The notes beneath the pieces were generated by a model, which was not told where the DNA came from, searched no databases, and worked only from the letters and a program-made list of their open reading frames with translations. DNA of 57,366 nucleotides, taken from Amaricoccus solimangrovi (GTDB lineage Bacteria; Pseudomonadota; Alphaproteobacteria; Rhodobacterales; Rhodobacteraceae). Numbering within the stretch: position 1 is the stretch's first letter; the number at the start of each line of letters is the position of its first letter. Below, piece after piece: positions 1-57,366 of this stretch. Location: positions 1 through 57,366 of the forward strand of contig NZ_VFRP01000026.1 of NCBI RefSeq assembly GCF_006385685.1. The letters run 5' to 3'. The position numbers and the translations under genes were made by a program.

Positions 1-1
1 C

Positions 2-88
2 TACCAGGAGATCGTGAAGGGCCTCATCATCGTCGCCGCCGTCGTCGTCGACGTCCAGCGCCAGAAGAAGCGCTCCAAGAAGAGCTGA
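2..88 (+). CDS. sugar ABC transporter permease, C-terminal end (partial)
   Basis: Only the last 28 codons are present; the gene starts before the window. The visible peptide contains YQEIVKGLIIVAAVVVDV followed by a basic tail of Lys, Arg and Ser. This is the usual end of the last membrane helix of ribose/xylose-type (CUT2) permeases, where the motif is a variant of QxxIKGxIIVxAVxxD. The two complete CUT2 permeases in this window (39870-40844 and 46270-47328) end with closely similar helices, which supports the call. It lies 128 bases before a matching periplasmic binding protein on the same strand, so the two are probably parts of one import system. Function is inferred from a short tail plus context. 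Confidence 0.75.
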   Translation, partial: YQEIVKGLIIVAAVVVDVQRQKKRSKKS

Positions 89-117
89 GCTCACCTCCAG
101 CAGGGAGGGAACCCGCC

Positions 118-144
118 GGCCCCCGCCGTCACCCGACGGGGGCC
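118..144 (+). other. GC-rich stem-loop between permease and binding-protein genes
   Basis: GGCCCCCG and GTC on the left pair with GACGGGGGCC on the right, around an ACCC loop with a two-base bulge. No T-run follows, so this is not a clear rho-independent terminator. It may be a partial terminator or an mRNA-stabilising hairpin that sets the ratio of permease to binding protein. Confidence 0.35.
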
Positions 145-216
145 CTCGCAGCCGGCGCGCCGGCGGTTCCGCCGCGCAGGTTCCTTCCACACATCCATTC
201 GAAAAGTTTCCGACGC

Positions 217-1161
217 ATGAAACGACTCCTGACGGGCACCGCCCTCGCCCTGACCCTGTTCGCGCCCGCCGCCATGGCGGAGAACATCGGCATCTCGATG
301 GCACTGTTCGACGACAACTTCCTCACCATCCTGCGCAACGGGATGCAGTCCTACGCCACCGACAAGGGGCTCGACGTCCAGGTCGAGGACGCGCAGAACG
401 ACGTCGGCCGGCAGCTGAGCCAGATCGAGAACTTCATCGCCTCGGGCGTCGATGCGATCATCGTGGTTCCCGTCGACACCGATGCGACCATGGCGATGAC
501 CGCCGCCGCCTCGTCCGCCGGCATCCCGCTCGTCTACGTGAACCGCCAGCCGATCAATGTCGACGACCTGCCGGAGAACGAGGCCTTCGTCGGCTCCGAG
601 GAGCGGCAGGCGGGCATGCTCGAGACGCGCGAGATCTGCCGGCTGCTCAGGGAAGCGGGCAAGGGCGAGGGCGCGAAGGCCGTCATCATGATGGGCGAGC
701 TCTCGAATCAGGCGGCGCGCGAGCGCACCGCCGCCGCCAGGGCGGTGATCGAGAGCGACGACTGCGCCTTCATCGACGTGCTCGAGGAACAGACCGGCAA
801 CTGGCAGCGCACCCAGGGCACCGACCTGATGACCAACTGGCTCGCCGCCGGGATCGCGCCCGATGCGATCATCTCCAACAACGACGAGATGGCGATCGGC
901 GCGGCCCAGGCGCTCCGGGCGGCGGGCGTGCCGCTCGGGGACGTGGTGATCGGCGGCGTCGACGGCACGACCGACGGGCTCGCCGCCGTCGCGGGCGGCG
1001 ATCTCGACGTGACGGTCTTCCACAACGCCAGGGCCCAGGGCGAGGGCGCGGTCGAGACCGCCATCCGGTTCATCGCCGGCGAGGCGGTGCCGGAGAAGAA
1101 GATCTACGTCCCCTTCGAGCTGGTGACGCCCGCCAATCTCGCGGACTACCAGCACCATTGA
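217..1161 (+). CDS. periplasmic sugar/inositol-binding protein of a CUT2 ABC transporter
   Basis: 314 residues, the usual size for a Peripla_BP_4 (RbsB-like) binding protein. The N-terminus is a signal peptide: MKRLL, a hydrophobic stretch, then AMA-EN as the likely cleavage site near residue 21. The mature part has the family pattern of two alpha/beta lobes, with NDVGRQLSQIENFIASGVDAI and NNDEMAIGAAQALRAAG segments. It follows a permease remnant and precedes an inositol-2-dehydrogenase-type gene by 53 bases. That suggests myo-inositol or a related cyclitol as ligand, but this is context, not proof. There is no good Shine-Dalgarno in front of the ATG; the start was chosen because it gives an intact signal peptide. 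Confidence 0.85.
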   Translation: MKRLLTGTALALTLFAPAAMAENIGISMALFDDNFLTILRNGMQSYATDKGLDVQVEDAQNDVGRQLSQIENFIASGVDAIIVVPVDTDATMAMTAAASSAGIPLVYVNRQPINVDDLPENEAFVGSEERQAGMLETREICRLLREAGKGEGAKAVIMMGELSNQAARERTAAARAVIESDDCAFIDVLEEQTGNWQRTQGTDLMTNWLAAGIAPDAIISNNDEMAIGAAQALRAAGVPLGDVVIGGVDGTTDGLAAVAGGDLDVTVFHNARAQGEGAVETAIRFIAGEAVPEKKIYVPFELVTPANLADYQHH

Positions 1162-1214
1162 TCAGGAGGGGCGGAGAGAAAACTCCGCCCCCGATTTCCT
1201 CGGGAGAGAAGAAG

Positions 1215-2219
1215 ATGACTGTTCGTTTCGCTGTGCTCGGCGCGGGCCGGATCGGCAAGGTTCATGCGCGCGCGGTCTCGGGCAATTCGGCCGCGAAGCT
1301 CGTCGCGGTGGCGGATGCGATGGCGCCGGCCGCCGAGGCGCTGGCCGCCGAATACGGCTGCGAGGTGCGCGCGATCGAGGCGATCGAGGCCGCCTCCGAC
1401 ATCGACGCGGTGGTGATCTGCACGCCGACCGACACGCATTCCGACCTGATCGAGCGCTTCGTGAAGGCGGGCAAGGCGGTGTTCTGCGAGAAGCCGGTCG
1501 ATCTCTCGGTCGCGCGCGTCAAGGAGTGCCTGAAGGTCGTCGAGGCCGAGAAGGGCAGGCTGATGGTCGGTTTCAACCGCCGTTTCGACCCGCATTTCGG
1601 CGCGGTCAGGAAGGCGATCGACGACGGGAGCCTCGGCGAGGTCGAGATGGTGACGATCGTCTCGCGCGATCCGGGCGCGCCGCCGATCTCCTATATCGAG
1701 CGCTCGGGCGGCATCTTCCGCGACATGACGATCCACGACTTCGACATGGCGCGCTTCCTGCTCGGCGAGGAGCCGGTGGCGGTGACGGCGCACGCCGCCG
1801 TCTTGACCGACAAGGCGATCGGCGAGGCCGGGGATTACGACAGCGTCAACGTGATGCTGGAGACCGCGAGCGGCAAGCAGTGCGTGATCTCGAACTCCCG
1901 CCGGGCGACCTACGGCTACGACCAGCGCGTCGAGGTGCTAGGCTCGAAGGGCATGGCCGCCGCCGAGAACCAGCGCGAGGTCTCGATCGAGGTCGCGACC
2001 GGCGCGGGTTTCACCCGGCCGCCGCTGCTCGACTTCTTCATGAACCGCTACCCGGCCGCCTATTCCGCCGAGATCGCGGCCTTCATCGACGCGATCGGGA
2101 GCGGCGCGCCGATGAGCCCGAGCGGCGAGGATGGGCTGCTGGCGCTGGCGCTGGCCGACGCCGCGCTGAAGTCGGTCAAGGAGGGGCGCAAGGTCCAGGT
2201 CTCCGAGATCACCGGCTGA
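1215..2219 (+). CDS. iolG: inositol 2-dehydrogenase-type oxidoreductase (Gfo/Idh/MocA family)
   Basis: 334 residues from the ATG at 1215, which has GAGAGAAGAAG just upstream; an ATG-less extension back to 1158 has no ribosome site and is not used. The enzyme class oxidises myo-inositol to scyllo-inosose with NAD in the cytoplasm. Visible features: nucleotide-binding GAGRIG at residues 9-14, the EKP motif with Lys93, and FRDMTIHDFD around 168-177, giving Asp170 and His174. The spacing of Lys, Asp and His matches the catalytic triad of inositol dehydrogenases. It directly follows a sugar-binding protein gene, fitting an uptake-and-oxidise operon. Other substrates of this broad family (scyllo-inositol, glucose-like sugars) cannot be excluded. 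Confidence 0.85.
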   Translation: MTVRFAVLGAGRIGKVHARAVSGNSAAKLVAVADAMAPAAEALAAEYGCEVRAIEAIEAASDIDAVVICTPTDTHSDLIERFVKAGKAVFCEKPVDLSVARVKECLKVVEAEKGRLMVGFNRRFDPHFGAVRKAIDDGSLGEVEMVTIVSRDPGAPPISYIERSGGIFRDMTIHDFDMARFLLGEEPVAVTAHAAVLTDKAIGEAGDYDSVNVMLETASGKQCVISNSRRATYGYDQRVEVLGSKGMAAAENQREVSIEVATGAGFTRPPLLDFFMNRYPAAYSAEIAAFIDAIGSGAPMSPSGEDGLLALALADAALKSVKEGRKVQVSEITG

Positions 2220-2244
2220 GCCGGAGCGGACCCGCAACGGACGG

Positions 2245-2270
2245 CGGGCGCGGAGGCCTCTCCGCGCCCG
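2245..2270 (+). terminator. stem-loop terminator after the inositol operon
   Basis: A perfect 11-bp stem (CGGGCGCGGAG with CTCCGCGCCCG) around a GCCT loop, 25 bases after the iolG stop and followed by TTCGCGTT. The T-run is weak, but the position between convergent genes (iolG on plus, the DUF1269 gene on minus) suits a bidirectional terminator. Confidence 0.55.
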
Positions 2271-2277
2271 TTCGCGT

Positions 2278-2793
2278 TCACACGCCCGGGGCCGGCTCGT
2301 TCTCGGCCTCGCCCGCGAGCGCCTTGCGCAGCGCATCCTCGCGCGTATGGTCGAGCGAGGTCTGCAGGACGGTGCCGCCGACGCCCCGGAGCGCCTCCAG
2401 CACCTTGTCGCCGGTCACCTTCTTCACCAGCACGAAGAGCACGGCCTGGCCGGGTTCGATCTTCTGCTCGGCGAGATCCTTCATGAAGCGGTCGTTCACG
2501 CCCACGTCGGTCAGCGCGCCCGCGAGCGCGCCGGCGCCCGCGCCCGCGGCGACCCCGACCAGCGGGTTGAGGAACAGCACGCCGATCAGCAGGCCCCAGA
2601 AGCTGCCGCCCGCCGCGCCCGCCGCCGTGGTGCTGATGAGCTGGTTGAGCTTCACGTGACCGGATTCGGACTTCACCGCGATCACGGCGTCGCCGATGTC
2701 GATCAGATATTCCTTCTGGAGTTCGAGGATCCTGTTCCGGACTTCCTCGGCCTGCGCCTCGGAGGGGAAGGTGACTGCGATCAGGTCGGCCAT
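2278..2793 (-). CDS. DUF1269 family membrane-associated protein
   Basis: 171 residues beginning MADLIAVTFPSEAQAEEV, a typical start for DUF1269 proteins. The middle, about residues 55-95, is a glycine/alanine-rich hydrophobic stretch with a GLLIGVLFLNPLVG helix and a run of small residues that looks like a glycine-zipper hairpin. Flanking segments are mixed charged and probably cytoplasmic. No catalytic motif is visible and the biological role of the family is not established. It stands alone on the minus strand, followed by other small glycine-zipper proteins further upstream. Confidence 0.75.
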   Translation of the reverse strand: MADLIAVTFPSEAQAEEVRNRILELQKEYLIDIGDAVIAVKSESGHVKLNQLISTTAAGAAGGSFWGLLIGVLFLNPLVGVAAGAGAGALAGALTDVGVNDRFMKDLAEQKIEPGQAVLFVLVKKVTGDKVLEALRGVGGTVLQTSLDHTREDALRKALAGEAENEPAPGV

Positions 2794-2904
2794 GAGAGCG
2801 TCTCCGTTTGGGACCGCGTCCGGGCAATTCGGACGCGATCTGCGTAGAATGGCCGATCCGGCGCGTCAACGCGCCGGTCGGTCACGGACGCCTTTCGCCC
2901 GGAG

Positions 2905-3135
2905 CTACTGGCAGGCCTGGAGCTGGGTGCCGGCCGCGGCGCCCGCGCCCGCGCCGACCGCCGTCGCGACCTGCTTGCCGGTGCCGCCGCCGATCTGGTT
3001 GCCGAGCACGCCGCCGATGGCCGCGCCGCCGAGCACGCCGCCCGCGCATTGCAGGTTCCGGTTCGTCGATGGGTTGTTGGTACAGCCGGCGGCCGCGAGT
3101 CCGGCCAGCAGGGTCAGGATCAGGCTCGTCTTCAT
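2905..3135 (-). CDS. small glycine-zipper lipoprotein
   Basis: 76 residues from the ATG at 3135. Two ATGs are adjacent (3138 and 3135); GAGG lies five bases before the second, so that one is preferred. The signal peptide ends in a lipobox, LAAAGC, giving a lipidated Cys near residue 17. The rest is short and rich in Gly and Ala with repeated GGxxGG patterns (GGVLGGAAIGGVLGNQIGGG), like the glycine-zipper 2TM segment of the 17-kDa surface antigen / OsmB group. It probably sits in the outer membrane. Its exact role is unknown. A similar lipoprotein lies nearby at 3597-3830. Confidence 0.75.
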   Translation of the reverse strand: MKTSLILTLLAGLAAAGCTNNPSTNRNLQCAGGVLGGAAIGGVLGNQIGGGTGKQVATAVGAGAGAAAGTQLQACQ

Positions 3136-3243
3136 CATTCCCTCACACACCGCGCGGCGCGACGCGAGGCGGGCCGCCGCGCGCCCGGCCCGCCTCGGAT
3201 CCAATGCGCCGCGCGGCCCGGTTGTTCCGCGCCGCCCGCCGCG

Positions 3244-3585
3244 TCAGTTCAGGACGCCGTCGCCGTTCTTGTCGGAATCGTTGAAATCCGCGACGATCAC
3301 GGTGATGAACTCCTCCTTGGAGACGCGGCCGTCGCCGTTCGTGTCGGCCGCGGCGAACTGCTCCGACGTGATCGTGACCTCGGCCTCGGCCGCGGAGAGA
3401 TAGCCGTCCCGGTCGGTGTCGAGCTGGACGAAGGCCGCGTCCATCGTCGCGATCATCTCGTCCCGCGTGACCACGCCGTCGCCGTTCTTGTCCACCGCGG
3501 CGAGGCCCTGGGCGGGAATGCCCTGCGCGAGCGCCGGCAGGGCGCCGAGTGCGAGGGCGATGGTGGCGGTCGTCAGGATGCGCAT
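3244..3585 (-). CDS. secreted EF-hand calcium-binding protein
   Basis: 113 residues from the ATG at 3585; an in-frame GTG at 3600 would add five residues but overlaps the stop of the upstream gene. A signal peptide (MRILTTATIALALGALPALA-QG) directs it to the periplasm. Four EF-hand loops are visible in order: DKNGDGVVTRDE, DTDRDGYLSAAE, DTNGDGRVSKEE and DKNGDGVLN at the extreme C-terminus, the last lacking its final Glu. Calcium binding is well supported by the loops; the physiological role is not known. It is the downstream partner of the lipoprotein gene at 3597-3830, probably cotranscribed. Confidence 0.85.
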   Translation of the reverse strand: MRILTTATIALALGALPALAQGIPAQGLAAVDKNGDGVVTRDEMIATMDAAFVQLDTDRDGYLSAAEAEVTITSEQFAAADTNGDGRVSKEEFITVIVADFNDSDKNGDGVLN

Positions 3586-3596
3586 GGTCGTCCCCC

Positions 3597-3830
3597 TCAC
3601 TGCTTGCAGGCGAGCGTGCCGAGGCCGGCGCCCGCGCCGGCGCCGGCGGCGACCATGAGATCGTGTCCGCCGCCCTTGCCGAAGGCGCTGCCGACGAGGC
3701 CGCCGAGCACCGCGCCGGTCAGGGTTCCGGCGGCGCAGCCGAGTTCGTGTTTTTCCTGGGGCGTGGCGTTGGAGCAGGCGGCCAGCACGAGCGTGGCGCC
3801 TGCGAGCGCCGCGAAGGCGGTTCGGATCAT
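3597..3830 (-). CDS. small glycine-zipper lipoprotein
   Basis: 77 residues with a clear lipoprotein signal peptide: MIRTAFAALAGATLVLAAC, lipobox VLAAC. The mature part contains a double glycine-zipper pattern (GTLTGAVLGGLVGSAFGKGGG and AAGAGAGAGLG) and ends LACKQ. It is similar in design to the protein at 2905-3135, so the two are likely paralogues that anchor to or insert in the outer membrane. The stop is adjacent to the EF-hand gene start, suggesting a two-gene operon. Confidence 0.75.
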   Translation of the reverse strand: MIRTAFAALAGATLVLAACSNATPQEKHELGCAAGTLTGAVLGGLVGSAFGKGGGHDLMVAAGAGAGAGLGTLACKQ

Positions 3831-3879
3831 GGGTTCCTCCTCCCGGCCGCCCGCGGATGCGCGGACGCGCGAGGAATCG

Positions 3880-5121
3880 TTACCCGATGGCGATTCGCCG
3901 TTCCACTGATTCCGCGCCGCCCCGCGCGCGTTCGCGGTCGGCGGCGGCGATCACGCGCGAGGCCGCCTCGACCGCGCCCGGGCCATGCGCGATGCCGAGC
4001 GCGTCGAGCGCGGTCTCGACCGTCGCGAGCGTGCCGAGCAGCGTCGGCGGGTTCAGATGGCCCATATGGGCGATCCGGAACATGCTGGAGGGATCGACCC
4101 CCGGCGTCTCGAGGCCGATCCCGAGGGTGACGCCCGCGATCTCCTCGCACCAGGCGCGGATGCGCCCGGCCTCGCCCGGGCCGGTCCGGATCGTGGTGAC
4201 CGCGTAGCTCCGGGCCGGGGCGGCGGGGATGTTGAGTTCGAGCGCGCCCGCGCGCCCCCAGGCCTCGACCGCCGCCGCCACCGCGCGGGCGAAGACCGCG
4301 TGACGCGCCCAGACATTCCCGAGCCCCTCCTCGAGCAGGATCATGTCGAGCGCCTCGCGCAGCCCGAAGAGGTGATGCGTCGGCGCGGTGCCGTGGAAGA
4401 GTTCGTAGAACAGCCCCGGTTTCGAGCGGGGGCGCCAGTCCCAGTAGGGGCTCGGGCAGGGCACGCCCTCGGCCATCGCCTTGTCGCTCTGGAAGGTGAA
4501 GCCGAGGCCGGGGGGCGTCATCAGCCCCTTCTGGCAGGCGGAGATCATCACGTCGACGCCCCAGGCATCCATCTCGAACCGGTCGGCGGCGAGGCTCGCC
4601 ACGCAATCGACGGCGAGGAGCGCGGGATGGCCGGCGGCGTCGATCGCGGCGCGGACGGCCCGGATGTCGGTCAGCGCCGAGGAGGCGGTGTCGGTCTGGG
4701 TGGTCAGCACCGCCCGGATCCGCCGGTCCGCGTCGGCGCGCAGATGGTCCTCGATCCGGCCCGGCTCGACCGCGCCCCGGAAGCCGAAGTCGATCGTCTC
4801 GACCTCGATCCCCAGGCGCCGCGCCGTCTCCGCCCAGCCGCGGCCGAAGCGCCCGGTGAGAAGGACGAGGATCCGCTCGCCGGGCCGCGCCATGTTGGCG
4901 AGCGAGGCCTCCCACATCGCATGGCCGTTGCCGATGTAGATCGCCACCGCGCCCTCGGTGCGGGCCACGCGGCGGAGGTCGGACCGGACCGTCCCGGTCA
5001 GTTCGACCAGCTCGCCCTCGTAGATGTTGGGGGCGGCCTGGTGCATCGCGTTCAGCACGCGGTCGGGAATCATCGAGGGGCCGGGGATGGCGCGGATCGC
5101 GCGTCCGTAGGAAAACGACAT
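3880..5121 (-). CDS. class V aminotransferase, serine/alanine-glyoxylate type
   Basis: 413 residues, normal length for the AGXT / serine-glyoxylate aminotransferase family. These PLP enzymes move the amino group from serine or alanine to glyoxylate, giving glycine, and act in the cytoplasm. The N-terminal GPSMIPDRVLNAM segment is the family hallmark, Asp172 in VDCVASL is the residue expected to contact the pyridine nitrogen, and Lys198 in SACQKGLM is the likely Schiff-base lysine. The family also includes enzymes for other donors, so the substrate is only probable. It is a single gene transcribed away from the ABC exporter at 5244. Confidence 0.82.
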   Translation of the reverse strand: MSFSYGRAIRAIPGPSMIPDRVLNAMHQAAPNIYEGELVELTGTVRSDLRRVARTEGAVAIYIGNGHAMWEASLANMARPGERILVLLTGRFGRGWAETARRLGIEVETIDFGFRGAVEPGRIEDHLRADADRRIRAVLTTQTDTASSALTDIRAVRAAIDAAGHPALLAVDCVASLAADRFEMDAWGVDVMISACQKGLMTPPGLGFTFQSDKAMAEGVPCPSPYWDWRPRSKPGLFYELFHGTAPTHHLFGLREALDMILLEEGLGNVWARHAVFARAVAAAVEAWGRAGALELNIPAAPARSYAVTTIRTGPGEAGRIRAWCEEIAGVTLGIGLETPGVDPSSMFRIAHMGHLNPPTLLGTLATVETALDALGIAHGPGAVEAASRVIAAADRERARGGAESVERRIAIG

Positions 5122-5243
5122 GGCAAGGAAGCTCCGTTGGCGCGCGCGAGACTAGGCGAAACCGCGGGCGGGCGGAATGCCGATTCCGGGTTTGTCGCGG
5201 TCGCATCCGCGTGATACCACCCGGGAACCTCCAGGAAAGCGAC

Positions 5244-6995
5244 ATGGGCAAGACAAAAATCGACTCAGGCGAGCCGCGCACGCGTCCCTTCGTCCGCCTG
5301 TGGCGGGACTGGCTCCGGAAGAACTGGCCGACGGCCCTCTTCACGCTCGCCATGATGGTGATCGTCGCGGTCGCCTCGGCGGGATATACCAAGCTGATCC
5401 AGGAGGTGATGAATTCCTTCGAGGACAGCGACTTCTCGGTGATCTGGTGGGGTCCGTTCGGCGTCGTCGCGCTGACCGCGATCAAGGGGCTCGCCGACTA
5501 CTACCGCGAGACCTCGTCGAACCGCTTCGTCACGCGGATGGAGGCCGATCTCCAGAAGGAGATGTTCCGCCAGCTCGTCGGGAGCGATCTCGCCCGGCTC
5601 GCGACCGAGGCGCCGGCGGGGCTGGCCGCGCGGTTCTCCTCCGACATCGCGCTGATCTCGGGCGCGGTCCGGGGCGCGCTCGGCGGGCTCTCGGGCATCC
5701 TGATCATGGTCTTCTCCTTCGCGGCGATGCTGACGATCGACGCGCCGCTCACCATCGCGATGGTGCTGATCTTCGGGATCGCGGTGCTGCCGGTGAACCT
5801 GATCGGCTCGCGGCTGAAGAAGATCAGCCGCAAGACCCAGGCCGAGATCGCCTCGATGACGAGCGAGGTGACCGAGGGGCTGACGGGGATCCGGATGGCG
5901 CGGACCTACCGGCTCGAGGAGCCGCTGTCGGAGAACGCGGCCAGCATCTTCGAGCGGCTCTTCAGCCTGAAGAACCGGCAGAACCAGTGGAGCGCGCGCG
6001 TCTCGCCGCTGATGGAGGCGCTGGCGGGGATCGCGATCGCCGTGCTGCTGCTCGTCGTCGGCATCCGGATGAGCCATGGCACGACCTCGATCGCCGATTT
6101 CACCGGCCTGCTGACCGGTCTCGGCGTCGCCTCCGGCCCGGCGCGGCGGCTCGGCTCGACCTACGCGCAGATGCAGCAGGGGGCGGGGGCGCTCGACCGC
6201 GTCTTCATGCTGTTCGACGCGGAGAACACCATCGTCGACGGCGCCGAGACGATCGCGCGGGCGCGGGGGGAGATCGTCTTCGACGAGGTGGAATTCGCCT
6301 ATCCCGACGGCCATGTCGCGCTCAACGACTTCACGCTGCGCATCCGCGCCGGCAGCCGCGTCGCCTTCGTCGGCCGGTCCGGCGCGGGCAAGTCGACCGT
6401 CTTCAACCTGCTTCCCCGGCTCTACGATCCGACCGGGGGGCGGGTGCTGCTCGACGGCCACGACCTGCGCGACCTGACGCTCGCCTCGCTGCGCGATCAG
6501 ATCGCGGTTGTGAGCCAGGATTCGATCCTGCTCACCGGCACGGTCGCGCGGAACATCGGCTTCGGCCGGCGCTCCGCCGATCGCGCGGAGATCGAGGCGG
6601 CGGCCCGCGACGCGGCGGCGGACGGGTTCATCTCGGCGCTGCCGAAGGGCTACGACACGCAGGTCAGCCCCTCGGCCGGGCAGTTCTCGGGCGGCGAGCG
6701 GCAGCGGCTCTCGATCGCGCGCGCGATCCTGCGCGACGCGCCGATCCTGCTGCTCGACGAGCCGACCTCCGCGCTCGACGCCGAGAGCGAGGCGGCGATC
6801 CGGGGCGCGCTCGACCGGCTCGCGGCGGGGCGCACCACGCTCGTCATCGCGCATCGCCTTGCCACCATCCTCGACGCCGACCATATCGTCGTCATGGACC
6901 GGGGCCGCATCGTCGAACAGGGCACGCATCAGCAGCTGCTCGACCTGGGCGGCCTCTACGCGGATCTCTACGCGCTGCAGTTCTCGGGCGCCTGA
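5244..6995 (+). CDS. ABC exporter with fused membrane and ATPase domains (MsbA-like)
   Basis: 583 residues from the ATG at 5244, which has AGGA ten bases upstream; an earlier ATG-less start at 5211 has no ribosome site. The N-terminal half, about residues 25-310, has the six membrane helices of a type I exporter. The ATPase half follows with Walker A GRSGAGKST near 377, the signature FSGGERQ near 480, Walker B ILLLDEP near 501 and the switch His in AHRL. Half-size exporters of this type form homodimers and flip lipids, peptides or drugs out of the inner membrane; MsbA-type lipid export is one possibility. The next gene, ygfZ, begins nine bases after its stop, so the two are probably cotranscribed. 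Confidence 0.85.
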   Translation: MGKTKIDSGEPRTRPFVRLWRDWLRKNWPTALFTLAMMVIVAVASAGYTKLIQEVMNSFEDSDFSVIWWGPFGVVALTAIKGLADYYRETSSNRFVTRMEADLQKEMFRQLVGSDLARLATEAPAGLAARFSSDIALISGAVRGALGGLSGILIMVFSFAAMLTIDAPLTIAMVLIFGIAVLPVNLIGSRLKKISRKTQAEIASMTSEVTEGLTGIRMARTYRLEEPLSENAASIFERLFSLKNRQNQWSARVSPLMEALAGIAIAVLLLVVGIRMSHGTTSIADFTGLLTGLGVASGPARRLGSTYAQMQQGAGALDRVFMLFDAENTIVDGAETIARARGEIVFDEVEFAYPDGHVALNDFTLRIRAGSRVAFVGRSGAGKSTVFNLLPRLYDPTGGRVLLDGHDLRDLTLASLRDQIAVVSQDSILLTGTVARNIGFGRRSADRAEIEAAARDAAADGFISALPKGYDTQVSPSAGQFSGGERQRLSIARAILRDAPILLLDEPTSALDAESEAAIRGALDRLAAGRTTLVIAHRLATILDADHIVVMDRGRIVEQGTHQQLLDLGGLYADLYALQFSGA

Positions 6996-7004
6996 GGAGG
7001 AAAG

Positions 7005-7793
7005 ATGACCGCCGGATTTCACGCGGCCGACCGGGCCGTGCTGCGCGTCTCGGGCGCCGATGCGCGCGAGTTCCTGCAGAACCTCGTGACGAACGACGTG
7101 AAGGGGCTCGAGACCGGGCCGGTCTACGCCGCGCTGCTGACGCCGCAGGGGAAATATCTCTTCGACTTCTTCCTCGTGCCCGACGGCGAGACGATCCTCG
7201 TCGACGTCGCCGCCGACCGCGCCGAGGCGCTGGCGCGGCGGCTCGCGATGTACCGGCTCCGCGCCCGGGTCGAGATCGGGGAGGCCGACCTCGCCGTGGT
7301 GCTCGGCCTCGGCGCGCCGCCGCTCGTCCCGCTCTGCTTCGTCGATCCCAGGCTCGCCGAACTCGGCTGGCGGGCCTATGGCGCCGATCCGGATCTGATC
7401 CTCGCCGGCATGGCGCCGCTCGATCCCGCCGCGATGACGGCGCTCCGGATCGCGCATGTCGTCCCCGAGACCGGACTCGAGCTTCTTCCCGACGACAGCT
7501 ACATCCTCGAGATGGGGTTCGAGCGGCTGCGGGGCGTCGATTTCCGCAAGGGCTGCTACGTCGGGCAGGAGGTGACGGCCCGGATGAAGCACAAGACCGA
7601 GCTTCGCAAGGGGCTCGCGCGCGTGCGCCTCGCGGGTCCGGCGCCGGAACCGGGGACGGAGATCACCGCCGGGGGCAAGCCGGTCGGGACCGTGCTCACG
7701 GTGGGCGAGGGGGCGGGGCTGGCCTACCTGCGCTTCGACCGCGCCCAGGGCGTGCTCCGGGCCGGCGCGGCCGAGATCACCCCCGACCCGTAG
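7005..7793 (+). CDS. ygfZ: folate-dependent Fe-S cluster assembly protein YgfZ
   Basis: 262 residues with a strong AGGAGGAAAG ribosome site. YgfZ proteins have the aminomethyltransferase fold, bind tetrahydrofolate and help the maturation or repair of certain Fe-S enzymes. The diagnostic motif KGCYVGQEV is present at residues 182-190 with the conserved Cys184, followed by TARMKHK. The stop codon TAG is the first triplet of a dispersed palindromic repeat (7791-7811), so insertion of that element may have set the end of the protein. The C-terminus ends AEITPDP, a normal place for the family to stop. Confidence 0.9.
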   Translation: MTAGFHAADRAVLRVSGADAREFLQNLVTNDVKGLETGPVYAALLTPQGKYLFDFFLVPDGETILVDVAADRAEALARRLAMYRLRARVEIGEADLAVVLGLGAPPLVPLCFVDPRLAELGWRAYGADPDLILAGMAPLDPAAMTALRIAHVVPETGLELLPDDSYILEMGFERLRGVDFRKGCYVGQEVTARMKHKTELRKGLARVRLAGPAPEPGTEITAGGKPVGTVLTVGEGAGLAYLRFDRAQGVLRAGAAEITPDP

Positions 7794-7811
7794 GGCGGAC
7801 ATCCGTCCGCC
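7791..7811 (+). repeat. dispersed palindromic repeat, copy 1
   Basis: GGGCGGACATCCGTCCGCC preceded by TA, an imperfect copy of the element found twice more downstream. It differs from the others by TT to CC in the loop region. It overlaps the stop codon of ygfZ and sits in the short gap before a convergent gene. Confidence 0.8.
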
Positions 7812-7830
7812 TTCCCGGGTGATTCGGGGC

Positions 7831-8622
7831 TCATGCCTCGCGCAGGATCTTCGTCAGCGGCTCGAAGGCGTTCGCATTGGCCGCGACCACGCCCCGGCTC
7901 TCGAAGATCTCGGCGCCCTCGGCGAGCGGACCGGCGAAGCCGCCCGCCTCGCGCACCAGCAGCAGCCCCGCCGCCATGTCCCAGGGCCTCAGCCCGTGTT
8001 CCCAGAACCCGTCGAGCCGGCCGGCGGCGACATAGGCGAAGTCGAGCGCCGCGGCGCCCATGCGGCGGATCCCGGCGGTGCGCGGCGACAGCGCGGCGAT
8101 CTCGCGCAGCGTCGAAGGCAGGTCACGGCTGCCGGCCCAGGGAATTCCGGTGCCGAAGATCATGTCGGCCATCTCGCGGCGGCCGGAGACGCGGATGCGC
8201 CGGTCGTTCACATAGGCGCCCGCGCCCTTCTCGGCGACGAACATCTCGTCCTTCGCCGGGTCGTAGACCACGCCCGCGACGATCTCGCCCTTGTGCTCCA
8301 GCGCGATGGAGACCGCCCAGTGCGGGATGCCGTGCAGGAAGTTGGTGGTGCCGTCGAGCGGATCGACGATCCAGCGCCGCGTCGGGTCGGCCCCCTTCAC
8401 CTCCTCGCTCTCTTCGCCGAGCCAGCCGTAGTTCGGCCGCGCCTCGGTCAGTTCCTCGCGGATCACCTGCTCGGCCTTGAGATCGGCGCGGCTGACGAAA
8501 TCACCCGGGCCCTTGGCGGAGACCTGAAGGTTTTCCACCTCGCCGAAGTCGCGGACGAGGCCCCGCGCCGCCTTGCGCGCGGCCCGGATCATGACGTTCA
8601 CATTGGCCGAGGCTTGGGTCAT
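7831..8622 (-). CDS. inositol monophosphatase family phosphatase
   Basis: 263 residues, the normal length. This family removes phosphate from myo-inositol phosphates and related sugar phosphates using two or three Mg ions; bacterial SuhB is the best known member. The metal-binding set is complete: Glu70 in GEES, Asp87 and Asp90 in the IVDPLDGT motif, and Asp215 in LRPWDMAAG. It is convergent with ygfZ. Whether it serves inositol metabolism with the iolG locus 6 kb away, or is the general housekeeping SuhB, cannot be told from the sequence. Confidence 0.88.
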   Translation of the reverse strand: MTQASANVNVMIRAARKAARGLVRDFGEVENLQVSAKGPGDFVSRADLKAEQVIREELTEARPNYGWLGEESEEVKGADPTRRWIVDPLDGTTNFLHGIPHWAVSIALEHKGEIVAGVVYDPAKDEMFVAEKGAGAYVNDRRIRVSGRREMADMIFGTGIPWAGSRDLPSTLREIAALSPRTAGIRRMGAAALDFAYVAAGRLDGFWEHGLRPWDMAAGLLLVREAGGFAGPLAEGAEIFESRGVVAANANAFEPLTKILREA

Positions 8623-8689
8623 CTCGCACTACCTGAATTGGGGAACGGCGCCTTATGATGGCTTTCGTCCCGGGCGGCAAGGCCCCGGC

Positions 8690-8953
8690 TCAGTTCCGCT
8701 GCATGTAGGTGAAGGTATAGAAGGCGTCGAGCCCGGACCATTCGTTCTTCTCGATGAAGCCGTCCTTGTTCGTGTCGAACCGGTCGAAGCTCACCTGCTT
8801 CAGCTTCGGCATCACCGTTCGCGTCTCCTCGTAGGTCACGCGCCCGTCGTGGTTCGTGTCGGCACGGCCGAAGGCGGTGGCGCTCGCCGTGCCGGCGGAG
8901 CCGAGGAGCAGGCCCGCGGCGATGGCGAGGCTCAGGGTGCGGGGACGGGGCAT
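8690..8953 (-). CDS. small secreted EF-hand protein
   Basis: 87 residues from the ATG at 8953. The signal peptide reads MPRPRTLSLAIAAGLLLG and ends near ASA-TA at residue 27. Two EF-hand loops follow: DTNHDGRVTYEE at about 32-43 and DTNKDGFIEKNE at about 60-71, both with all calcium-ligand positions filled. It is probably a periplasmic calcium-binding protein. It is the second EF-hand protein in the window and shorter than the four-loop one at 3244. The larger open frame extending upstream to 9691 is an artefact, because that region is the coding sequence of the next gene in another frame. Confidence 0.8.
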   Translation of the reverse strand: MPRPRTLSLAIAAGLLLGSAGTASATAFGRADTNHDGRVTYEETRTVMPKLKQVSFDRFDTNKDGFIEKNEWSGLDAFYTFTYMQRN

Positions 8954-9027
8954 GCGGGATCTCCTGCGGTTGCGGGGCCGGCCTAGCAGAGCCGGCGGGG
9001 CGGCGCCAGCCGCGCGGGCGCCGGCGC

Positions 9028-9732
9028 TCAGCCGAGCGTGATCCGCGCCTTGATCGGCAGATGGTCCGACGCCCGCCGGGCGAGCGGCGAGTCGTGCGTC
9101 TCGACCTGGCCGAGCACGCCCGCGGGCCGCGCGATCATCCGGTCGAGCGCGAGCACCGGGAAATAGGCGGGAAAGCTCGGGACGCCCGCCCCGACCGGCC
9201 CGAATCCGGCGGCGAAGCCCGAGAGCGCCGAGCGCCGCTCCCGCCGCCATTCGTTCATGTCGCCCATCAGCACGGTGGGCAGGTCCGTCGTCTCCGCCGC
9301 GTGGCCGAGCAGCGAGCCGACCTGCAGCAGCCGCGACCGCCGCAGCAGGCCGAGATGGACGCCGAGCACCCGCACCGCGCCCTGGGCGAGCGCCAGATCC
9401 GCCATCAGCGCGCCGCGCGGTTCGAGCCCGGGCAGGGTGACCTGGCGCACCTGCCTCGCGCCGCCGCCCCGGAAGAGCAGCAGGTTGCCGTGCCAGCCGT
9501 GGCCCATGTGACCATTGGCGACCGGCACCGGCTCGAGCCCGGTCGCCTCCCTCAGCGCCGCGAGGTCGAGCAGGCCGCGGCGGTCGCCGAAGCGGCGGTC
9601 CGCCTCCTGGAGCGCGATCACGTCGGGATCGATCTCCGCGATCACCGCCGCGATCCGGCCCGGGTCGAACCGCCGGTCGGTGCCGACGCATTTGTGCACA
9701 TTGTAGGAGGCGAAAAGCGCCGTCGCCGCCAT
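9028..9732 (-). CDS. endonuclease/exonuclease/phosphatase family protein
   Basis: 234 residues from the ATG at 9732; extension upstream would run into the neighbouring phosphodiesterase gene. The fold is recognisable from ordered motifs: SYNVHKC near the start (Asn), ALQEAD with the metal-binding Glu near 47, GDMNEW with the catalytic Asp-Asn near 150, and ASDHLPI near the C-terminus. All catalytic residues of the EEP superfamily are present, so it is probably an active phosphodiesterase or nuclease; the substrate may be DNA, a lipid headgroup or a sugar phosphate. It is 35 bases downstream of a calcineurin-like phosphodiesterase gene and probably cotranscribed with it. Confidence 0.8.
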   Translation of the reverse strand: MAATALFASYNVHKCVGTDRRFDPGRIAAVIAEIDPDVIALQEADRRFGDRRGLLDLAALREATGLEPVPVANGHMGHGWHGNLLLFRGGGARQVRQVTLPGLEPRGALMADLALAQGAVRVLGVHLGLLRRSRLLQVGSLLGHAAETTDLPTVLMGDMNEWRRERRSALSGFAAGFGPVGAGVPSFPAYFPVLALDRMIARPAGVLGQVETHDSPLARRASDHLPIKARITLG

Positions 9733-9767
9733 CGCGCCGAATCTCCTGCCGACCGGGGAGCCCGAGC

Positions 9768-10580
9768 CTAGTCGGAACGCGGCGCCCTCGGCAATCTGTC
9801 GTCGAAGTCGCGCAGGAACTCGGTATGGGTGACGAGCCCCGACGGGGTGAGCGCGTGAAGCTGGAAGGCCGGGCACTGCCGGACGACGGGGGCGCGGATG
9901 GCCGGCTCGAAGAGCGGCACGGCCCAGGCGACCGAGGGGCAGACGCCGCAGATCGTGCCGGCGAAACCGGCCTCGACCGCGCGGTGCACGTGGCCGCAGG
10001 CGACGCGGAGCACGTTCGGGTGCCGCCGCAGCAGCGCCTCGAGCGGCGCGGGATCGGCGAGGCGCCAGATGTCCATCGCCGCGATTCCGGTCAGGATCGG
10101 CGGATGGTGCATGAAGACGAGCGCGGGGCGCCCCTCCGCCGCTTCGAGCCGGCGCGCGAGCCAGGCGAGGCGCTCCTCCGGCAGCGCGCCGGCCGGATCG
10201 CCCTCGAGGCCGAGCGTGTCGAGCCCGAGGATCAGCGCCGGCGGGAGGTCGAGCCCGAGCTGAAGCCCCGGCGCGGGATCCCCGCCGATCAGGACGGGCG
10301 AGTCGCGGAAGGCCGCGGCGAAGGCGTCGCGGCGGTCATGATTGCCGGGGATCGCCGCCATCGGCAGGTCGAAGCCGTCGAGCAGGCGCAGGAAATGGGC
10401 GTATTCCTCCGGCCGCCCGTTCTCGGTCAGGTCGCCGGTGAGGAAGACGAGGTCCGGCCGCGGATCGAGCCGCGCGAGCCGGGTCAGCACCGCGGTCAGC
10501 GCCCGCGCCGGGTCGTATCCGCCGAACAGGATCGTGCCCGGCAGCGAGACATGGGGATCGGTGACCTGCGCGATCAGCAT
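9768..10580 (-). CDS. calcineurin-like phosphodiesterase (CpdA-like)
   Basis: 270 residues with the full metallophosphoesterase motif set in order: VTDPHV, GDLTENG, GNHDRRD, FMHHPP and CGHVHRA. The overall pattern is closest to the class III cyclic-nucleotide phosphodiesterases (CpdA) and to glycerophosphodiesterase GpdQ, cytoplasmic di-metal enzymes. The substrate cannot be fixed from the sequence. The Shine-Dalgarno GAGGAGG lies four bases before the ATG and is locked in a perfect 10-bp hairpin (10585-10616), which suggests translational control. It lies downstream of ornithine decarboxylase on the same strand. Confidence 0.82.
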   Translation of the reverse strand: MLIAQVTDPHVSLPGTILFGGYDPARALTAVLTRLARLDPRPDLVFLTGDLTENGRPEEYAHFLRLLDGFDLPMAAIPGNHDRRDAFAAAFRDSPVLIGGDPAPGLQLGLDLPPALILGLDTLGLEGDPAGALPEERLAWLARRLEAAEGRPALVFMHHPPILTGIAAMDIWRLADPAPLEALLRRHPNVLRVACGHVHRAVEAGFAGTICGVCPSVAWAVPLFEPAIRAPVVRQCPAFQLHALTPSGLVTHTEFLRDFDDRLPRAPRSD

Positions 10581-10584
10581 GTGT

Positions 10585-10616
10585 CCTCCTCGGGGTCGTG
10601 TCCGCTCCCGAGGAGG
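10585..10616 (-). promoter_or_regulatory. hairpin sequestering the ribosome site of the phosphodiesterase gene
   Basis: On the minus strand CCTCCTCGGG pairs perfectly with CCCGAGGAGG across a 12-base loop. The right arm contains the AGGAGG Shine-Dalgarno, and the ATG follows four bases later. The left arm begins 22 bases after the ornithine decarboxylase stop. A GC-rich 10-bp stem should strongly hide the ribosome site. The same hairpin could weakly terminate decarboxylase transcription, though no T-run follows. Confidence 0.55.
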
Positions 10617-10638
10617 TTCCGGGCCGGCCGGCTCCGCC

Positions 10639-11844
10639 TCAGCCGACGAAGACCGAGCGCAGCGGCGGGAAGCCGTTGAAACCGACCGAGGAGTAGCTCG
10701 TCGTATAGGCGCCGGTGCAGAGGATACGCACCTTGTCCCCGTCTGTCAGGTCCAGAGGCAGCTGGACCGGGCGCTTCTCGTAGAGCACGTCGGCCGAGTC
10801 GCAGGAGGGGCCGGCGAGGATGCAGGGGCCGGTCTCGCAGGAGTCGCCGTGGCGCGTCTCGAACTGGTAGCGGATCGCCTCGTCCATCGTCTCGGCGAGG
10901 CCGGAGAACTTGCCGATGTCGAGATAGACCCAGCGCTGCAGGTCGTCCTGGTCCTTCTTCGAGACGAGGAGCACCTCGGCGACGATGACGCCCGCCTCGG
11001 CGACGAGGCCGCGTCCGGGTTCCGCCATCACGGTCACATCCGCGCCGAAGCGGGAGCGGACCATGCGCATCACCTCCGCCGCGTAATCCTCGGTCGCGGG
11101 CAGCGGCAGGCCGTAGAAGGCCGGGAAGCCGCCGCCGATGTTGAGGATCCTGAGGTCGTGGCCGTTCGCCTTCGCCTCGGTCCAGAGCGCCAGCGCGCCG
11201 TCGAGCGCGGAGGCCCACATCCGGGGCTCGCGCATCTGGCTGCCGGGATGGAACGAGATGCCGGCCACGTCGAGGCCGAGATAGCGGCCGAGATCCATGA
11301 GCCGCAGCGCCTCGCGCGGCGCGCAGCCGAACTTGCGGGTCAGCGGCCAGTCGGCGTCCGACGATTCGACGAGCATGCGCACAATGACGCGGGCGCCCGG
11401 CGCGTGCGCGGCGATCTTGCGCAGTTCCGATTCGGCGTCGACGGCGAACTGCTCCACCCCCACCGCGTGCGCGTAGGCGATGTCGGAGGCGCGCTTGATC
11501 GTGTTGCCGAAGGCGATCTCGGAGGCGGGCACGCCCTGGCCGAGGCAGAGGTCGATCTCGCCCTTCGAGGCGCAGTCGAACCGCGCGCCGCGGTCGCGCA
11601 GCGCGGCGACGATCTCGGGCGCCGGGTTGGCCTTGACCGCGTAATGCACGCTCGCATCGCCGAGCCCGGCGACGAGCGCGTCGTATTTCGCGCGGAGCAT
11701 GTCGAGGTCGAAGACGACCGTCGGCTCGGCGAAATCGTTCTCGCGGATATAGGCGTCCTGACGGGTGCTGACCGCGCTTTTCGCGGGGTGCTGGTCGATC
11801 AGGGAAGCGGAGGAAATGCCCAGTCGGGCGGCGGCGTTCAACAT
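10639..11844 (-). CDS. fold III ornithine (or lysine/ornithine) decarboxylase
   Basis: 401 residues from the ATG at 11844, which has GGAG six bases upstream; ATGs at 11850 and 11856 are alternatives adding two or four residues. The enzyme makes putrescine from ornithine with PLP, the first step of polyamine synthesis. The PLP lysine is Lys71 in HYAVKANP; the phosphate-binding NIGGGFP, the EPGRGLVAE motif and the active-site Cys in GPSCDSAD follow in order. This is the eukaryote-like alanine-racemase-fold type common in alphaproteobacteria. A long leader (over 280 bases) precedes it. Specificity for ornithine rather than lysine is likely but not certain. Confidence 0.88.
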   Translation of the reverse strand: MLNAAARLGISSASLIDQHPAKSAVSTRQDAYIRENDFAEPTVVFDLDMLRAKYDALVAGLGDASVHYAVKANPAPEIVAALRDRGARFDCASKGEIDLCLGQGVPASEIAFGNTIKRASDIAYAHAVGVEQFAVDAESELRKIAAHAPGARVIVRMLVESSDADWPLTRKFGCAPREALRLMDLGRYLGLDVAGISFHPGSQMREPRMWASALDGALALWTEAKANGHDLRILNIGGGFPAFYGLPLPATEDYAAEVMRMVRSRFGADVTVMAEPGRGLVAEAGVIVAEVLLVSKKDQDDLQRWVYLDIGKFSGLAETMDEAIRYQFETRHGDSCETGPCILAGPSCDSADVLYEKRPVQLPLDLTDGDKVRILCTGAYTTSYSSVGFNGFPPLRSVFVG

Positions 11845-12130
11845 GGTCATCTCCATCAGACCCGGGGGAGTTAACCCCGTCGTTTCCAAAAGAGACGTTA
11901 CCGTCGCTACTTGAGTCCACGTCAGGCGCGGCCGAGCAGAGGTGCGTGCGTTGGCGTCAGGGACCGGGATATGAGGCCCTTCCCCCCTCACATCAAGCAC
12001 TTTCTCGGGCGGCGGGCGATTATTTTCCGATTGGCTCGCCTCGCGTGATGCGAAGGTCGCAAGTCCTTAACGGATCATGAATTTTTCGCGACCGCGACGA
12101 GGGCCGGCGCGCCCGCGTCCGGACAAGCGA
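11845..12130 (-). promoter_or_regulatory. long leader/promoter region of the ornithine decarboxylase gene
   Basis: No gene is visible in this stretch, which separates bL28 and the decarboxylase on the same strand. Just before the start codons the minus strand reads CGGGGTTAACTCCCCCGGG, which folds as GGGG/CCCC around TTAACT and may affect access to the start. Alphaproteobacterial ornithine decarboxylase genes are known to carry a conserved leader RNA (the speF motif). I suspect one here from position alone and could not verify the fold. Confidence 0.35.
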
Positions 12131-12162
12131 AAGCCCCGTCGCGCGGGGGCGCGACGGGGCTT
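12131..12162 (-). terminator. rho-independent terminator of rpmB
   Basis: AAGCCCCGTCGCGC pairs with GCGCGACGGGGCTT, a perfect 14-bp stem around a four-base loop, 48 bases past the rpmB stop. On the minus strand it is followed by a pyrimidine-rich TCGCTTGTCC tail. Confidence 0.75.
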
Positions 12163-12210
12163 CGCGGCATGCGGCGGCTCCGGCGCCCAGGGGGCGGCGC
12201 CGGCGGAATG

Positions 12211-12498
12211 TCAGGCGGCGGTCTCGGCCTTGGCGATCTCGCGCTTCAGGCGGAGCGCCTTCGGCGAAAGCTCGGCGTCGGGCGCGGCGGCGAGGAAGGC
12301 GTCGAGCCCGCCCCGGTGATCGACGGTCCGGAGCGCGGCGGCCGAGATCCGGAACTTGTGGCTCTGGCCGAGCTTCTCGCTCGTCAGGGTCACGTCGTTC
12401 AGGTTCGGCATGAAGCGCCGCTTGGTCTTGTTGTTGGCGTGGCTGACGTTGTTGCCAACCATCACGCCCTTGCCAGTCAGTTCGCAGCGACGAGACAT
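12211..12498 (-). CDS. rpmB: 50S ribosomal protein bL28
   Basis: 95 residues starting [28 protein letters not shown] split over the normal bL28 N-terminal pattern, including the typical CELTGK segment and basic KRRFMPN region. It is a structural protein of the large ribosomal subunit. The alphaproteobacterial form has this length, with a C-terminal helix rich in Lys and Ala. The gene is monocistronic, with a strong terminator downstream. The single Cys5 remains where zinc-binding versions have CxxC, so this is the zinc-free form. Confidence 0.95.
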
Positions 12499-12658
12499 CG
12501 TCAGGTTCCTTGCAGCTTGGCCCCCGTCCGAGGTGCCCCCAAAACATCGTCAAGGCCGCGTGGCACCGGAAGGACTTCCGGAGCGCGCGGACCGAAAACT
12601 TGAGCGCGCCTCATACGCGCGCGGCCCCGCCGCGTCAAGGTCGAAGCGCGCGCCGCCC

Positions 12659-13675
12659 TCAGCCGGTTCCGGCCTCGCCGAAGAGCGCGGCGAGCAGCCG
12701 GTCCGCCGCCACCTCGGGCCCGAGCCCGCCCGCGCCGACCTCGGCCGCGAGCTCGCCCCGGAGCGCGGCGAGGCGGGGGTCGCCGGCCATGCGCCGCGCG
12801 AGGCCGCTCTCGACCGCGCGGGAGAACCAGGCCTCCGCCTGTTCGCGCCGCCGCGCCTCCCAGGCGCCGCTCGCCCGGCGGGCGGCCGCCAGTTTCTCGA
12901 CCGCCGCCCAGGCTCCGTCGAGCCCGTCGCCGGTCGCCGAGGAGACCGCGAGCGCGCGGGGATAGCCCTCCGGATCGCCGGGCCGGTGGCGTAGCAGCCG
13001 GAGCGCTCCCGCGTAGTCGGCCCGCGTCCGCGTCGCCTGGGCGAGCATGTCGCCATCGGCCTTGTTGACGAGGATGATGTCGGCCATCTCCATGATGCCG
13101 CGCTTCACCCCCTGCAACTCGTCGCCGCCGCCGGGCGCGAGCAGGAGCAGGAAGACGTCGGTCATCTCGGCGACCATCGTCTCGGACTGGCCGACGCCCA
13201 CCGTCTCGACCAGCACCACATCCGCGCCCCAGGCCTCGACCAGCGGGATCGTCTCGCGCGTGCGGAGCCCGACGCCGCCGAGGCCCGCGCTCGAGGGGGA
13301 GGGGCGGATGAAGGCCATCGGATCGCGCGACAGCAGGTCCATCCGCGTCTTGTCGCCGAGGATCGATCCGCCCGAGCGCGCCGAGGAGGGATCGACCGCG
13401 AGCACAGCGATTCGCTGGCCCCGCGCGGTCAGCCGGGTGCCCATCGCCTCGGTGAAGCTCGACTTGCCGACGCCCGGCGTGCCGGTCAGCCCGACCCGCA
13501 GGCTCGGCGTCTCGCGCGGCGGCAGGCTGTCGAGCAGGCGCCGGGCCGCGCGGCGGTGGTCGGGCCGGGTCGATTCGACCAGCGTGATCGCCCGGGCGAG
13601 CGCGCGCCGGTCGCCCGCGGCGAGCCGCTCCGCGAGCGCCTCGAGCGCCGCCCCGTCGGTCAGCGGGTCACGCAC
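12659..13675 (-). CDS. meaB: G-protein chaperone MeaB of methylmalonyl-CoA mutase family
   Basis: 338 residues, standard length. MeaB protects and reloads adenosylcobalamin-dependent mutases such as methylmalonyl-CoA or ethylmalonyl-CoA mutase in the cytoplasm, using GTP. Visible motifs: P-loop GTPGVGKSS at 65-73, AVDPSSARSGGSILGDKTRM covering switch I, ETVGVGQSE as switch II, and NKAD for guanine recognition. Its presence fits a bacterium that uses the ethylmalonyl-CoA or propionate route. No mutase gene is adjacent; the gene stands alone, divergent from the DUF3108 gene. Confidence 0.92.
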   Translation of the reverse strand: MRDPLTDGAALEALAERLAAGDRRALARAITLVESTRPDHRRAARRLLDSLPPRETPSLRVGLTGTPGVGKSSFTEAMGTRLTARGQRIAVLAVDPSSARSGGSILGDKTRMDLLSRDPMAFIRPSPSSAGLGGVGLRTRETIPLVEAWGADVVLVETVGVGQSETMVAEMTDVFLLLLAPGGGDELQGVKRGIMEMADIILVNKADGDMLAQATRTRADYAGALRLLRHRPGDPEGYPRALAVSSATGDGLDGAWAAVEKLAAARRASGAWEARRREQAEAWFSRAVESGLARRMAGDPRLAALRGELAAEVGAGGLGPEVAADRLLAALFGEAGTG

Positions 13676-13788
13676 GCGTCACCGCCGGTTCCCGCTTTGC
13701 ACCTTGGCCCCGTCGCTTCCGCTGGCATATTCCCATCGACGTATCCGTTCTTTCGCTCCCCGCCCGAGAATCGCGAGGTCCGCCCGGC

Positions 13789-14508
13789 ATGTCCACCTTC
13801 CGCACTCTCCTTCGCGCGGCCGTCGTCGCCCTTCCACTCGGACTGGCCGGCGCGGCCGTCGCCCGGGCCCAGACGGCCAACTACGACTTCTATGTCGCGG
13901 GCTTCAAGGTCGGAACCATGACCTTCACCCCCGAGACCGGCGCGCGCGACTATTCGGCACAGGCGCGGATCAGCGCCGCCGGCATCGTCGGCGCCTTCCT
14001 CACCTTCGACTACGCGGCGAGCTCGAGCGGCGCGCTCGGCAAGGCCGGGCCGGTGCCCCGGCTCTTCCAGGCGGTCTCCGATTCCCCGAGCGGCCGGCGG
14101 ACCACCCGCATCGACTGGAAGAACGGCGTGCCGGTCAAGGTCACGGTCGAGCCGCCGCGCGAGGACGAGCCTGACCCGAGGGAGCAGGCGGGCACGGTCG
14201 ATCCGGTCGCCGCCGGCGTCGCCGTGCTGAGCGACGGGCCGGCGGAGCGGATGTGCGCGACGACGGTCGACATCTTCGACGGGTCGCGCCGCTCGCGCCT
14301 GACCGTCGGGCCGCGCCGCGCGGTCAAGGGCGGCTTCACCTGCGCGGGCACCTACGCGCGGCTGAAGGGCGAGCCGCACACGCTCTCGTCCCAGAGGGAG
14401 TTTCCCTTCACCCTGACCTTCTCCGAAGGCGCGGACGGCATGGCGAAGGTACGGCGGATCGAGACGAAGACCAGCTTCGGCACGGCGGCGATGGAGCGGC
14501 GGAGCTGA
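13789..14508 (+). CDS. DUF3108 domain periplasmic protein
   Basis: 239 residues with a signal peptide (MSTFRTLLRAAVVALPLGL, cleavage near ARA-QT). The mature part shows DUF3108 features: NYDFYVAGFKVGTMTF near the start, alternating hydrophobic beta strands with DYAASSSG and an IDWKNG segment, and a C-terminal KVRRIETKTSFG strand. Members are predicted beta-rich periplasmic proteins with no established enzyme activity. The hrpB coding frame begins at or just after its stop codon, pointing to translational coupling. Confidence 0.78.
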   Translation: MSTFRTLLRAAVVALPLGLAGAAVARAQTANYDFYVAGFKVGTMTFTPETGARDYSAQARISAAGIVGAFLTFDYAASSSGALGKAGPVPRLFQAVSDSPSGRRTTRIDWKNGVPVKVTVEPPREDEPDPREQAGTVDPVAAGVAVLSDGPAERMCATTVDIFDGSRRSRLTVGPRRAVKGGFTCAGTYARLKGEPHTLSSQREFPFTLTFSEGADGMAKVRRIETKTSFGTAAMERRS

Positions 14509-17024
14509 CCGGGACCACGCTCGGCCAGGGCCTCGACGGCCTGCCCATCGCCCCCGCGCTGCCGGAACTCGCGGCCGCGCTCGGCCGGGCGGGCGTCGCG
14601 GTGCTGCGCGCGCCGCCGGGCGCGGGCAAGACCACCGCGGTACCGCTCGCGCTCATCGCGGCGGGCGTCGTCCGGGGCAGGATCCTGATGCTGGAGCCGC
14701 GCCGCGTCGCCGCCCGCGCCGCCGCCGAGCGGCTGGCGGAGGGGCTGGGCGAGGCCGTCGGGGGGCGCGTCGGCTACCGGATGCGCGGCGAGGCGGTGGC
14801 GGGCGCGGCGATCGAGGTCGTGACCGAGGGCGTCCTCACCCGGATGATCCAGTCGGATCCCGAACTCCGGGGCATCGGCCTCGTCATCTTCGACGAATTC
14901 CACGAGCGCGCGCTCGCCTCCGATCTCGGCCTCGCGCTCGCGCTCGAGATCCGGGGGGCGCTCCGGCCGGACCTGAAGCTTCTCGTCATGTCCGCGACGC
15001 TCGACGTGGAGGCGGTCTCGGCGCTGCTCGACGGCGCGCCGGTCGTCACCGCCGAGGGCCGCGCCTTTCCGGTCGAGACCCTCTGGCTCGACCGGCCGCT
15101 CGCCTCCGGCGCGGGCCGGGGCCCGGGACTGGAGGAGGCGACGGCGGAGCTGACGCTGCGCGCGCTGGGCGAGACGGAGGGCGGCGTGCTCGTCTTCCTG
15201 CCGGGCCAGCGCGAGATCGCCCGGACCGCCGCCCGGCTCGCGCCCGCGCTGCCCCCCGGCGTCCGGCTCCAGCCGCTCCATGGCGGGCTCACGCTCGCGG
15301 AGCAGCGCGCCGCGCTCGCGCCCGCGCGGGAGGGGCGCAAGCTCGTGCTCGCGACATCGATCGCGGAGACCTCGCTCACGATCCCGGACGTGCGCGTCGT
15401 GATCGACGCGGGCCGGGCGCGGCGGGCGCGGTTCGATCCGGCCTCCGGCATGAGCCGGCTCGTCACCGAGCGCGTGACCCGCGCCGAGGCCGAGCAGCGC
15501 CGGGGCCGGGCGGGACGCGTCGCGCCAGGCCGCTGCTACCGGCTCTGGACGAAGGGGGAGGAGGGGGCGCTCGCCGCCGCCGCGCCGCCGGAAATTCTCG
15601 CCGCCGATCTCGCCGGCCTCGCGCTCGAGGTGGCGCTCTGGGGCGGGACGGTCGAGACCATGCCCTTCCCGACCCCGCCGCCGGCTCCGGCGCTCGCCGA
15701 GGCGCGGGCGCTCCTGCGCGCGCTGGGCGCGCTCGACCAGGGCGGCGCGATCACCGCGCATGGCCGCGTGCTCGCCGGGCTGCCGACGCATCCGCGGCTC
15801 GGCCACATGCTCATCCTCGCCGGGGAGCACCGGAGCCGCGATCTGGCGGCCGATCTGGCCGCGCTGCTCGCCGCGCGCGATCCGCTGCGGGGCGCGGGCG
15901 GACCGGCGGAGGTCGATCTCGCGATCCGGCTCCAGGCGCTCCGGGATCCGGGCGCGGCGGAGCGCGAGCATCCCGTCACGGTGGACCGCGGCGCCATCGC
16001 CGCGATCCGCGCCGAGGCCCGGCGCCTGCGCGCCGGCGGCGCGAAGGGCGCGGGCGAGCCGCTCGGCGCCGGCGCGCTTCTCTCGCTCGCCTATCCCGAC
16101 CGGATCGCGAAACGCCGCGACGGCGAGGCGCCGCGCTACCTGCTCTCGGGCGGCAAGGGCGCGGTCCTGCCGCCGGGCGATCCGCTCGCCCGCGCGCCCT
16201 TCCTCGTCATCGCCGATCTCGACGGCGATCCGCGCGAGGCGAAGGCGCGCCGCGCGCTGTCGCTGAGCGAGGCGGAGATCCGCGCGCTGCACGCGGACGC
16301 GTCGCGCCGCGAGCGGGTCTGCGAATGGTCCCGCCGCGACCGCGCGGTCCTGGCGCGCGACCGGCTCATGCTCGGCGCGCTGGCGCTGGAGGACCGGCCC
16401 TGGACCAACGCCCCGCCCGAGGCCGTCGCCGCCGCGCTGGTCGAGGGGGTGCGCGACCTCGGCCTCGACACGCTGCCGTGGACGCCCGCGGCCCGCCGCC
16501 TCGCCGCGCGGGTCGAATGGCTCCGGGCGCGGGGCGTGGACCTGCCCGACATGTCCGACGCCGGACTGCGCGACGGCCTCGACGAGTGGCTCGCCCCGTT
16601 CCTGACCGGCCGGGCGCGGCTCGAGGATCTGGCGCGGATCGACCTCGCCGGGGCGCTGGGCGCGCGGCTCGACTGGGAGGCGCGCGCGCGGCTCGACGCG
16701 CTCGCCCCGGCGGAGATCGCCGCCCCGACGGGGACGCGGCTTGCGATCGACTATTCCGGCGCCGCGCCGAGCGTCGCGGTGCGGCTTCAGGAGATGTTCG
16801 GCCTCACCCGTCACCCGTCGATCGGCCCGGACGCGGTGCCGCTCGTGCTCGAACTGCTCTCGCCGGCGGGGCGCCCGGTACAGACCACCGCCGATCTTCC
16901 CGGCTTCTGGAAATCCTCCTACGCCGACGTCCGGCGCGACCTGCGCGGGCGCTATCCGAAACACCCCTGGCCGGAGGATCCGGCCGCCGCCGAGCCGACG
17001 CGGCGTGCGAAACCGCGCGGCTGA
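14505..17024 (+). CDS. hrpB: ATP-dependent helicase HrpB
   Basis: About 839 residues, the usual HrpB length. It is a DEAH-box RNA helicase-like protein of unclear physiological substrate. Motifs in order: Walker A APPGAGKTT near residue 36, LEPRRVAARAAAERL, DEFHER near 130, MSATLD, the FLPGQREI segment, QRRGRAGRVAPG, then the HA2 and HrpB C-terminal domains. No ATG, GTG or TTG exists in frame near the N-terminus. The best start is a CTG at 14505 that overlaps the DUF3108 stop (CTGA) and has GGAG eight bases upstream; a second CTG lies at 14541. The next in-frame GTG, at 14253, would run deep into the upstream gene. Confidence 0.88.
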   Translation: MTGTTLGQGLDGLPIAPALPELAAALGRAGVAVLRAPPGAGKTTAVPLALIAAGVVRGRILMLEPRRVAARAAAERLAEGLGEAVGGRVGYRMRGEAVAGAAIEVVTEGVLTRMIQSDPELRGIGLVIFDEFHERALASDLGLALALEIRGALRPDLKLLVMSATLDVEAVSALLDGAPVVTAEGRAFPVETLWLDRPLASGAGRGPGLEEATAELTLRALGETEGGVLVFLPGQREIARTAARLAPALPPGVRLQPLHGGLTLAEQRAALAPAREGRKLVLATSIAETSLTIPDVRVVIDAGRARRARFDPASGMSRLVTERVTRAEAEQRRGRAGRVAPGRCYRLWTKGEEGALAAAAPPEILAADLAGLALEVALWGGTVETMPFPTPPPAPALAEARALLRALGALDQGGAITAHGRVLAGLPTHPRLGHMLILAGEHRSRDLAADLAALLAARDPLRGAGGPAEVDLAIRLQALRDPGAAEREHPVTVDRGAIAAIRAEARRLRAGGAKGAGEPLGAGALLSLAYPDRIAKRRDGEAPRYLLSGGKGAVLPPGDPLARAPFLVIADLDGDPREAKARRALSLSEAEIRALHADASRRERVCEWSRRDRAVLARDRLMLGALALEDRPWTNAPPEAVAAALVEGVRDLGLDTLPWTPAARRLAARVEWLRARGVDLPDMSDAGLRDGLDEWLAPFLTGRARLEDLARIDLAGALGARLDWEARARLDALAPAEIAAPTGTRLAIDYSGAAPSVAVRLQEMFGLTRHPSIGPDAVPLVLELLSPAGRPVQTTADLPGFWKSSYADVRRDLRGRYPKHPWPEDPAAAEPTRRAKPRG

Positions 17025-17136
17025 GGCAACCGTCACGGGGGCGTCGTCGTTCCGGCCTTATGGCTTGCCGGCTCGCGCCGCGCGGCGTTAGCTGCCGAGT
17101 GAGCCCGAAGAAGGCCGGAACAATGGGGATATCATC

Positions 17137-18570
17137 ATGAACGCGCCCGTCAGGGAGCCGAGCTTCCGCGAATCCGTCGACATCATGTTCAGCCGGGCCG
17201 TCCGGCTCATGGATCTCTCGCCGGGGCTGGAGGAGAAGATCCGCGTCTGCAACTCCACCTACACGGTTCGATTCGGCGTCAGGCTGCGCGGGGCGATCCA
17301 TACCTTCACCGGCTACCGCTCGGTGCATTCCGAGCACATGGAGCCGGTCAAGGGCGGCATCCGCTACGCGATGAGCGTCAACCAGGACGAGGTCGAGGCG
17401 CTGGCGGCGCTGATGACCTACAAATGCGCGCTGGTGGAGACGCCCTTCGGCGGCTCCAAGGGCGGGCTCCGGATCGATCCGCGCGAATGGGACGAGCACG
17501 AACTCGAGCTCATCACCCGCCGCTTCGCCTATGAACTGGCCAAGCGCGACCTCATCAACCCGAGCCAGAACGTGCCCGCCCCGGACATGGGCACGGGCGA
17601 GCGCGAGATGGCCTGGATCGTCGACCAGTACCGGCGGATGAACACGACCGACATCAACGCCGCCGCCTGCGTGACCGGCAAGCCGCTCAACGCGGGCGGC
17701 ATCCAGGGCCGGGTCGAGGCGACGGGGCGGGGCATCCAATACGCGCTCCGCGAGTTCTTCCGCCATCCCGAGGACGTGGCGCGGGCGCATCTCGACGGCG
17801 GCCTGGAGGGCAAGCGGGTCGTCGTGCAGGGGCTCGGCAACGTCGGCTTCCACGCGGCGAAGTTCCTATCGGAGGAGGACGGGGCGCTCGTCACCGGCGT
17901 GATCGAGCGCGACGGCGCCGTGATGAACCCCGCCGGCCTCTCGATCGAGCATCTGAAGGCCCATATCGGCGCCACCGGCGGCGTGAAGGACTTCCCCGGC
18001 GCGACCTATTACGAGGAGGGCTCGGCGGTCCTGGAGGCGGAATGCGACATCCTCGTGCCCGCCGCGATGGAAGGGGTGATCAACCTCTCGAACGCCGACC
18101 GGATCCAGGCGCCGCTGATCATCGAGGCGGCGAACGGCCCGGTGACCGCCGGGGCGGACGATCTGCTCCGCCGCAAGGGCAAGGTGATCATCCCCGATCT
18201 CTATGCCAACGCGGGCGGCGTGACGGTGAGCTATTTCGAATGGGTGAAGAACCTCAGCCACATCCGCTTCGGCCGGATGCAGCGCCGCCAGGAGGAGGCG
18301 CAGCACGCGCTGCTCGTGCAGGAACTCGAACGCGTCGCCCGGACCAGCGGGATGAAGCACGGCCTGTCGGACACGTTCAAGAGCCAGTACGTGCGCGGCG
18401 CGGGCGAGCTCGAACTGGTCCGCTCCGGCCTCGATGACACGATGCGCGAGGCCTATCAGTCGATTCGCGAGGTCTGGCACACGCGCAAGGGCGTCGAGGA
18501 TCTGCGCGTCGCCGCCTATCTCGTCTCGATCGGCCGCGTCGCGGCCAGCTACCGCTCGAAGGGTCTCTGA
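17137..18570 (+). CDS. glutamate dehydrogenase (Glu/Leu/Phe/Val family)
   Basis: 477 residues. The family reversibly deaminates glutamate (or a branched or aromatic amino acid) to the 2-oxo acid with NAD(P). The N-terminal catalytic domain has PVKGGIRYAMSV and ETPFGGSKGGLRIDP near 105-112 with its substrate lysines, and NVPAPDMGTGEREM. The Rossmann domain starts with VVVQGLGNVG near 228, and NAGGVTVSYFEW follows near the C-terminus. Glutamate is the most likely substrate from overall similarity, but leucine-type activity is possible. It is transcribed alone, with hairpins after the stop. Confidence 0.88.
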   Translation: MNAPVREPSFRESVDIMFSRAVRLMDLSPGLEEKIRVCNSTYTVRFGVRLRGAIHTFTGYRSVHSEHMEPVKGGIRYAMSVNQDEVEALAALMTYKCALVETPFGGSKGGLRIDPREWDEHELELITRRFAYELAKRDLINPSQNVPAPDMGTGEREMAWIVDQYRRMNTTDINAAACVTGKPLNAGGIQGRVEATGRGIQYALREFFRHPEDVARAHLDGGLEGKRVVVQGLGNVGFHAAKFLSEEDGALVTGVIERDGAVMNPAGLSIEHLKAHIGATGGVKDFPGATYYEEGSAVLEAECDILVPAAMEGVINLSNADRIQAPLIIEAANGPVTAGADDLLRRKGKVIIPDLYANAGGVTVSYFEWVKNLSHIRFGRMQRRQEEAQHALLVQELERVARTSGMKHGLSDTFKSQYVRGAGELELVRSGLDDTMREAYQSIREVWHTRKGVEDLRVAAYLVSIGRVAASYRSKGL

Positions 18571-18611
18571 ACCGTCCCGGCACCTCGGGGGAGGGGATGC
18601 CGGCCTGATCC

Positions 18612-18655
18612 CGGGGCGCGAAACGCCCCGTGAGACGCGGGCGCGCGGCCCGCGT
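18612..18655 (+). terminator. tandem GC-rich hairpins after glutamate dehydrogenase
   Basis: Two adjacent stem-loops: CGGGGCG/CGCCCCG around CGAAA (18612-18630) and ACGCGGGC/GCCCGCGT around five bases (18635-18655). They lie 42-85 bases after the stop. Neither has a T-run, so they may mark the 3' end or stabilise the mRNA rather than terminate it. I saw nothing else in 18571-18824 apart from the leader of the next gene. Confidence 0.35.
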
Positions 18656-18824
18656 TCGTCGCCTCGGTCGGATCGCAGCCCGGAGTTCGCGGGCACCCCC
18701 GGCCGAGGTCATGCGCCATCGCGCCGCGGGCGTGTTCCCGCCGACGCGGCCGGGCAGCCTTGACCGGAGGGCGGGGTAGACGGAGAAGGCGCCCCTGTCG
18801 GAAGTAGGCTGTGGAGGCTGAAAA

Positions 18825-20447
18825 ATGGCGCGTATCTTCGAGTCCGGGGACCGGATCATCTTCAACGAACCGGACACCGGGGCCGCCGCGCGGGAGGAGG
18901 CCTTCGCCGCGCCCGCGCTCGATTTCGACGCCGCGCCCGCGTTCCGGTTCCACGCCGCGGCCGATATGGCGGAGCCGCTTTCCGCCGCGCGCCCGTCCCA
19001 GGTCTCGGCAGCCGCCGCGGCCGGCGCGGCGCTTCCGACCTATTCGAACACCCAGATCGCCGATTACCTGCGGGCCGGCTACTGGAAGGACGTGGGCGAG
19101 CTGCCGCGCAGCTTCAACATGGGCGCGACCGGCGTCGGCGCGAACGACGGCGTGCTGCGCTACAACACCGACGCGCTCTCCTCCGCCGGCGCGGCGCTGG
19201 CGCAGAAGGCGCTGCGCCTCTACGGCGAGGTGCTCGGCATCGACTTCGTCAAGACGAGTTCGAGCGGCGCCTCGGTCGACATCCTCTTCCTCAACGACGA
19301 CAAGAACTCGGCCTATACCTGGGTCGCCTCCTACGCCGACGCGCAGAACACGATCGCGCAGGCCAATGTGAACGTGGGCTCGGACTGGGTCTCGCATTAC
19401 GGTACCGGCAGCGCCACCTATTCGCTGCAGACCTTCGTCCACGAGATCGGCCACGCGCTCGGCCTCGGCCATGCCGGCGACTACAACGGCGGCGCGACCT
19501 ATGTGACGAATACCGGCGACGCCTCCTACGGGGACAACAGCAACCACTATCTGAACGACAGCTGGCAGGCGTCGGTCATGTCGTATTTCTCGCAGATCGA
19601 CAACACGGCCGTCGACGCGGATTACGCCTTCGACCTCTCGCCGATGGTGGCGGACTGGATCGCGCTCGGCCGGATGTACGGCGGAGTCGGCGGGTTCACC
19701 GGCAACACCACCTGGGGCTTCAACAGCAACATAGGCTCCACCGTCTTCGCCAATCTCGACAAATACGCCGACGAGATGGCCTTCACGATCGTCGATGGCG
19801 GCGGCCGCGACACGATCGACTTCTCCGGCTTCTCCGACGCGCAGCGGATCAACCTCAACCCCGGCGCGATCTCCTCCGTCGGCGGCCTCACGGGCAACAT
19901 GTCGATCGCGATGGGCACGGTGATCGAGGCCGCGAAGGGCGGCTCGGGCGCGGACATCCTGACCGGCAACGGCGCGGCGAACGTGCTTTCCGGCCTCGGC
20001 GGCGCTGACCGGATCCTCGGCGCGGGCGGCGCCGACACGCTCCGGGGCGGGGCGGGCAACGACACGCTGACCGGCGGCGCCGGCGCCGACACGCTGATCG
20101 GCGGCCCGGGAAGCGACGTCTTCCGGCTGGCGAGCCGTTCGGATTCGGGGCTCAGCGCGCGCGACGTCATCCGGGCGGGCGATGGCGGCGGCGCCTTCGA
20201 CGGCGCGGGCGTCGCGGGAGGCGACCGGATCGACGTCTCGGGGATCGACGCGAATACGAAGGTCGCCGGCGACCAGAGCTTCGTGCTGGGCGGGACCGCC
20301 CGGGGTCATCTCTGGCTCACCAATTCGGGCACGGACACGATCGTGCACGGCAACCACGACGGCGACGCGGCGGCCGATTTCGAACTGGTGATCAAGGACG
20401 GCGCGACGCTCGCGAGCGCCTATGTGGCGGGCGACTTCATCCTCTGA
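18825..20447 (+). CDS. serralysin-type zinc metalloprotease with RTX repeats
   Basis: 540 residues with no N-terminal signal peptide, as expected for type I secretion. The zinc site HEIGHALGLGH spans residues 206-216, and the Met-turn SVMSYFSQ (Met252, Tyr254) follows, both diagnostic of M10B proteases. After the catalytic domain come RTX calcium nonapeptides in about residues 375-435 (GGSGADILTG, GGAGNDTLTG, GGAGADTLIG, GGPGSDVF). The C-terminus ends in a beta-rich segment closing with hydrophobic DFIL, consistent with a type I signal. No type I secretion genes lie in this window, so its exporter must be elsewhere. Expected role: extracellular protein degradation. Confidence 0.92.
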   Translation: MARIFESGDRIIFNEPDTGAAAREEAFAAPALDFDAAPAFRFHAAADMAEPLSAARPSQVSAAAAAGAALPTYSNTQIADYLRAGYWKDVGELPRSFNMGATGVGANDGVLRYNTDALSSAGAALAQKALRLYGEVLGIDFVKTSSSGASVDILFLNDDKNSAYTWVASYADAQNTIAQANVNVGSDWVSHYGTGSATYSLQTFVHEIGHALGLGHAGDYNGGATYVTNTGDASYGDNSNHYLNDSWQASVMSYFSQIDNTAVDADYAFDLSPMVADWIALGRMYGGVGGFTGNTTWGFNSNIGSTVFANLDKYADEMAFTIVDGGGRDTIDFSGFSDAQRINLNPGAISSVGGLTGNMSIAMGTVIEAAKGGSGADILTGNGAANVLSGLGGADRILGAGGADTLRGGAGNDTLTGGAGADTLIGGPGSDVFRLASRSDSGLSARDVIRAGDGGGAFDGAGVAGGDRIDVSGIDANTKVAGDQSFVLGGTARGHLWLTNSGTDTIVHGNHDGDAAADFELVIKDGATLASAYVAGDFIL

Positions 20448-20469
20448 CCCCGCGGAGCCGGGCGGAGGT

Positions 20470-20712
20470 CTACGCTCCGCGCCCGGGACCGCGCCGGATC
20501 AGCCAAGCCGTGGCCCCCGCCTCTTCCGAGGCGCGCAGAAGCAGGTGCCCGGCCTCGGCGCAGAAATGCGGCATGTCGACCACCGCGGCCGGGTCGTCGG
20601 CCAGCACGCGCAGCACGGCCCCCTCGGGCAGCGCCAGCAGGCGCTTGCGCGCCCGGAGCACCGGCAGCGGGCAGAGAAGCCCGCGGGCGTCGATCTCGTC
20701 ATCCCAGTCCAT
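20470..20712 (-). CDS. TusA-like sulfurtransferase (SirA/YedF family)
   Basis: 80 residues from the ATG at 20712, which has GAGGAG two bases upstream. The hallmark CPLP motif is in GLLCPLPVLRARK, giving the persulfide-carrying Cys14. The TusA/SirA fold carries sulfur for tRNA thiolation or other sulfur trafficking. A second part of the fold, VLADDPAAVVDMPHFC, follows. It is divergent from ccdA, which transfers reducing power through thiols, so a shared role in thiol/sulfur chemistry is plausible. The larger open frame upstream on this strand is the shadow of ccdA. Confidence 0.85.
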   Translation of the reverse strand: MDWDDEIDARGLLCPLPVLRARKRLLALPEGAVLRVLADDPAAVVDMPHFCAEAGHLLLRASEEAGATAWLIRRGPGRGA

Positions 20713-20835
20713 CGCTCCTCGATGCCAGCAAAAGCCGCGGACGGCCACGGGATTTTGAGATCGCGCGGCCGTGACGTGGCCGGGCGGGGGCGCTAGGGTG
20801 CCCGCCGACCGGGGCAGGAGCGGGACAGGCGGCGG

Positions 20836-21588
20836 ATGTTCGGAATCGATCTCTTCGACGGGGCGCTGGCGCCCGCGCTCATCGTGGCGCTGCTCGCGGG
20901 CGTGCTGAGCTTCCTGTCGCCCTGCGTCCTGCCGATCGTGCCGCCCTACCTCGCCTACATGGCGGGAACCTCGATCGAGGACATGCGCCGGGGCGGGGGC
21001 GCGGATCGCCGGGTGATGACGGCGGCCACCTTCTTCGTGCTCGGCCTCTCGACCGTCTTCCTCGTGCTCGGCCTCGCCGCCTCGGCCTTCGGGCGGATGT
21101 TCCTGGCCTGGCAGCGCGAGATGGGACTGATCGGCGGCGTGGTGATCGTGCTCTTCGGGCTCCATTTCCTCGGCGTGCTGCGCATCCCGCTGCTCTACCG
21201 CGAGGCGCGGATCGACGCGGGTGACCAGGCCGGCTCGCCCTTCGGCGCCTATCTGCTCGGCCTCGCCTTCGCCTTCGGCTGGACCCCCTGCATCGGCCCG
21301 GTGCTCGGCACGATCCTGAGCCTCGCCGCGCAGGAGGGCTCGCTCGAGCGCGGGCTCGTCATGATGGGCTTCTACGCGGTCGGCCTCGGCCTGCCGTTCC
21401 TGCTGACGGCGGTGTTCCTGCGCCACGCGCTGGGCCTGCTCGCGGGGCTCCGCCGCCACATGCCGACGGTCGAGCGGGCGATGGGCGTGCTGCTCGTCGC
21501 GGTGGGCCTGCTGATGCTGACGGGCGGCTTCACCAGCCTGTCCTTCTGGCTGCTCGAGACCTTCCCGTCGCTGGCGCTGATCGGCTGA
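20836..21588 (+). CDS. ccdA: cytochrome c biogenesis protein CcdA
   Basis: 250 residues with about six hydrophobic membrane helices. CcdA carries electrons from cytoplasmic thioredoxin across the inner membrane to periplasmic thiol proteins for cytochrome c maturation. The two redox cysteines are in the paired motifs LSFLSPCVLPIVPP (Cys30) and AFGWTPCIGPVLG (near 154), the internal repeat typical of the family. Start chosen at the ATG preceded by GGCGG. It is convergent with the cation efflux gene; the two stop codons lie within one hairpin. Confidence 0.92.
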   Translation: MFGIDLFDGALAPALIVALLAGVLSFLSPCVLPIVPPYLAYMAGTSIEDMRRGGGADRRVMTAATFFVLGLSTVFLVLGLAASAFGRMFLAWQREMGLIGGVVIVLFGLHFLGVLRIPLLYREARIDAGDQAGSPFGAYLLGLAFAFGWTPCIGPVLGTILSLAAQEGSLERGLVMMGFYAVGLGLPFLLTAVFLRHALGLLAGLRRHMPTVERAMGVLLVAVGLLMLTGGFTSLSFWLLETFPSLALIG

Positions 21589-21607
21589 GGCCGGATCCGG
21601 CCCTCAG
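21585..21607. terminator. bidirectional hairpin between convergent ccdA and CDF genes
   Basis: CTGAGGCCGGA faces TCCGGCCCTCAG, an inverted repeat with one extra base, around the 15-base gap. It contains both stop codons (TGA of ccdA and TCA, the complement of TGA, of the CDF gene). There is no T-run, so terminator function is inferred from position. Confidence 0.35.
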
Positions 21608-22509
21608 GCCTTGGTGGCGATGGCGAGCCCCTCGGAGGGTTCGAGCTTCGCCTTCTCCTCGGGTTCGACATGGATGGTGACGAGCGCGTCCGCCGTCGTC
21701 GCCTTGATCGCCTGTTCGATCCGGTCGCAGATCGCATGCGCCTCCGAGACCGGCATGTCGCCCGGCACGACCATGTGGAAATCGACGAAGGTGGCCGGGC
21801 CGCTGCCCCGGGCGCGCAGGTCGTGCACCTCGATGGCGCCGTCGCCCCCCTTCTCGATCGCGCGCAGGATCGGGGCGAGCGCCTCTTCCGGCAGCGCCTC
21901 GTCCATCAGCCCGCCGAACGAGTCCCGCACCACGTGCCAGCCCGACCAGAGGATGCTGAGCGCGACGACGCCGGCCATCAGCGGGTCCAGGATCTTCCAG
22001 CCGCTCACCACCGTCAGCACGATCCCGAAGGTCACGCCGACCGAGGTGACGACGTCCGAGAGCAGATGCCTGCCATCCGCGACCAGCGCGGGCGAGCGCA
22101 TCGCGCGGCCCCGCCCGATGAGAACCCGGCTCCAGCCGGCGTTGAGCGCGCTCGCAAGGCCGCTCAGCAGCAGGCCGGGCAGCGGCGCCTCGATCGCGCG
22201 CGGGTCGCGCAGCCCCGCCCAGGCCTCGCGCAGGATCATCCCGGCGGCGAGGATGATCAGCGTCCCGGCGAAGACCGCGCTGAAATACTCGATCTTGTGG
22301 TGGCCATAGGGGTGATTCTGGTCCGCCGGCTGCGCGGACAGCCGGACCGCGAAAAGCGCGACCAGCGCGGTCGCGACGTTGACGAGGCTCTCGAGCGCGT
22401 CGGAATAGAGCGCCACCGACCCGGTCACCGCGTAGGCGAGATACTTGATCGCGAGGACGGCGAATCCCACCGCGAGGCTGCCCGCCGCGATCCTGATGCT
22501 CCCCTGCAT
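21604..22509 (-). CDS. cation diffusion facilitator family transporter
   Basis: 301 residues from the ATG at 22509, which has GGAGG four bases upstream. CDF proteins export divalent metals (Zn, Fe, Co, Mn, Cd) from the cytoplasm by proton antiport. Metal-site signatures are visible: YSDALESLVN in helix 2 and GRHLLSDVVTS in helix 5, each with the two ligands of site A, plus DQNHPYGHHKIE in the loop between. The last 90 residues form the cytoplasmic dimerisation domain with HDLRARGSGP and VDFHMVVPG. Metal specificity cannot be read safely. Upstream is a tRNA-Asp gene on the same strand. Confidence 0.88.
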   Translation of the reverse strand: MQGSIRIAAGSLAVGFAVLAIKYLAYAVTGSVALYSDALESLVNVATALVALFAVRLSAQPADQNHPYGHHKIEYFSAVFAGTLIILAAGMILREAWAGLRDPRAIEAPLPGLLLSGLASALNAGWSRVLIGRGRAMRSPALVADGRHLLSDVVTSVGVTFGIVLTVVSGWKILDPLMAGVVALSILWSGWHVVRDSFGGLMDEALPEEALAPILRAIEKGGDGAIEVHDLRARGSGPATFVDFHMVVPGDMPVSEAHAICDRIEQAIKATTADALVTIHVEPEEKAKLEPSEGLAIATKA

Positions 22510-22686
22510 GACGCCTCCGTTCGAAGGTCGAACGCTATAGCCGAGCGACTCCGCGCCGGCAACCGGCCGCCGCGCGGGGCGATGACAGCCCGCCGGCGGC
22601 GCCGACATCCCGCCCCGGTGACCGGATACCGCGGCGCCCTCCGGCGGAGAGCGATTCCGGGTCATCGAACGTGTCGAGGGGGGAAG

Positions 22687-22763
22687 TGGCGCGGTTGACG
22701 GGGCTCGAACCCGCGACCTCCGGCGTGACAGGCCGGCACTCTAACCGACTGAGCTACAACCGC
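22687..22763 (-). tRNA. tRNA-Asp (GTC)
   Basis: The 77-base minus-strand sequence begins GCGGTTGTAGCTCAGTCGG and folds as a full cloverleaf. The seven-base acceptor stem GCGGTTG pairs with CAACCGC. The anticodon stem CCGGC/GCCGG holds loop CTGTCAC, anticodon GTC. The T arm has TTCGAGC. G73, the aspartate identity base, is followed by an encoded CCA. From 22764 to 23056 I see no gene. Confidence 0.97.
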
Positions 22764-23056
22764 GCTTTTCGCGTCGTGGATCCGGTGCCCGGGGCTTGCC
22801 CCGCGCGGCCCGGCGCCGCGTCGCTGGGGGCCTTTTAGGGGGGTGCCCGGGGGGCGTCAAGGCCCCCCGTGACGGATGCGCGACGAATTCGCCGCGCGCC
22901 GCGCGCCAGGCCCCGCGGCGGTTTTCCGCGCGCCCTCACGTGACCACGTGAATCCCCCCACCGCTTCGCATAGGGTGCGGCGCAGCGCGGGCTCGGCCAC
23001 GTCGATCTGGTGCTTGGTGTCGTGATGCTCTCATCGCGATTAGTGAGGGGTGTCCC

Positions 23057-23206
23057 GTGATCGAGACGCGCGTCTTTTCCCTGATTCTCGCCCTCGCCGC
23101 CTTCGCGGTGGCGGTCGGGATTTCGCAGCTGTTGCGGATGCTCGTCCGCGACATCATCGAGCGGTCCCGCAAGGAGGATGCGAGGGAAGGACGCTGGTTC
23201 GAATGA
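23057..23206 (+). CDS. putative small single-span membrane protein
   Basis: 49 codons starting with GTG, with GAGGGG upstream at 23045. The peptide starts with a short charged segment (IETR), then one hydrophobic helix (VFSLILALAAFAVAVGI), then a basic/acidic amphipathic tail (RDIIERSRKEDAREGRW). The layout is that of a small inner-membrane protein with a cytoplasmic tail. I do not recognise a family. The regular hydrophobicity and ribosome site argue for a real gene, but the size makes this uncertain. The next small gene begins 102 bases later. Confidence 0.45.
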   Translation: MIETRVFSLILALAAFAVAVGISQLLRMLVRDIIERSRKEDAREGRWFE

Positions 23207-23308
23207 ACCGGCCGCGGCGCCGCGCCGGCGTGCCTTCGCCGGCGCGGCCCGTCCACCGCAACGATTCGGGTGTGTGAGCGTTTCCGCCGCGTAAGCGAGG
23301 AGAAGCGC

Positions 23309-23551
23309 ATGTACAGACATTCGATCGACATCTGCCCCGACGACCCCGAGGAACTCATCCGGCGGCTCGATTCGCTGGCGGAGACCGGCGCCGAGGTCAT
23401 CAACGTGATCTGGCAGCCCCGCCGCGCGGCGGAGGGCGACCAGTCCGCCGCCTTCGACACCAGCGGCAGTTTCCTCGTCATCTCGCGCCGGAACGCGATG
23501 ACCGAGGCGGCGGCGATCGACGAGCGGGAACAATCCGCCATCGTCGCCTGA
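23309..23551 (+). CDS. hypothetical small cytoplasmic protein
   Basis: 80 residues beginning MYRHSIDICPDDPEEL; the ATG at 23309 has AGGAG seven bases upstream. The sequence is acidic and soluble, with a predicted beta-alpha pattern (EVINVIWQPRR, FLVISRRNAM). The phrase INVIWQP and the Phe-Leu-Val-Ile strand hint at a small ferredoxin-like or DUF-type fold, but I do not recognise the family. It may form an operon with the small membrane protein upstream. Confidence 0.6.
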   Translation: MYRHSIDICPDDPEELIRRLDSLAETGAEVINVIWQPRRAAEGDQSAAFDTSGSFLVISRRNAMTEAAAIDEREQSAIVA

Positions 23552-23707
23552 TCGGTCCGAATGGCAAGGGGCGGGCTTCCGGTCCGCCTCGCATCTCTTG
23601 CGCGCGGGGCCGTCTCGGGAAATTCCGGAACGACCCCGCGCTGTGACGCGCCCGGAGGGACAGGCGCGTCATTCCCGCGGGCAGGGTCGCGCCCGCGCGG
23701 CCGGGGA

Positions 23708-24577
23708 TCAGGCCGCGGCGACTCCGACCAGCGGTATGCGAAGCTCTGCACGGACGTCCTCGAGCCGGCGGCCCGCCGCGATCTCCTCGCACCAGACCTC
23801 GAACTTCTCCATCCGGTGCGGGCCGTAGCTCGTCACCATCGACACGTCGGCGGCGTCCATGCCGCGCACCATCAGGATCCGGCCGATGCGCGGCACGTTG
23901 TAGCGCGCGTCGAACGTGTACCAGCGCCCGCCGAGGAAGACCTCGAACCAGGCGCAGAAATCCATCGGGTCGGGGTTGTAGGGCACACCGATGTCGCCGA
24001 GATAGCCGCTGCCGTAGCGGGCGGGGATGTTGAGCGCGCGGCAGAAGGCGATCGAGAGATGGGCGAAGTCGCGGCACACGCCCCTGCCTTCGCGGTAGGC
24101 GTCGAGCGCGGTCTTCGTCGGCCGCCCGTGGCAGTAGCCGAATTCGATATGGTTGTGCACGAAGTCGCAGATCGCCTGCACCCGCGCCCAGCCGTCCGGA
24201 ATATGGCCGAACATCGACCACGCCTCGTTCGACAGCAGATCCGATTCGACGAATCGGCTGGGCACCAGATAGCGCAGCGTCTCGGCCGGCAGGTGGCTGA
24301 CGGGCAGCTGTTCGGCCCAGGGATGGACGGGATCGGGATCGCCGCCGTCCTCGATCACGAAATCGCTCACCAGCGTGACGAGCCCGCCCGGGTGGGTCAG
24401 GCGCGTCATCCGGTTGCCGAACGAATCGGTGTAGGTCTGGCCCGGCAGCCGCGGCTCGCAGCGCACGGCGCCGTCGCCCAGCACCGGACTGACCTCGGGC
24501 CGGGGCGACAGCGCGCACAGGATCGGGGTCTCGTTGTCGCAGCGAATGGAAATCTCAAAGCCAGCGCGAATGAACAA
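23708..24577 (-). CDS. transglutaminase-like (cysteine protease fold) family protein
   Basis: 289 residues starting at a TTG (24577) with AAGGAG eight bases upstream; no ATG gives a family-like N-terminus. The first 130 residues are the bacterial transglutaminase N-terminal beta domain. The core has the catalytic Cys in GRGVCRDFAHLSIAFCRAL, then MDFCAWFEVFLGGRWYTFDAR with the Asp. At the position that is usually His in the core (HAWxEV) this protein has Cys. Members are thought to act as peptidases or amidases. The C-terminal SMVTSYGPHRMEKFEVWCEE segment is shared with a subgroup common in alphaproteobacteria. Confidence 0.78.
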   Translation of the reverse strand: MFIRAGFEISIRCDNETPILCALSPRPEVSPVLGDGAVRCEPRLPGQTYTDSFGNRMTRLTHPGGLVTLVSDFVIEDGGDPDPVHPWAEQLPVSHLPAETLRYLVPSRFVESDLLSNEAWSMFGHIPDGWARVQAICDFVHNHIEFGYCHGRPTKTALDAYREGRGVCRDFAHLSIAFCRALNIPARYGSGYLGDIGVPYNPDPMDFCAWFEVFLGGRWYTFDARYNVPRIGRILMVRGMDAADVSMVTSYGPHRMEKFEVWCEEIAAGRRLEDVRAELRIPLVGVAAA

Positions 24578-24844
24578 CGCCAGGTCTCCTTCCTTGAATC
24601 CGGCCTTCGCAGGCTCGACGCCCGCTGGCGTCTTGGCGGGTTCAACGGGAAGCCGCGCGCTTTGTTCCGGGCCTCCGGGCAGGATTCCCGCGGCGGGCCG
24701 GAAGCCGCCGATGCCCGGCAGGCGGCGCGGCGCGGGGCATCCTCCCGGCGCGGGGGCCGGAAACGAAAAATCCGCGCCGGCGAGGGCGCGGATCATCGAA
24801 GTTCGGTTGCTCTCCCGCCGGCCCGAGGCCGGTCAGGGCACGCC

Positions 24845-24970
24845 TCAGCCCTGACGGGCCTTGAACCGGCGCTGGGTCTTGTTGATCACGAAGACACGAC
24901 CCTTGCGGCGCACAACGCGGCAGTCGCGATGGCGCAGCTTCAGGGAGCGAAGCGAATTCACGACCTTCAT
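24845..24970 (-). CDS. rpmJ: 50S ribosomal protein bL36
   Basis: 41 residues beginning [19 protein letters not shown] and ending [13 protein letters not shown], a near-textbook bL36 of the alphaproteobacterial type. It lacks the full CxxC...CxxxxH zinc set; only Cys17 remains. The start has GGAG seven bases upstream. It is a structural protein of the large ribosomal subunit and stands alone, near a tRNA-Val gene. Confidence 0.95.
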
Positions 24971-25067
24971 GGCCTCTCTCCTTTCTAAGCGGCGCGCGGA
25001 GCGATCCTGCGCCTGGTTGCGGTCAGCCCTTTCGGGCGGAATTTCGGGCCAGACCCCCGAGGGGGAA

Positions 25068-25142
25068 TGGTGGGCGTAACTGGGATTGAACCAGTGACCC
25101 CTTCGATGTCAACGAAGTGCTCTCCCGCTGAGCTATACGCCC
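25068..25142 (-). tRNA. tRNA-Val (GAC)
   Basis: A 75-base cloverleaf on the minus strand starting GGGCGTATAGCTCAGCGGG. The acceptor stem GGGCGTA pairs with TACGCCC, the anticodon stem CTTCG/CGAAG holds loop TTGACAT (anticodon GAC), and the T arm contains TTCAATC. Discriminator A and an encoded CCA follow. Confidence 0.97.
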
Positions 25143-25290
25143 GGGCGTCGAAGGCGTCGCCTCCGAAACCGTGGCGTGTCCTTAAGGGATGCCGCCGGAA
25201 GGTTCAAGTGATTTCCAAACGCTTTCTCATCCCCATATAGTCATCGCCGGGACTGGCCCGGAGCGCCGGCGGGTATGGGGTCGGGAAGGC

Positions 25291-26154
25291 ATGGACGAAC
25301 TGGTCTATCAGCTGCGCGAGCCGGAGGAGTATACGTCCTGCGCAGTGTTCAACTCGCCCCATAGCGGATCCGCCTATCCACTGGCGCTGCTCGGGGCCAC
25401 GCTGCTCGATCCGGTCCGGCTGCGCTCCTCCGAGGACGCCTTCGTCGACGAGCTTTTCCGCAGCGCGCCGCGCCATGGCGCGCCGCTGATGGCGGCGACG
25501 ATGCCGCGGGCCTTTCTCGATCTCAATCGCGCCTCCGACGATCTCGATCCGGCGCTGATCGCCGGGGCGTCGCGGCGCGTGCTCAATCCGCGAATCGCCG
25601 CGGGGCTCGGCGTCATCCCCCGCGTCGTCGCGGAGGGGCGCCCGATCATCCACGGCAAGCTGCCGCTCGCCGAGGCGCAGCGGCGGATCGCGACCTACTG
25701 GCACCCCTATCACGACAGGCTCCGCGCGCTCATCGAGGACCAGAAGGCGCGATTCGGCATGGCGATCCTGTTCGACTGCCATTCGATGCCGAGCGACGCG
25801 CTGAATTCCGCGCTGAACCTCGGGCAGAAGCGGCGGCCCAACCTCGTGCTGGGCGACCGGTTCGGCGCCTCCTGCGACCGCTGGCTGGTGGACGCGGCGA
25901 CGGAGATCTTCACCGAGGCGGGATTCTCCGTGGTGCGCAACGCGCCCTTCGCCGGCGGCTACATCACCCAGCACTACGGCCGGCCGGCGCATGGCGTCCA
26001 GGCGCTGCAGATCGAGATCGACCGCTCGCTCTACATGGAGGAGCGCACGATCATCCGCTCGCGCGATTTCGTTGCCATCGCCGAGGCGATCGGCGGGGCG
26101 GTGCGCGCGCTGACCGCGCTCGGGCCGAGGCGGATGAAGGTCGCCGCGGAGTAG
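25291..26154 (+). CDS. N-formylglutamate amidohydrolase family protein
   Basis: 287 residues from the ATG at 25291 with GGGAAGG just upstream. The family (FGase, HutG-like) hydrolyses N-formylglutamate to formate and glutamate, the last step of one histidine-degradation route; other members act on related N-acyl amino acids. Recognisable parts: VFNSPHSGSAYP at the N-terminus, FLDLNRASDDLD, FDCHSMPSD and QIEIDRSLYMEE, the last holding the metal and substrate residues. No other hut genes are adjacent, so a role in histidine use is unproven. The start was set where family similarity begins. Confidence 0.85.
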   Translation: MDELVYQLREPEEYTSCAVFNSPHSGSAYPLALLGATLLDPVRLRSSEDAFVDELFRSAPRHGAPLMAATMPRAFLDLNRASDDLDPALIAGASRRVLNPRIAAGLGVIPRVVAEGRPIIHGKLPLAEAQRRIATYWHPYHDRLRALIEDQKARFGMAILFDCHSMPSDALNSALNLGQKRRPNLVLGDRFGASCDRWLVDAATEIFTEAGFSVVRNAPFAGGYITQHYGRPAHGVQALQIEIDRSLYMEERTIIRSRDFVAIAEAIGGAVRALTALGPRRMKVAAE

Positions 26155-26195
26155 CGGCGGCGCGCCCGGGTCTCCCGGCAACGGGCGGAATTTCC

Positions 26196-26224
26196 AAAAA
26201 AAAGGCCGTGCGCATGGCACGGCC
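26196..26224 (-). terminator. rho-independent terminator of the candidate small RNA
   Basis: GGCCGTGC pairs with GCACGGCC across a five-base loop, and the minus strand then has eight consecutive T. This is the strongest intrinsic terminator in the window. Confidence 0.88.
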
Positions 26225-26276
26225 CAAGTTTAGGGAGGAAACGCCCGTAGGGCGTGTATGATGCAACGCATCATGT
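26196..26276 (-). ncRNA. candidate trans-acting small RNA with anti-Shine-Dalgarno segment
   Basis: About 80 bases from a predicted start near 26276 to the T-run ending at 26196. The layout is two tight hairpins in tandem (ATGATGC-GTT-GCATCAT at 26274-26258, then ACGCCC-TAC-GGGCGT at 26255-26241), a single-stranded TTTCCTCCCTAAACTT segment, and a strong terminator stem with eight T. The unpaired CCTCCC is complementary to Shine-Dalgarno sequences, a design seen in several alphaproteobacterial regulatory RNAs such as the CcsR group. It has a sigma-70-like promoter with ideal 17-base spacing. No convincing open frame lies within it. I do not recognise a named family. Confidence 0.7.
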
Positions 26277-26281
26277 GAGTA

Positions 26282-26310
26282 TGTATATGCGGCGGCGCAG
26301 CAAAGGTCAA
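26282..26310 (-). promoter_or_regulatory. sigma-70-type promoter of the candidate small RNA
   Basis: On the minus strand TTGACC (26310-26305) and TATACA (26287-26282) are separated by exactly 17 bases. Transcription would start near 26276, immediately before the first hairpin. Confidence 0.7.
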
Positions 26311-26398
26311 GCGTTCCGTGTCCCTCGATGTTCGAGAATTTTCGGATCGGGGTTCAGGCTGCCGAATCTGTGACATATCCGCCACGAAACCGCGCGTT

Positions 26399-27658
<1,260 letters not shown>

Positions 27659-27699
27659 CGCGCGAGAATAGCAGCGCCCCGGGCCGCCGGCGAGCGGCC

Positions 27700-28371
27700 T
27701 CAGTCGTGGCGGATCAGCACGCCGTATTGCGCGTAGGAGCGCAGGAGCGGGCTCCAGACCGCCGCGCCCCCGACCGCCTCGGCCTCGCGCGCCAGCGCGG
27801 TCGCGAGATCGCCGCGCGGCGTCACGTGGAAGCGGGCGAGCCAGGCGCGCAGCCCCGCGTCGAACCAGCGCGGCATCCCGGACTGGTCGCCGAAATCGAC
27901 GACGTGCAACTCGCCCCCGGGCGCGAGATGGCGCGCGGCCTCGGCCAGCGCGCCGCGCCAGTCGGGGATCATCGACAGGCTGTAGGAGAGGATGATCCGG
28001 TGAAATCCTTCCCGGCCGAACAGCTTCGGCGCGTCGAAGGCGCGCGCGTCGCCGCTCGCGAGGCGGGCGCGGCCTCCGAGCGTCCGCGCCGCGCTCCGCA
28101 GCATCTCCTCGGAGATGTCGAGCCCGTAGAGGCAGACCTCCGGATGCCGCCGCAGCACGCCGGCGAGGTTGCGCCCGGTGCCGCAGGCGATCTCGAGCAC
28201 ATGGCCGCGCGCGGGCGGGGCGAGCCGGTCGAGCAGATGCTCGCGGCCGAGCAGGTATGGCCGCCGCGTCAGGTCGTAGAAATGCCGCTGGTAGCGGTAG
28301 ACGCCGTCCATCAGCGCGGCGTGGCCATCCTCGGGCGCCGCCGGGCCCGCGGGCAGGGGGCGCGCGTTCAT
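27700..28371 (-). CDS. btaB: diacylglyceryl-homoserine N-methyltransferase BtaB
   Basis: 223 residues starting at the ATG that overlaps the btaA stop (ATGA). BtaB adds three methyl groups to diacylglyceryl-homoserine, the last step of the betaine lipid DGTS. The SAM-binding motif is LEIACGTGRNL near residue 59, followed by LYGLDISEEMLRSA, HRIILSYSLSMIP and a typical class I methyltransferase C-terminus. Assignment rests on the adjacent btaA gene; by itself it would be a generic methyltransferase. The N-terminal YRYQRHFYDLTRRPYLLGR segment is shared with the BtaB group. Confidence 0.85.
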   Translation of the reverse strand: MNARPLPAGPAAPEDGHAALMDGVYRYQRHFYDLTRRPYLLGREHLLDRLAPPARGHVLEIACGTGRNLAGVLRRHPEVCLYGLDISEEMLRSAARTLGGRARLASGDARAFDAPKLFGREGFHRIILSYSLSMIPDWRGALAEAARHLAPGGELHVVDFGDQSGMPRWFDAGLRAWLARFHVTPRGDLATALAREAEAVGGAAVWSPLLRSYAQYGVLIRHD

Positions 28372-29600
28372 GCCGCGCGCCGGTAGAGATGGGTCGCGCC
28401 GTAGATCGCCGAGCGGTCGGCGGCGGTCGCGGCCTCGGAGGCGGCGCGGTCGTAGCGCCAGCGCGCGAGCAGTTCCGGCGCGAGACGGCCGGGCAGGATG
28501 TCGTGCACGCCGCCGGTGCGGAAGAGGACGCGCGCGCCCGGCGCCGCCGTCCGGGTGATCTGGAGCCAGAGCGCGTCGAGCTGCGCCGCGCTCATCCAGT
28601 CCTGCGCGTCGAGCAGAACGTAGGCGTCGAGCCGGCCCGCCGGCTCGCGCTCCAGCAGATCGGTGAGCGAGCGGTTGAACACATGGGCCCGGGCCGCGTT
28701 CGCGCGCACCGTCTCGAAATTCTCCGCCGTCAGGTAGGGCGGCAGCGCGGCGTCCGGCGCGGTGTCGTAGCGCCGCGCCAGCGCCTGCCAGGCGAAATAG
28801 TTCTCGCGGATCGGGAAGTCGCAGATCAGCCGCCGCGCCCGCTCGCGCAGCACCGGCAGCACGTCGCCGCCGCCGTCCGCCGCGAGCTTGTCGTATTGCG
28901 CCGGCGGGATGCCGAGCCCGAACAGCGCGGCGCGCCGGCGGGCGAGGAAGCGCACCGGGGCGGAGCCCAGCAGCGGATCGATCCGCGTCTCGAAGAACCG
29001 GCGCTGCTCCCCGAGCGTGCGCGCGGCGAGGAGCGGTCGGAAATCGACGCCGCCGAGCCGGGCCAGGAGATGCGTGGCGCCGATGAAGCGGCCGAGCAGC
29101 CCGTGGCGGTGGAAGCCGCGGGCGAACATGCCGATCCGCCGCCCCCGGATCCCGCGCGCCTCCCAGTAGGCGCGGGTCTCCGCGTCGAGATGGGGTGCGA
29201 GATAGCGGTCGTAGAGCGCGGTGTTGTGGGGCAGGTTCGCGCTCGCGAAGAAGCCGTGGAAGGCGGCGTGGTCGGGCAGGTGCCGGGCGGCGGCGAGCTT
29301 CAGCCGGCAGAGCGCGACATGGGCGGGCGAGAGGTCCACCGCCGTCACCGAGGCGGGGGAGGCGGTCAGGTAGGACATCAGGTTGCACCCGCCCGAGGCG
29401 ATGCAGATCACCCGGTCGGAGGGAGAGAGCGCGAGGGCGGCCATGTCCGCGACCGGATCCTCCCAGATCTGCGGGTAGACGAGGTCCTGGAACAGCCGCG
29501 CGAAGAGCCGTTCGAGCAGGGCGACCGGCGCGGTCGCGGCGTTGCCCCGGACGGCCGCGTGCAGCTGGTCGGCGGAGGTGGGGATCTCGGTCAGGGCCAT
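28368..29600 (-). CDS. btaA: diacylglycerol 3-amino-3-carboxypropyltransferase BtaA
   Basis: 410 residues, the standard length of DUF3419/BtaA. It transfers the 3-amino-3-carboxypropyl group of S-adenosylmethionine to diacylglycerol, the first committed step of phosphorus-free betaine lipid synthesis at the inner membrane. Typical segments: LVYPQIWEDP near the start, CIASGGCNLMSYL at about 66-78 as the SAM site, AVDLSPAHVALCRLKL, and the C-terminal VLLDAQDWM and LFRTGG motifs. The start ATG shares one base with the plcP stop (TGATG) and the end overlaps btaB by four bases, so plcP-btaA-btaB is a tightly coupled operon. Confidence 0.92.
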   Translation of the reverse strand: MALTEIPTSADQLHAAVRGNAATAPVALLERLFARLFQDLVYPQIWEDPVADMAALALSPSDRVICIASGGCNLMSYLTASPASVTAVDLSPAHVALCRLKLAAARHLPDHAAFHGFFASANLPHNTALYDRYLAPHLDAETRAYWEARGIRGRRIGMFARGFHRHGLLGRFIGATHLLARLGGVDFRPLLAARTLGEQRRFFETRIDPLLGSAPVRFLARRRAALFGLGIPPAQYDKLAADGGGDVLPVLRERARRLICDFPIRENYFAWQALARRYDTAPDAALPPYLTAENFETVRANAARAHVFNRSLTDLLEREPAGRLDAYVLLDAQDWMSAAQLDALWLQITRTAAPGARVLFRTGGVHDILPGRLAPELLARWRYDRAASEAATAADRSAIYGATHLYRRAA

Positions 29601-30412
29601 CAGGCGGCCGCTCCTGTCTTGCCGCCGGCGGTCTCGCCCTCCGGCTGGGTGGAAATCGCGCGGATCGCGGCGCGGCGGCGGCGCTGCTCGGCCCAGTCGA
29701 TCAGGCGGATCTCGCCCGTCTGATCCTCGACCGCGGCGGTGCAGCTCTCGACCCAGTCGCCGGTGTTCACATAGGTGATTTCGCCGATGGGTCTGAGCTG
29801 GGCGGCGTGGATATGGCCGCAGATGACGCCCTCGCAGCCATGGCGCCGCGCCTCGTCCGCGAGCACCGCCTCATAGGCGCCGATATAGTTGACCGCCTGT
29901 TTCACCTGGGATTTGCACCAGTTCGACAGCGACCAGTACGGCCGGCCGGTCCAGGCGCGGAGGCGGTTCAGGCGGGTGTTGAGCCAGAGCGCGACCTCGT
30001 AGGCGACGTCGCCGACATGGGCGAGCCATTTCGCGTTCATCACCACCGCGTCGAACTCGTCGCCATGGGTGACGAGGAAGCGGCGGCCGTCGGCGGTCTC
30101 GTGCACGGCGCGGGGCGTCACCTCGATGCCGCCGAAATGGATGCCGGGATAGCCGCGCAGGACCTCGTCGTGATTGCCGGGGACGAAGACGATGCGCGCG
30201 CCGGAATGTGCTTTGGCGAGAAGGGCTTGCACCACGTCGTTATGGGCACGGGGCCAGTGCCAGCCGCGCTTCAGCCGCCAGCCGTCGAAGATGTCGCCGA
30301 CGAGATACCAGGTCTCGGCCTCGGCGCGGGCGAGGAAATCGAGCAGCATCTCCGCCTGGCAGCCCCGGGTTCCGAGGTGGACGTCGGAGAGAAAGATCGT
30401 TCGGTATCGCAC
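29600..30412 (-). CDS. plcP: metallophosphoesterase, probable phospholipase C PlcP
   Basis: 270 residues from a GTG start. Motifs of the calcineurin-like fold are complete: LSDVHLG, GDIFDGW, PGNHDE, THGDEFD and GHIHAA. The sequence resembles UDP-diacylglucosamine hydrolases, but in alphaproteobacteria this type is the Pi-starvation phospholipase C that releases diacylglycerol from phospholipids, the substrate of BtaA. The one-base overlap with btaA supports that role strongly. A PHO-box-like site lies 72-89 bases upstream. The alternative, a lipid A pathway enzyme, is less likely given the operon. Confidence 0.85.
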   Translation of the reverse strand: MRYRTIFLSDVHLGTRGCQAEMLLDFLARAEAETWYLVGDIFDGWRLKRGWHWPRAHNDVVQALLAKAHSGARIVFVPGNHDEVLRGYPGIHFGGIEVTPRAVHETADGRRFLVTHGDEFDAVVMNAKWLAHVGDVAYEVALWLNTRLNRLRAWTGRPYWSLSNWCKSQVKQAVNYIGAYEAVLADEARRHGCEGVICGHIHAAQLRPIGEITYVNTGDWVESCTAAVEDQTGEIRLIDWAEQRRRRAAIRAISTQPEGETAGGKTGAAA

Positions 30413-30483
30413 GTGCCCCGGTCCGGTCCGCTTCGCTTCGGGGGCTGTCTAGCGCGAGGGCGCGACGGAATTCCGACGATCCC

Positions 30484-30501
30484 GCGACGGTTCCATGACC
30501 G
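30484..30501 (-). promoter_or_regulatory. candidate PHO box upstream of plcP-btaAB
   Basis: The minus strand reads CGGTCAT-GGAA-CCGTCGC. The first half matches the PhoB half-site CTGTCAT at 6 of 7 positions and the second at 4 of 7, with the correct four-base spacer. It lies 72 bases upstream of the plcP start, a usual distance. Phosphate control would fit the operon's function. Confidence 0.5.
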
Positions 30502-30511
30502 GGTTTCGCGC

Positions 30512-30531
30512 GAATATGTCTATGCATATTC
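30512..30531. promoter_or_regulatory. GAATATG inverted repeat, operator-like
   Basis: GAATATG and CATATTC are separated by TCTATG. The same half-site recurs 32 bases away in the perfect palindrome at 30563-30586. Both are in the gap between pyrF and plcP, just upstream of the PHO-box-like site. Confidence 0.45.
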
Positions 30532-30562
30532 ACGGATCGGCGGGGGCCGGAGAGGCCCGCCT

Positions 30563-30586
30563 TTTACATATTCGCGAATATGTAAA
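30563..30586. promoter_or_regulatory. perfect 24-bp palindrome between pyrF and plcP
   Basis: TTTACATATTCG is followed directly by its exact reverse complement, with no spacer. It extends to a near-perfect 31-base inverted repeat with one extra A (GCCTTT on one side, AAAAGGC on the other). It is much AT-richer than its surroundings, suggesting selection. It may be a repressor operator for plcP-btaAB, or a hairpin at the 3' end of pyrF mRNA. Confidence 0.55.
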
Positions 30587-30596
30587 GGCTGGCGCC

Positions 30597-31289
30597 TCAG
30601 CGCGGGGGCAGGTCCGCGAGGATGGCCTCGGCGGCGGCGGCGGGGTCGGGGGCGGTCCAGATCGGACGGCCGACCACGATGTGATCGGCGCCCGCGGCGA
30701 TGGCCTCGGAGGGCGTCATCACCCGCTTCTGGTCGCCGAGGGGGGAGCCCGCCGGGCGGACGCCGGGGGTGACGATGAGCTTGCCCGCCGCCTCGGGCAG
30801 CGCACGGATCGCGGCGGCCTCGTGCGGCGAGGCGATCACGCCGTCGGCCCCGGCGCGGAAGGCGCGGGCGGCGCGCTCGGCCACCAGATCCTCGACGGCG
30901 CCCGGCACGATCAGCGCCTCGTCGAGATCGGCCCGGTCGAGCGCGGTCAGGATCGTCACCGCGAGGATCTTCGTGGGCGAGTTCCCCCGGCCCGCGACGG
31001 CGGCGCGCACCACATGCGGATCGCCGTGCACGGTCAGGAAATCGAGCCCGAAGGCGGCGAGGCCCCGCGTGGCCGCCTCGATCGTCGCCGGAATGTCGAA
31101 GAGCTTCATGTCGAGGAAGACGCGCTTGCCCTGGGCCTTGAGCTCGTTCGCCACGGCGAGCCCGCCGGTCGTCAGCATCCCGAGGCCGATCTTGTAGAAG
31201 ACGGCGCGCGAACCCAGCCGCTCGACGAGTTCCAGCGCGGCGGGGGCGTGGGCCAAGTCGAGGCCGACAATGAGGCGGTCGTCGGGCAT
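30597..31289 (-). CDS. pyrF: orotidine 5'-phosphate decarboxylase
   Basis: 230 residues from the ATG at 31289, with GGAG six bases upstream. It makes UMP from OMP, the last step of de novo pyrimidine synthesis. The catalytic signature is present: VFLDMKLFDIPATIEAA at about residues 56-72, holding the Lys-Asp network, plus the N-terminal IVGLDLAHAP and the C-terminal VTPGVRPAGSPLGDQKR and GADHIVVGRPI phosphate-binding loop. It sits directly downstream of the AT-rich island on the same strand; its own promoter should lie in 31290-31395 if the island is a late insertion. Confidence 0.93.
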   Translation of the reverse strand: MPDDRLIVGLDLAHAPAALELVERLGSRAVFYKIGLGMLTTGGLAVANELKAQGKRVFLDMKLFDIPATIEAATRGLAAFGLDFLTVHGDPHVVRAAVAGRGNSPTKILAVTILTALDRADLDEALIVPGAVEDLVAERAARAFRAGADGVIASPHEAAAIRALPEAAGKLIVTPGVRPAGSPLGDQKRVMTPSEAIAAGADHIVVGRPIWTAPDPAAAAEAILADLPPR

Positions 31290-31365
31290 GGGCGTCTCCG
31301 GGTGGGTGCGGCGCCGGGAATGGGGGAGGGGGTTAGGAGAGTCAAGAGTGGCAGGTGGCGCCGAG

Positions 31366-32298
31366 TTAAGGCACCAAAGCCGGGGGACGCAAATGGGACA
31401 GAAAATCATCAACAAATAAGCGGAAGGATGCAGGGCATTCTATAAAATCAACGATCAAACCGAAGACGTTACTTTTTCCGAAATTTACGCTACAGCGAAC
31501 CCTGTGCCCATTCTCCTTGAGGCGGTTACCGAATACTTTCGAAATAGAACTTAAAAATGAAGCAATGAAACTAGAAACCATCTTTCCGCGAATTACCGAC
31601 AACGGGCCATAAAGCCCAAGCTTCTTAGCAGACACCCTCAACTCGGAATCAATTCCTATTATTTGATCACGAAAGCCTTCGCGCCAACGGTTAAATCCGC
31701 TACGATCCAATACGGCTCCTTCATCGGTAAACTTGATCAAATCCGACAGACGCACTGCATCGACGTCAACGTCAACGTCAAGTTTACGGAGTGTGGCGCA
31801 GTAAAGGAATGGCATTGTGCAGGCCCGCACGAATACCATCGCGTCGCGATCAAAATTCGATAATAATTCCGCATGGAGCGGGTCATTCTTTCGAATTTTA
31901 AGATACCTGAATATAGTATCAGATACAACACGCCTATCTAAAGAGTAACTCTCCACCGAGTAATGATCCGTCGCGTAAACATTTTGGCCGTACTCATCTA
32001 TACCGATATACCTATCATGATCCCGATCAACTAAATATGCAATTTCGATAGCTTCGGGAAGGTCTGCGCGAACTCTGTCCGCTAGCCCGAGGACGCCCCC
32101 CTTGCCGTCGCATACAATCATTTTGAAATTTAATTCAGGCCAATTATCCTCTAAACATTTTGAAAAAAAATCCTCATCTTCTTCCCCTTCGCAAATAAAA
32201 TAACAATCGTACTTATTGGTCTCTTGAAGAGTACGCAATTTATGCCATGCCGCCGCAGGTGTCTTTCGCCGCTGCCTCAAAGTGTTGAGGTAGTTCAT
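31366..32298 (-). CDS. ariB: DUF4435 / Toprim-like nuclease, AriB-like (PARIS effector)
   Basis: 310 residues, AT-rich coding unlike its neighbours. Toprim-type catalytic residues are visible: Glu37 in YFICEGEEDEDFF and the Asp91-x-Asp93 pair in AYLVDRDHDRY, followed by ATDHYSVESY at 109-118, the hallmark of DUF4435. In PARIS systems AriB is held by the ATPase AriA and released as a nuclease toxin when a phage anti-restriction protein is sensed, causing growth arrest. The start overlaps the ATPase stop by four bases (ATGA). The last ten residues (SHLRPPALVP) are GC-rich, so the stop may be host-derived. Pairs of AAA plus DUF4435 outside PARIS also exist. Confidence 0.75.
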   Translation of the reverse strand: MNYLNTLRQRRKTPAAAWHKLRTLQETNKYDCYFICEGEEDEDFFSKCLEDNWPELNFKMIVCDGKGGVLGLADRVRADLPEAIEIAYLVDRDHDRYIGIDEYGQNVYATDHYSVESYSLDRRVVSDTIFRYLKIRKNDPLHAELLSNFDRDAMVFVRACTMPFLYCATLRKLDVDVDVDAVRLSDLIKFTDEGAVLDRSGFNRWREGFRDQIIGIDSELRVSAKKLGLYGPLSVIRGKMVSSFIASFLSSISKVFGNRLKENGHRVRCSVNFGKSNVFGLIVDFIECPASFRLFVDDFLSHLRPPALVP

Positions 32299-33745
32299 TT
32301 CATAGCTTTCATGTGCGAAAGCAGGTCCACGGCGTGTCGATCTAAGCTATTCTCGAAAATGAACGGAGAGTGAGTAACTGCGCCTATGAAGCGACACGTG
32401 GGCAGGCTGGATATGTCTTCCAAAAACCTCTGCTGCCAATCTACAGAAAGAGAAAGTTCTGGCTCATCTATTACCACATAATTATCTGAAACATCATCTA
32501 ACAGCATATGAGAAAATAGGCTTACTATTTGTTTCTCGCCCGAAGACAGGTCTTCCATTTCTACTGGGCGTCCGGAGCCATGTGAGATGTTTAATATGTA
32601 GTCTGACGAATTAAAATCAAACCTCTTTCCGAATAGATACGAATTACATACGTCCGTAAACAATGAAATTCTTGCTTCCTTGGCGGCAATATTTTTTCCA
32701 ACTTCCACGAGATACATAATGTAATGAGCAACATATTTTTCGTTTTCTTCGAGAGGGAGTGAAGTTCGAAGCTTTGTTACTACGTCGCGAACCTTCTGCT
32801 TGTCACCCAAGCTAAGGATTTTATTATCGATCTTCTCGAATACAGAGTCTAAATTTGACTCGGTAATCTCGATTGTCGAAATCTTTTCATATTGATTTGC
32901 TTCTGATCTAATTACATCGCGAAGATAACTGGTTGTTAGGCTATTAATTTGGGAAAGAGCATATGTCCTCAGCTCTTCCAATTGAGAGTAAATCTTACTC
33001 TTTACGTCCTGCATTCCGAACTGAACGAGTTCGATATACGTATTTGATTTAGATCCCTCGCGAAACCGTCTCGTCAGTTTGCGCTGCAATTCATCTTCTA
33101 TTTCAGGGAATACAGTCTTTAGATCCTTCTCAATGCGGCGATATGTGGGTAGATATAGTATTCTACCTAACAAGTTTTTATCTAGATAGGAGTCTGCCGC
33201 GTAGAGTGGATCTTTTGTCGAGTCGTTTGGGTCAGATTCGTTTCTGATTTCGAGCAGTAACTCCTCGGCGAAGTGCCTTGGAAGTCCTAACTTTTCGGAG
33301 ATATGATTAATCTGTCTTGTGTAGCTCGTTCCGCGATAGATAGATTCCTTATTTATAAGGTCGTTTGCTTTGACATAAAGGCTGTAGGGCAAATGTGCCA
33401 ATCTGCGGGCTACCCGTCTGGAGGATAGCGATTTGGTTATTTCTTCTCGGGTAAGCTTTATTTTTTTCCTATTGGTAAACGTCGCGCGGATGGAAACAAA
33501 ATCTTGATCGGCAAGTTTTTTCCACTGTCTACTTATGAAGTAGTAGATAATATTTAGAATGGTACTTTTGCCAATGCCGTTGTAACCGACGATTATTAAT
33601 CGATTGCCCTCGATCGGCAGTTCGATATCAACCTCTCCGAAAAGGCCGTTAATTTCAAAACTGCGAAAATTCAGCATGCTATAGCTACCTGCGTCCGAGA
33701 TCTGAAATATCGTCGTAGCGCCAGCTTGTTGCAACCCTAATGTCC
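31395..33745. other. AT-rich two-gene genomic island between pyrF and clpB
   Basis: Base composition drops abruptly from about 70% to well under 50% G+C over some 2.35 kb and recovers at both ends within a few tens of bases. The codon usage of both genes is full of A- and T-ending codons. The island holds exactly one complete operon. There is no integrase, transposase, tRNA or obvious direct repeat at the borders, so it probably arrived by homologous recombination in flanking genes or by illegitimate joining. Confidence 0.85.
32295..33677 (-). CDS. ariA: AAA/ABC-type ATPase, AriA-like (PARIS sensor)
   Basis: 460 residues from the ATG at 33677; a TTG at 33734 would add 19 residues but gives a non-family N-terminus. 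The protein is an SMC/OLD-like ATPase: MLNFRSFEINGLFGEV, Walker A GYNGIGKST at 31-39, a long helical insertion at about 190-330, the ABC signature LSSGEKQ at 377-383, Walker B VVIDEPE at 401-407, and the switch THSP at 435-438. In PARIS, AriA forms the scaffold that senses the phage trigger and holds AriB. It overlaps the DUF4435 gene by four bases, so both are made together. Size and order match PARIS; family assignment still needs a profile search. Confidence 0.75.
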   Translation of the reverse strand: MLNFRSFEINGLFGEVDIELPIEGNRLIIVGYNGIGKSTILNIIYYFISRQWKKLADQDFVSIRATFTNRKKIKLTREEITKSLSSRRVARRLAHLPYSLYVKANDLINKESIYRGTSYTRQINHISEKLGLPRHFAEELLLEIRNESDPNDSTKDPLYAADSYLDKNLLGRILYLPTYRRIEKDLKTVFPEIEDELQRKLTRRFREGSKSNTYIELVQFGMQDVKSKIYSQLEELRTYALSQINSLTTSYLRDVIRSEANQYEKISTIEITESNLDSVFEKIDNKILSLGDKQKVRDVVTKLRTSLPLEENEKYVAHYIMYLVEVGKNIAAKEARISLFTDVCNSYLFGKRFDFNSSDYILNISHGSGRPVEMEDLSSGEKQIVSLFSHMLLDDVSDNYVVIDEPELSLSVDWQQRFLEDISSLPTCRFIGAVTHSPFIFENSLDRHAVDLLSHMKAMK

Positions 33746-33770
33746 CGGTGGTTGCTCGGGGCGTGCAGTC

Positions 33771-33798
33771 CTTGTCCCCCGCCCCCTCCCTCCCTACC
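33771..33798 (+). promoter_or_regulatory. possible heat-shock (RpoH) promoter of clpB
   Basis: CTTG at 33771 and CCTACC at 33793 are separated by about 18 bases, resembling the alphaproteobacterial RpoH pattern CTTG-N17-CYTAT. It lies about 100 bases before the clpB start, in the short gap left between the island and clpB. The surrounding C-rich tract makes chance matches likely. Confidence 0.3.
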
Positions 33799-33872
33799 TA
33801 CTCCCCAAGGTCCCCCGCCGATCGCGCCGCTGACAGGGCGACACCCGGGGGATGCCGGAGAGGGAGACATTC

Positions 33873-36473
33873 ATGAACTTCGAGAAGTTCTCGGAACGGG
33901 CCCGCGGTTTCGTCCAGGCCGCGCAGACCATTGCGCTCAGGGAGGGCAACCAGCGCTTCATGCCCGAGCATCTGCTGAAGGCGCTGCTCGACGACGACCA
34001 GGGGCTCGCCAACAATCTCATCAAGGCCTCGGGCGGCGATCCCGCGATGGTGCGCGCCGCGAACGAGGCGGCGGTGAACAGGCTGCCGAAGGTCGAGGGC
34101 GGCGACGGGCAGCTTTATATCGACACGCAGACCGGCAAGGTGCTCGCCGAGGCGGAGAAGATCGCGACCCAGGCGAAGGACTCCTTCGTCACGGTCGAGC
34201 GGGTGCTGACCGCGCTCGCCATCGTCAAATCCGCCGCGAACGACGCGCTGAAGGCCGGGGGCGTGACGCCGAACGGGCTCAACAACGCGATCAACGATCT
34301 GCGCAAGGGCCGGACCGCCGATACCGCGAGCGCGGAGCAGGGCTATGACGCGCTGCGCAAGTATGCGCGCGACCTGACCGAGGCGGCGCGCGAGGGCAAG
34401 ATCGATCCGATCATCGGGCGGGACGAGGAGATCCGGCGCTCGATGCAGGTGCTGAGCCGGCGGACGAAGAACAACCCGGTGCTGATCGGCGAGCCCGGCG
34501 TCGGCAAGACGGCGATCGCCGAGGGGCTGGCGCTCAGGATCGTCAACGGCGACGTGCCGGAGAGTTTGCAGGACAAGAAGCTGCTGGCGCTCGACATGGG
34601 CGCGCTGATCGCCGGGGCGAAGTACCGCGGCGAGTTCGAGGAGCGGCTGAAGTCGGTGCTGACCGAGGTGACGGCGGCGGCGGGCGAGGTGATCCTCTTC
34701 ATCGACGAGATGCACACGCTGGTCGGCGCGGGCAAGGCGGAGGGGGCGATGGACGCCTCGAACCTCTTGAAGCCGGCGCTGGCGCGGGGCGAGCTGCATT
34801 GCGTCGGGGCGACGACGCTCGACGAGTATCGCAAGCATGTCGAGAAGGACGCGGCGCTGGCGCGGCGGTTCCAGCCGGTCTTCGTGAGCGAGCCGACGGT
34901 CGAGGACACGATCTCGATCCTGCGCGGCATCAAGGAGAAGTACGAGGTCCATCACGGCGTGCGGATCACCGATTCGGCGCTGGTGGCGGCGGCGACGCTG
35001 TCGCATCGCTACATCGCGGACCGGTTCCTGCCGGACAAGGCGATCGACCTGATGGACGAGGCGGCGAGCCGCTTGCGGATGGCGGTGGATTCGAAGCCGG
35101 AGGAGCTCGACGCGCTCGACCGCGAGATCCTGCAGAAGCAGATCGAGGCGGAGGCGCTGAAGGTCGAGAAGGACCAGGCGAGCCAGGACCGGCTGCAGAA
35201 GCTGCTGGTGGAGCTTTCGGCCTTGCAGGACCGCTCGGCGGAGATGACGGCGCAGTGGCAGGCCGAGCGCGACAAGATGAAGGGCGCGGCGGAGCTGAAG
35301 GAGAAGCTCGACGCGGCGCGGGTCGATCTCGAGAACGCGAAGCGGGTCGGCAATCTGGCCGAGGCCGGGCGGCTCTCCTACGGCGTGATCCCGCAGTTCG
35401 AGAAGGAGCTCGCGGAGGCCGAGGCGAAGGGCGGCGAGGCGATGGTCGAGGAGGCGGTGACTCCTGAGCAGATCGCGCAGGTCGTCGAGCGCTGGACCGG
35501 GATCCCGGTGGACCGGATGCTGGAGGGCGAGCGGGAGAAGCTGCTCCACATGGAGGCTTCGATCGGCAAGCGCGTCATCGGGCAGAAGGAGGCGGTGGTC
35601 GCCGTGTCCAATGCCGTGCGGCGGGCGCGGGCGGGGCTGAACGATCCGAACCGGCCGCTGGGCTCGTTCCTGTTCCTCGGGCCGACGGGGGTGGGCAAGA
35701 CGGAGCTCACCAAGGCGCTGGCGGCGTTCCTGTTCGACGACGACCAGGCGATGGTGCGCATCGACATGTCGGAATACATGGAGAAGCATTCCGTCGCCCG
35801 GCTGATCGGCGCGCCTCCGGGCTATGTCGGTTATGACGAGGGCGGCGTGCTGACGGAAGCCGTGCGGCGCAGGCCCTATCAGGTGATCCTGTTCGACGAG
35901 GTCGAGAAGGCGCATCCGGATGTGTTCAACGTGCTGTTGCAGGTGCTCGACGACGGGCGGCTGACCGACAGCCAGGGGCGCGTGGTCGATTTCAAGAACA
36001 CGCTCATCATCCTGACGTCGAACCTCGGCTCGCAGGCCTTGTCGGTGCTGCCCGAGGGCACGCCGGCGGAAGGGGCGCGGGATCAGGTGATGGCGGCGGT
36101 GCGCGCGCATTTCCGGCCGGAGTTCCTGAACCGGCTCGACGAGATCGTGCTGTTCGACCGGCTCTCCCGCGCGAACATGGACGGGATCGTGGAGATCCAG
36201 GTGGGGATCCTCGCGAAGCGGCTTGGCCAGCGGAACATCACGCTGGAGGTCTCCGACGAGGCGCGGACCTGGCTCGCGAACCGGGGCTACGATCCGGTCT
36301 ACGGCGCGCGGCCGCTGAAGCGGGTGATCCAGAGCGCATTGCAGAACCCGCTCGCGGAGAAGCTGCTCGCGGGCGAGATCCTCGATGGCGCGACGGTGCG
36401 CGTCGGCGCGGACAGCGAGGGGCTGACCTTCGGCGAGAGCGCCGAGACGAAGAAGCCCGCGGCGGTGCACTGA
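33873..36473 (+). CDS. clpB: ATP-dependent chaperone ClpB
   Basis: 866 residues from the ATG at 33873, with AGGGAG six bases upstream; the earlier in-frame ATG at 33852 lacks a site. ClpB is a hexameric disaggregase that works with DnaK. Domain order is complete: an N-terminal repeat domain beginning [12 protein letters not shown], the first AAA+ module with [13 protein letters not shown] near 206, the coiled-coil middle domain at about 400-530, and the second AAA+ module with [14 protein letters not shown] near 606 and the [13 protein letters not shown] Walker B. Its divergent neighbour was probably pyrF before the AT-rich island was inserted. Heat-shock control is likely but the promoter is uncertain. 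Confidence 0.95.
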
Positions 36474-36498
36474 GCCGCGACGACGGGAAGGACTGGAA

Positions 36499-36530
36499 AA
36501 GCCCGGCTCTCAGGAGCCGGGCTTCTTCTT
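36499..36530. terminator. bidirectional rho-independent terminator between clpB and SDR gene
   Basis: AAGCCCGGCTC pairs with GAGCCGGGCTT (11 bp) around TCAG. On the plus strand it is followed by CTTCTT for clpB, and on the minus strand by TTTTCC for the convergent SDR gene, whose stop is at 36533. Confidence 0.82.
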
Positions 36531-36532
36531 GC

Positions 36533-37318
36533 TCACCAGCAGCAGAAGCCGCCGTCGACCAGGAGATCGACGCCGGTCACGAAGGAGGCGGCGTCGGAGA
36601 GCAGGAAGACCGCGGGGCCGACCATCTCGTCGACGCTCGCCATGCGGCCCATCGGCGTCTGCTCCTCGAAGAGCTTCGTCTGGTGCACCATCTCGGGGCG
36701 CGTGTTCATCGGCGTCGCGGTATAGCCCGGGCTGATCGTGTTCACGCGAACGCCCCGGTCCACCCATTCCATTGCCATCGACTTCGACATGTGGATCACG
36801 CCGGCCTTGGACGCGTTGTAGTGGCACTGCGAGAGGCCGCGGTTGACGATCACGCCGGACATCGAGGCGATGTTGACGATCGCGCCGCGCCCATGGGCGA
36901 GCATCGCCCGCGCCTCGGCCTGGCAGGAGAGAAACACGCCCTTCAGGTTGATGTCCATCAGCGTCTGGAACTGGTCCTCCGCCATTTCCTCGGCCGGGTT
37001 CGCATTGGCGATGCCGGCGGCGTTGACCGCGAGCGAGAGCGGGCCGAGTTCGGCCTCGGTCCGGGCGACGGCCTCGGCGAGCGCCGGGCCGCTGGTCACG
37101 TCGGCCGCCAGCGAGAGGCTCTTGCGTCCGGCGGCGGCGACGGCCTCCGCGGTCTCGGCGAGCCCGCCGTCGGTCCGGCGGTCGAGCAGCGCCACGTCGG
37201 CGCCGCACTGGGCGAGGCCGATCGCGATGCGCTGGCCGATGCCGCTGCCCGCGCCGGTGACGAGGGCGACCTGTCCCGAGAGGTCGAAGAGCTTCGGAGC
37301 GTTCAGGGTAATGTCCAT
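36533..37318 (-). CDS. short-chain dehydrogenase/reductase, probable sugar-alcohol dehydrogenase
   Basis: 261 residues. The NAD(P) motif TGAGSGIG lies at 21-28, NAAG at 99-102, and the catalytic YxxxK is Tyr167/Lys171 in CHYNASKAG. The C-terminus is VDGGFCCW. It is the last gene of the ABC operon at 37327-40844 (eight bases from the ATPase), so it probably oxidises the imported sugar or polyol to a ketose in the cytoplasm. A kinase and a split transketolase are encoded across the divergent promoter. The exact substrate is unknown; erythritol/threitol-type, pentitols or a branched sugar are all possible. Confidence 0.82.
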   Translation of the reverse strand: MDITLNAPKLFDLSGQVALVTGAGSGIGQRIAIGLAQCGADVALLDRRTDGGLAETAEAVAAAGRKSLSLAADVTSGPALAEAVARTEAELGPLSLAVNAAGIANANPAEEMAEDQFQTLMDINLKGVFLSCQAEARAMLAHGRGAIVNIASMSGVIVNRGLSQCHYNASKAGVIHMSKSMAMEWVDRGVRVNTISPGYTATPMNTRPEMVHQTKLFEEQTPMGRMASVDEMVGPAVFLLSDAASFVTGVDLLVDGGFCCW

Positions 37319-37326
37319 GATTTTCC

Positions 37327-38808
37327 TCAGATGGTCGCGAGTTCCATGACCGAGACGTCGTTCGCCTCGGCCCGGTTCAGGATCCCGGCCTGCCGCCCCT
37401 GCGCGAGCACCACGATCCGGTTGGAGACGCCGAGTACCTCCTCGAGGTCGGAGCTGACGACGATGACGGCGACGCCTTCCCGGGCGAGACCCGCGATGAT
37501 GTCGTAGATGCCCGAGCGCGCGCCGACGTCGATGCCGCGCGTCGGCTCGTCGAGGATCACCACGCGGGGGCCGCGGGCGAGCCATTTGGCGATCACCACC
37601 TTCTGCTGGTTGCCGCCCGAGAGGCTCGATCCCGGCTGGCCCGCCTGACCCTTGACGCCGAACCGGGCGATCGCCCCGTCGGCGAAGGCGCGCACGGCCG
37701 ATTTGCTGATCCAGCCGCCGCGGGAGACCTTGTCGAGATTGGCATAGACGATGTTCTCGCCGATGCCGTGCTCGACGACGAGGCCCTGCAGCTTGCGGTC
37801 CTCCGGCACCATGACGATGCCCTCCGCGATCGCATCGGCCGGGCTCCTCAGCGCGAGTTCGCGGCCGTCGAGCCAGATCGTCCCGGCGCTCACCGGATCG
37901 GCCCCGGCGATGGCGCGGACGAGTTCGGTGCGCCCGGCGCCGACGAGGCCGGCGATGCCGAGGATCTCGCCCTCCGCGACCGAGAAATTCGCGTCGCGGA
38001 AGGCGCCGTTCGCCCCGGTGAGGCCGCGCACCTCGAGCACGGTGCGCGCCTTCGGCGTCGGGACCGGCGGGAACATCCGTTCGAGGCTGCGGCCCACCAT
38101 GCTCTCGACGACGGTGCGGACCGGGGTGGCGCTGTCGGCGAAATCGGCCACGTGCTCGCCGTCGCGCAGCACGACGATCCGGTCGGTGATCTGGCGGATC
38201 TCCTCCATCCGGTGCGAGATGTAGATGATCCCCACGCCCTCGGCGCGCAGTTTCCGCACCTGCTCGAACAAGGCCTCGGTCTCGGCGCCTCCGAGAGCGG
38301 CGGTCGGCTCGTCGAGGATCAGGAGCTTCGCGTCGAGCGCCAAGGCCTTCGCGATCTCGACGAGCTGCTGCTGCGCGGTCGAGAGGCCCTGCACCTTGCG
38401 CGTGGCGGGGAGGCGGAGGTTGAGGCGCGCGAGCTGCTCCTGCGCGCGCTCGACCATGGCGGCGCGGTCGACGCGCCCGCCCTTCATCGGCCAGCGGCCG
38501 ATGAAGACGTTCTCGGCGATGGTGAGTTCGGGCAGAAGCTTCAGCTCCTGGTGGATCAGCACCACGCCCTTGTCGATCGCCTCGCGCGGGGAGGCGGGGG
38601 CATAGGGCCGCCCCATCCAGGTCATGCTCCCCTCGGAGGGCGGGCGCGATCCGGCGATGATGCCGGAGAGCGTGGACTTGCCCGCGCCATTCTCGCCCAG
38701 AAGGGCCACGACCTCGCCGGCGTGGATGTCGAGATCGACGTTCCGGAGCACCTGGAGGGGTCCGTAGCTCTTCGAGATGCCGCGAAGCGACAGGATGGGC
38801 TCTGACAT
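37327..38808 (-). CDS. CUT2 sugar ABC transporter ATP-binding protein (two ATPase modules)
   Basis: 493 residues with two ABC modules in one chain, as in RbsA/XylG. The first has Walker A GENGAGKST near 38-46, signature LSTAQQQ and Walker B LLILDEPTAAL. The second has the degenerate GLVGAGRTEL and a normal signature LSGGNQQKV with Walker B VVILDEPTRGIDV. Both stay in the cytoplasm on the permease dimer. It is encoded between the binding protein and the SDR. The second of three CUT2 systems in this window; the ligand is inferred only from neighbouring enzymes. Confidence 0.92.
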   Translation of the reverse strand: MSEPILSLRGISKSYGPLQVLRNVDLDIHAGEVVALLGENGAGKSTLSGIIAGSRPPSEGSMTWMGRPYAPASPREAIDKGVVLIHQELKLLPELTIAENVFIGRWPMKGGRVDRAAMVERAQEQLARLNLRLPATRKVQGLSTAQQQLVEIAKALALDAKLLILDEPTAALGGAETEALFEQVRKLRAEGVGIIYISHRMEEIRQITDRIVVLRDGEHVADFADSATPVRTVVESMVGRSLERMFPPVPTPKARTVLEVRGLTGANGAFRDANFSVAEGEILGIAGLVGAGRTELVRAIAGADPVSAGTIWLDGRELALRSPADAIAEGIVMVPEDRKLQGLVVEHGIGENIVYANLDKVSRGGWISKSAVRAFADGAIARFGVKGQAGQPGSSLSGGNQQKVVIAKWLARGPRVVILDEPTRGIDVGARSGIYDIIAGLAREGVAVIVVSSDLEEVLGVSNRIVVLAQGRQAGILNRAEANDVSVMELATI

Positions 38809-38826
38809 GGCGCGGGCTCCCTCGCG

Positions 38827-39753
38827 TTACGGGTGGTTGGCGATGAAGCCGTCGACGTTCTCCGTGGTGGTGAGCGTCGCGGGCAGGAGCTGCTCGGCGG
38901 GCACGTCCTCGCCCGCCACGAGCTTCTTCGCGCTCTCGACCGCCATGCGGCCCATGAGCTGGGTCTGCTGGGTGGCGGTCACGTCGAAGACGCCGTTCTT
39001 CAGGGCTTCCAGCGCCGCGGTGTCGCCGTCGAAGCCCGCGAGCCAGATCTTGTCGGAGGGATTCGCGACCTTGATCGCCTGCGCCGCGCCGAGCGCGAGC
39101 GCGTCGGCCTGGGCGAAGACGATCGAGATGTCGGGATGGGCCTGCAGCATGTTCTGCATGATCTGGAAGCCCTCGTCCTGGCTCCACATGTTCGACCACT
39201 GCTCGGCCACGACCTCGACGCCCGGATTGGCCGCGAGCGTCTCGGAGCAGCCCTTCATCCGGTCGACCTCGGGCGTGGTGCCCTTCTGGCCGTGGATGAT
39301 CGCCATCTTGCCCGAGCCGCCGGCCTTTTCGACGATGTAGTCGCAGACCGCCTTGGCGGAGGCGACCGAGTCGGTGGCGATGAACGTGTCGCCCGGCGCG
39401 CCCTCGGCGTTGCGGTCGACATTCACCACCGGCACGCCCGCGGCCTTGGCGAGCTTGACCGGCACGGTCGCGGCGGCGGCGCCGGCGGGGATGTAGATGA
39501 GCGCGTCGATGTTCTGGGTCAGCAGGTCCTGGATCTGGTTGACCTGGGTCGGGCCGTCGCCCTTGGCGTCGACGGTGATGACCTTGATGCCTTCCGATTG
39601 CGCCTGCGCCTCGACCGACTGCTTGATCTGGTTGAAGAAGTTCGCCTGAAGGTTGGCGACGGCGAGGCCGAGCGTCTTGAGTTCCTGGGCCTGGGCCGAG
39701 ACCGACAGCGCCATGAGCGCGGCCGAGGCGGCGAGCGTTCCGAGAAGCCTCAT
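38827..39753 (-). CDS. periplasmic sugar-binding protein of CUT2 ABC transporter
   Basis: 308 residues from the second of two adjacent ATGs (39753), which has GGAGG five bases upstream. Signal peptide MRLLGTLAASAALMALSVSA with cleavage near AQA-QE. The mature protein has the Peripla_BP_4 pattern: KTLGLAVANLQANFF, DGPTQVNQIQDLLTQNIDAL, a central hinge with VNVDRNA, and QADALALGAAQAIK in the second lobe. It delivers a sugar or polyol to the permease at 39870-40844. Gene order on the strand is permease, binding protein, ATPase, SDR. Confidence 0.9.
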   Translation of the reverse strand: MRLLGTLAASAALMALSVSAQAQELKTLGLAVANLQANFFNQIKQSVEAQAQSEGIKVITVDAKGDGPTQVNQIQDLLTQNIDALIYIPAGAAAATVPVKLAKAAGVPVVNVDRNAEGAPGDTFIATDSVASAKAVCDYIVEKAGGSGKMAIIHGQKGTTPEVDRMKGCSETLAANPGVEVVAEQWSNMWSQDEGFQIMQNMLQAHPDISIVFAQADALALGAAQAIKVANPSDKIWLAGFDGDTAALEALKNGVFDVTATQQTQLMGRMAVESAKKLVAGEDVPAEQLLPATLTTTENVDGFIANHP

Positions 39754-39869
39754 CATTTCCTCCACTTGGTTCCTTGGGGTGCCCGCGCCTTCTTCGGCTC
39801 GCGGGCGGGTGATCGGCCGGTTCCGGCGCGATGGGTTGAGCGGAGGCGGGTGGCGCCTCCGCCGGGCGT

Positions 39870-40844
39870 TCACCTGCGGCGCAGGGTCTCGGCCGCGACG
39901 GCGAGCGCGATGACGACGCCGATGATGACCTGCTGCAGGAAGGGCGAGACGTTCAGGAGATTGAGCCCGTTGCGGAGCACGCCGATGATCAGCACGCCGA
40001 TCAGCGTCCCGCCGATCCCGCCGGCGCCGCCCGAGAGCGAGGTGCCGCCGATGACGACCGCGGCGATCGTGTCGAGCTCGTAGCCGAGCCCGCTCGACGG
40101 CTGGACCGAGTCGAGCCGGGCGGCGAGCACGATGCCGGCGAGCCCGGCGAGGATCGCGGCGAGCACGTAGACGCCGATCGTCACGTAGTTGACGTTGATG
40201 CCGGCGAGCCGCGCGACTTCCGGATTGCCGCCGACCGCGTAGAGCATCCGCCCGCCGGAACGATAGCGCAGGAAGGCCCAGGCGGCGGCGGTGACGACGA
40301 GCATGAGCGCGACGGTCGCGGTCAGCACGCCGAAATGCCGGTCGATCGCGAGCATCATGAACCAGTCGGGGAAGCCGACGATCTGCTGGCCGTCGGTGAT
40401 CATGTTGGCGAGGCCGCGGGCGACCGACATCATCGCGAGCGTGGCGATGAACGGGGGCACGCGGAAGCCGGTGATCAGCATCCCCGAGACCATGCCGCAG
40501 AGGCCGGAGGCGACGAGCGCGAGCAGGATCGAGATCGGGAGGGGCAGGCCCATCACATTGGCGAGCCAGCCCATCACCATCATCGAGAGCGCGAGGACCG
40601 AGCCGACCGAGAGGTCGATGCCGCCGATCAGGATCACGAAGCTCATGCCGACGGCCATGATGCCGAGCACGGTGATCTGGTCGAGGATGTTGAGCGCGTT
40701 CCTGACCGACAGGAAGGTGTCGGTGGCGAGCGACAGGAAGACGCAGAGCAGGATGAGGCCGATGAGGGGCCCCGTGGCCCCGCTGAGCGAGGCGAGAATG
40801 CCCCGGCTCCGGGCCGGTTCCCGCTCGGAGACTGTTGCGATCAT
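39870..40844 (-). CDS. CUT2 sugar ABC transporter permease
   Basis: 324 residues from the ATG at 40844 with GGAGG six bases upstream; the longer frame to 40916 would cross the operator and promoter. About eight to ten membrane helices are visible. Family motifs: GGIDLSVGSVLALSMM near 80, RVPPFIATLAMMSVARGLA, YAVGGNPEVARLAGINV (the ATPase-contact loop) and VIGGTSLSGGAGGIGGTLIGV. First gene of the minus-strand operon and so directly under the operator at 40883-40898. A 117-base gap separates it from the binding protein. Confidence 0.92.
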   Translation of the reverse strand: MIATVSEREPARSRGILASLSGATGPLIGLILLCVFLSLATDTFLSVRNALNILDQITVLGIMAVGMSFVILIGGIDLSVGSVLALSMMVMGWLANVMGLPLPISILLALVASGLCGMVSGMLITGFRVPPFIATLAMMSVARGLANMITDGQQIVGFPDWFMMLAIDRHFGVLTATVALMLVVTAAAWAFLRYRSGGRMLYAVGGNPEVARLAGINVNYVTIGVYVLAAILAGLAGIVLAARLDSVQPSSGLGYELDTIAAVVIGGTSLSGGAGGIGGTLIGVLIIGVLRNGLNLLNVSPFLQQVIIGVVIALAVAAETLRRR

Positions 40845-40882
40845 GTGGGCCCTCCCGGGGCGGCGCGGTTGAACCGCTGTGT

Positions 40883-40898
40883 GTGCATATTTATTCGT
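40883..40898 (-). promoter_or_regulatory. SorC-type operator, site 1 (ABC operon)
   Basis: Minus strand ACGAATAAATATGCAC. It matches site 2 (41026) at 13 of 16 positions and lies just after the predicted start of the ABC operon transcript, 39 bases before the permease ATG. Confidence 0.65.
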
Positions 40899-40911
40899 TA
40901 ACGTGGTTTCA

Positions 40912-40941
40912 TTCATACGCGACGGGTTGCGCGCCTGTCAA
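40912..40941 (-). promoter_or_regulatory. sigma-70-type promoter of the CUT2/SDR operon
   Basis: Minus-strand TTGACA (40941-40936) and TATGAA (40917-40912) are 18 bases apart. Predicted start near 40905, directly before operator site 1. Confidence 0.6.
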
Positions 40942-40989
40942 CCCGGTTTGCCCGGTTTGAGCTCATCCCGCATGGCGATCAACTTTCGC

Positions 40990-41019
40990 TTGACATTTGC
41001 GCCCACCCCGCAATTATAT
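40990..41019 (+). promoter_or_regulatory. sigma-70-type promoter of the transketolase operon
   Basis: TTGACA at 40990-40995 and TTATAT at 41014-41019 with an 18-base spacer. Predicted start near 41026, where operator site 2 begins. Confidence 0.65.
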
Positions 41020-41025
41020 CGCTGA

Positions 41026-41041
41026 GTGAATAAACATGCAT
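41026..41041 (+). promoter_or_regulatory. SorC-type operator, site 2 (transketolase operon)
   Basis: GTGAATAAACATGCAT, at the predicted transcription start and ending 12 bases before the transketolase ATG. Together with site 1 it flanks the two back-to-back promoters, an arrangement that would let one repressor block both operons. Confidence 0.65.
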
Positions 41042-41053
41042 ATAGGGGGATTC

Positions 41054-41866
41054 ATGCAGACGAATGACCTCGAGCGCGTTGCCAAGGGGATTCGCCGCCG
41101 GGATCTGCGCGCGGTCTTCGAGGCCGGCGCCGGCCATATCGGCGGCGAGATGTCGGCGATCGACATCCTGACCGCGCTCTATTTCCGCGTATTGAACGTC
41201 ATGCCCGACGATCCCGGGAACCCGGGCCGCGACCGATTCGTGCTCTCCAAGGGCCATACCGCCTGCGCGCTCTACGTGACGCTCGCGAAGCGCGGCTTCA
41301 TTCCGGAGGAGGAGATCTCGACCTTCCTCAAGCCGCATTCGCGGCTGAACGGCCACCCGAACTGCCAGAAGGTTCCGGGCGTCGAGACCAACACCGGCCC
41401 GCTCGGCCACGGCCTGCCGGTCGCGGTCGGCATGGCGAAGGCGGCGAAGCTCGGGGGGGCGTCCTGGCGCACCTATGTGATGACCGGCGACGGCGAGATG
41501 CAGGAAGGCTCGAACTGGGAGGCGATCATGGCCGCGGCGCAGTTCGGCCTCGACAACCTGACGCTCATCATCGACCACAACCGCTTCCAGCAGGGCGCGG
41601 CGCTCGCGGACACGAACAATCTCGCCCCCCTGCGCCCGAAGCTCGAGGCCTTCGGCTGGGAGGTGACGGAGATCAACGGCAACGACATGTCCGAGATCGT
41701 TCCGGCGCTCGAGCATCGCGGCGACCGGCCGCACTGCGTCGTCGCGCATACCAACAAGGGCCACGGCATCTCGTTCATGCAGGACCGCGTGGACTGGCAT
41801 CACAAGGTGCCGAATGCCGAGCAGTACAAGACCGCCATGGAAGAGCTCGCGGAGGAAATGGAATGA
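41054..41866 (+). CDS. split transketolase, N-terminal (TPP-binding) subunit
   Basis: 270 residues from the ATG at 41054 with AGGGGG four bases upstream. The thiamine-diphosphate domain is complete: GHIGGEMSAIDILTALYF, SKGHTACALYV, NTGPLGHGLPVAVGMAKAAK and the GDG-x-N motif in GDGEMQEGSNWEAIM with LIIDHN. Transketolases move a two-carbon unit between a ketose phosphate and an aldose phosphate. Split A/B subunits like this are typical of catabolic versions, including the apulose 4-phosphate transketolase of apiose degradation, rather than the one-chain housekeeping enzyme. The stop overlaps the next gene by four bases (ATGA). Confidence 0.9.
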   Translation: MQTNDLERVAKGIRRRDLRAVFEAGAGHIGGEMSAIDILTALYFRVLNVMPDDPGNPGRDRFVLSKGHTACALYVTLAKRGFIPEEEISTFLKPHSRLNGHPNCQKVPGVETNTGPLGHGLPVAVGMAKAAKLGGASWRTYVMTGDGEMQEGSNWEAIMAAAQFGLDNLTLIIDHNRFQQGAALADTNNLAPLRPKLEAFGWEVTEINGNDMSEIVPALEHRGDRPHCVVAHTNKGHGISFMQDRVDWHHKVPNAEQYKTAMEELAEEME

Positions 41867-42822
41867 GCGAGGTTCTGACCGCCCCGAAGCTCAGGGACTG
41901 CCGCGACGCCTTCGTCGCGGTGCTGGAGCGCCTCGGCGCCGAGAACGAGAAGGTCGTCGCCGTCTGCAACGATTCCGTCGGCTCCTCGAAGCTCGGCGGG
42001 TTCAAGGCGAAGTTCCCCGAGCGGCTCGTCAATGTCGGCATCGCCGAGCAGAACATGGTCGGCGTCGGCGCCGGGCTCGCCAATGGCGGCATGCTGCCCT
42101 TCGTCTGCGCCGCCGCGCCCTTCCTCACGGGCCGGGCGCTCGAGCAGATCAAGGCCGACATCGCCTATTCCAATGCCAACGTGAAGCTCGTCGGCATCTC
42201 CTCGGGCATGGCCTATGGCGAGCTCGGGCCGACGCATCACTCGATCGAGGATTTCGCCTGGACCCGCGTGCTGCCGAACCTGCCGGTGATCGCGCCCTGC
42301 GATTCGATCGAGACGGCGGCCGCGGTGGAATGGGCCGCGACCTATCCGGGCCCGTGCTTCCTCAGGCTCTCGCGCGTCGGCGTGCCGGACCTGCTGCCGG
42401 AGGGGCATGTCTTCGAACTCGGCAAGGCGAACCAGCTCCGTGACGGTTCCGACGTGACGCTGATCGCGAACGGGACGCTCACGCACCGGATGCTGAAGGC
42501 GGCGGAGATCCTCGCCGGGCGCGGCGTCGAGGCGCGCGTGCTCAACATGGCCACCGTGCGCCCGATCGACGTCGAGGCGGTGGTCGCCGCGGTGCGCGAC
42601 ACCGGCGCGATCCTGACGGCGGAGGAGCATTCGACCTTCGGCGGCCTCGGGTCCGCGATCGCCGAGGTGGTGGTCGCCGAGGCGCCGGCGCCGATGAAGA
42701 TCCTCGGCGTGCCGGGCATCTTCGCGCCCACCGGCTCGGCCGAGTTCCTGCTCGACGAGTTCGGCATGGCCCCCGCCGCGGTCGCGGACGCGGCCGAGGC
42801 GCTGATCGCGCGCAAGCGGTAA
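41863..42822 (+). CDS. split transketolase, C-terminal subunit
   Basis: 319 residues supplying the pyrimidine-binding and C-terminal domains. The catalytic Glu is in NVGIAEQNMVGVGAGLA, followed by the FVCAAAPFLTGRALEQIK strand and helix, GMAYGELGPTHHSIEDFA and the C-terminal domain with VLNMATVRPID and TAEEHSTFGGLGSAI. It forms the active enzyme with the preceding gene product. The pair may accept an unusual ketose phosphate made by the kinase two genes downstream. A large palindromic repeat follows its stop by 16 bases. Confidence 0.9.
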   Translation: MSEVLTAPKLRDCRDAFVAVLERLGAENEKVVAVCNDSVGSSKLGGFKAKFPERLVNVGIAEQNMVGVGAGLANGGMLPFVCAAAPFLTGRALEQIKADIAYSNANVKLVGISSGMAYGELGPTHHSIEDFAWTRVLPNLPVIAPCDSIETAAAVEWAATYPGPCFLRLSRVGVPDLLPEGHVFELGKANQLRDGSDVTLIANGTLTHRMLKAAEILAGRGVEARVLNMATVRPIDVEAVVAAVRDTGAILTAEEHSTFGGLGSAIAEVVVAEAPAPMKILGVPGIFAPTGSAEFLLDEFGMAPAAVADAAEALIARKR

Positions 42823-42837
42823 GGCCGGCGCCGGGGC

Positions 42838-42891
42838 GGCGGACAAATGTCCGCCCTACGCCGCCACCCGTAGGGCGGACATTTGTCCGCC
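42838..42891. repeat. dispersed palindromic repeat, two inverted copies (copy 2)
   Basis: Two 23-base copies face each other (42838-42860 and 42869-42891) around eight bases, a perfect inverted repeat, each itself built on GGGCGGACATTTGTCCGCC. The transcript would form a very strong hairpin between the transketolase and kinase genes, possibly a processing or partial-termination site. Confidence 0.9.
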
Positions 42892-42933
42892 TTCCGTCCA
42901 ACGCCAAGAAGACCATCCCAAGGGAGCCCCGCC

Positions 42934-44406
42934 ATGACGACCCCGGCCATTCTCGCCATCGACCAGGGCACGACCAATTCCAAGGCCGTGCTCGTCTCCG
43001 CGAGCGGCGAGATCCTCGCGCGGGGCGCCGCGGCCGTGGGGATCGAGCATCCGCGTCCGGGCTGGGTCGAGCAGAGCCCGAAGCGGCTCTGGGACTCGGT
43101 GCTCGAGGCCATCGCCGCCTGTCTCGCGGCGGGGCCGGAGGTCGAGATCCTCGGCCTCGCGATCTCGAACCAGCGCGAATCGGTCACCGCCTGGGACGCG
43201 GCGACCGGTGAGCCGCTCGGGCCGGTGGTGAGCTGGCAATGCCGCCGCACCGCGCCCGACTGCGCGCGGCTGAACGCGGCGGGCCACGCGGAGCAGGTCT
43301 CGGCGCTGACGGGCCTGCCGATCGACCCGATGTTCCCGGGTCCGAAGATGAAATGGCTGCTGGACCGCGTGCCGCGGGGCCGCGCGGTCCGGCTCGGCAC
43401 GATCGATTCCTGGCTGATCCACTGTTTCACCGGCGGCGCGGTCCATGCCTGCGACGCGGCGAACGCGGCGCGGAGCCAGCTGTTCGACCTCGGGCGGCAG
43501 GTCTGGAGCGCGGAGCTTTCCGAGCTCTTCGGCGTGCCGCTCGACTGCCTCCCGGAGGTCCGCGACAGCGCGGGCGATTTCGGCGTCACCAGGGGCGTGC
43601 CCGGCCTGCCCGACGGCGTGCCGGTCCGCGCCGCGATCGGGGACAGCCACGCGGCGCTGTTCGGCCACGGCGCCTTCCGCCCCGGCGACGGCAAGATTAC
43701 CTTCGGCACCGGATCCTCGGTGATGACGACGCTGCCGGGCTTCATCGCGCCGAAAAGCGGGATCACCACGACGATCGCCTGGGCGATCGGCGGCAAGGCC
43801 ACCTATGCCTTCGAGGGCAACATCCTCGTCTCGGCCGCCTCGCTGCCCTGGATGGCGGAGATGCTCGGGCTGCCGGACGTGCAGGCGCTCGTCGAACTCG
43901 CCGCGACGGGCACTTCGGGGGCGGCGGGGTTCGTGCCCGCCTTCGTCGGCCTCGGCGCGCCCTACTGGGCATCGGACGCGCGCGCGCTCTTTTCCGGGAT
44001 CACCTTCAACACGACGCGCGCCGATCTCGCCCGCGCGGTGACGGATTCGATCGCCTTCCAGGTGCATGACGTCTTCGCCGCGATGAGCGCGCAGTCGCCG
44101 AGCCCGCTCGGCGCGCTTTACGTCGATGGGGGCCCGAGCCGCAACGATTTCCTGATGCGCTGCGTCGCGGAGATGCTGGCGCATCCGATCATCCAGCGCG
44201 ACGCGGCCGAGGCCTCGGCGCTGGGCGCCGCCTATCTCGCCGGGCTCTCGCTCGGGCTCTGGCCCGATCTCGACGCCATCGCCGCGCTGCCGCGCGCGGG
44301 CACGACGATCACGCCGGGCGGGGCGGAGACCGCCGGGCCGCTCGCGGTCTGGAGGGATGCCATCGCGCGCTCGACGCTGCCGGGCGCGCCGGATACGGGT
44401 GAATAA
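42934..44406 (+). CDS. FGGY-family carbohydrate kinase
   Basis: 490 residues from the ATG at 42934 with AGGGAG nine bases upstream. FGGY kinases phosphorylate ketoses, polyols or glycerol with ATP. Motifs: phosphate 1 AIDQGTTNSKAVLVS at the N-terminus, SWQCRRT, AAIGDSHAALFGHGA, phosphate 2 FGTGSSVMTT and the adenosine site VDGGPSRNDFLMR with EASALGAAYLAG. The active-site Asp is in IGDSHA. Given the neighbouring split transketolase, the product is probably a ketose phosphate such as xylulose 5-, erythrulose- or apulose 4-phosphate. The stop codon overlaps operator site 3. Confidence 0.88.
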   Translation: MTTPAILAIDQGTTNSKAVLVSASGEILARGAAAVGIEHPRPGWVEQSPKRLWDSVLEAIAACLAAGPEVEILGLAISNQRESVTAWDAATGEPLGPVVSWQCRRTAPDCARLNAAGHAEQVSALTGLPIDPMFPGPKMKWLLDRVPRGRAVRLGTIDSWLIHCFTGGAVHACDAANAARSQLFDLGRQVWSAELSELFGVPLDCLPEVRDSAGDFGVTRGVPGLPDGVPVRAAIGDSHAALFGHGAFRPGDGKITFGTGSSVMTTLPGFIAPKSGITTTIAWAIGGKATYAFEGNILVSAASLPWMAEMLGLPDVQALVELAATGTSGAAGFVPAFVGLGAPYWASDARALFSGITFNTTRADLARAVTDSIAFQVHDVFAAMSAQSPSPLGALYVDGGPSRNDFLMRCVAEMLAHPIIQRDAAEASALGAAYLAGLSLGLWPDLDAIAALPRAGTTITPGGAETAGPLAVWRDAIARSTLPGAPDTGE

Positions 44407-44414
44407 ACATTCAC
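44399..44414. promoter_or_regulatory. SorC-type operator, site 3 (regulator gene)
   Basis: GTGAATAAACATTCAC, a perfect inverted repeat (GTGAAT, four bases, ATTCAC). It lies across the kinase stop and 14 bases before the regulator ATG, suggesting autoregulation. It is the most symmetrical of the three sites. Confidence 0.65.
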
Positions 44415-44428
44415 CGCGAGGGGCGACG

Positions 44429-45379
44429 ATGGGCCGGATAAACGAGTTGAGACTGATCGCCCGGGTCGCCCAGATGTATCACGGCGAGGGCAAGCGGCAG
44501 GCGGAGATCGCGGAGCATCTGCGCATGTCTCAGGCCACCGTGTCACGGATGCTGAAGCGGGCCGAGCAGGAGGACATCGTGCGGACCACGGTGATCCCGC
44601 CGCCCGGCACCTTCACCGAGCTGGAGGCCGCGGTGCGCGAGCGCTTCGGCGTCGGCGAGGTGATCGTGGTCGACTGCACCGAGGATCGCGAGGGCGCGAT
44701 CATGGCGCGCATCGGCGAGGGGGCGGCGCATTTCCTCGAGGCGACGCTGCAGCCCGACGAGATCATCGGCGTCTCGAGCTGGAGCCAGACCGTGCTCCGG
44801 ATGGTCGACAACATCCATCCGTCCAAGACCACGCGGGCGAAATACGTGGTGCAGACGCTGGGCGGCATGGGCGATCCTTCGGTGCAGACCCATGCGACCC
44901 AGCTCACCACCCGGCTCGCGCGGCTGACCGGGGCCGAGCCCAGGCTCCTGCCGGTGCAGGGCGTCGCCGCCTCGCCCGAGGCGAAGGCGGTGATGCTCGC
45001 CGATCCCTTCGTGCGCGAGACGATGGATCTCTTCGGCGCGATCACGCTCGCGATCATCGGCATCGGCGCGGTCGAACCCTCCGAACTGCTGGCGCGCTCG
45101 GGCAACATCTTCTCGCGCGCCGAGCTTTCCGCGCTCACCGACGCGGGCGCGGTCGGCGACATGTCGCTGCGCTTCTTCGACCTGCGCGGCCAGCCGGTCA
45201 GGACGCCGCTCGACGGGCGGGTGATCGGGATGCCGCTCGACGAACTCGCCCGCGTGCCGCGCGTGATGGCGCTGGCGGGCGGCGCCGCCAAGACGCTCGC
45301 GATCATGGGCGCGCTCCGCACCGGGGCGATCGACGTGCTCGTCACCGACAGATTCACCGCGGCCCGGCTCGCCGGCTGA
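44429..45379 (+). CDS. SorC/DeoR-type sugar-binding transcriptional regulator (EryD-like)
   Basis: 316 residues from the ATG at 44429 with GAGGGG five bases upstream. The N-terminal helix-turn-helix is at about 20-44 (RQAEIAEHLRMSQATVSRML). The rest is the SorC sugar-binding domain with VGEVIVVD and IGVSSWSQTVLRM. Members bind a sugar phosphate or polyol and release DNA. The three matching operator sites in this locus, one directly before this gene, make it the likely regulator of operons 36533-40844 and 41054-46187. The erythritol regulator EryD belongs to this family, which is only weak evidence for substrate. Confidence 0.88.
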   Translation: MGRINELRLIARVAQMYHGEGKRQAEIAEHLRMSQATVSRMLKRAEQEDIVRTTVIPPPGTFTELEAAVRERFGVGEVIVVDCTEDREGAIMARIGEGAAHFLEATLQPDEIIGVSSWSQTVLRMVDNIHPSKTTRAKYVVQTLGGMGDPSVQTHATQLTTRLARLTGAEPRLLPVQGVAASPEAKAVMLADPFVRETMDLFGAITLAIIGIGAVEPSELLARSGNIFSRAELSALTDAGAVGDMSLRFFDLRGQPVRTPLDGRVIGMPLDELARVPRVMALAGGAAKTLAIMGALRTGAIDVLVTDRFTAARLAG

Positions 45380-45401
45380 GGACCGCCAGAAGGGGAAAAT
45401 C

Positions 45402-46187
45402 ATGAAGCGTTTCGAAGGACAGGCCGTGCTCGTCACCGGCGGCAACAAGGGGATCGGGCGCGGCATCGCCACGCGCTTCGCATCGGAGGGCGCCCGCGTC
45501 GCGATCGCGGCGATCGAGAAGGATACCGCCGAAACGGCGGCGGCGATCGCGGCCGAGACCGGCGCCGAGGTGATCGGCTTTCAACTGGACGTGACCGACG
45601 CGAAGGCGGTGGCCGCGACCTACGCCGAGGCCGAGGCGAAGCTCGGGCCGCTCTCCGTCTCGGTCCAGAACGCGGGCGTCATCACCATCGCGAAGGTCGA
45701 GGATCTGACCGAGCGCGAATGGGACCTGAACCTCGACGTCAACACCAAGGGCGTGTTCCTCTGCTGTCAGGAGGCGATCCGCCGCTTCCGCGCCAGCGGG
45801 ACGAAGGGCCGCCTCGTCAACACCGCCTCGGGCCAGGCGCGGCAGGGGTTCATCTACACGCCGCATTACGCCGCCTCGAAGTTCGGCGTGGTCGGACTGA
45901 CGCAGAGCCTCGCGAAGGAGGTGGCGGCGGAGGGGATCACGGTGAACGCGATCTGCCCCGGAATCATCCATACCGAGATGTGGGACTACAACGACCGGGT
46001 CTGGGGCGCGATGCTCGGGGACTATGGCCCGGGCGAGCTGATGGCCGAATGGGTCGAGGGCATCCCGATGAAGCGGGCGGGCACCCCGGCCGAGGTCGGC
46101 GCGCTGGTGGCGTTCCTCGCCTCGGAGGACGCGGCTTATGTCACTGGCCAGACGATCAACGTCGACGGCGGCCTGATCATGTCGTGA
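45402..46187 (+). CDS. short-chain dehydrogenase/reductase (polyol/sugar dehydrogenase type)
   Basis: 261 residues. Cofactor motif TGGNKGIG at about 12-19, NAG in VQNAGVITIAKV, catalytic Tyr and Lys in HYAASKFGV, and the common INVDGG end. It resembles sorbitol/galactitol/xylitol-type dehydrogenases of the SDR family. It starts 22 bases after the regulator stop, so it is the last gene of the plus-strand operon. It is a second SDR for this locus; the two could act on different stereocentres or in opposite directions. Followed by a dispersed palindromic repeat. Confidence 0.85.
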   Translation: MKRFEGQAVLVTGGNKGIGRGIATRFASEGARVAIAAIEKDTAETAAAIAAETGAEVIGFQLDVTDAKAVAATYAEAEAKLGPLSVSVQNAGVITIAKVEDLTEREWDLNLDVNTKGVFLCCQEAIRRFRASGTKGRLVNTASGQARQGFIYTPHYAASKFGVVGLTQSLAKEVAAEGITVNAICPGIIHTEMWDYNDRVWGAMLGDYGPGELMAEWVEGIPMKRAGTPAEVGALVAFLASEDAAYVTGQTINVDGGLIMS

Positions 46188-46191
46188 AGCG

Positions 46192-46263
46192 CGTAGGGCG
46201 GACATTTGTCCGCCTCGCTCCGCCCCTACGGGAGGCCGGGGAGAGGCGGACAGATGTCCGCCC
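46192..46263. repeat. dispersed palindromic repeat, copy 3 with a degenerate inverted partner
   Basis: A full copy (CGTA plus GGGCGGACATTTGTCCGCC) at 46192-46214 and a second, inverted and slightly changed copy (GGCGGACAGATGTCCGCCC) at 46245-46263. It lies between the convergent SDR and permease genes and could act as a bidirectional terminator. Confidence 0.85.
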
Positions 46264-46269
46264 ACATGC

Positions 46270-47328
46270 TTAGCCGGCCGCTTCCTGGGCTAGGGCGACA
46301 CGGGCCTGGAGGCGGCTCTGGAGCTGGTCGATCACCACGGCGGCGATGATGACGAGGCCCTTGATCACCATCTGCCAGAAGGACGAGACGCCCATCATGA
46401 TGAGCCCGTCCGAGAGGATGCCGATCACGAAGGCGCCGACGATCGTGCCGCCGATCCGGCCGCGCCCGCCCGACATCGAGGTGCCGCCGAGCACGGCGGC
46501 GGCGATGGCGTTCAGTTCGAAGAACTCGCCCGTCGCCGGATGGGAGGCGCGGAGCTGCGAGGCGATGATGATGCCGACGAGCGCCGCCATCAGCCCCGAG
46601 AACATGTAGACGAACATCTTCACCCGGCGCACGTTGACCCCCGAAAGCGCGGCGCCGCGCTCGTTGCCGCCGACCGCGTAGATGTTGCGGCCGAGCCTCG
46701 TGCGGTGGGCGATGTAGCTCGAAAGCGCGACGGTGAGCGCCAGGAGCCAGATCATGACCGGGATACCGAGCATCTGCCCGGTTCCGATCAGGGGGAAGGT
46801 CGCGGAACCGTATTCGGGATTGCCGTTGAGGTTCGGAAAGGTCCGGCCGTCGGAGAGCAGCAGCGCGGCGCCGCGCGCGACATAGAGCATGCCGAGCGTC
46901 GCGATGAAGGGGGCGACGTTGAACCGCGTGATGAGCAGTCCGTTGATCGCGCCCACGAGGATTCCGCAGGCGCAGGCGATGGCGGCGATCTCGAAGGTGT
47001 TGAACTGGATCGACCAGCCGAATCCGGGGTCGATCCCGTGGAGCACCAGCCAGCCGGTGATCATGCCGGTGAGCCCGACCACTGAGCCGACCGAGAGGTC
47101 GATGCCGCCGGTGATGATGACGAAGGTCATGCCGATCGCGAGGAAAGCGTTGATCGCGACGTGTTTCGACACGAGCACCGCGTTCGCGACCGAGAGGAAG
47201 TTCGGCGCCGCCCAGGAGAAATAGGCGAGCACGAGAATGAGCGCGACGAAGGTGCGCGCCCTCAGGAGCAGGAGCAGCCAGGCGCGGCTCGGCGCGTGGC
47301 CCGGGGCATCGATCGAGGCGGCGCTCAT
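46270..47328 (-). CDS. CUT2 sugar ABC transporter permease
   Basis: 352 residues from the ATG at 47328, overlapping the ATPase stop by four bases. Motifs: GGIDLSVGSVVGLTGM, RFNVAPFIATLGMLYVARGAAL, YAVGGNERGAALSGVNV and VLGGTSMSGGRGRIGGTIVGA. The C-terminus VIDQLQSRLQARVALAQEA is longer than that of the permease at 39870. Third CUT2 transporter of the window, in an operon reading binding protein, DUF2291, ATPase, permease. The fucose-isomerase-family gene further upstream suggests an aldose or deoxyaldose ligand. Confidence 0.92.
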   Translation of the reverse strand: MSAASIDAPGHAPSRAWLLLLLRARTFVALILVLAYFSWAAPNFLSVANAVLVSKHVAINAFLAIGMTFVIITGGIDLSVGSVVGLTGMITGWLVLHGIDPGFGWSIQFNTFEIAAIACACGILVGAINGLLITRFNVAPFIATLGMLYVARGAALLLSDGRTFPNLNGNPEYGSATFPLIGTGQMLGIPVMIWLLALTVALSSYIAHRTRLGRNIYAVGGNERGAALSGVNVRRVKMFVYMFSGLMAALVGIIIASQLRASHPATGEFFELNAIAAAVLGGTSMSGGRGRIGGTIVGAFVIGILSDGLIMMGVSSFWQMVIKGLVIIAAVVIDQLQSRLQARVALAQEAAG

Positions 47329-48851
47329 GCGGCGTGCTCCCTCTGCTTCTTCGTGTTGGCGGCGGCGATGATCTCGGCCGCGGGCGCGCCGGCGGGAAAT
47401 TCGCGGACCAGCCGGCCCTCGGCCATCACCAGGATCCGGTCGGCGAGCCCCATGACCTCCTCGATGTCGGAGGTGACGAAGAGGATCGCGATCCCCTCGG
47501 CGGCGAGGCGGCGCATCGCGCGGTAGATCTCGGCCTTGGCGCCGATGTCGATCCCGCGCGAGGGCTCGTCCATCAGCAGGATCTTCGGACCCGTCATCAG
47601 CGCCTTGCCGATCACCACCTTCTGCTGGTTGCCGCCCGAGAGCGAGGAGACCGGGTTCTCGGCGCTCGCGACCTTGATGACGAGGCGGCGGATGTAGTCC
47701 GCGGCCCGGGCCGCCTCGGCGCGGAGGCTGAGATGCGGGCCGATCGAGAGCGCCTTGAGCGAGGAAAGCGTGAGATTCTCGCGCACCGAGAGGATCTGGA
47801 TGAGCCCGTCGCGCTTGCGGTCCTCGGGCACCAGCGCGATCCCGCGCGCGATCCGCGCCGCGACGTCGCCCCGGAGCGGCCGGTCGCCCACGAACATCCG
47901 GCCCGTCGCGCGCGGATGCTGCGCCATCACGCATTCGAGGAATTCGGTGCGCCCCGCGCCCATCAGCCCGTAGAGGCCGAGGATCTCGCCCGCGCGGACC
48001 GAGAGCGAGACGTGGTCGACCGCGTAGCCTCCGCCGGGCTTCGGCAGCGAGACGTCCTCGGCGCGGAACACCTCGGCGCCGAAGGCGTGGGAGATCCCGG
48101 CCGAATAGTCCTTCGACTTGTCGCCGATCATCGCCTGGACGATCCAGGGGATGTCGACGCCCGCCATCCCGCGCGATCCGGTGATCGCGCCGTCGCGGAG
48201 CACGGTGATGTAGTCGCCGATCCGGATCAGCTCCTCGAGCCTGTGCGAGATGTAGACGACGCCGACCCCCTGCGCGGTGAGTTCCCCGATCACGCGGAAG
48301 AGCACCTCGACCTCCTGCGGCGAGAGCGCGGAGGTGGGTTCGTCGAGGATCAGGATGCGCGCGTCCTCGGCCAGCGCCTTGGCGATCTCGATGATCTGTT
48401 GCTGGCCGATGCGGAGATAGCCGAGCACCTGCTCGGGCCGGATGTCCTGCTCCAGCCGCCGCATCAGCGCCTGGGTCCGGCGCGCCATCTCGCCCTTGTC
48501 GATGTCGAAGCCAAGGCGAAGCGGCTCGCGGCCGATGAAGACGTTCTCCGCCACCGTGAGGTCGGGGAAGAGGTTGAGTTCCTGGAAGACGATGCCGATG
48601 CCGGCGGCGACCGCGTCCTCCTTGCTCCGGAACACGACGGGCCGGCCGTCCATCAGGATCTCGCCCTCGGTCAGATCCTCGACGCCGGCGATGACCTTCA
48701 TCAGCGTGGACTTGCCCGCGCCGTTCTCGCCGACGAGCACGTTGACGGCGCCCATGCGGATGTCGAAATCGACGCCCTTGAGCGCGCGGGTGCCGGGATA
48801 GACCTTGACCGCGCCCCGGATCGACAGGCCGACCGGATGCGGCCCGGTCAC
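47325..48851 (-). CDS. CUT2 sugar ABC transporter ATP-binding protein (two ATPase modules)
   Basis: 508 residues. First module: GENGAGKST near the start, QQQIIEIAKAL, ILDEPTSALS. Second module: GLMGAGRTEF, SLSGGNQQKVVIGKAL, LLMDEPSRGIDIGAK. Domain order and length are normal for RbsA-type proteins. It overlaps the permease (47325-47328) and the DUF2291 gene (48848-48851) by four bases each, so translation is coupled throughout the operon. The two CUT2 ATPases of the window are clearly related but far from identical. Confidence 0.92.
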   Translation of the reverse strand: MTGPHPVGLSIRGAVKVYPGTRALKGVDFDIRMGAVNVLVGENGAGKSTLMKVIAGVEDLTEGEILMDGRPVVFRSKEDAVAAGIGIVFQELNLFPDLTVAENVFIGREPLRLGFDIDKGEMARRTQALMRRLEQDIRPEQVLGYLRIGQQQIIEIAKALAEDARILILDEPTSALSPQEVEVLFRVIGELTAQGVGVVYISHRLEELIRIGDYITVLRDGAITGSRGMAGVDIPWIVQAMIGDKSKDYSAGISHAFGAEVFRAEDVSLPKPGGGYAVDHVSLSVRAGEILGLYGLMGAGRTEFLECVMAQHPRATGRMFVGDRPLRGDVAARIARGIALVPEDRKRDGLIQILSVRENLTLSSLKALSIGPHLSLRAEAARAADYIRRLVIKVASAENPVSSLSGGNQQKVVIGKALMTGPKILLMDEPSRGIDIGAKAEIYRAMRRLAAEGIAILFVTSDIEEVMGLADRILVMAEGRLVREFPAGAPAAEIIAAANTKKQREHAA

Positions 48852-49489
48852 GGCCGGACCTCGAGCGAGACCGGCGTCACCAGCATGGGCTCGGTCGCGG
48901 AGCGAAGCGCGACGGCGCCGAGGAAGGCGACGGTCCGCCCCTTCGGGTCACCCTCCGGAAGGGCGATGGCGGCGGTGGCGCGGTCGTTCAGGCCGCGGGC
49001 GAGTTTCGCGAATTCGATCTGGTCGCGGAAATCGTCGAAATTGTAGAAGGGTGCGACGTCGCGGAGCGCGGTGCCCTTGATGACGGGGCCGAGCTGGAGC
49101 GTCGCGTCGGCCGCCCCGTCGCCGTCGGTATCGATTCCGAGCGTCCGGGCGCGGGTGTCGAGCGCGGCCTCGACCACCTTTCCCTCGCCCTTGACCGGGA
49201 ATGTCCAGGCCGCCCCGGCGCCGGAGCCGCGCGTGCCATGGGCGGCGCCGGCGGTGTCGAGCCCGCCCGCGAGCGCGGCGCGCAGATCCGCGACCGGCAC
49301 CGCCCTTTCCGTGATGAAGGGCACGAGCTTCGCGTCGTAGGTCTCCGCCACCCGCGTCTCGGCCCGCGCCGCGTCGCCGGTGGCGTCGCCGGCGGCCGTC
49401 TCGCCCGCCGCGGGCGTCTTGACGATCTTGCAGCCCGACGGCGCGAGCAGCAGCGCGGCGCAGACGAGGGTGAGGGGAAACCGGAACAT
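48848..49489 (-). CDS. DUF2291 periplasmic lipoprotein
   Basis: 213 residues from the ATG at 49489, with GAGGA six bases upstream. Signal peptide with lipobox LAPSGC, so it is predicted to be lipidated and face the periplasm. The mature part is beta-rich, with a DUF2291-like ending (GRTVAFLGAVALRS, then VTPVSLEV). Family members sit in sugar ABC operons, often beside erythritol or pentose-type systems, and their role is unknown; assisting substrate capture is a guess. A Gly/Ala/Thr-rich linker of about 35 residues follows the Cys. Confidence 0.78.
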   Translation of the reverse strand: MFRFPLTLVCAALLLAPSGCKIVKTPAAGETAAGDATGDAARAETRVAETYDAKLVPFITERAVPVADLRAALAGGLDTAGAAHGTRGSGAGAAWTFPVKGEGKVVEAALDTRARTLGIDTDGDGAADATLQLGPVIKGTALRDVAPFYNFDDFRDQIEFAKLARGLNDRATAAIALPEGDPKGRTVAFLGAVALRSATEPMLVTPVSLEVRP

Positions 49490-49539
49490 CGCGATCCTCG
49501 TGCCGGCCGGCGCGCGCGGGCGCCGGCCCTGGCCATCCG

Positions 49540-52078
<2,539 letters not shown>

Positions 52079-52094
52079 CCGATGGCTCCCTGAA

Positions 52095-52124
52095 TTATTG
52101 TTTGTTTTTGTTTGCTTTCGTTGA
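52095..52124 (-). promoter_or_regulatory. DeoR-type operator, site A (isomerase promoter)
   Basis: Three 10-base tandem units on the minus strand: TCAACGAAAG, CAAACAAAAA, CAAACAATAA, ending 16 bases before the isomerase ATG. The predicted transcription start (about 52122) lies at its edge, so binding here would block the isomerase gene. Confidence 0.65.
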
Positions 52125-52128
52125 TTTC

Positions 52129-52157
52129 CGTATATCCTCGGGTCGGTCGCGTCGCAA
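52129..52157 (-). promoter_or_regulatory. sigma-70-type promoter of the isomerase gene
   Basis: Minus strand TTGCGA (52157-52152) and TATACG (52134-52129) with a 17-base spacer. The plus-strand regulator gene starts 78 bases to the right of it. Confidence 0.5.
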
Positions 52158-52234
52158 GCGGGCTCGGGCCTACACTCCCGGGGTGCGCGGCTGTAGGATC
52201 GGGGGTGGCGCGCGGTGGCGGGAGAGGTGGCGAG

Positions 52235-53059
52235 ATGGCAAGTTCAACCGGATCCGCCCCCGCCCCCTCCGACCGGGGCGAGGCGCTGTCGGGCCTCCTG
52301 TCGGAACCCCGTCGGCGCAAGATCCTCGAATGGATCCAGGAGGAGGGCAGCGCCCGCGTCCGCGAGCTCTCGCGCGCCTTCGAGGTCTCCGAGGCGACGA
52401 TCCGGCAGGATCTGGAGCGGCTCGAGAACGAGGGCCATGTCACGCGGGAGCACGGCGGCGCCTATCTCAGGGACACCGCCGCGCAGGTCGGCGCGCTGAA
52501 GCTGCAGCATACCGAGAACATGGAGAAGAAGCGCCGGATCGGCGCGCTGGCCGCGGCGCAGGTCACCGATGGCGAGACGCTGATCCTCGACGCGGGCTCG
52601 ACCACGACGGAGGTTGCGCTGCGCCTGACCGATCGGCGCGACCTGACGGTGATCACCAACGCGCTCAACATCGCGCTCATCCTCGGCGGATTGCCCGGGA
52701 TGGCGGTGCACATGCCGGGCGGCCAGTTCAAGGCGCCGACGCTCTCGCTTTCGGGCGACCGCTCGGTCGAGTATTTCAAGAACATCTTCGCGGGGAAGCT
52801 CTTCCTCGCGACGGCGGGCGTGGCGGTCGACACCGGCCTCACCTATCCGAGCTTCGCGGATCTCCAGCTCAAGGAGGCGATGATCCGCGCGGCGAGCCAT
52901 GTCTACCTCGTCGCGGATTCGACCAAGATCAACCGCTCGAGCTTCACCCGGCTCGGCGCGCTCGAGGTGATCAACAGCTTCATCACCGACGACGGCATTT
53001 CCGACGCCGACGCCCAGGCCTTCGAACGGCGGGGGATAAGGCTGCTGATCGCTGAGTGA
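52235..53059 (+). CDS. DeoR/GlpR-family transcriptional regulator
   Basis: 274 residues from the ATG at 52235; an upstream in-frame start at 52112 would give a low-complexity extension and overlap the operator. The N-terminal winged helix-turn-helix is at about 28-72 (RRRKILEWIQEEG, RVRELSRAFEVSEATIRQDL, EGHVTREHGGAYL), diagnostic of DeoR. The C-terminal DeoRC sugar-phosphate-binding domain contains LDAGSTTTEVAL and the C-terminal ADSTKIN segment. Divergent from the isomerase gene. It is the likely ligand-responsive regulator of regulon B through the CAAAC repeats. Confidence 0.9.
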   Translation: MASSTGSAPAPSDRGEALSGLLSEPRRRKILEWIQEEGSARVRELSRAFEVSEATIRQDLERLENEGHVTREHGGAYLRDTAAQVGALKLQHTENMEKKRRIGALAAAQVTDGETLILDAGSTTTEVALRLTDRRDLTVITNALNIALILGGLPGMAVHMPGGQFKAPTLSLSGDRSVEYFKNIFAGKLFLATAGVAVDTGLTYPSFADLQLKEAMIRAASHVYLVADSTKINRSSFTRLGALEVINSFITDDGISDADAQAFERRGIRLLIAE

Positions 53060-53080
53060 ACCGCCCGCGGCGCGCGCGCC

Positions 53081-54040
53081 TCAGAAGCTCGCCGCCAGCC
53101 CGAGCCCGTAGCCGGTCAGGTGCTCCCCGAAGGAGTAGCGGAACACCAGCCTGCCCTTGGTCACGAGCGGAAGCCCGGTCCGCGAGACGTCGAACTCGAT
53201 CCCGTAGCCGGTCTGCGCGAGCCAGTCGGTGTTCAGGATCTCCCCCTGGTCGCCGGGAAGCCAGGAGGCGGAGAATTCGGCGACGGTGCGCAGCGGCCCG
53301 CCGAAGGCCTCGATCCCGGTCGGCATCCGGAGCCGCGACCAGAGCGCGAGCGTCGAGGCCTCGGCGCTCGCCACGATGTCGCGGTCGCCGCCGATCGGCT
53401 CGAGGTGGAGATAGGTGTAGCGCAGCGTGTATTCGGCCTGGAGGTCGTTCTCCCAGCTCCGGTCGTAGGCGAGCACGAGCGAACCGCCCAGCCCGCCGGC
53501 GGTCAGGCCGCCGTCGCGCAGGAATGCCGCGTCCTCCGCGCCGATCCGGTTCGCGATGAACTGCGCGACGAAGGATGTGTCGCTCACCACCTGCCCGAGC
53601 GCGACATTGGCCATCGGCCGCAGGACGAGCGCGTCGGTGAGGCGGAAATCCCAGCCGATCCCGCCGGTCGCGGCGAAGCCGGTCCATTTCGGCCGGAGCC
53701 GGGCGCTCTGGGTTCCGTCGGTCACGGTGAAATGCGGATCGTAGCGATCGTAGCCGATATAGCCCTCGAGATAGAGCGGGAAAGCCTCGCTCAGCGTGAT
53801 GCCGGCGCCGAGCTGCGCCGCCTGGAAATCGCTCTGCCCCCCCGGGCGCGTCCCGGTGTTGAATTCGAGCGCGCTGGCGGTCTCGCTCGGCACCGCCGAG
53901 ATGCCGAGCACGGCCAGCGCGCCCTGGGCGTGGCGTTCGATCGAGAGGCCGGTGAGATCCTCGAGCCTGTCCGCCCGCGCGCCGGAGGGCAGCGCGAGGA
54001 GGCCGAGAAGCGGGAGGGCGCGAAAATGGTTGCGGATCAT
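53081..54040 (-). CDS. outer-membrane beta-barrel protein
   Basis: 319 residues from the ATG at 54040. A signal peptide ([20 protein letters not shown], cleavage near ARA-DR) precedes alternating polar/aromatic strands: [52 protein letters not shown]. The last strand is YGLGLAASF, with terminal Phe, the signature recognised by the BAM insertion machinery. It resembles autotransporter-type or Omp_b-brl barrels and is not assigned further. No passenger domain is present. Transcribed alone. Confidence 0.75.
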
Positions 54041-54165
54041 CTGGGATCGCGAAAGGGTTGACCGCCGGAGGATCGGCCGTTCCGCGCGCTCTGTCCAGAG
54101 TGCGCGGCGGGCGGCTGACCCAGGCGTGGCCATTCGGTCACGGCTTCTCCGGGGGAGGGACGGCG

Positions 54166-54630
54166 ATGCCCGACTGGACGATGCCGCTGGAAGGTGGCTG
54201 CCGCTGCGGCCGGGTGCGCGTCCGCGTGAGCGCGCCGCCGCTCCTGACCTCCGCCTGCCACTGCCGGGGGTGCCAGAGGATGACGGCGAGCGCCTTCTCG
54301 CTCTCGATCGCCGTTCCCGACGCGGGGTTCGCGGTGACGCGAGGCGAAACCGAGCTCGGCGGGATGCATGGCGAGGCGCGGCATCACTTCTGCGGCTGGT
54401 GCAAGACCTGGATGTTCTCGACGGTCGAGGCGCTCGGCCCCTTCGTGAACCTGCGCGCCCCCGTGCTCGACGACCGTTCCTGGTTCCGGCCCTATATCGA
54501 GATGTGGACCGCGGCGAAGCTGCCCGGCGTGGCGACCGGGGCGCCGCGGAGCTATCCCGAGTTTCCGGCGATGGAGGACTTTCCCGCCATCCTCGCCGAC
54601 TATCGCGCCTGGGCCGGGATCGCGGAATGA
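54166..54630 (+). CDS. GFA-family (formaldehyde-activating enzyme/centromere V-like) zinc protein
   Basis: 154 residues from the ATG at 54166, with GGGAGGG six bases upstream. Three cysteine groups mark the fold: [10 protein letters not shown] near the start, CHCRGCQR in the middle and HFCGWCKTW near residue 75, ligands of two zinc sites. Family members include glutathione-dependent formaldehyde-activating proteins, but most have no proven reaction, so the name should be taken structurally. It overlaps the methyltransferase gene by four bases (ATGA), implying coupling. Confidence 0.85.
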
Positions 54631-55397
54631 GCGACTGGTCGGCGGCGCGCTACCTGACCTTCGAGCGGGAGCGGACGCGCCCGGTGCGCGACCTGCTCGC
54701 GGAGGTGCCGGCGGAGGGGATCGCGCGGGCGGTCGATCTCGGCTGCGGGCCCGGCAATTCGACCGGGGTGCTGGCGGCGCGCTTTCCGGGCGCCGAGGTC
54801 GAGGGGATCGATTCCTCGCCCGACATGATCGCCGCGGCGCGCGAACGGCTGCCCGCCCTTCGCTTCACGCTCGGCGACCTGCGCGACCGGGACGGCGCGG
54901 CCCCCGACCTGATGCTCGCGAACGCGGTACTGCAATGGCTGCCGGATCACGCGCGCCTCATCCCGGCGCTCGGGGCGCGGCTCGCGCCCGGCGGCTGGCT
55001 GGCGCTGCAGATGCCCGACAATCTCGACGAGCCGAGCCACGCGCTGATGCGCGAGGTCGCGGCCCGCGGCCCCTGGGCGGAGCGGCTGCGCGGCGTACAG
55101 CGGGATCGGCTGCTCGCGGCGGAGGAGTATCTCGCGATCTTCCAGCGCATGGGGGCGGAGGCGGAGGTCTGGCGCACGACCTATTACCACCAGCTCGCCG
55201 GCCACGCGGCGATCGTGGACTGGCTGCGCGCGACCGGCCTGCGCTCCTTCCTCGATCCGCTCGGGGAGGCGGAGCGCGACGAGTTCACCGCCCGCTATCT
55301 CGAGGAGCTTCGCGTCGCCTATTCCGCCCTGCCGGACGGGCGCGTGGCGCTGCGCTTCCCCCGGCTGTTTCTTCTGGCGCGCATGGGCCGGGCCTGA
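54627..55397 (+). CDS. tam: trans-aconitate 2-methyltransferase
   Basis: 256 residues. Tam methylates trans-aconitate to limit inhibition of the TCA cycle. The start [20 protein letters not shown] is typical, followed by the SAM motif [10 protein letters not shown] at about 37-46, [31 protein letters not shown] and [14 protein letters not shown]. The ATG overlaps the GFA stop. The C-terminal half has the family [10 protein letters not shown] and WLRATGLR motifs, which favour Tam over generic methyltransferases. Confidence 0.9.
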
Positions 55398-55490
55398 GCG
55401 GCGCCGTCGCGCGGATGTGATGACGCGGCTGAAATACCGGGCGGGTCGCACGCGTAACTGGGCTATCTCTGGTGAAAGAGGGAGGAGCGC

Positions 55491-56426
55491 ATGCTGATCC
55501 GGACACGCCCGCGGTTCGCCTATTCCGAAGTCACGCCGAAATCGGCCTGGCTCAGCCGCCGGGCACTCATCGCGGGAATGGCGGGGGTCGCGGCCGCCGG
55601 TCTTGCCGGCGCGGCCGAGGCGGCGAAGCTCGCCGCGACGCCGAGCCGCTATTCGACCGACGCGAAGCCGACGCCCTACGACTACGTGACCACCTACAAC
55701 AATTTCTACGAATTCGGCTTCGACAAGGGCGATCCGGCGAAATACGCGGGCGCGCTCACCACCGATCCCTGGTCGGTCAGGATCGACGGCGCCTGCGGCA
55801 AACCCGGCACCTACGCGCTCGAGGACCTCGTGAAGCCCGAGCGGCTCGAGGAGCGGATCTACCGCCATCGCTGCGTCGAGGCCTGGTCGATGGTGATCCC
55901 CTGGATCGGCTTTCCGCTCGGCGACCTGCTGCGGCGGGTGGAGCCCGACCCGGGCGCGAAATACGTCGCCTTCGAGACGCTGCTCCGCCCGGCGGAGATG
56001 CCGGCGCAGCGCAGTCTGCTGCCCTCGCTCCACTGGCCCTATGTCGAGGGACTTCGGCTCGACGAGGCGACGCATCCGCTGACGATCCTCGCGGTCGGCC
56101 TCTATGGCGAGACGCTGCCGAACCAGAACGGCGCGCCGATCCGGCTGGTCGTGCCGTGGAAATACGGGTTCAAGGGGATCAAGTCGATCGTGCGGATCAG
56201 CCTCGTGACCGACCAGCCGCCGACCACCTGGAAGCAGCAGGCCGGCAACGAATACGGCTTCTACGCGAACGTGAATCCGAACGTGGACCATCCGCGCTGG
56301 AGCCAGGCGACCGAACGGGTGATCGGCGGCGGGCTCTTCGCCAAGCGCGACACCGAGATGTTCAACGGCTATGCCGAGGAGGTGGGGAGCCTCTACGCCG
56401 GCATGGACCTGCGCAAGTATTTCTGA
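55491..56426 (+). CDS. msrP: methionine sulfoxide reductase catalytic subunit MsrP (molybdoenzyme)
   Basis: 311 residues. MsrP reduces oxidised methionines in periplasmic proteins using a molybdopterin cofactor. The twin-arginine signal is SRRALIAG at 22-29, and the cofactor-binding Cys128 lies in [12 protein letters not shown]. The C-terminal [12 protein letters not shown] and [17 protein letters not shown] segments are conserved in YedY. A strong GAGGGAGGAG ribosome site precedes the ATG. It starts a two-gene operon with msrQ, five bases beyond its stop. Confidence 0.95.
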
Positions 56427-56430
56427 GCCG

Positions 56431-57060
56431 ATGCGCGGAATCGCGGATGCGCTCAACCGCTGGCTGCGCCGCGTGCCGGTCTGGCCCTGGTACGTGATCG
56501 GCTTCGCGCCGGCGGCGCTGTGGCTGCGGGCCGGGCTCCTGAACGCGCTGGGGCCCGATCCGGCGCGCGCGCTCGAGCAGAACCTCGGCCTGACCGCGCT
56601 GCAACTGCTGATCGCGGCGCTGGCGGTGACGCCGCTACGCGAACTGACGGGGGTGAGTTTCCTGCGCTTCCGGCGGATGATCGGGCTGATGGCCTTCTAT
56701 TATCTCCTGCTCCATCTCGCGGCCTGGGTGGTGTTCGACCGCGGGATGGATCTCGCCGCCGCGCTGACCGACATCGTGAAGCGGCCCTATATCGTCGTCG
56801 GCATGACGGCGCTCGTCCTGCTGCTGCCGGTCGCGCTCACCTCGACCGACCGGGCGATCCGGTCGCTCGGCGGCGCGCGCTGGCGGGCGCTGCATCGGCT
56901 GGTCTATCCGGCGACGGCGCTCGGGGCGGTGCATTTCGTCTGGCTGGTGAAGGCCTGGCCGCCGGAGCCGCTCGTCTACGCGGGGATCGTGGCGGCGCTG
57001 CTCCTCTACCGGCTGCTGCCCCGGCGGGGGCGGGTCCGGACCCTGGCGCGGCCGGCGTGA
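56431..57060 (+). CDS. msrQ: heme-binding membrane subunit MsrQ
   Basis: 209 residues from the ATG at 56431. MsrQ feeds electrons from the quinone pool or flavin reductase to MsrP. Six hydrophobic helices and heme-ligand histidines are visible: YYLLLHLAAWVVFD, RWRALHRLVYPATALGAVHFVWLV. The N-terminal VWPWYVIGFAPAALWL helix is typical. Operon partner of msrP. Confidence 0.93.
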   Translation: MRGIADALNRWLRRVPVWPWYVIGFAPAALWLRAGLLNALGPDPARALEQNLGLTALQLLIAALAVTPLRELTGVSFLRFRRMIGLMAFYYLLLHLAAWVVFDRGMDLAAALTDIVKRPYIVVGMTALVLLLPVALTSTDRAIRSLGGARWRALHRLVYPATALGAVHFVWLVKAWPPEPLVYAGIVAALLLYRLLPRRGRVRTLARPA

Positions 57061-57121
57061 TCCCGGCCGGGGAAGGGGGGCGGGGGGATGAAAAAAATCT
57101 GTCACGATCCGCATTTTCCGC

Positions 57122-57150
57122 TTGCGCGACTCTCCCCGGATCCGTAGATA
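57122..57150 (+). promoter_or_regulatory. probable rrn operon promoter
   Basis: TTGCGC (57122-57127) and TAGATA (57145-57150) are 17 bases apart, and the surrounding CCGTAGATAGCC is like what I recall of Rhodobacterales rRNA promoters. It lies about 125 bases before the boxA. Confidence 0.6.
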
Positions 57151-57275
57151 GCCCTCCACCGGCGGCGAGGACGGGACGAGCGAAACGCTCCGAACGGACC
57201 GCGACGGTGACAATCGAGGTTGAGCGGCTGGATGCGCTGAGAAAAAAGCGCGGACAGTCGGTTTTTTGCCCCGAC

Positions 57276-57366
57276 GCTCTTTGACATATCTGGAATGATG
57301 AAGGGATATGCGGGCGGTTTGGCTTTGTTTTCGACGAAGCGGATCGTTTGCATGTCGACCTGCTAG
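57276..57366 (+). promoter_or_regulatory. rrn leader with boxA antitermination site
   Basis: GCTCTTTGACA (57276-57286) matches the boxA consensus TGCTCTTTAACA. The leader then reads GAATGATGAAGGGATATG and ends TGCATGTCGACCTGCTAG, as in Rhodobacterales 16S leaders. The 16S rRNA gene itself lies beyond the window. No gene is visible from 57061 to 57366. Confidence 0.75.

Follow-up and report, generated by a model that had tools for sequence, protein, structure and literature searches.

The window, which is the whole stretch of 57,366 nucleotides analysed here (Amaricoccus solimangrovi, contig NZ_VFRP01000026.1), contains between pyrF and clpB a pair of genes which very probably constitutes an intact PARIS anti-phage system, on a divergent branch remote from the E. 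coli system that has been studied. The pair is an ordinary member of a known family, of which it is a new and distant copy. It is composed of ariA, encoding an ATPase, and ariB, encoding a DUF4435 protein, and has the following features.

31290..33872, no strand: pyrF-clpB interval with the inserted pair, 2583 bp
32295..33677, minus strand: ariA, ATG start, 460 amino acids, OLD/ABC-type ATPase, proposed sensor
33561..33587, minus strand: AriA Walker A GYNGIGKST, residues 31-39; N33, G34 and K37 invariant in 72 sequences
32529..32549, minus strand: AriA ABC signature LSSGEKQ, residues 377-383; invariant in 72 sequences
32457..32471, minus strand: AriA Walker B IDEPE, residues 403-407; D404, E405, P406 and E407 invariant in 72 sequences
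32295..32298, minus strand: ATGA stop/start overlap of ariA and ariB; identical 4-base overlap in L035, L036 and L037
31366..32298, minus strand: ariB, 310 amino acids, predicted DUF4435 Toprim nuclease, proposed effector
32206..32298, minus strand: AriB N-terminal segment 1-31, putative AriA-docking segment
32188..32190, minus strand: AriB Glu37, corresponding to E26 of E. coli AriB in a profile alignment to 8ux9_A
32020..32028, minus strand: AriB Asp91 and Asp93, Toprim DxD, aligned to D88 and E90 of E. coli AriB
31582..31590, minus strand: AriB RGK, residues 237-239; R in 82, G in 83 and K in 81 of 83 sequences

Genomic location of the pair

The two genes are the only long frames of the interval and are oriented as pyrF and divergently from clpB. 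The domain matches of both flanks bear out the insertion site proposed in an earlier sequence-only reading of this DNA: the pyrF flank starts at 31289 (OMPdecase, 2e-49) and the clpB flank, with the domains Clp_N and ClpB_D2-small, extends from 33873 onward. That reading had given the feature a span of 31366-33745, of which the start stands and the end has to be corrected, the pair stopping at 33677 with the start of ariA. An alternative start of ariA, a TTG at 33734, is possible; homologues start near the ATG. The description as an AT-rich pair in GC-rich DNA is confirmed, GC being 0.41 for ariA and 0.45 for ariB and GC3 0.44 and 0.46, as against 0.94 for pyrF and clpB. The pair is of foreign composition between two housekeeping genes.

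No tRNA was found at the insertion site. Comparison of the insert ends (31250-31470 against 33640-33880) gave no direct repeat of at least 9 bases, and one 9-base inverted match of low complexity. A consensus scan, which for promoters was restricted to sigma-70-type sites, detected nothing promoter-like in the ariA-clpB gap and no terminator between ariB and pyrF; its totals were near those of shuffled sequence.

Thirteen genomes were searched for the pyrF-clpB order and the start of clpB was obtained in ten. According to projected tblastn ends, the starts of the two genes lie about 223 bp apart in G009 and about 166 bp in G008 (same genus) and about 235 bp in G011 (same family), as compared to the 2583 bp of the window. 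The gap is about 0.5-1.1 kb in G005, G007, G012 and G013, pyrF is about 5 kb off clpB in G002, and no pyrF was found within about 14 kb upstream of clpB in G006 and G010. The gene order is not universal among the genomes compared.

Assignment to the PARIS family

The rule for detection of two-gene PARIS systems given in PMC9122126, the publication in which PARIS was named, sets thresholds of 32 bits for AAA_15 or 27 for AAA_21 in the ATPase, and of 27 for DUF4435 in its partner. The window proteins pass all of these, with 51.8 bits (AAA_15) and 49.8 bits (AAA_21) for AriA and 37.9 bits (DUF4435) for AriB, and the pair qualifies as PARIS. Of the two layouts known for PARIS, two adjacent genes or one fusion, the window has the former, as overlapping genes. 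The top PADLOC models are AriA (7.1e-29) and AriB (1.9e-11), and AriA also matches many PtuA (Septu) profiles. In the PDB the best phmmer match of AriA is the AriA of 8ux9/8v45 (2.3e-12), and the profile reaches 8ux9 at 1.5e-25. AriB matches weakly and as a profile only (8ux9_A, 0.0017), its single-sequence search of the PDB giving no match to solved structures. The entries 8ux9 and 8v45-8v49 we take to be AriA-AriB of E. coli B185.

Structures were predicted as single chains (pLDDT 93.5 for AriB and 86.6 for AriA). The best structural matches of both are PARIS chains, and OLD, Septu and retron chains score below them. PARIS AriA and AriB thus rank first in profiles, in the published rule, in the PDB sequence search and in predicted folds, in agreement with the identity first proposed for the pair; the profile comparison with AriA/AriB and the OLD and Gabija families, which had been put forward as the check on this identity, returned PARIS as best and no non-PARIS family as top match. 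The term "divergent" is equally justified, since identity to E. coli PARIS in structure alignments is 10-13% for AriB and 15-22% for AriA.

Conserved and missing residues

Walker A, the ABC signature, E37, D91 and D93 of AriB and the ATGA overlap all lie where the sequence-only reading had put them. With the PARIS system of E. coli B185 (Rousset 2022, PMC9122126) the window pair shares the AriA-AriB order, the ATPase and Toprim folds, the Walker and signature motifs and the catalytic residues, E26/D88/E90 corresponding to E37/D91/D93; it differs in having neither R28 nor the stretch around K60. The acidic Toprim residues are intact in the window AriB, with D93 at the position of E. coli E90, and they are conserved in AriA-AriB pairs generally: E37 is kept in 82 of 83, the remaining row being a gap, and D91 and D93 each in all 83. 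The residue numbers of E. coli AriB were counted from the profile alignment; chain 8v46 has an Ala at position 90. From the structure alignments, each of 76 rows, L078, L081 and L087 were dropped for AriB, and L070, L083, L087, L102 and L107 for AriA.

In E. coli AriB, as reported in PMC12409363, the E26A exchange abolishes cleavage fragments and K60 and K64 are required for defence. K64 aligns with K66 of the window, a position with K or R in 81 of the 83 pairs, K60 falls in a stretch absent from the window AriB, and R28, a predicted D-loop contact, corresponds to Glu39, all three in a low-confidence part of the alignment. The catalytic residues are thus kept, and the E. coli tRNA-contact residues only partly.

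Distribution and pairing of relatives

A search of 61 genomes for relatives of AriB gave two positives, the genome of the window itself and the same-genus G002, where the gene lies on another contig. Of the 385 genomes of the class that were screened for DUF4435, nine, among them that of the window, have it at E<=0.001 and seven over cut-off. Searches with AriB only yielded no relative in genome_contigs and none in plasmids. The search of genome_contigs with an AriA alignment gave 251 relatives, of which the best 80 were kept. Among these best 80 of 251, an AriB-like gene, called by a profile built from nine AriBs, starts within 150 bases downstream of ariA in 74. Two of the six loci without a full pair are cut by the edge of their contig, L073 after part of AriB and L091 inside ariA, and for L043, L069, L084 and L098 no AriB was found in the examined stretch beside ariA; two of these four genomes, those of L069 and L084, carry a DUF4435 gene elsewhere. 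In plasmids a DUF4435-annotated gene adjoins the ATPase in all eight loci examined, out of 21 records matched. Eighty viral loci were found, of which L115 and L116 were analysed.

In a maximum-likelihood tree of 86 AriA rows, which leaves out L073, L091, L102 and E. coli PARIS, the window forms a group with L035 and L036 (branch 99/90), which L037 and L038 join at the next branch (100/100). Although nested inside the window's clade, L036 bears the label of a gammaproteobacterial family, Oceanospirillaceae, as would be expected from horizontal transfer. The copy of G002 (JAUIHM010000010.1; L003/L035) resembles the window by its place in the same 99/90 clade, the ATGA overlap and low GC, and differs from it in contig and surroundings and by identities of 59% for AriA and 33% for AriB.

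The pair had also been called recently acquired. Acquisition is upheld by the composition, by the relatives without the insert and by the patchy distribution; "recently", which the composition makes likely, carries no date. The similarly low GC of the G002 copy indicates that low GC may persist for long.

Some loci are arranged differently. On a Paraburkholderia sabiae plasmid (L028:3995-8270) the PARIS pair is directly followed by a second DUF4435-annotated gene, apparently an ATPase-Toprim fusion, near a tyrosine integrase. On two Leptotrichia plasmids (L030:3309-4844 and L031:3300-4838) AriA has an N-terminal extension and is preceded by helix-turn-helix and RelE/ParE-family genes. The Escherichia phage vB_EcoM-813R9 (Peduoviridae; L202:1598-3701) carries between tail genes an ATPase matched by the AriA profile (1.1e-37) and a hypothetical gene with a Toprim-like EGPDD, which the AriB profile did not reach; the couple looks like another PARIS pair. 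Fusobacterium phage Fnu1 (L203:2114-2890) has a short gene matching the C-terminal part of AriA, with no DUF4435-annotated neighbour.

Unequal divergence of AriA and AriB

Comparison of 83 pairs (the window, L027-L032, 74 of L035-L114, L115 and L116) showed AriB identity to be lower than AriA identity in 3396 of 3403 comparisons, which are not independent of each other. The two identities correlate (r 0.89, with none of 2000 permutations as high), a value inflated by shared ancestry. To L035 and L036 the window AriA is 59% identical; for AriB the values are 33 and 36%, near the bottom of the range of 33.1-53.9% which AriB shows in the 30 pairs with AriA at 55-60%. The most variable part of AriA is 71-168 (26-30% identical to L035/L036). 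In AriB, segment 1-31 is 68% identical to L035/L036 and the middle part 121-232 only 19-25%; in the 62 pairs whose AriA identity is 55-70% the N-terminal excess is absent on average (46.4% for AriB 1-31 vs 47.0% for whole AriB). A stronger constraint on the ATPase core may be the simple reason. In view of the strong divergence of the window AriB, and of the lower conservation of AriB than of AriA in general, its RNA target or cut site is expected, as far as sequences can tell, to be other than the tRNA-Lys/Thr/Asn set known for E. coli. Because of the unequal divergence and the partly kept contact residues, trigger and RNA target of E. coli PARIS cannot be carried over to the window pair.

PIN-carrying relatives

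In three loci (L084:3962-6368, L098:623-3020 and L069:3980-6095) the place of AriB is taken by a small protein followed by a PIN-domain protein (PF01850, 1.7e-12 to 2.2e-15). The small protein has 182 residues in L084, 180 in L098 and, counted from the matching start, 87 in L069. A profile of the AriB N-terminus, built from 82 rows and run against 3979 frames of 89 stretches, found 82 of 83 true AriBs, scoring up to 0.0098, and the three small proteins at E values of 0.0024, 0.0092 and 0.019, one of which therefore lies beyond the range of true AriBs; the next other frame followed at 0.55. The scores are modest, yet the matches are exactly the genes adjoining ariA. The AriA rows of the three loci form one clade (100/96) beside the AriB-carrying L048 (100/96) and among AriB-carrying rows, and because of this nesting the swap of AriB for PIN looks derived.

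L043:3962-6002, considered as a further adapter case, was rejected; its PIN gene lies 227 bp downstream of ariA, no AriB-like start was found, and it is perhaps a separate toxin-antitoxin pair. Searches for further loci of the PIN type, in 395 genomes of one phylum and 400 of another (E<=1e-30 and 1e-40), each recovered only the starting genome, and the small adapter protein alone gave no match in plasmids or viral contigs. Plasmids carry relatives of the PIN partner, with identities up to 48%, beside other antitoxin-like genes, so that the PIN genes near ariA could partly be ordinary toxin-antitoxin pairs.

A tentative reading of these loci, which we regard as possible rather than probable, is that the nuclease end is exchangeable in the AriA group of the window. 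The N-terminal 25-30 or so residues of AriB would be a portable AriA-docking segment, retained by the window AriB as its nuclease body diverged, and retained in a derived branch on a small adapter, with a PIN ribonuclease in place of the Toprim nuclease. The window AriB would then be an effector that has diversified and has an RNA target of its own. If this is true, one kind of sensor could act through different toxins. OLD-ABC ATPases paired with PIN, HNH or PD-(D/E)XK nucleases have already been published (PMC12839542); L069, L084 and L098, with an AriA-like ATPase and another nuclease, fit the PIN pairs described there, from which the window pair differs by its usual Toprim/DUF4435 partner. 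A toxin-antitoxin network ties such ATPases to several nucleases (PMC10440598), and a review refers to PARIS as a fourth class that has been proposed for the OLD proteins (PMC10568477). Within the partial coverage of the literature searched no mention of an adapter with an AriB start was found, and priority is not claimed.

Proposed mechanism and alternative readings

PARIS is triggered by phage anti-restriction proteins, of which Ocr is an example, and is thought to guard restriction as the first line. In E. coli PARIS, according to PMC11455837 and PMC12409363, AriB is held by a ring of AriA; when the ring binds anti-restriction proteins, AriB is set free and, as a dimer, nicks tRNA. On the model of E. 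coli, from which the ring, the class of trigger, the tRNA cleavage and the abortive outcome are all taken, AriA of the window probably forms a ring keeping the AriB Toprim nuclease inactive. A phage protein, probably anti-restriction, would bind AriA, and AriB would be released or activated, dimerise and cut host tRNAs; growth would stop and the infection be aborted.

Matches to hsdR and hsdM are present in the window's genome on contigs C49 and C79, with a further N6-methylase match on C1, which gives PARIS a line of restriction to protect. As evidence of a line which PARIS could guard, these type I restriction genes are suggestive only; the same families match in 10 and 13 of 14 control genomes. 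The hsdR match on C49 (L205, L206) is split over two frames, one with an internal TGA, and may be broken or misassembled; the C79 copy is open.

A PARIS system in which AriA responds to an input other than anti-restriction and AriB cuts another RNA overlaps with the reading preferred here, and we give it somewhat less than an even chance. The variability of AriA 71-168, at 26-30% against 59% overall to the sister copies, points in this direction, as do the identity of AriB to the sisters and the partial loss of tRNA-contact residues; but variability alone shows no change of specificity, and K66, the counterpart of K64, is K or R in nearly all pairs. An OLD-type two-gene system like Gabija or Septu, with the Toprim protein as a DNA nuclease degrading phage DNA and not tRNA, is unlikely. 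The ATPases of OLD/Gabija (GajA), Septu (PtuA) and retrons Eco7/Ec78/Ec83 have the OLD/ABC-type core in common with AriA, and OLD and GajA carry a Toprim domain, as does the window AriB; however, PARIS models and chains outscore them for both proteins and their partner genes are absent beside the pair, where neither a helicase nor an HNH gene adjoins.

Gabija proper needs ATPase and Toprim in one chain beside a UvrD-like helicase, and here there are two genes, with pyrF and clpB adjoining. Septu needs a PtuB HNH nuclease by PtuA, and here the partner is DUF4435 and the other neighbour clpB. A retron with an OLD/PtuA effector needs an adjacent reverse transcriptase and ncRNA, and here the adjoining genes are pyrF and clpB. 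Still less likely is a decaying, silent remnant of horizontal transfer, in spite of the foreign composition and of a scan, for sigma-70-type sites only, without promoter-like site between ariA and clpB, since both frames are open and full length, the catalytic residues are kept and L035-L037 have an identical ATGA overlap.

Significance

The intact PARIS system proposed for the window is far from the studied copy, and both its trigger and its RNA target may differ. Whether the list of tRNAs is conserved or diversifies across PARIS is a question raised in PMC12409363. The window copy and its sisters, similar in AriA and dissimilar in AriB, are a natural test set for whether sensor or effector sets the outcome, and the PIN-carrying relatives could show handover of a sensor to an unrelated nuclease. 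The value of the window copy lies in this test set of like sensors with unlike effectors.
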